Source: an uncultured Gemmatimonadota bacterium
GTDB taxonomy: Bacteria > Gemmatimonadota > Gemmatimonadetes > Gemmatimonadales > Gemmatimonadaceae
Length of the DNA: 17,751 nucleotides
Assembly: GCA_946479015.1 (NCBI GenBank)
Contig: CAMLEQ010000024.1
Span: 1-17,751 of the forward strand
Direction: 5' to 3'
Shown here: piece after piece, positions 1 to 17,751 of the stretch
How positions within the stretch are numbered: position 1 is the stretch's first letter
Layout: each line of letters starts with the position of its first letter
Made by a program: the position numbers and the translations under genes
The notes under the pieces: model-generated
Seen by the model: the letters and a program-made list of their open reading frames with translations, nothing else
Told to the model about the DNA's origin: nothing
Database searches by the model: none

Positions 1-556
1 AGGCGGGCACGTCGTCCTTGCGCCAGACGACGAAGTCGCCGAAGTCGACGCCGGCCGTGAACGCCCGCGCGCCGTAGCGCCCGTCGACGAAGCGCACCAC
101 CTCGCCGTCGGGAACCCGAAAGCGCCACACCACGCCGGCGGGCGACTCGGCATCGCGCCCGGTGCCGGGCGCGGGGCGCAGCTCCGGCGGGAAGACCGGC
201 TCGCTCTCCTCGTCGTCGTGCGGCGCGTGCGCGGCATCGCGCAGCTCCCGGCGCGAGACGTGGCTGGGGTAGATCACCCCCGCGTCGCGCAGCGCGCGCC
301 ACGCCGCCACGTGCACCTCGCGGCGCCGCGACTGGTAGTGCGGCCCCTCGGTCCACCGCACGCCGAGCCACGCCAGATCCTCGATCGCGCGCGCCGTGTA
401 CTCGGGGCGGCAGCGCAGCGGGTCGAGGTCCTCGATGCGCAGCACGAGCGCGCCGCCCGCGTCGTGCGCGCGACGGGACGCGGCCACGAACGTGCGCGCG
501 TGGCCGACGTGCAGGTCGCCGGTGGGGGTGGGGGCGAGGCGGCCGCGATAGGTCAT
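1..556 (-). CDS. gluQRS: Glutamyl-Q tRNA(Asp) synthetase, C-terminus beyond window edge
   Basis: Class I aminoacyl-tRNA synthetase paralogue that, in its family, activates glutamate and attaches it to queuosine in the anticodon of tRNA(Asp). The 185 visible residues begin MTYRGRLAPTPTGDLHVGHA; HVGH (residues 16-19) is the HIGH-type ATP-binding motif. RIEDLDPLRCRPEY and WLGVRWTEGPHYQSRR follow, as in GluRS-type catalytic domains. The KMSKS-like loop would lie beyond base 1. The stretch that in E. coli GluQRS holds zinc-binding cysteines reads VIYPSHVSRRELRD here, so those ligands are absent. The ATG at 556 is chosen because the family core starts a few residues later; no clear Shine-Dalgarno sequence is visible. 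It lies 69 bp downstream of the DUF4143 ATPase on the same strand. Discriminating GluQRS from full GltX needs the missing C-terminus, but the opening residues favour GluQRS. Confidence 0.88.
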   Translation of the reverse strand, partial: MTYRGRLAPTPTGDLHVGHARTFVAASRRAHDAGGALVLRIEDLDPLRCRPEYTARAIEDLAWLGVRWTEGPHYQSRRREVHVAAWRALRDAGVIYPSHVSRRELRDAAHAPHDDEESEPVFPPELRPAPGTGRDAESPAGVVWRFRVPDGEVVRFVDGRYGARAFTAGVDFGDFVVWRKDDVPA

Positions 557-625
557 GGCACAGTGGGCGTCGTGGTCTGGCGGTGCCACTGCCCGCCGCT
601 CAGGATGCCGATGGCGCCTCGCCGT

Positions 626-1951
626 TCACGCATCTTCCTCGAGCAACCAGTGTGACGCCGCGCGCCAAACGACCGAGTGTGGGAGCGCGCGCGCGGGCGG
701 CGTCGAGTCGAGTGTGATCAATACGGCACGCGCGTCCGGCTGTGCGGCGGCCCCGACCTCCAGGGCGCGCATCTCGCGCTCCCATGTCGTATCGGCCGTG
801 GTGTCGAGGGAGACCTGGATCAGCATCGGCTGGTCGCCGGTACGCTCCGCAAAGAAGTCCACGTCGTACTCGCCGGCGCGGAACCAGTCGGCGGAATAGC
901 CGCGGCGCTCGAGCTCGAGCAGGACGACCGTCTCGAGCGAACGGCCGTTGTGCACGCGCCCTGCACGCTCGTAAACCGGGATGAGCCCCGGATCGATCGG
1001 ATACGCCTTCCTCGGATTGACGAGTCGCTGCCGCTCGGATGCGCTGTGCATGCTCACGATCCGCAACATGAACGCATCCGCAAGATGATCGAGGTAGGCG
1101 TGCAACGTGTCCTTGGCCACCGAGATGCCTTGCGACTTGAGGTCCGCGTAGATCTTGCTGATGCTGAACATGCCTCCCGGGTTCGCGAGCAGGTGCCGCT
1201 GTAGCCATCGCAGCGCGACGGGGTTCGTGACTTCGTGCCGCTCGATGACGTCGCGCAGCAGCATGACGTCCATGTATCCCTTGAGGAGCGGTATCCGATC
1301 GCGCCGATCGGCGCCCTGGGCCTCTGGGAAGCCGCCCACCGCCAGGTAGGTCCGGAGCGCCGCATCCAGAGCGGCGCGCTGATTTGGCGCGAGCGCTCTC
1401 CACGCTCCGGTCGGCTCCGCGTTCGCATGACGGAGTGCCTCGCGGAAGCTGAACGGGTGCACCAGCACGTCCATGGACCTGCCGCGAAGTGACGTCGCCA
1501 CCTCCCGGCCGAGGAGTTTGGCGGATGAGCCCGAGATGAACACGTTCGTGCCGCCGGCATCGAGTAGCCGCCGCACCAGAGACTCCCAGCCTGGTACCAG
1601 CTGCACTTCATCCAGGTAGACGGTCCGCTTGCCGCCGCTCTGGAGCGAGGGGATGACACGTGTGTGCTCCTCGAGGAGCCAGCCGAGATCCTCGGCTGTC
1701 ATTCCGACCAGTCGCTCGTCTTCGAGCGAGACGAGCAGGTGCGCATCTCGCGGCTCACCGGCCTCTACCCGCTCAGCGCGGTGTTGCCGCAGAAACGTCG
1801 TCTTTCCACTCCGGCGCACGCCCACGACGGCGATCGCCTTCCCGGCGATGGCGGGGAGCCGGATGTCGCGACGGGTGAGGTCGCCCACGCCTATGGCGAG
1901 GCACTCGGCAAGCTTGGTTTCTAGGAGCGCGTTGGAAATCGTCCTTGCCAT
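626..1951 (-). CDS. AAA-type ATP-binding protein with C-terminal DUF4143 domain
   Basis: Protein of 441 residues. The N-terminal P-loop ATPase shows Walker A VGVRRSGKTT (residues 43-52), Walker B VYLDEVQ (111-117, D114/E115) and a sensor-like FISGSSAKLL (138-147), then RGRSMDVLVHPFSFREAL, which is diagnostic of this family. The C-terminal half has the DUF4143 pattern: a winged-helix-like stretch (SISKIYADLKSQGISVAKDT) and a PD-(D/E)XK-like tail (EYDVDFF...LIQVSLD) where the usual E-V-K reads Q-V-S. The family's role is not settled; it is common in variable genome regions. I prefer the ATG at 1951; an in-frame TTG at 1993 would add 14 residues but would place the upstream dyads inside the gene. 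Codon use is visibly less GC-biased than in the neighbours and the 5' flank is AT-rich, which suggests horizontal acquisition. It has no recognisable partner gene. Confidence 0.9.
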   Translation of the reverse strand: MARTISNALLETKLAECLAIGVGDLTRRDIRLPAIAGKAIAVVGVRRSGKTTFLRQHRAERVEAGEPRDAHLLVSLEDERLVGMTAEDLGWLLEEHTRVIPSLQSGGKRTVYLDEVQLVPGWESLVRRLLDAGGTNVFISGSSAKLLGREVATSLRGRSMDVLVHPFSFREALRHANAEPTGAWRALAPNQRAALDAALRTYLAVGGFPEAQGADRRDRIPLLKGYMDVMLLRDVIERHEVTNPVALRWLQRHLLANPGGMFSISKIYADLKSQGISVAKDTLHAYLDHLADAFMLRIVSMHSASERQRLVNPRKAYPIDPGLIPVYERAGRVHNGRSLETVVLLELERRGYSADWFRAGEYDVDFFAERTGDQPMLIQVSLDTTADTTWEREMRALEVGAAAQPDARAVLITLDSTPPARALPHSVVWRAASHWLLEEDA

Positions 1952-1953
1952 GC

Positions 1954-2015
1954 GGACAATATATCGAGATGTTGTCCTTATAAAAAGGACCAATGCGTTG
2001 ACTATTGTCCTTTTT
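1954..2015. repeat. Cluster of four alternating GGAC(A/C)A dyad elements upstream of the DUF4143 gene
   Basis: Four copies of an AAGGACAA-like word sit in alternating orientation in an AT-rich gap. GGACAA (1954-1959) faces TTGTCC (1972-1977). GTCCTT (1974-1979) faces AAGGAC (1985-1990) across 5 nt. AAAAAGGAC (1982-1990) faces GTCCTTTTT (2007-2015). Each copy can therefore pair with the next. The position just before the ATG at 1951 suggests a promoter or operator for the ATPase gene, or alternative RNA hairpins in its leader. I could not place a convincing -35/-10 pair. Confidence 0.7.
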
Positions 2016-2065
2016 GGAGGGACGATACGGCGAAGGAGTAGGGCTGTTGGAGCGGAATCAGCGAA

Positions 2066-3673
2066 TCACGAGCTCGACCGCTCCCCCAGCCCCGGGCGCG
2101 GCGCCGGCACGAAGCGCCGCGACTGCCGCTCGTACGCGTGCGCGAACGCGAGCACGCGCGCGTCGGTGCCCGGGAGTCCGACCACCGACAGGTTGAGCGC
2201 CGGCATCCCGTCCGCGCCGAGTCCGGCCGGAACCGACACCTCCGGCAGTCCGAGCCAGTTGCCGTAGCCGAGCGTGGTGCGCACGTCCGGCCACTTGTCG
2301 ACGATGCGCGGGGCGGCGTAGGGCATCGTCGGGTAGACCATCGCCGCCACTCCCGCCGCGCGCATCGCGTCCGCGAGCGATGCCACCACCGTGGCGCGCG
2401 AACGGGCGAAGGAGCGTCCCGCCGGATCCTTCTCCATCGGCTGCTCGAGGAGCGGCTCGCACTCCTCGTACGTGGCGGGGAGCACGTCGTAGAACTTCCG
2501 GTAGGCATCGTAGCCGAGGCGCACCGCGGCGCGCGGGTCGTCCGTGCGCCCGGCGAAGTACCGATAGAGCGCGTTCGCGGTGGGCGCGGGGGAGTCGGGA
2601 TCAGGGGGGACATCGCCGCGCTCGCGCGCCGCGGCGGCGAACGCATCGCGGTAGTCGAGTCGCGTGACGGGAGGGGTGAAGGGGACCACCGTCGCACCGG
2701 CGGCGCGCAGGTCGGCCACGGCGCGGTCCCACACGGAGAGCGCCTCGGCGGTCATCTGATCGCGCGGGATGTTCGCCTCCGCGAGCCCGAGCCGCACGCC
2801 GGCGAGCGCATCGTCGCGCAGCCTCGCGAGCGGCGCGCCGTCCCACGCCTCCGTGCGCGCGAGCGGGTCCGAAGGGTCGGCCCCCGCCACGGCGGCGAGG
2901 AGGAGCGCCGCGTCGGCCACCGTTCGCGCGAGCGGCCCGTGCGTGTCGAGGTAGGGCCACGTGGGGATCACGCCGGTGCGCGGCACGAGCCCGAACGTCG
3001 GCTTCATCCCCACCACGCCGGTGAACTGCGCCGGGATGCGGTTGGAGCCGCCGTCGTCGGTGCCGAGCGCCGCGAAGGCCATCCCATCCGACACCGCGAC
3101 CGCCGATCCGGCGCTCGACCCGCCGGGGGTGCGCGTGCCCGTGGGGTCGTGCGGGTTGAGCACCTGCCCGGTGTGGCTGCTGGTGCCGTTGCCGTGATAG
3201 GCGAAGTCGTCGGCCGCCGTCTTCCCGAGGATGATCGCGCCGGCCGCGCGGAGCCGCGCCACCTCGAGCGCGTCGCGCCGCACGGCCTCGGGGAAGAGGC
3301 GCGCCCACTCGGCGTTGGAGCCGGTGGTCGGGAGACCGCGCACGTCGTAGATCGCCTTGGGGAAGACGGGGACGCCGTCGAGCGGTCCGCGCACGTGCCC
3401 CGCGCGCCGCCGCGCGTCGGCGGCGCGGGCCTCGGCGAGCGCGCTCTCGGCGGCGAGCGCATCGATGGCGCGCCACGCGGCGCCGTCGGTGCGGCAGCGC
3501 TCGAGCGCGCGCGCGGTGACCTCGGCGGCGGTCCACTCGCCGTGGCGGCGCCCCGCCTGATAGTCGGCGATGGTGCCGCCGAGCGGATCGTGGGCGACGA
3601 GCGTCCACCTGGGGAGCGGGAGCGCGATCAGCGCGGCGAGTTGGGCGAGAGCTTCGCGGCGGGTAGGAGACAT
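2066..3673 (-). CDS. Exported amidase (amidase signature family)
   Basis: Protein of 535 residues that should hydrolyse an amide to acid and ammonia; the substrate cannot be read from sequence. All three catalytic residues of the amidase signature family are visible: Lys106 in VPVFPKAIYD, cis-Ser186 in TPGGSSAGSA and nucleophile Ser210 in GTDDGGSNRIPAQF. The 24-residue spacing between the two serines is as in fatty acid amide hydrolase. GVVGMKPTFG follows as expected. The N-terminus from the ATG at 3673 reads MSPTRREALAQLAALIALPL, a twin-arginine-like signal, which supports this start over an in-frame one at 3802 that would add a low-complexity leader. No good Shine-Dalgarno is seen. The gene is divergent from the MBL hydrolase across a 225-bp gap, and its stop lies 114 bp before the DUF4143 start. 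Related enzymes include GatA, but no gatB or gatC is nearby, so a free-standing amidase is more likely. Confidence 0.9.
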   Translation of the reverse strand: MSPTRREALAQLAALIALPLPRWTLVAHDPLGGTIADYQAGRRHGEWTAAEVTARALERCRTDGAAWRAIDALAAESALAEARAADARRRAGHVRGPLDGVPVFPKAIYDVRGLPTTGSNAEWARLFPEAVRRDALEVARLRAAGAIILGKTAADDFAYHGNGTSSHTGQVLNPHDPTGTRTPGGSSAGSAVAVSDGMAFAALGTDDGGSNRIPAQFTGVVGMKPTFGLVPRTGVIPTWPYLDTHGPLARTVADAALLLAAVAGADPSDPLARTEAWDGAPLARLRDDALAGVRLGLAEANIPRDQMTAEALSVWDRAVADLRAAGATVVPFTPPVTRLDYRDAFAAAARERGDVPPDPDSPAPTANALYRYFAGRTDDPRAAVRLGYDAYRKFYDVLPATYEECEPLLEQPMEKDPAGRSFARSRATVVASLADAMRAAGVAAMVYPTMPYAAPRIVDKWPDVRTTLGYGNWLGLPEVSVPAGLGADGMPALNLSVVGLPGTDARVLAFAHAYERQSRRFVPAPRPGLGERSSS

Positions 3674-3757
3674 CGAGGCGCGGGAGGAGAACGCGAGTGA
3701 GGCGGCCGAGCGGCGCGCCGACGGGCGTGGGCGTGAGGGAATTGGTGCGCTGGAGGC

Positions 3758-3862
3758 GCGGTGGTCAATGGGTCGTCCGCGCGAGTCGCATCCCGCGTCC
3801 ATCGTTTGGCGGCGCGCCCACGATCATCGGGAACCGCCGAACCCCCCGGTGCGCTGGTCAAT
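3758..3862. repeat. Two near-identical 12-bp direct repeats in the divergent amidase/MBL gap
   Basis: GCGGTGGTCAAT (3758-3769) and GCGCTGGTCAAT (3851-3862) differ at one base and are 93 bp apart. On the minus strand both begin ATTGACCA, so each contains a TTGACC that could act as a -35 element; no good -10 was found at 16-18 nt. They may be operator half-sites shared by the two divergent genes. Confidence 0.4.
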
Positions 3863-3898
3863 CGTGCCATCTCGCATCTCGTGCCCGGAGCACTGGTC

Positions 3899-4723
3899 AT
3901 GACCACCACGCACATCGCGACTTCGCGCGACACCGCGACGCTCACCTACGTGGGCGGGCCCACCGCCCTCATCGAGCTGCGCGGACTTCGCTTCCTGACC
4001 GATCCCACCTTCGACTCGGCAGGGGCGCGGCACCCTGGCGCGACGGGGACCTACGTGCTCGAGAAGACGATGGGCCCCGCACTCGACGGCCGCGAGCTCG
4101 GACACGTCGATGCCGTACTCCTCTCGCACGACCATCACGCGGACAACCTGGACGGTGCGGGGCGTGCCATGCTCCGGCGCGCCGACCGCGTGCTCACGAC
4201 CGCGGCCGGTGCCGAGCGACTGGGCGGGCACAGCATCGGGATGCGGCCCTGGGACACCGTGGTCTTGCCCACGCCCGACGGACGGGAGATCCGCGTGACC
4301 GCCACTCCCGCGCGCCACGGCCCGGAAGGAGGAGACCGTGGTCCCGTCGTCGGGTTCGTGCTGCAGCCGGTCCACGCTCCTGATGAGGGGATCTACGTCA
4401 CGGGCGACACAGTGTGGTACGAGGGAGTCGCGGAGGTCGCGCGGCGGTTCGCGGTGCGTGCGATCGTCGCTTTTCTCGGCGCCGCGCGGGTCGCCGCCGT
4501 TGGACCTTCGCACATCACGCTGACCGCCGAGGAGGGCGTGGAGCTCGCCCGCGCGTTCCCGACGGCCACCGTCGTCCCCCTGCACTTCGAGGGATGGGCC
4601 CACTTCACGGAGGGGCGCTCGGAGATCGCGGCTGCCTTCGCGTCGGCAGGGCTCGAGCACCGGCTGCGCTGGCCCGAGCCCGGCCGACCCGTGGGGCTGA
4701 TCACGGAGTTGTACGGCGAGTAG
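3899..4723 (+). CDS. MBL-fold metallo-hydrolase (UlaG-like)
   Basis: Protein of 274 residues with a complete metallo-beta-lactamase fold. It shows an opening strand with VGGPTALIEL (18-27), FLTDPTF (32-38), metal-site motif LLSHDHHADNLD (74-85), second-site His140 in TPARHGPEGG, Asp170 in YVTGDTVWYEG and a final His229 in VVPLHFEGWAHF. The HxHxDH box has the variant HDHHADN, where the usual D-H pair reads A-D, so the metal ligands are slightly rearranged. The family hydrolyses esters, lactones or phosphodiesters; no substrate is predicted. There is no signal peptide, so it is probably cytoplasmic. The ATG at 3899 is chosen because homology begins shortly after it, although the frame is open further upstream. 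Its last 23 bp overlap the end of the convergent lipoprotein gene. Confidence 0.87.
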   Translation: MTTTHIATSRDTATLTYVGGPTALIELRGLRFLTDPTFDSAGARHPGATGTYVLEKTMGPALDGRELGHVDAVLLSHDHHADNLDGAGRAMLRRADRVLTTAAGAERLGGHSIGMRPWDTVVLPTPDGREIRVTATPARHGPEGGDRGPVVGFVLQPVHAPDEGIYVTGDTVWYEGVAEVARRFAVRAIVAFLGAARVAAVGPSHITLTAEEGVELARAFPTATVVPLHFEGWAHFTEGRSEIAAAFASAGLEHRLRWPEPGRPVGLITELYGE

Positions 4724-5534
4724 CGGTCCCCACTCCGGTCAGCGCGACACGGTATTCCCCGCGCTCCGCATCCCAGCGCACGCTGTACCCCTCCGGGTAG
4801 AAGCCGTCGACGCGACCGCGCGGCGGGGCGGGGAGGGTCGCGCTGAACTGCGGCTTCGTCTCCAGGTACGCCTTCGTGATCATCGGCTCGGCGAAGATCA
4901 CCTTCCCGTCCCACGAGCCGTAGATCATGGTGCGCGTGAACGGCTGGCCAGTCAGCTCGGCGGAGGTCGTGTCCACCCAGTGCACGCCCATCCTGGCGAA
5001 CGCGAGCGGCGCGGGCATCACGTAGCGGGCCGGGATCCATCGCGCGTCGGGCTTCCGCTCCGCCTTGCGCTGGAACTCGGGATCGGCGGGGTCGATCGCC
5101 AGGCGCTCCGCGTTCTCGATCACGTAGAAGTGGAAGTCGAAGTGCGGGGTGTCGTAGATGCGCGGCGGCTCGTGCCCGCGCGGGTTCCAGTTCATGAGCA
5201 CGTGCCGGAAGGGGGTCGGGTTCCCGGCAGGAAGCTCGAGCACGCTCTCGAACGTGGTGTGCCCGTGCGCGTGCACGCCGCCCCGCGCGTGCTCGTCGGG
5301 AAGACCGGCGAGGGCGCCTTCGCTCAGGGCGACTCCGACCTCGGACTTCCCCTTCGCGATGGTGACGTACGTGCGCGCCGTGCCGTTGCCCACCCGCACG
5401 GCGCGGCCGTACGTGGTGTGGCTCGCGGACGGCGCATCGCCCGATGCCCCCCGGCACGCGGCGAGCGCCGACGAGGCGAGCAGCGCGAGCGTGAGGGCGC
5501 GCGCGCGACCATGGGTTCCGGTGATCCGTCGCAT
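4701..5534 (-). CDS. Lipoprotein resembling the DUF5602/TTHB210 family
   Basis: Protein of 277 residues with a lipoprotein signal peptide: Arg-rich start, hydrophobic ALTLALLASSALAAC, and lipid-attachment Cys27. The mature part carries histidine-rich motifs, HARGGVHAHGHTTFE (82-96) and TPHFDFHFYVIE (129-140), then a beta-rich domain with GVHWVD and YGSWDGKVIFAEPMIT. These patterns resemble DUF5602, the family of Thermus TTHB210, whose expression is under a sigma-E/anti-sigma-E pair as I recall it; the assignment is by motif memory and is moderately secure. The clustered His and Asp residues suggest metal binding (inference). The start is well supported, with GAGAGG six bases before the ATG. 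It is divergent from an ECF sigma factor across 179 bp and overlaps the MBL gene tail-to-tail. Confidence 0.75.
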   Translation of the reverse strand: MRRITGTHGRARALTLALLASSALAACRGASGDAPSASHTTYGRAVRVGNGTARTYVTIAKGKSEVGVALSEGALAGLPDEHARGGVHAHGHTTFESVLELPAGNPTPFRHVLMNWNPRGHEPPRIYDTPHFDFHFYVIENAERLAIDPADPEFQRKAERKPDARWIPARYVMPAPLAFARMGVHWVDTTSAELTGQPFTRTMIYGSWDGKVIFAEPMITKAYLETKPQFSATLPAPPRGRVDGFYPEGYSVRWDAERGEYRVALTGVGTATRRTTP

Positions 5535-5640
5535 GTGATCCTCTCGAGTCGTGGGTCCGAGATCCCATGCGGAAAATCCGGCCGACGGTGCTCACTCCGG
5601 CCGAGCCCGGCGCGCGCGCCGTTCCGATGGCGACGTGGGC

Positions 5641-5668
5641 TTGCGCCCGGTGCACGGCCCTCTATCGT
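5641..5668 (+). promoter_or_regulatory. Possible promoter of the sigma/kinase operon
   Basis: TTGCGC (5641-5646), 16 nt spacer, TATCGT (5663-5668): three and four matches to the housekeeping -35 and -10 hexamers. Transcription from here would give a leader of about 40 nt before the ATG at 5714. The match is modest in a GC-rich background. Confidence 0.3.
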
Positions 5669-5713
5669 TGGCGAGCCGCCGACGCCGCTCGGCGGCCCTC
5701 TCGGGAGGGAGCC

Positions 5714-6289
5714 ATGACATCGCCCCCATCGCACGAGGTCACGCGACTCCTCGACTCGCTGCGCCGCGGTGACCGGGGCGTGATGGACGTGCTCTTCCCA
5801 CTCGTGTACGGCGAGCTGCGCGGCCTGGCGAGGCGGCAGCTCTCGCGCGAGCGCCCCGGTCACACGCTCGACTCTGTGGCGCTCGTGAACGAGGCGTACC
5901 TCAAGCTCGTGGACCAGGGAGATGTGCACCCGCGGAACCGCGCGCACTTCTTCGCCGTGTCCGCGCGCGCCATGCGCGCCATCCTCGTGGATCATGCGCG
6001 CGCCCGGAACGCGGCCAAGCGCGGCGGCGGAGGCGTCCCCGTTTCCCTGGACGACGTGGCCGAGCTGCTCTCCGACGAGCAGGCGGAGCACGTGGAGCAG
6101 CTCGACGAGGCGCTGGCGCGGCTCGCGGTGGTGAACGAGGAAGCGAGCCGCGTGGTCGAGTGCCTGTACTTCGGCGGCCTCGGGCTCGAGGAAACGGCCG
6201 AGGCGCTCGCGCTCTCGGTGGCCACGGTGCGCCGGCGCTGGAGCTTCGCCAAGGCGTGGCTCGCCCGCGATCTGCGGAACGACGGCTGA
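5714..6289 (+). CDS. ECF RNA polymerase sigma factor, TIGR02999 type, kinase-linked
   Basis: Protein of 191 residues. Region 2 spans about residues 8-98 (LFPLVYGELRGLARRQL, then TLDSVALVNEAYLKLV at 51-66 and FFAVSARAMRAILVDHARARNAAKRGG). Region 4 spans about 125-188 and ends in the family hallmark TVRRRWSFAKAWLARDL (171-187). Directing polymerase to a specific promoter set is the family role. Region 2.2, usually acidic (D-A-E-D), reads D-S-V-A (53-56), so two acidic contacts to the polymerase beta-prime coiled coil are missing. This is the situation in ECF groups controlled by Ser/Thr kinases. There is no anti-sigma gene; a kinase follows 3 nt after the stop. The start at 5714 is set by GGGAGGGAG just before the ATG; the frame is open upstream, but the extra residues do not resemble the family. 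Confidence 0.93.
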   Translation: MTSPPSHEVTRLLDSLRRGDRGVMDVLFPLVYGELRGLARRQLSRERPGHTLDSVALVNEAYLKLVDQGDVHPRNRAHFFAVSARAMRAILVDHARARNAAKRGGGGVPVSLDDVAELLSDEQAEHVEQLDEALARLAVVNEEASRVVECLYFGGLGLEETAEALALSVATVRRRWSFAKAWLARDLRNDG

Positions 6290-6292
6290 CCG

Positions 6293-8836
6293 ATGAGCGG
6301 GCCCGACCTGTACCGCCGCGTGTGCGAGCTCTTCGACGCGGCGCTGGAGCTCGACGCGGGCGCGCGCTCCGCCTTCCTGGACGACGTGTGCCGGGGCGAT
6401 GCCGTGGTGCGGCGCGAGGTGGCGTCGCTGCTCGAGTCGTTCGACGGCACGCGCACGGCGGCGCTCTTCCCGCCGCTCTTCCGGGCCGAGGAGGCCGGGA
6501 CGCTCGCCATCGGCCAGCGCATCGGGCCGTACACGCTCCGCCGGGCGATCGGGGAGGGGGGGATGGGCATCGTGTACCAGGCGACGCGCGAGGACGTGGG
6601 GAAGACGGTCGCGCTCAAGCTGGTGCGCCACGGCCGGCTCGCGTCGCCGGAGCACCTGCGGCGCTTCCTGCTCGAGCGGCGCGTGCTGGCCCGCCTGGAG
6701 CACGCGAACATCGCGCGGCTGCTCGACGCCGGCGTCACCGACTCCGGGCTCCCGTACCTCGTGATGGACTACGTGGACGGCGATCCGATCGACCGGTACT
6801 GCCATGCGCGCCGCCTCCCGGTGGAGGAGCGCCTCGCGCTCTTCTGTCGGGTGTGCGATGCGGTGCACTACGCGCACCGGCATCTGGTGGTGCATCGCGA
6901 CCTGAAGCCGTCGAACATCGCGGTCGCCGACGACGGCGTGCCGAAGCTCCTGGACTTCGGCATCGCCACGCTGATGGAGGAGGGCGGAGGCGTGGAGGGG
7001 AGGCTCACGCGCACGGGGCTCGTCATGCTGACGCCGGAGTACGCCGCGCCCGAGCAGGTGCGAGGGGAGCCGGTGACGACGGCCAGCGACGTCTACGCGC
7101 TGGGGCTCCTGCTGTTCGAGCTGCTGACCGGCGAGCGGCCGTACCGTCGGGAGTCGCGCACGACGCCGGAGCTGCTGCGGGCCATCTGCGAGGAGGAGCC
7201 GGAGCCGCCATCGGTGGTGGCGCGTCGTAGTCAGGCATCGCCGCGGCTCGCGCGCCGGCTGCGGGGGGACCTGGACACCATCGTGCTGAAGGCGCTCCGG
7301 AAGGAACCGGAGCGCCGGTATCATTCCGCGCAGGAGCTGCGGGAGGACATCGACCGCCACCTCGCCGGGCGGCCGGTGCGGGCGCGCGGCGACTCGATCC
7401 GGTACCGATCGCGGAAGTTCGTGCGACGGCACCGGGCGGCCGTCGCCGCCTCCGCGCTCCTCGTGCTCACGCTCGCCGGGGGGGTGGTCGCCACGGCGTT
7501 CCAGGCACGGCGCGCGGAAGCGGAGCGGGCCATCGCCGAGCAGCGGTTCCGGGACGTGCGCTCGCTCGCCGGCGAGCTCCTGTCCGACGTGCACGACGCG
7601 ATCAGCGACCTCCCCGGCTCGCTCCCGGTGCGCGCCACGCTCGTGACCGGAGCGCTCGAGCATCTGGACCGGCTGTATCGCCAGGCCGGCGACGACCCGG
7701 CGTTGATGCGGGAGATCGCCGCGGCGTACGTGAAGCTCGGGCTGGTGCAGGGGGATCCGACGGTCGCGAATCTTGGAGATCTCGCCGCCGCGCGCCGGAG
7801 CTTCGAGCGGGCGCTGTCGATCGCGGAGCGGTTGGTGGCGGCGGATCCGGGCGATCACGTGGCGCGGCGCACGCTCGCGCTCGCGCACGAGAAGATGAGC
7901 GATGCGGATGCGTGGGGGGGACGGCTGCCGGAGGGGGTCGCGCACGCGCGCAGCGCCCTCGAGCAGTGGCAGTCGCTCGCCACCGCCAATCCGGCGAGCA
8001 CGAGCGCCCTCCGCGCGGTGGTGACGAGCCACATCAAGCTCGGGGATCTCCTCGGCAACCCGAACCTCCCGAGCCTCTCCGAGCGCGCGGGCGCCACGCG
8101 CGAGTACCGGCACGCGCTCGCGCTGCTCGGCACCGTGCCGCGCGACAGCCTGAACGACTGGGCGACGCGGCGGCTGCTCGCGCTCGTGCACGAGCGGCTC
8201 GGGGCGATGCTGACCCTGGAGGGCCGGCACGCCGACGGGATCGCGGCGCTGGAGCGCACGCTGGTCATCCGCGAGGGGCTCGTGCGCGAGCGCGGCGCGA
8301 GCACCAACGCGCTGCGCGATCTGGCGGTGACGCACCAGGTCCTGTGCGAGGCGCGGCTCGCGGGCGGAGACCGCGGCGGGGCGCTGGCGCACTGCCGGCG
8401 GGGGGTGGCGCTGTACGAGTCGCTCCGCTCCGCCGATGCGCGGAACGCGCAGAGTCTCCACGATCTGGCGCTCGGCAGGCTGTCGATGCACAAGGTGCTC
8501 GCGGCCCGCGGCGAGCTGCACGCCTCGCTGGCGCAGCTCGACCTGAGCACCGAGCTGCTGCGCCGGCTCCTCGCGTCGCACGCCGACAACGTGCCCGCCC
8601 GGCGCGACCTCGCGCGCGGTCTCCTGTACGCCAGCACGGTGCACTCGCGGCTCGCCGCGCGCGGGAGTGGCGCCCCGGAGCAGCGCCACACGCACCGGCG
8701 GCACGCGATCGCGTCCTACGAGGAGGGGGAGCGGCTGCTGCTCGAGCTGCGCGCGACGGGGCGGATGGCGACCGAGGATTCGGTGCTGCTCGGGCGGGCG
8801 CGGGGGGCGCTCGGCGCCGGGCGCCGGGATCGCTGA
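6293..8836 (+). CDS. Transmembrane Ser/Thr protein kinase with TPR-like C-terminal domain
   Basis: Protein of 847 residues. The N-terminal segment (1-72), with LYRRVCELFDAALEL and FLDDVCRGD, is typical of bacterial kinases of this class. The kinase domain (about 78-360) is complete: glycine loop IGEGGMGIVY (86-95), Lys109 in VALKL, Glu128, catalytic HRDLKPSN (201-208), DFG 221-223 and APE 252-254. All key residues are intact, so it should be active. One membrane helix (about 382-402, AAVAASALLVLTLAGGVVATA) separates it from an alpha-helical 440-residue C-terminus with loosely repeating TPR-like units (for example AAARRSFERALSIAERLVAADP), probably extracytoplasmic and sensory. It starts 3 nt after the sigma stop, so the two genes are co-transcribed and probably translationally coupled. 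The most likely substrate is the adjacent sigma factor (inference). Confidence 0.95.
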   Translation: MSGPDLYRRVCELFDAALELDAGARSAFLDDVCRGDAVVRREVASLLESFDGTRTAALFPPLFRAEEAGTLAIGQRIGPYTLRRAIGEGGMGIVYQATREDVGKTVALKLVRHGRLASPEHLRRFLLERRVLARLEHANIARLLDAGVTDSGLPYLVMDYVDGDPIDRYCHARRLPVEERLALFCRVCDAVHYAHRHLVVHRDLKPSNIAVADDGVPKLLDFGIATLMEEGGGVEGRLTRTGLVMLTPEYAAPEQVRGEPVTTASDVYALGLLLFELLTGERPYRRESRTTPELLRAICEEEPEPPSVVARRSQASPRLARRLRGDLDTIVLKALRKEPERRYHSAQELREDIDRHLAGRPVRARGDSIRYRSRKFVRRHRAAVAASALLVLTLAGGVVATAFQARRAEAERAIAEQRFRDVRSLAGELLSDVHDAISDLPGSLPVRATLVTGALEHLDRLYRQAGDDPALMREIAAAYVKLGLVQGDPTVANLGDLAAARRSFERALSIAERLVAADPGDHVARRTLALAHEKMSDADAWGGRLPEGVAHARSALEQWQSLATANPASTSALRAVVTSHIKLGDLLGNPNLPSLSERAGATREYRHALALLGTVPRDSLNDWATRRLLALVHERLGAMLTLEGRHADGIAALERTLVIREGLVRERGASTNALRDLAVTHQVLCEARLAGGDRGGALAHCRRGVALYESLRSADARNAQSLHDLALGRLSMHKVLAARGELHASLAQLDLSTELLRRLLASHADNVPARRDLARGLLYASTVHSRLAARGSGAPEQRHTHRRHAIASYEEGERLLLELRATGRMATEDSVLLGRARGALGAGRRDR

Positions 8837-8846
8837 CCGGCAGCGG

Positions 8847-8864
8847 CCGGAGCGCTCGATCCGG
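8847..8864 (+). terminator. Weak hairpin after the kinase gene
   Basis: CCGGA (8847-8851) pairs with TCCGG (8860-8864) across 8 nt, with an outer ACCGG/CCGGT pair (8836-8840 and 8861-8865) as an alternative. There is no U-tract. It may end the sigma/kinase transcript, but the stem is short for such GC-rich DNA. Confidence 0.22.
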
Positions 8865-8908
8865 TACATTGTCGTCGATCCCTGCCGAACGGGGAGCCGG
8901 GCGGCCAA

Positions 8909-8935
8909 TGTCGAGTGGCGCCGGTCTCGAACGTC
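8909..8935 (+). promoter_or_regulatory. Predicted ECF42-type promoter of the SRPBCC-DGPF-sigma operon
   Basis: TGTCGA (8909-8914), 17-nt spacer, CGTC (8932-8935). The consensus described for ECF42 sigma factors is, as I recall it, -35 TGTCGA and -10 CG(A/T)C. The site lies about 60 nt before the ATG of the first gene of an operon that ends in an ECF42-type sigma factor, so it would make the operon autoregulated. Position, spacing and operon content agree; no activity is shown. Confidence 0.6.
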
Positions 8936-8995
8936 CTCGAGAACGACCGCGACCGCTCCGGCCGCGGCGCCAATCCTGACCCTCTCGAGAAGATC

Positions 8996-9994
8996 ATGAC
9001 CAGATCCAGCACCGCGGGCGTCGAGCCGAGGACACCGCCCGTCGCGGCGGCCGACGCCGCACCCCTCCACCAGTCGATCCGCGTGCCCGTCGAGCCGGCA
9101 CGGGCGTTCGAGATCTTCACCGCCGGCGTGCGCGAGTGGTGGATTCCCTCGTACTCCATCAACCCCACGAAGGCGCCGATCGCCGACGTCGTGCTCGAGC
9201 CGCGGGTCGGCGGCCGCTGGTACGAGCGCGGTGAGGACGGGAGCGAGTGCGAGTGGGCGCGGGTGCTCGCGTGGGAGCCGGCGGAGCGGCTCGTGGTGGA
9301 GTGGCACGCGGCCGGGGAACCGACGGAGCTCGAGGTGCGCTTCCACGCTCCGGCGCCGCGCGCGACCGTCGTGACTGTCGTGCACCGCGGCTTCGAGCGC
9401 TTCGGTGACGCGGCGGCGCGGATGCGCGCGATGCACGACGAGGGCTGGTCGGCGCTGCTGAGCTGCTTCGCGACGGTGGCGCAGGAGCGTGGCGCGGCGT
9501 ACGACGACCGCGCGGCCTCGCACGGGACGGCGCGCGCGGTGACCGATGGCGAGACGGTCCTGGCGACGATGGATCTACCGGCGACGCCGGCGCGCCTCTT
9601 CCGCGCGCTCACCACGGCGGAAGTCGAGCACTGGTGGGGCGCCGCGGACACGTACCGGATCACGGAGTGGAGCGCGGATGTCCGCGTCGGCGGGCGGTGG
9701 TCGGCCGTCGTGCGCCTTCCGGATGGCGGTGCCTTCCCGGCGAGCGGTGAGTTCCTCGCGATCGACGCGCCGCACCGGTTCGTGCAGACGCGCCGCTACG
9801 ACTGGGACTACCCGGAGCTCGGCCGCCGCGACACGATCGTCACCTTCCAGCTCGACCCGATCAGCACGGGGACGCGCGTCACGGTGCGCCAGGATGGGTT
9901 CGCGGGGCTGCGCGGCCCGGCCGATCACCACGCGGAGGGGTGGGTCGGGTTCCTGGGCTATCTCGCGGCGTACGTGCGGGCGGAATGCGCCTGA
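8996..9994 (+). CDS. Tandem SRPBCC (AHSA1/START-like) domain protein
   Basis: Protein of 332 residues made of two SRPBCC domains, about 25-163 and 184-328. The copies share landmarks in the same order: IRVPVEPARAFEIFT with REWW against MDLPATPARLFRALT with EHWW; EPRVGGRWYE (68-77) against DVRVGGRWSA (228-237); and EGWSALL (149-155) against EGWVGFLGYL (314-323). SRPBCC domains are helix-grip folds that bind hydrophobic ligands in a deep pocket; no catalytic residues are evident. Single-domain AHSA1-like proteins often sit next to DGPF proteins and ECF sigma factors, and here a fused pair fills that place. The ATG at 8996 is preceded by GAGAAG; a GTG at 8915 in frame would start inside the predicted promoter, so it is rejected. 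The DGPF gene follows after 49 nt. Confidence 0.88.
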   Translation: MTRSSTAGVEPRTPPVAAADAAPLHQSIRVPVEPARAFEIFTAGVREWWIPSYSINPTKAPIADVVLEPRVGGRWYERGEDGSECEWARVLAWEPAERLVVEWHAAGEPTELEVRFHAPAPRATVVTVVHRGFERFGDAAARMRAMHDEGWSALLSCFATVAQERGAAYDDRAASHGTARAVTDGETVLATMDLPATPARLFRALTTAEVEHWWGAADTYRITEWSADVRVGGRWSAVVRLPDGGAFPASGEFLAIDAPHRFVQTRRYDWDYPELGRRDTIVTFQLDPISTGTRVTVRQDGFAGLRGPADHHAEGWVGFLGYLAAYVRAECA

Positions 9995-10043
9995 GCGCGC
10001 CGACCGCACGCGTGACCTTCACTTCGAGAGTACGAACGGAGAC

Positions 10044-10409
10044 ATGGCGAAATACCTGTTGATCCTTGGCGGCGCGGACCTCGACAAGCGCGGCGGCAAT
10101 CCCGAGTTCCGTCCGATGATGCTCGAGCGCTACATGGCGTGGGTGCGCGACCTGCGCGAGCGCGGGCAGTTCGTGTCGAGCCACAAGCTGTACGACCAGA
10201 CCGGCCGCCGACTCACGATCCGCGGCGGGGAGGTGACCGACGGGCCGTTCATCGAGGCGAAGGATGCCGTCGGCGGGATCTTCGTCATCGAGGCGGCGTC
10301 GCTCGACGAGGCGACCGACGTGGCGCGCGCGTGCCCGGTGCTCGACCTGCAGAACGGCTACGTCGAGGTGCGCGTCATCGAGGCCTCCCAGCCGAACGGC
10401 CGCGGGTGA
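10044..10409 (+). CDS. DGPF-domain (YCII-related) protein
   Basis: Protein of 121 residues with the YCII-like ferredoxin fold. It opens MAKYLLILGG, contains the signature TDGPFIEAKDAVGGIFVIEA (65-84; DGPF at 66-69) and a helix SLDEATDVARACPVLD, and closes with a strand EVRVIEA. Its biochemical role is unknown. The family is the constant genomic partner of ECF42 sigma factors, and in Streptomyces such genes are targets of the sigma factor. CGGAG lies just before the ATG. Its stop overlaps the GTG start of the sigma gene (GTGA, 10406-10409), so the two are translationally coupled. Confidence 0.92.
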   Translation: MAKYLLILGGADLDKRGGNPEFRPMMLERYMAWVRDLRERGQFVSSHKLYDQTGRRLTIRGGEVTDGPFIEAKDAVGGIFVIEAASLDEATDVARACPVLDLQNGYVEVRVIEASQPNGRG

Positions 10410-11641
10410 CCCAGGGCGACGAGGTCCGCGAGGTTCTCGAGCGTCGCTTCCGGGGGAGCCACGCGCGCCTCGTCGCCGCGCTCACGCGCCGATTCGGCGT
10501 CGGGCGCTTCGCGCTGGTCGAGCACGCGGTGCAGGACGCCTACGTGCGGGCGCTCGACCGTTGGACCATGGACGGGATGCCGGCGGATCCCGAGGGGTGG
10601 CTCGTGCGCGTGGCGCACAACGCGGTGGTCGACGCGCTCCGGCGGGAGCGCGGCGGCCTCCGCCTCGAGCACGCGCACGACGTGCCCGATGCCGGCCCAC
10701 CGGCGTTCGACACGGAGGACGAGGTCCGGCTCATCTTCCTCTGCTGCGATCCCGTGCTCCCGCGCGCCGCGCAGATCGCGCTCGTGCTCAATGTCGCGTT
10801 CGGGCTGAGCGCCCGGCAGATCGCCACCGCGTTCGTGAGCGACGAACGGACCGTGGCGCAGCGGATCGTGCGCGCGAAGCAGCGGCTGCGCGAGCAGGGC
10901 GTGCGCTTCGACGTCCCCACGCGCGGCGCGCTCCCCGAGCGCCTCGCCTCGATCCTCGACGTGCTCTACCTCGTGTTCTCGGAGGGGTACAGCCCGAGCA
11001 TCGGCGAGGAGGCGTTCGATCCGGGGCTGTGCCGGGAGTCGCTGCGCTTCGTCAGGTTGTTCACGGAGCGCGCGGACACCGCGCTCCCCGCCGCGTTCGC
11101 GCTGCGCGCGCTGCTCTGCTTCCACGCGGCGCGCGCGCCGGCCCGCCTCGCCGACGACGGGAGCCTGCTGCTCATGGCGGAGCAGGACCGTTCGGAGTGG
11201 GATGGCGCGCTCGTCGCGGAGGCCTTCTCGTGCCTGGATCGCGCCGGCACCGGCACGGAGCTCACGCGTTTCCACCTCGAGGCCGGGATCGCCGCGTGTC
11301 ACGCGGTCGCGCCCACGTACGCGGCCACCGATTGGGCGCGCATCGTCGAGCTGTACGACCTCCTGCGCGCGCGCTGGCCGTCGCTCGTGGTCGATGTGAA
11401 CCGCGCGCTCGCGGTGGCGATGCTCGCCGGCGCGCGCGCGGGACTCGACGAGCTGGACGCGATCCCGGAGCGAGAGGTGCTCGCGCGATATCCGTACGCG
11501 CTGGCGGCGTACGCCGAGCTGCTCGCATCGCTCGGCGAGCTGGAGCAGGCGCGCGTCTACCTCGATCGGGCGATGGCGCAGCAGGCCGCCGCCGCGCAGC
11601 GCGCCCTCCTGGCGCGGAAGCGCGCGGCGCTCCAACGCTGA
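10406..11641 (+). CDS. ECF42-type sigma factor with long C-terminal helical extension
   Basis: Protein of 411 residues, about twice the length of a minimal ECF sigma factor. Region 2 spans about 8-82 (LVEHAVQDAYVRALDRW, WLVRVAHNAVVDALRRER). Region 4 spans about 105-165 (EVRLIFLCCDPVLP, then FGLSARQIATAFVSDERTVAQRIVRAKQRL). From residue 170 an extension begins with the group hallmark VLYLVFSEGYSPS (186-198) and continues as TPR-like helices to the end, including YALAAYAELLASLGELEQARVYLDRA. In ECF42 this extension replaces an anti-sigma factor and is required for activity. GTG at 10406 is the natural start because it overlaps the DGPF stop by 4 bp. It shares the operon with the DGPF and SRPBCC proteins and converges on the cupin gene, 22 bp away. 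What signal it senses is unknown. Confidence 0.92.
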   Translation: MTQGDEVREVLERRFRGSHARLVAALTRRFGVGRFALVEHAVQDAYVRALDRWTMDGMPADPEGWLVRVAHNAVVDALRRERGGLRLEHAHDVPDAGPPAFDTEDEVRLIFLCCDPVLPRAAQIALVLNVAFGLSARQIATAFVSDERTVAQRIVRAKQRLREQGVRFDVPTRGALPERLASILDVLYLVFSEGYSPSIGEEAFDPGLCRESLRFVRLFTERADTALPAAFALRALLCFHAARAPARLADDGSLLLMAEQDRSEWDGALVAEAFSCLDRAGTGTELTRFHLEAGIAACHAVAPTYAATDWARIVELYDLLRARWPSLVVDVNRALAVAMLAGARAGLDELDAIPEREVLARYPYALAAYAELLASLGELEQARVYLDRAMAQQAAAAQRALLARKRAALQR

Positions 11642-11663
11642 GCGGCGGAGGCGGGCGCGTCGC

Positions 11664-12107
11664 CTACGCGCTCGCGAGCCGCATCCCGAACGCCTCGAAG
11701 ACGGGCCCCACGGCCATGGGGGTGCGCTCGCGGTCGTACGGTCCCGACCACGCCGCCGCCAGCGCGCGGAAGAACCGCTCGAACTCGGCGGGTCCCACGG
11801 CGAGCATGCGGGACGGGGCGTTGCCGCCGCCGGCGAAGCGGTGCTTCGCCCCGCGCGGCACGACGATCGTCTCCCCCGGTCGCGCCGTCCAGGTGACGAG
11901 ACGGCCGTCTCGCTCGACCGTCCACTCGACCTCCCCCTCGAGCAGGTGGAACGTCTCCACCCAGCGGTCCGTGTGGAGCGCGGTCGCCCCGCCGCCGGGC
12001 TGGATCACCAGCTCCATCACGCAGTAGCCGCCCCCCGCCTCGTCCCCCGAGACGAGAACGGTGATCTCGTTGTTGCCGAGGAATCGGATGACCCGGTCGG
12101 ACGTCAT
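11664..12107 (-). CDS. Cupin-domain protein
   Basis: Protein of 147 residues with a single cupin barrel. Motif 1 is LHTDRWVETFHLLEGEVEWTVE (44-65) and motif 2 is ARPGETIVVPRGAKHRF (75-91). Of the usual metal ligands, His45, Glu51 and His89 are present, but the second His of the HxH pair is Asp47, so metal binding may be altered or lost. The C-terminal tail FERFFRALAAAW is like those of quercetin-dioxygenase-type small cupins. The start at 12107 overlaps the TetR stop (ATGA, 12104-12107), so it is co-translated with the regulator and may supply or sense its ligand (inference). The frame is open further upstream inside tetR, but those residues are not cupin-like. Confidence 0.87.
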   Translation of the reverse strand: MTSDRVIRFLGNNEITVLVSGDEAGGGYCVMELVIQPGGGATALHTDRWVETFHLLEGEVEWTVERDGRLVTWTARPGETIVVPRGAKHRFAGGGNAPSRMLAVGPAEFERFFRALAAAWSGPYDRERTPMAVGPVFEAFGMRLASA

Positions 12108-12706
12108 CGTGCGCCCCCATTTCGCGTGGCGTGCGTGCCCTCGCGCAGGCGCGCGAGGAGCGTCTCGATCGCCCACTCCACCGCCGAGCGGGCGCTCGAT
12201 GCATCGAGCCCCGATTCGTCCTGGATCGTCGTCCACGCGTTCGAGCTGCACAGGTAGGCGAGCACGGGCGCGGCGCGGTCCAGCTCGCGCCGCGTCGCGC
12301 CCGGCGCCTCGGCGCGGAGCGCGCGCCGGATCGCGTCGACCCGCTCACGGCGGTAGCCGCCGCGGACGGCGCGGCCGGTCTCCGTTCGGAGCAACGCGCG
12401 GGCGAGGCGCGGGCGGCGCTGCAGCCGCGAGGTGGCCGTGCGGAAGCTGGCCGCGATCCCCTCGGGACCGATCTCGATCGGCAGCTGGAGCAGCTCGCCC
12501 CGGATCCACTCGCCCGCCGCGTCGAGCAAGCGGGCGCGGCTGGGGAAGTAGCGATACAGCGTGCGCCGCGACACGCCCGCCTCGCGGGCGAGATCTTCCA
12601 TCGCCACGTCGTCGGCGTCGCCGGCCTCGAGGTGGCGCACGAGCGCCTCCAGGATCGCGGTGCGGGCGACGGCCGCCTGGCGGGTCCGGAGCGAATCGGT
12701 CGGCAT
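12104..12706 (-). CDS. TetR/AcrR-family transcriptional regulator
   Basis: Protein of 200 residues. The N-terminal helix-turn-helix (about 12-62) has AILEALVRHLEAGDADDVAMEDLAREAGVSRRTLYRYFPSRARLLDAA, the classic TetR pattern with TLYRYFPS. The C-terminal ligand domain has no recognisable specificity; LAYLCSSNAWTTIQDESGL (151-169) resembles that of multidrug-type regulators. The start at 12706 fits the family N-terminus, yet no Shine-Dalgarno is present: a consensus -35 and a -10 lie so close that transcription would begin at or next to the ATG. The gene starts 31 bp after the reductase-like gene and overlaps the cupin by 4 bp. It probably represses its own promoter through the overlapping dyad. 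Confidence 0.92.
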   Translation of the reverse strand: MPTDSLRTRQAAVARTAILEALVRHLEAGDADDVAMEDLAREAGVSRRTLYRYFPSRARLLDAAGEWIRGELLQLPIEIGPEGIAASFRTATSRLQRRPRLARALLRTETGRAVRGGYRRERVDAIRRALRAEAPGATRRELDRAAPVLAYLCSSNAWTTIQDESGLDASSARSAVEWAIETLLARLREGTHATRNGGAR

Positions 12707-12740
12707 GACACACTAGTACCGTATTAGCACAACTGTGTCA
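12706..12740. promoter_or_regulatory. Dyad operator candidate at the tetR start
   Basis: Two nested dyads are present. The inner CTAGTAC (12713-12719) and GTATTAG (12721-12727) match at 6 of 7 positions around one central base. The outer TGACACA (12706-12712) and TGTGTCA (12734-12740) are perfect 7-bp arms. The inner dyad covers the predicted -10 and spacer of the tetR promoter, where bound TetR would block polymerase. This is standard TetR operator geometry. Confidence 0.55.
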
Positions 12741-12741
12741 A
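12713..12741 (-). promoter_or_regulatory. tetR promoter embedded in the end of the upstream gene
   Basis: On the minus strand, TTGACA (12741-12736, perfect -35), 17-nt spacer, TACTAG (12718-12713). The -10 hexamer is imperfect, but the spacing is ideal. The first base of the start codon at 12706 is 7 nt after the -10, so the message should be leaderless. The -35 overlaps the stop codon of the reductase-like gene (12740-12738). Confidence 0.5.
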
Positions 12742-13391
12742 CCGCTCCCCGGGTCGAGTCGCTCGAACCGGTACGCCAGCTCCGGCCCGTCCTCCCCCTC
12801 GTACGCGAGCCGCGCGACGAGCAGCGCGAAAGGCTCGGTGTAGCGGGCCGTGCGCAGCGAGCCCGCGTCCACCGGCTCGAACCCCACGTCGCGAATCAGT
12901 CCGGCGGCCGTCTCCTTCGCGCCGGCATCATCGCCGCAGTACACCAGGCTGGGCGCGGGAATGCGCCCCCGCGCCTCGTACACCCCGAACAGCACCTCGC
13001 TCGGCACGGTGTTGAACGCCGAGACGACCCGCGCGCCGGAAACCTTCCTCGCCAGCTCCTCCGCGCCCGAGGAGGTGTGGGCGACCACGAGCTCGGTGTC
13101 CTCGGCGTTCATCGGGAGCGAGCAGCTCACGATGACCTTGCCGGACACGTCCCCCGCCTGCCGCAACACGTCGTCGACGCGAGACCAGTGCACCGCGAGC
13201 AGGAGCGCATCCGAGCCCCGCGCGGCCTCCCCCGGCGTGCCGGCCCGCGCGCCCTCCCCAGCGTCCCGCGCCAGCCGCTCGAGCTTCGTCCGATGGCGCG
13301 CGTAGCTGAACACCACCTCGTGCCCGGCCCGGGCGAAGAGCGTCCCGAGCTTCGCTCCCATCAGCCCCGATCCGAGGATGCCGATGCGCAT
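12738..13391 (-). CDS. NAD(P)-binding protein, F420-dependent NADP reductase-like
   Basis: Protein of 217 residues with a Rossmann fold: MRIGILGSGLMGAKLG has the G-x-G-x-x-G dinucleotide site at 7-12, followed by GHEVVFSYARHRTKLERLA. The middle has SDALLLAVHWSRVDDVL and the end has VVSAFNTVPSEVLFG, LVYCGDDAGAKETAAGLI and GFEPVDAGSLRTAR, the pattern of NADPH:F420 oxidoreductase-like proteins and their F420-independent relatives. No cofactor F420 biosynthesis gene is in the window, so use of F420 is not supported; a NAD(P)-dependent reductase or dehydrogenase is the safer call. AGGAGGAG stands just before the ATG. It follows the membrane protein by 13 nt and precedes tetR. Confidence 0.85.
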   Translation of the reverse strand: MRIGILGSGLMGAKLGTLFARAGHEVVFSYARHRTKLERLARDAGEGARAGTPGEAARGSDALLLAVHWSRVDDVLRQAGDVSGKVIVSCSLPMNAEDTELVVAHTSSGAEELARKVSGARVVSAFNTVPSEVLFGVYEARGRIPAPSLVYCGDDAGAKETAAGLIRDVGFEPVDAGSLRTARYTEPFALLVARLAYEGEDGPELAYRFERLDPGSG

Positions 13392-13404
13392 GCTGCTCCT
13401 CCTC

Positions 13405-13968
13405 TCACGTGGTCCGCGTCTGCTCGCGCGTCCCCCCGTCGTCGCGCGGGGCGTCGACGGCGATGTACGTCACCGTGTCCCATGCGTTGTGGATCCCGAT
13501 GAGCAGCAAGCCGAGCGCCGTGCCGGCGATGGCGAACAGCGCGCCCCGGGTGCTCGGGCGGAGGAGCACCGCGGAGAGCAGGAGCGCGGCGTAGACGCTG
13601 CACGGCAGGATCGCGTGCCAGAGCCAGTCCTCGAACACCGGCTTGTAGGTCGTCTGGCGACGGGCACGGTAGACCACGGTCGCGGCGTAGCCGACGCCGA
13701 TGATACCGCAGGCGGCGAGCACGATCGCCAGGGAGAGGAGGGTGGGCCACGGAGCGCTCATGATGGCCGAGATGAGCAGCGCGCCGCCCAGGTGCACGAC
13801 GGTCGGCGTTCCGAAGGCGCTGATCGATCCGGCGGTGCCAGGCGTGCGCGTGTCGGCGATGAGGGTGATCACCACGAACTGCAGGCCGATGAGCGCGGCG
13901 CCCGATGAGCCGACGATGACGTAGAAGCTTTCCCAGCCGGAGAGGGCTGGATGCGCGAGCTCGGTCAT
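13405..13968 (-). CDS. Five-helix integral membrane protein of unknown function
   Basis: I do not recognise the family. The protein has 187 residues and about five hydrophobic helices (approximately 14-37, 56-72, 75-100, 118-136 and 142-162), with a positively charged loop after helix 3 ([12 protein letters not shown]) and a polar, charged tail rich in Asp, Arg and Thr. [11 protein letters not shown] follows the last helix and contains the only concentration of potentially functional polar residues in or near the membrane. The start is good, with GGAGG seven bases before the ATG at 13968. It is the first gene of the leftward run and is divergent from the LuxR-type regulator, so the two probably share control. 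Confidence 0.75.
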
Positions 13969-14004
13969 GAGTGTGCCTCCGGTAATGTCTCCGATGGGAA
14001 GGAG

Positions 14005-14032
14005 AGCTTACCGGCGCGTGAACATCGGTCAA
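14005..14032 (-). promoter_or_regulatory. Possible promoter of the leftward four-gene run
   Basis: Minus strand TTGACC (14032-14027), 16-nt spacer, TAAGCT (14010-14005). The -35 is good, the -10 poor. It lies in the 184-bp gap between the divergent membrane-protein and LuxR-type genes. The same gap holds a small CGGTC/GACCG dyad (14026-14030 and 14036-14040) overlapping the -35, and a palindromic CACCGGTG nearby. Confidence 0.25.
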
Positions 14033-14152
14033 GTGGACCGTCGGCACCGAGGATGCGGCCCCTCGCGGCCGACACCGGTGCGCGTTGATGGCCGGCGTGG
14101 CGCAGCGCATCTTTCCGGCAGGTGCTCCCCCACCCTCCGCCAGGCCATACTC

Positions 14153-16591
14153 ATGTCCGGACCACCACTGGCACCGCTTCCGGCACCAGCGACGAGTCTC
14201 GTCGGGCGCGATCGCGACCTCGCGGAGATCCAGGAGCGGCTGGTCCGGCCCGACGTCCGCCTGCTGACGCTCACGGGCGCCCCCGGCGTCGGCAAGACGC
14301 GCCTCGCCATCGAGGCGGCGCGCCGGCACGCGCCGCACTTCCGCGACGGCAGCGTCTTCGTTCCACTCGCGCCCGTCGAGTCGGCGGCGCACGCGCCGGC
14401 CGCGCTCCTCGACGCGCTGGGGCTGCGCGCCGAAGACGGCGTCCCGGCGCTGCGCGAGCACTTCCGCGCACGCCGGTGTCTGCTCGTGCTCGACAACCTG
14501 GAGCACCTGCCGGACGTGTCGCTGCTCGTGGCCGAGCTGCTGGCGTGGGCGCCGGACCTCGTGGTGCTCGCGACCAGCCGCGTGCCGCTGCACCTCTCCA
14601 GCGAGCACGAGCTCGAGGTCGCACCCCTTCCGATCCCGGGTACCGGGCTCGAGGCGCGCGCGACGGAGCTCGCCGAGAACTCCTCCGTGGCGCTGTTCCT
14701 CGCGCGCGCCCGAGCGGTGTCGCCGGGATTCGACCTGACCGCGGCGAATGCCGCGGTCGTTGCGGAGCTGTGCCGCCGCCTCGAGGGGATCCCGCTCGCG
14801 ATCGAGCTGGCCGCCGCCCGCATCAAGTTCTTCGACCCGACCGCTCTCCTCGAGCGACTGGCGAGCCGGCTGGGGACGCTTCGCGGCGGCGCGCGCGACC
14901 TGCCGGCGCGCCAGCGCACGCTGGAGGCGGCGATCGCGTGGAGTCACGACCTGCTCCCGCCGCCGGAGCGACGCGTGTTCGCGACGCTCTCGATCTTCGC
15001 GGGCGGATGGGACATGGATGCCGCCGTGGACGTGTGCGGCGCCGATGCGGACGGGGAGCCGCTCGCGGCGCTGGAGTCGCTCGTCGATCACAGCCTCGTG
15101 CAGCGATCCACCGGCTCGGGCGCATCCCGGTTCGTGATGCTGGAGACGCTGCGCGAGTACGCGCGCGCCCGGCTGGACGACGAGGGGCCGTGCCGACGGG
15201 AGGCGGCCTCGCGGCGCCACGCGCGCCACTTCCTGGACCTCGCGCGACGGACGGCGCCGGCGTTGCGCGGCGCGCGCGCCGGAGCGGCGCTCGGCCGGCT
15301 CGACCCCGACCGCGACAACCTGCGCGCGGCGATCGCGTGGAGCCTCGAGGCCGGCGACGCGGGCCTCGCGCTCGGTCTCTGCACATCGCTCGGCGAGTAC
15401 TGGCGCATGCGCGGGCTCCTCACCGAGGGGCGCGCCGCGATCGATCGCGCGCTTCGTCTGGCCGGCGGCTCCCACGCGGACCGCGCCGGCACGCTCTGCG
15501 CCGCCGGGAGGCTCGCCCGGCTACAGGGCGATCTACCGGCCGCACGGGATCGGCTCGACGAGACCGTCCGGCTGGCCGCCGACCCGAGCCTTCGCGCGAC
15601 ACGCGCCGAGGCGCTGACGGAGCTGGGACTCGTGTCGGTGGCGCTCGGTGATCTCGACGCGGCGGAGATGCGGCTCGCGGAGGCGTGGCGCCTCTGGGAT
15701 GCGGATGGCGATGCGTGGGGGCGCCTGCTCGCGCTGCATGCGCGCGCGCGGCTGGCGATCGCCCGGTCCGACCTGAAGTGCGCGCAGCGCCTGCGGGCCG
15801 AAGCGGTGGCGCTCGCTCGCGAAATGGGGGATGCCGAGTGGGAAGCGCGCGCGCTCGTCGGGCTCGGCGACATCGCGCGGCACCGGAGCGACTACCGCGG
15901 CGCGCGCCCGCGGTACGAGCGGGCGATGGCGCTGTACCGGGAGATCCAGAATCCCGTCCATCTCGCGCTCGGGCTGCGAAAGCTCGCGCACGTCGCGCTG
16001 CACCTCGGTGACCTGTCCGGCGCTCGTGAGGCGCTGCTGGAGAGCCTCGCGGTCTTCCAGCGCATCGAGCAGCGCGGCGGCGTCGCCGCCTGCGTAATGG
16101 GGCTGGGCTGCGTCCTCAGCGCAGAGGAGGACGACGTCGCCGCGGCTCGTCTTCTCGCCGCATCGGGGCTCCTGCTCGGCGATGACACGGGCGTCCTCCA
16201 GGATGCGGACGCGCGCGACCGCGACGCCGCGCTCGCGCGGAGCCGCGCGCGACTCGGCGACACCCGGTTCGAGGAGGCGCTGGGGCAGGGGCGCATCACT
16301 CCCCTGGAGCAACTGCTCGCCGCATCGGCGGCGAGCCGCGCATCCGCGGATGCGCGGCCCGCCGCGACGGCCAAGGCGGCGTCGGAGGCGGCGCCGCGCG
16401 AGCTCCTCACCGCGCGAGAGCTGGATGTGCTCCGCCTGCTGCCGGAGGGGCTCAGCTACGCCGAGATCGGGGACCGGCTCGGGATCACCGCTCGCACCGT
16501 CGACGCGCACCTGCGTGCCGTCTACGCCAAGTTGCACGTCCGCTCGCGTCACCAGGCGTCCGCGTACGCGCGGCGACACGGGCTCGCGTGA
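14153..16591 (+). CDS. ATPase/TPR/LuxR-type transcriptional regulator
   Basis: Protein of 812 residues. The N-terminal STAND-type ATPase has [12 protein letters not shown] (15-26), Walker [11 protein letters not shown] (41-50), Walker [12 protein letters not shown] (109-119), sensor VLATSR (138-143) and [13 protein letters not shown] (211-223). A helical TPR-like region runs through the middle (about 400-700), with [17 protein letters not shown] and similar repeats. An Ala-rich linker leads to a C-terminal LuxR helix-turn-helix (750-812: [31 protein letters not shown]). Such proteins bind ATP and an unknown ligand and then activate transcription. It is divergent from the membrane-protein run and upstream of a cupin gene; both are candidate targets. 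ATG 14153 is chosen because the upstream open frame is not family-like; the Shine-Dalgarno is weak. Confidence 0.92.
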
Positions 16592-16592
16592 C

Positions 16593-16619
16593 GCGCGCCG
16601 TCCCCTAGGGAACGCGCGC
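16593..16619 (+). terminator. Hairpin directly after the LuxR-type gene
   Basis: GCGCGC (16593-16598) pairs with GCGCGC (16614-16619); inside, CCCTAGGG (16603-16610) is a perfect palindrome and GT/AC pairs extend the stem around one bulge and one mismatch. It begins 2 bp after the stop codon. There is no U-tract, so termination is inferred from position and stem alone. Confidence 0.4.
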
Positions 16620-16631
16620 CGGCCGGTGCCG

Positions 16632-16665
16632 CGTCTCGGGAACACCGTCTCGGGAACGCTCCCGA
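16632..16665. repeat. 12-bp tandem repeat and dyad upstream of the second cupin gene
   Basis: CGTCTCGGGAAC occurs twice, at 16632-16643 and 16646-16657, with a 14-bp period. The second copy overlaps a perfect dyad, TCGGGA (16650-16655) and TCCCGA (16660-16665), with a 4-nt loop. GGGAAC occurs a third time at 16608-16613. The site is 78 bp before the cupin ATG and is a candidate operator, perhaps for the adjacent LuxR-type regulator. Confidence 0.5.
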
Positions 16666-16742
16666 TTCGCGCCGCCGCTCGACCCCCCATCCTCCCGCAC
16701 CGGCGACAGCTCGGTCGCCGACACACCGATCACGGAGGACAC

Positions 16743-17210
16743 ATGCTTCAGGAATCGGCGACCACTACCGCCGCCACCGCCGCCGTCGTCCACGCCGGGG
16801 AAGGGCGCGTCGTGAAGGCGTTCGGGAACGAGATTCTCTTCAAGCTGACGCGGGCGCACACCGCGGGACCGCTCACGCTCGGCCTCGCGATGGTGCCGCC
16901 CGGCGGCGGGCCGCCGCCGCACCGCGAGCCGGGGGACGAGATCTTCATCATCGTCGAGGGGCGCTACGAGTTCGTCACCGACGGCCGCCGCACGGAGGTC
17001 GGCCCCGGCGGGGTGGTGTTCGTTCCCGCCGGATGCGCCCATGCCTTCCGCAACATCGGCGACACCGTCGGCCGGCACTGGACGTTCAACCTGTCGGGCG
17101 ACTTCGACCAGCTCTTCGAGAAGAGCGCCGCGGTGTTCGCCGCGCCGGGGCCCGTGGATCGCGCGCGGCTCGTGGAGATCGCGCGGGAGTACGGCGCGGA
17201 GTTCGTCTGA
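16743..17210 (+). CDS. Cupin-domain protein
   Basis: Protein of 155 residues with a single cupin barrel. Motif 1 is GGGPPPHREPGDEIFIIVEG (54-73) and motif 2 is VGPGGVVFVPAGCAHAFRNIG (86-106). Metal-ligand positions hold His60, Glu66 and His100, while the second His of the HxH pair is Glu62. Small cupins of this type include quercetin dioxygenase-like enzymes and ligand-binding proteins; no substrate can be named. GGAGG five bases before the ATG fixes the start. It lies 151 bp after the LuxR-type regulator on the same strand and is followed by a strong hairpin, so it is probably transcribed alone from the repeat-containing gap. It is not closely similar in sequence to the cupin at 11664-12107. 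Confidence 0.88.
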   Translation: MLQESATTTAATAAVVHAGEGRVVKAFGNEILFKLTRAHTAGPLTLGLAMVPPGGGPPPHREPGDEIFIIVEGRYEFVTDGRRTEVGPGGVVFVPAGCAHAFRNIGDTVGRHWTFNLSGDFDQLFEKSAAVFAAPGPVDRARLVEIAREYGAEFV

Positions 17211-17225
17211 TCACGATGGCCTCGA

Positions 17226-17269
17226 CTTCCGCTCCCGCGGATGCAGATCAGGATCCGCAGGAGCGGAAG
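17226..17269 (+). terminator. Strong 17-bp-stem hairpin after the cupin gene
   Basis: CTTCCGCTCC (17226-17235) pairs perfectly with GGAGCGGAAG (17260-17269). After a single C/A mismatch, GCGGAT (17237-17242) pairs with ATCCGC (17253-17258), leaving a 10-nt loop. It begins 15 bp after the cupin stop. No U-tract follows, so it may terminate by the intrinsic hairpin alone, protect the 3' end, or act on both strands. Confidence 0.6.
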
Positions 17270-17290
17270 CGTCGCCGACTGCAGAGTCGC

Positions 17291-17383
17291 CGGAATGAAG
17301 GCGCGGCATCCGTCCGGTCCTACTCACCGCGGAAAATGAAGAGATGGCTCGCTAACTCTTCATTTCAAGCCGGAGAATGAAAG
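17291..17383. repeat. Three GGA(n)AATGAA repeats with a 10-bp inverted repeat
   Basis: CGGAATGAAG (17291-17300), GGAAAATGAAG (17331-17341) and CGGAGAATGAAAG (17371-17383) recur about every 40 bp. In addition AAATGAAGAG (17334-17343) and CTCTTCATTT (17356-17365) form a perfect 10-bp inverted repeat with a 12-nt spacer. The stretch is AT-rich against its surroundings and lies in the 285-bp gap before the acetamidase-like gene. No open frame with family resemblance is present, and function is unknown. Confidence 0.55.
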
Positions 17384-17432
17384 TCGGCGTCTAGAGTAGC
17401 TGGTGAGACACGCAGGGCCGCCTTCCCGCGCA

Positions 17433-17462
17433 TTGCCGGTGAGCGTACGGTCGGGATAGGTT
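17433..17462 (+). promoter_or_regulatory. Weak candidate promoter of the acetamidase-like gene
   Basis: TTGCCG (17433-17438), 18-nt spacer, TAGGTT (17457-17462), about 33 bp before the ATG at 17496. Matches to both hexamers are partial; listed only because it is the best placed pair in the gap. Confidence 0.2.
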
Positions 17463-17495
17463 AGCGCCAGCACCGACCCTCCTGCCCCCAGTCCC

Positions 17496-17751
17496 ATGCA
17501 CCGACTGCCGCTCGCGATCGCCTCACTCGCTCCCCTCGTGCTCGCCGCCTGCGCGGCGTCCGCGCGTACCGCCCCCGCCACCGCGGCCGACGCGAGTGTC
17601 CGCCCCGCTCCCCCGGCCGGCGCCGTGCACATGCTGATGCCGTCTCCGAAGACGGTCGTGTACGGCGGCTACGATCCCGCCGCCGCGCCGGCGCTCCGCG
17701 TCGCGTCCGGGGACGAGGTGATCGTCGGCGCGGTCTCGACGTGCGGCGCCC
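17496..17751 (+). CDS. Acetamidase/formamidase-family lipoprotein, N-terminal part only
   Basis: The first 85 residues are visible. A lipoprotein signal peptide (MHRLPLAIASLAPLVLAAC) gives lipid-attachment Cys19 in a LAAC lipobox, followed by an Ala/Pro-rich linker. The mature part opens VHMLMPSPKTVVYGGYDPAAAPALRVASGDEVIVGAVSTCG, which matches the start of acetamidase/formamidase-family proteins (tryptic pattern: pre-strand, Y/W-G-x-Y-D, P-x-L-x-V-x-S-G-D). That family hydrolyses short amides to acid and ammonia; catalytic residues lie beyond the window edge, so activity is not shown. The ATG at 17496 is fixed by the signal peptide. With the amidase at 2066-3673 it is the second predicted exported amide hydrolase in the window. 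Confidence 0.82.
   Translation, partial: MHRLPLAIASLAPLVLAACAASARTAPATAADASVRPAPPAGAVHMLMPSPKTVVYGGYDPAAAPALRVASGDEVIVGAVSTCGA

What the first reader, a model, noticed from the sequence alone, without database searches (positions are those of the whole stretch)
5714..8836. Kinase-coupled ECF sigma factor lacking region 2.2 acidic residues and the usual phospho-acceptor
The sigma factor has D-S-V-A (53-56) where ordinary ECF factors have D-A-E-D, and an intact Ser/Thr kinase begins 3 nt downstream with no anti-sigma gene. In the EcfP/PknT pair of Vibrio parahaemolyticus, as I recall it, loss of these acids makes the sigma factor inactive until a threonine there is phosphorylated. In the related family sequence I remember (TALVHEAYL), that threonine aligns with Val55 here. 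Ser54 and Thr51 remain as candidate acceptors. Either the acceptor has shifted or the control differs from the known model.
Basis: partly seen in the sequence, partly recalled or inferred. Interest (0 to 1): 0.7.

Follow-up and report, generated by a model that had tools for sequence, protein, structure and literature searches.

The report
Kinase-paired sigma factor missing phosphorylation site
A bacterium carries a gene switch (a sigma factor) paired with a protein kinase, but the amino acid that such kinases are known to phosphorylate has been replaced in it and in nearly all of its close relatives, so the pair probably works by a modified version of a known switch.

Summary
Window 5714-6289 encodes a TIGR02999/PF07638 ECF sigma factor (191 aa); a PknS-like Hanks kinase with intact motifs starts 3 nt later; no anti-sigma gene adjoins. 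Region 2.2 reads TL-D53-S54-V55-A56-LVNE. V55 holds the site phosphorylated in EcfP and EcfK, but D53, first acid of the canonical DxxD, is present, so "lacking acidic residues" is only partly right.

It is no quirk of one gene: 117 of 120 sigma rows (window included) read D-S/T-V/I-A. Of 300 wider family members read, 284 have Thr/Ser at the acceptor position and 16 do not. The linker position I align with EcfK T106 is Pro in 103 of those 117. Sixteen contig lengths occur in both the sigma and the kinase homologue lists, so the pair appears to travel together.

Best reading: a new variant of the kinase-coupled sigma type, with one core-binding acid restored (D53) and a displaced acceptor, Ser54 the first candidate. 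The Ser54 case is only suggestive: the phylogenetically controlled test did not support it, and had too few informative pairs. A D53-based bypass is nearly as likely.

The parts
5714..6289 (+). ECF sigma factor, 191 aa, TIGR02999 / PF07638
5870..5881 (+). codons for D53-S54-V55-A56 of region 2.2 (V55 stands where the family has its phospho-Thr; D53 = first acid of DxxD)
   Evidence: alignments
6044..6046 (+). codon for linker residue S111, aligned by me with EcfK T106 (uncertain by about one residue); Pro in 103 of 117 clade rows
6293..8836 (+). Hanks-type Ser/Thr kinase, 847 aa: N-terminal extension 1-79, kinase domain 80-347, one strongly hydrophobic stretch about 382-405 (likely membrane span), C-terminal region with weak TPR signal
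4701..5534 (-). divergent TTHB210-like (PF18197) gene; a gene of like translation is divergent from the sigma gene in L111 too; candidate target gene (inference)

Best explanation
The pair is a kinase-controlled ECF sigma factor of the TIGR02999 / ECF43-like kind whose switch has been rebuilt. Shown: in the clade the known region 2.2 phospho-Thr is Val or Ile, the linker position that I align with EcfK T106 is mostly Pro, D53 is fixed, a hydroxyl residue is fixed at 54, and close kinase homologues keep their catalytic motifs and, in sixteen cases, a contig length shared with a sigma row. Inferred: D53 gives the sigma factor a basal contact with the beta-prime subunit, and the membrane kinase, on sensing a signal through its outer C-terminal region, phosphorylates Ser54 at the start of the region 2.2 helix, adding the charge that pThr gives in EcfP and so promoting core binding. 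Likely targets include its own operon and the divergent TTHB210-like gene (inference).
For: Position 54 is Ser or Thr in 118 of 118 tips with D53 and Val/Ile55 (Ser 117, Thr 1; L082 and P0013 among them are identical in the kept columns) against 138 of 284 acceptor-bearing relatives. Of 16 family members without Thr/Ser at 55, 15 have Ser/Thr at 54 (Fisher p = 3.9e-4). HRDLKPxN and DFG are present in 46 of 46 kinase rows checked: the window's and P0122-P0166, of 120 listed. Sixteen longest-contig lengths occur in both the sigma list and the kinase list: 18650 (the window's own), 9331 (read as L111), 47543, 13820, 14560, 7211, 44510, 89277, 31807, 372480, 6097, 11432, 4854, 9574, 17292, 4322; the gene order itself was seen only in the window and L111. 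The kinase's best solved relative by sequence is 9EED = PknS, aligned over 7-357, N-terminal extension included. The predicted helix starts at residue 54 (mean pLDDT of residues 51-60 is 70). EcfK Gln49, by numbering the equivalent of D53, lies in the predicted RpoC contact network (PMC13147305).
Against: With phylogenetic control the link of acceptor loss with Ser/Thr54 is not significant: 11 independent pairs, same way 1.9, opposite 0.0, no difference 9.1, median p 0.5; with so few differing pairs the test could not have reached 0.05. Hydroxyl at 54 also goes with an acid at 53 where Thr/Ser55 is present (24 of 31 against 114 of 253, p = 9e-4), so it need not be a substitute acceptor. Conservation of column 54 in the clade is not exceptional: 13 of 44 columns of similar outside variability change as little. 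DFG+1 is Ile in 46 of 46 kinase rows checked, which by a rule recalled from eukaryotic kinases predicts Thr preference. Ser83, Ser120, Ser145 and Ser177 are clade-enriched too. Two rows that nest in the clade have Thr55 (DTTA: P0114, P0121) and a third, a fragment, is QATA (P0116). In one genome an orthologous kinase stands without such a sigma gene beside it.
Confidence: 0.42

Rival explanations
1. D53 alone restores enough core contact: the sigma factor no longer needs a phosphate in region 2.2. The kinase acts at another site (S111 in this protein, S83 or S120 in the clade), tunes activity up or down, or has other substrates.
For: D53 is in 118 of 118 clade tips against an acid in 31 of 284 relatives with Thr/Ser at 55; Ser/Thr at 83 is 0.87 vs 0.08 and at 120 0.96 vs 0.42. 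Loss of the acceptor is associated in the raw counts with an acid at 53 (7 of 16 vs 31 of 284, p = 1.5e-3). Three sigma factors with E-T-D-G, natural acid mimics, still have a kinase downstream (3 of 3). EcfK T51A is functional in vivo; its motif QATE keeps one acid (PMC13147305).
Against: An acid at 53 also occurs with Thr/Ser55 present and a kinase next door (20 of 29 with room), so acid 53 does not by itself make phosphorylation dispensable. With phylogenetic control the acid-53 link is not significant either (11 pairs: same way 3.0, opposite 0.5, median p 0.375).
Confidence: 0.38
2. The linker site, as in EcfK T106, is the working switch in this one protein (S111).
For: Window S111 aligns with a linker position that is Ser/Thr in 169 of 284 acceptor-bearing relatives. 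In EcfK, phosphorylation of either T51 or T106 is reported to suffice (PMC13147305).
Against: Pro in 103 of 117 clade rows, Ser in 7, so it cannot be the clade's common mechanism. The match with T106 is inferred without the EcfK sequence in hand.
Confidence: 0.1
3. The pairing is a relic: kinase and sigma are functionally uncoupled and the motif is neutral drift.
For: A 68% identical kinase on a contig of 5311527 bases (the length listed for the Gemmatirosa kalamazoonensis kinase P0148) has no sigma gene of this family in the 9.5 kb read around it.
Against: Column 53 has no change and column 54 one change inside the clade, kinase motifs are kept in 46 of 46 rows checked, and sixteen shared contig lengths argue for retained linkage.
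Confidence: 0.1

Closest known systems
EcfP / PknT, Vibrio parahaemolyticus (ECF43)
   Same: ECF sigma with a partner Hanks kinase and no anti-sigma in the described model; region 2.2 departs from DAED
   Different: EcfP has STTA with the second Thr phosphorylated (PMC8999054, passages); here DSVA, with Val at that site and an acid at the first position
EcfK / PknS, Xanthomonas citri (ECF43)
   Same: Kinase of the same layout (about 80-residue N-terminal extension, kinase domain, membrane span); 9EED is the window kinase's best solved relative; sigma keeps one acid in the motif (QATE / DSVA)
   Different: EcfK has acceptors T51 and linker T106; here Val55, and linker Ser111 in the window but Pro in most of the clade; PknS's three TPRs are matched here only by a sub-cut-off TPR hit
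TIGR02999-type sigma factors with other acceptor-less motifs (QTNA, NTNA, QTAA, QSAA, QPAA, DTGA, DTAA, ATGD, ETDG)
   Same: Lack Thr/Ser at position 55; 14 of these 15 rows have Ser/Thr at 54; several lie beside a kinase
   Different: Lie outside the DSVA clade, scattered on the tree

Membership tests
TIGR02999 / PF07638 ECF sigma factors | Profile score above curated cut-off | tested here: met
   208.7 vs 126.15 bits; PF07638 181.3 vs 21.1
ECF43 group | Assignment by the ECF group models | not testable with these tools
   The group models are not among the libraries offered
ECF43 group | Hanks kinase gene beside the sigma gene (called a hallmark in PMC13147305) | tested here: met
   3 nt downstream; also in L111
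ECF43 group | Region 2.2 lacks the DAED motif (PMC8999054) | tested here: inconclusive
   D53 present, no acid at 55 or 56; 31 of 284 relatives with Thr/Ser at 55 also have an acid at 53
EcfP-type phospho-Thr switch | Thr (or Ser) at the third motif position | tested here: not met
   Val55; Val/Ile in 117 of 120 sigma rows, window included
EcfP-type phospho-Thr switch | Phosphorylation by the partner kinase activates the sigma factor | not testable with these tools
   Needs biochemistry
EcfK-type linker switch | Ser/Thr/Asp/Glu at the T106 position | tested here: inconclusive
   Window Ser111; clade Pro 103, Ser 7, Ala 4, Arg 1, Gln 1, Glu 1 of 117; equivalence inferred
PknS-like receptor kinase | N-terminal extension, Hanks domain with catalytic motifs, one membrane span | tested here: met
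   (span by hydrophobicity only)
PknS-like receptor kinase | C-terminal TPR repeats | tested here: inconclusive
   TPR_9 20.3 bits, below the 35 cut-off; several listed homologues carry TPR entries

The most novel reading that the evidence does not exclude
A whole clade of sigma-kinase pairs has moved its phospho-switch by one residue, from position 55 to Ser54, and restored a fixed acid at 53, giving a graded rather than an off/on sigma factor.
Probability: 0.35. Interest if true: 0.62.

Novelty: new variant of a known kind. Interest (0 to 1): 0.46.

Why it matters
I saw two worked examples of ECF43-type activation by phosphorylation described, EcfP and EcfK, and both involve the same region 2.2 Thr. 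A natural clade that lost that Thr, mostly lacks the second linker site too, and yet keeps a kinase with intact motifs is a ready test of which charge in region 2.2 is needed for core binding and of how kinase-sigma pairs re-wire their switch.

Tried and rejected
Thr51 as a new acceptor: rejected as structural, since it is conserved with or without Thr55. A single-gene mutation or misread base: rejected, the motif is shared by the clade. Viral contigs: 7 stretches matched a pattern, none encodes a relative. A sigma-70 promoter and terminator scan of 5500-5760 found nothing. A first motif finder of mine failed to see any sigma gene and was replaced by a profile. The claim that Ser/Thr54 replaces Thr55 across the family was not supported after phylogenetic control. 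The DTTA rows P0114 and P0121 fall inside the DSVA clade (97 and 99 SH-aLRT, quick tree), so either Thr55 was regained or DSVA arose twice; I could not decide. P0116 (QATA, a 149-residue piece on a 723-base contig) also falls in the clade and may be chimeric.

Rows dropped: 329 profile hits became 322 after score and coverage limits and 300 after removal of duplicates; in the tree one gappy row was skipped; the column counts leave out P0114, P0116 and P0121. The 300 are not a random sample: they are the best matches of capped listings and the stretches that I chose to fetch.

Papers: PMC13147305, abstract, outline, section 8 part 1 and passages; PMC8999054, passages only; Iyer et al. 2020 not held, known only through those two. 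The DFG+1 rule and the general region 2.2 background are recalled. Literature listings seen: (no paper); no title or abstract start listed there described this clade, and most subscription journals are not in that library.

Full report
Observation. The sigma ORF runs 5714-6289 and the kinase 6293-8836, 3 nt apart. The sigma factor scores 208.7 bits to TIGR02999 (cut-off 126.15) and matches PF07638. The kinase matches Pkinase, has GEGGMG at 87, HRDLK at 201 and DFG at 221, and one strongly hydrophobic stretch near 382-405. Its best solved relative by sequence is 9EED, aligned over kinase residues 7-357; the paper gives 9EED as PknS. Neighbours are a divergent TTHB210-like gene and an AHSA1-domain gene.

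Region 2.2. The protein reads HTLDSVALVNEAY. Against the canonical DxxD and the family motif xxTALVxEAY, D53 is the first acid, S54 the second position, V55 the position of EcfP's and EcfK's phospho-Thr, and A56 the fourth. EcfP is described as STTA and EcfK as QATE; Thr is reported conserved in 88% of ECF43 members (PMC8999054; PMC13147305). Members without that Thr are therefore already known to exist in number.

The motif belongs to a clade. One search listed the best 120 of 7994 relatives, the window's own protein among them. Of the 120 sigma rows aligned, 114 are DSVA, 2 DSIA, 1 DTVA, 2 DTTA and 1 QATA. In the tree the 118 Val/Ile tips (117 database rows and locus L082) sit in a 121-tip clade with support 0.999; the other three are P0114, P0121 and P0116. 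Several rows bear the source name Gemmatimonadaceae bacterium, and the window's own kinase is listed under that name (P0122). Among genomes searched, only G230 gave a sigma match at the level of the clade's core: in the phylum draw of 298 its 350.5 bits stand against 248.9 for the next; in its family, 1 of 179 genomes at E 1e-70; in the class draw, 9 of 394 genomes at E 1e-69, of which the four not met before read DTTA, GTTA, NATA and SSTA. Weaker matches in those listings were read only in part, so deeper DSVA members may have been missed.

Wider survey. From 335 loci, 300 unique sigma ORFs were kept. Position 55 is Thr/Ser in 284, acidic in 3 and neither in 13 (one of them L082). The acidic three read ETDG. 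A kinase follows on the same strand within 400 nt in 180 of 272 Thr/Ser rows that had 1200 nt of room, in 5 of 9 'neither' rows and in 3 of 3 acidic rows. So losing the acceptor has not, in this sample, meant losing the kinase.

Is Ser54 the new acceptor? For: Ser/Thr at 54 in 118 of 118 clade tips against 138 of 284 relatives; 15 of 16 acceptor-less rows have it (p = 3.9e-4). Against: with independent pairs the link is not significant (median p 0.5), though it never goes the other way and the pairs that differ are too few to reach 0.05; Ser/Thr at 54 also accompanies an acid at 53 when Thr/Ser55 is present, 24 of 31 against 114 of 253; and column 54 is not unusually conserved inside the clade, since 13 of 44 comparable columns change as little. 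DFG+1 is Ile in 46 of 46 kinase rows checked, which a recalled rule links to Thr preference. Other clade-enriched sites are S83, S120, S145 and S177.

D53. It is in 118 of 118 clade tips against an acid in 31 of 284 relatives, and acceptor-less rows have an acid there more often, 7 of 16 (p = 1.5e-3), again not significant with independent pairs. Column 53 does not change inside the clade, as 6 of 46 comparable columns do not.

Linker. The position I align with EcfK T106 is Pro in 103, Ser in 7 and another residue in 7 of 117 clade rows. The window's own S111 is thus a minority state. The equivalence is inferred from numbering and motif; EcfK's sequence was not in hand.

Linkage. Sixteen longest-contig lengths are shared between the 120 sigma rows and the 120 kinase rows, the window's own and L111's among them; I compared the two printed lists by eye. 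In L111 the kinase ORF lies directly after the sigma gene and a gene of like translation to the TTHB210-like one is divergent, as in the window; Pfam was run on the window's copy only. On L124, from a contig of 5311527 bases, the length listed for the Gemmatirosa kalamazoonensis kinase P0148, a 68% identical kinase has no sigma gene of this family in the 9.5 kb read; that genome has at least 11 other family matches.

Structure. The predicted model (mean pLDDT 78.1) starts the region 2.2 helix at residue 54. Fold matches were weak.

Verdict. A kinase-coupled ECF sigma factor of a known kind whose switch is altered across its clade. It is a member of the TIGR02999 sequence family; it is not filed as an EcfP-type phospho-Thr sigma factor, because the defining Thr was tested and is absent. 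The acceptor's move to Ser54 and a D53-based bypass are close rivals that only biochemistry can separate.

Noticed in passing
window 4701-5534 (-), and L111 7255-8265 (+): A TTHB210-like (PF18197) gene in the window, and a gene of like translation in L111, are divergent from the sigma gene; blocks of the DNA between are alike in a two-sequence alignment.
   Followed up: partly
L322, L304, L325: Three sigma factors from the Gemmatimonadota draw carry E-T-D-G in region 2.2, a natural acid at the acceptor position, with a kinase still downstream.
   Followed up: no
L124 4195-6813: A kinase 68% identical to the window's stands without a family sigma gene nearby; the upstream gene on the other strand looks like an ECF41/SigJ-type sigma factor (my reading of the translation).
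   Followed up: partly
P0114, P0121: Two DTTA proteins nest inside the DSVA clade, suggesting regain of the acceptor or two origins of DSVA.
   Followed up: partly
L084, L085, L087, L102, L139, L265: A related group with GATA/GPTA motifs keeps Thr55 but showed no kinase within 400 nt downstream in the stretch read.
   Followed up: no
window 13967-16591 (+): Large regulator with AAA, TPR and LuxR-type HTH matches.
   Followed up: no
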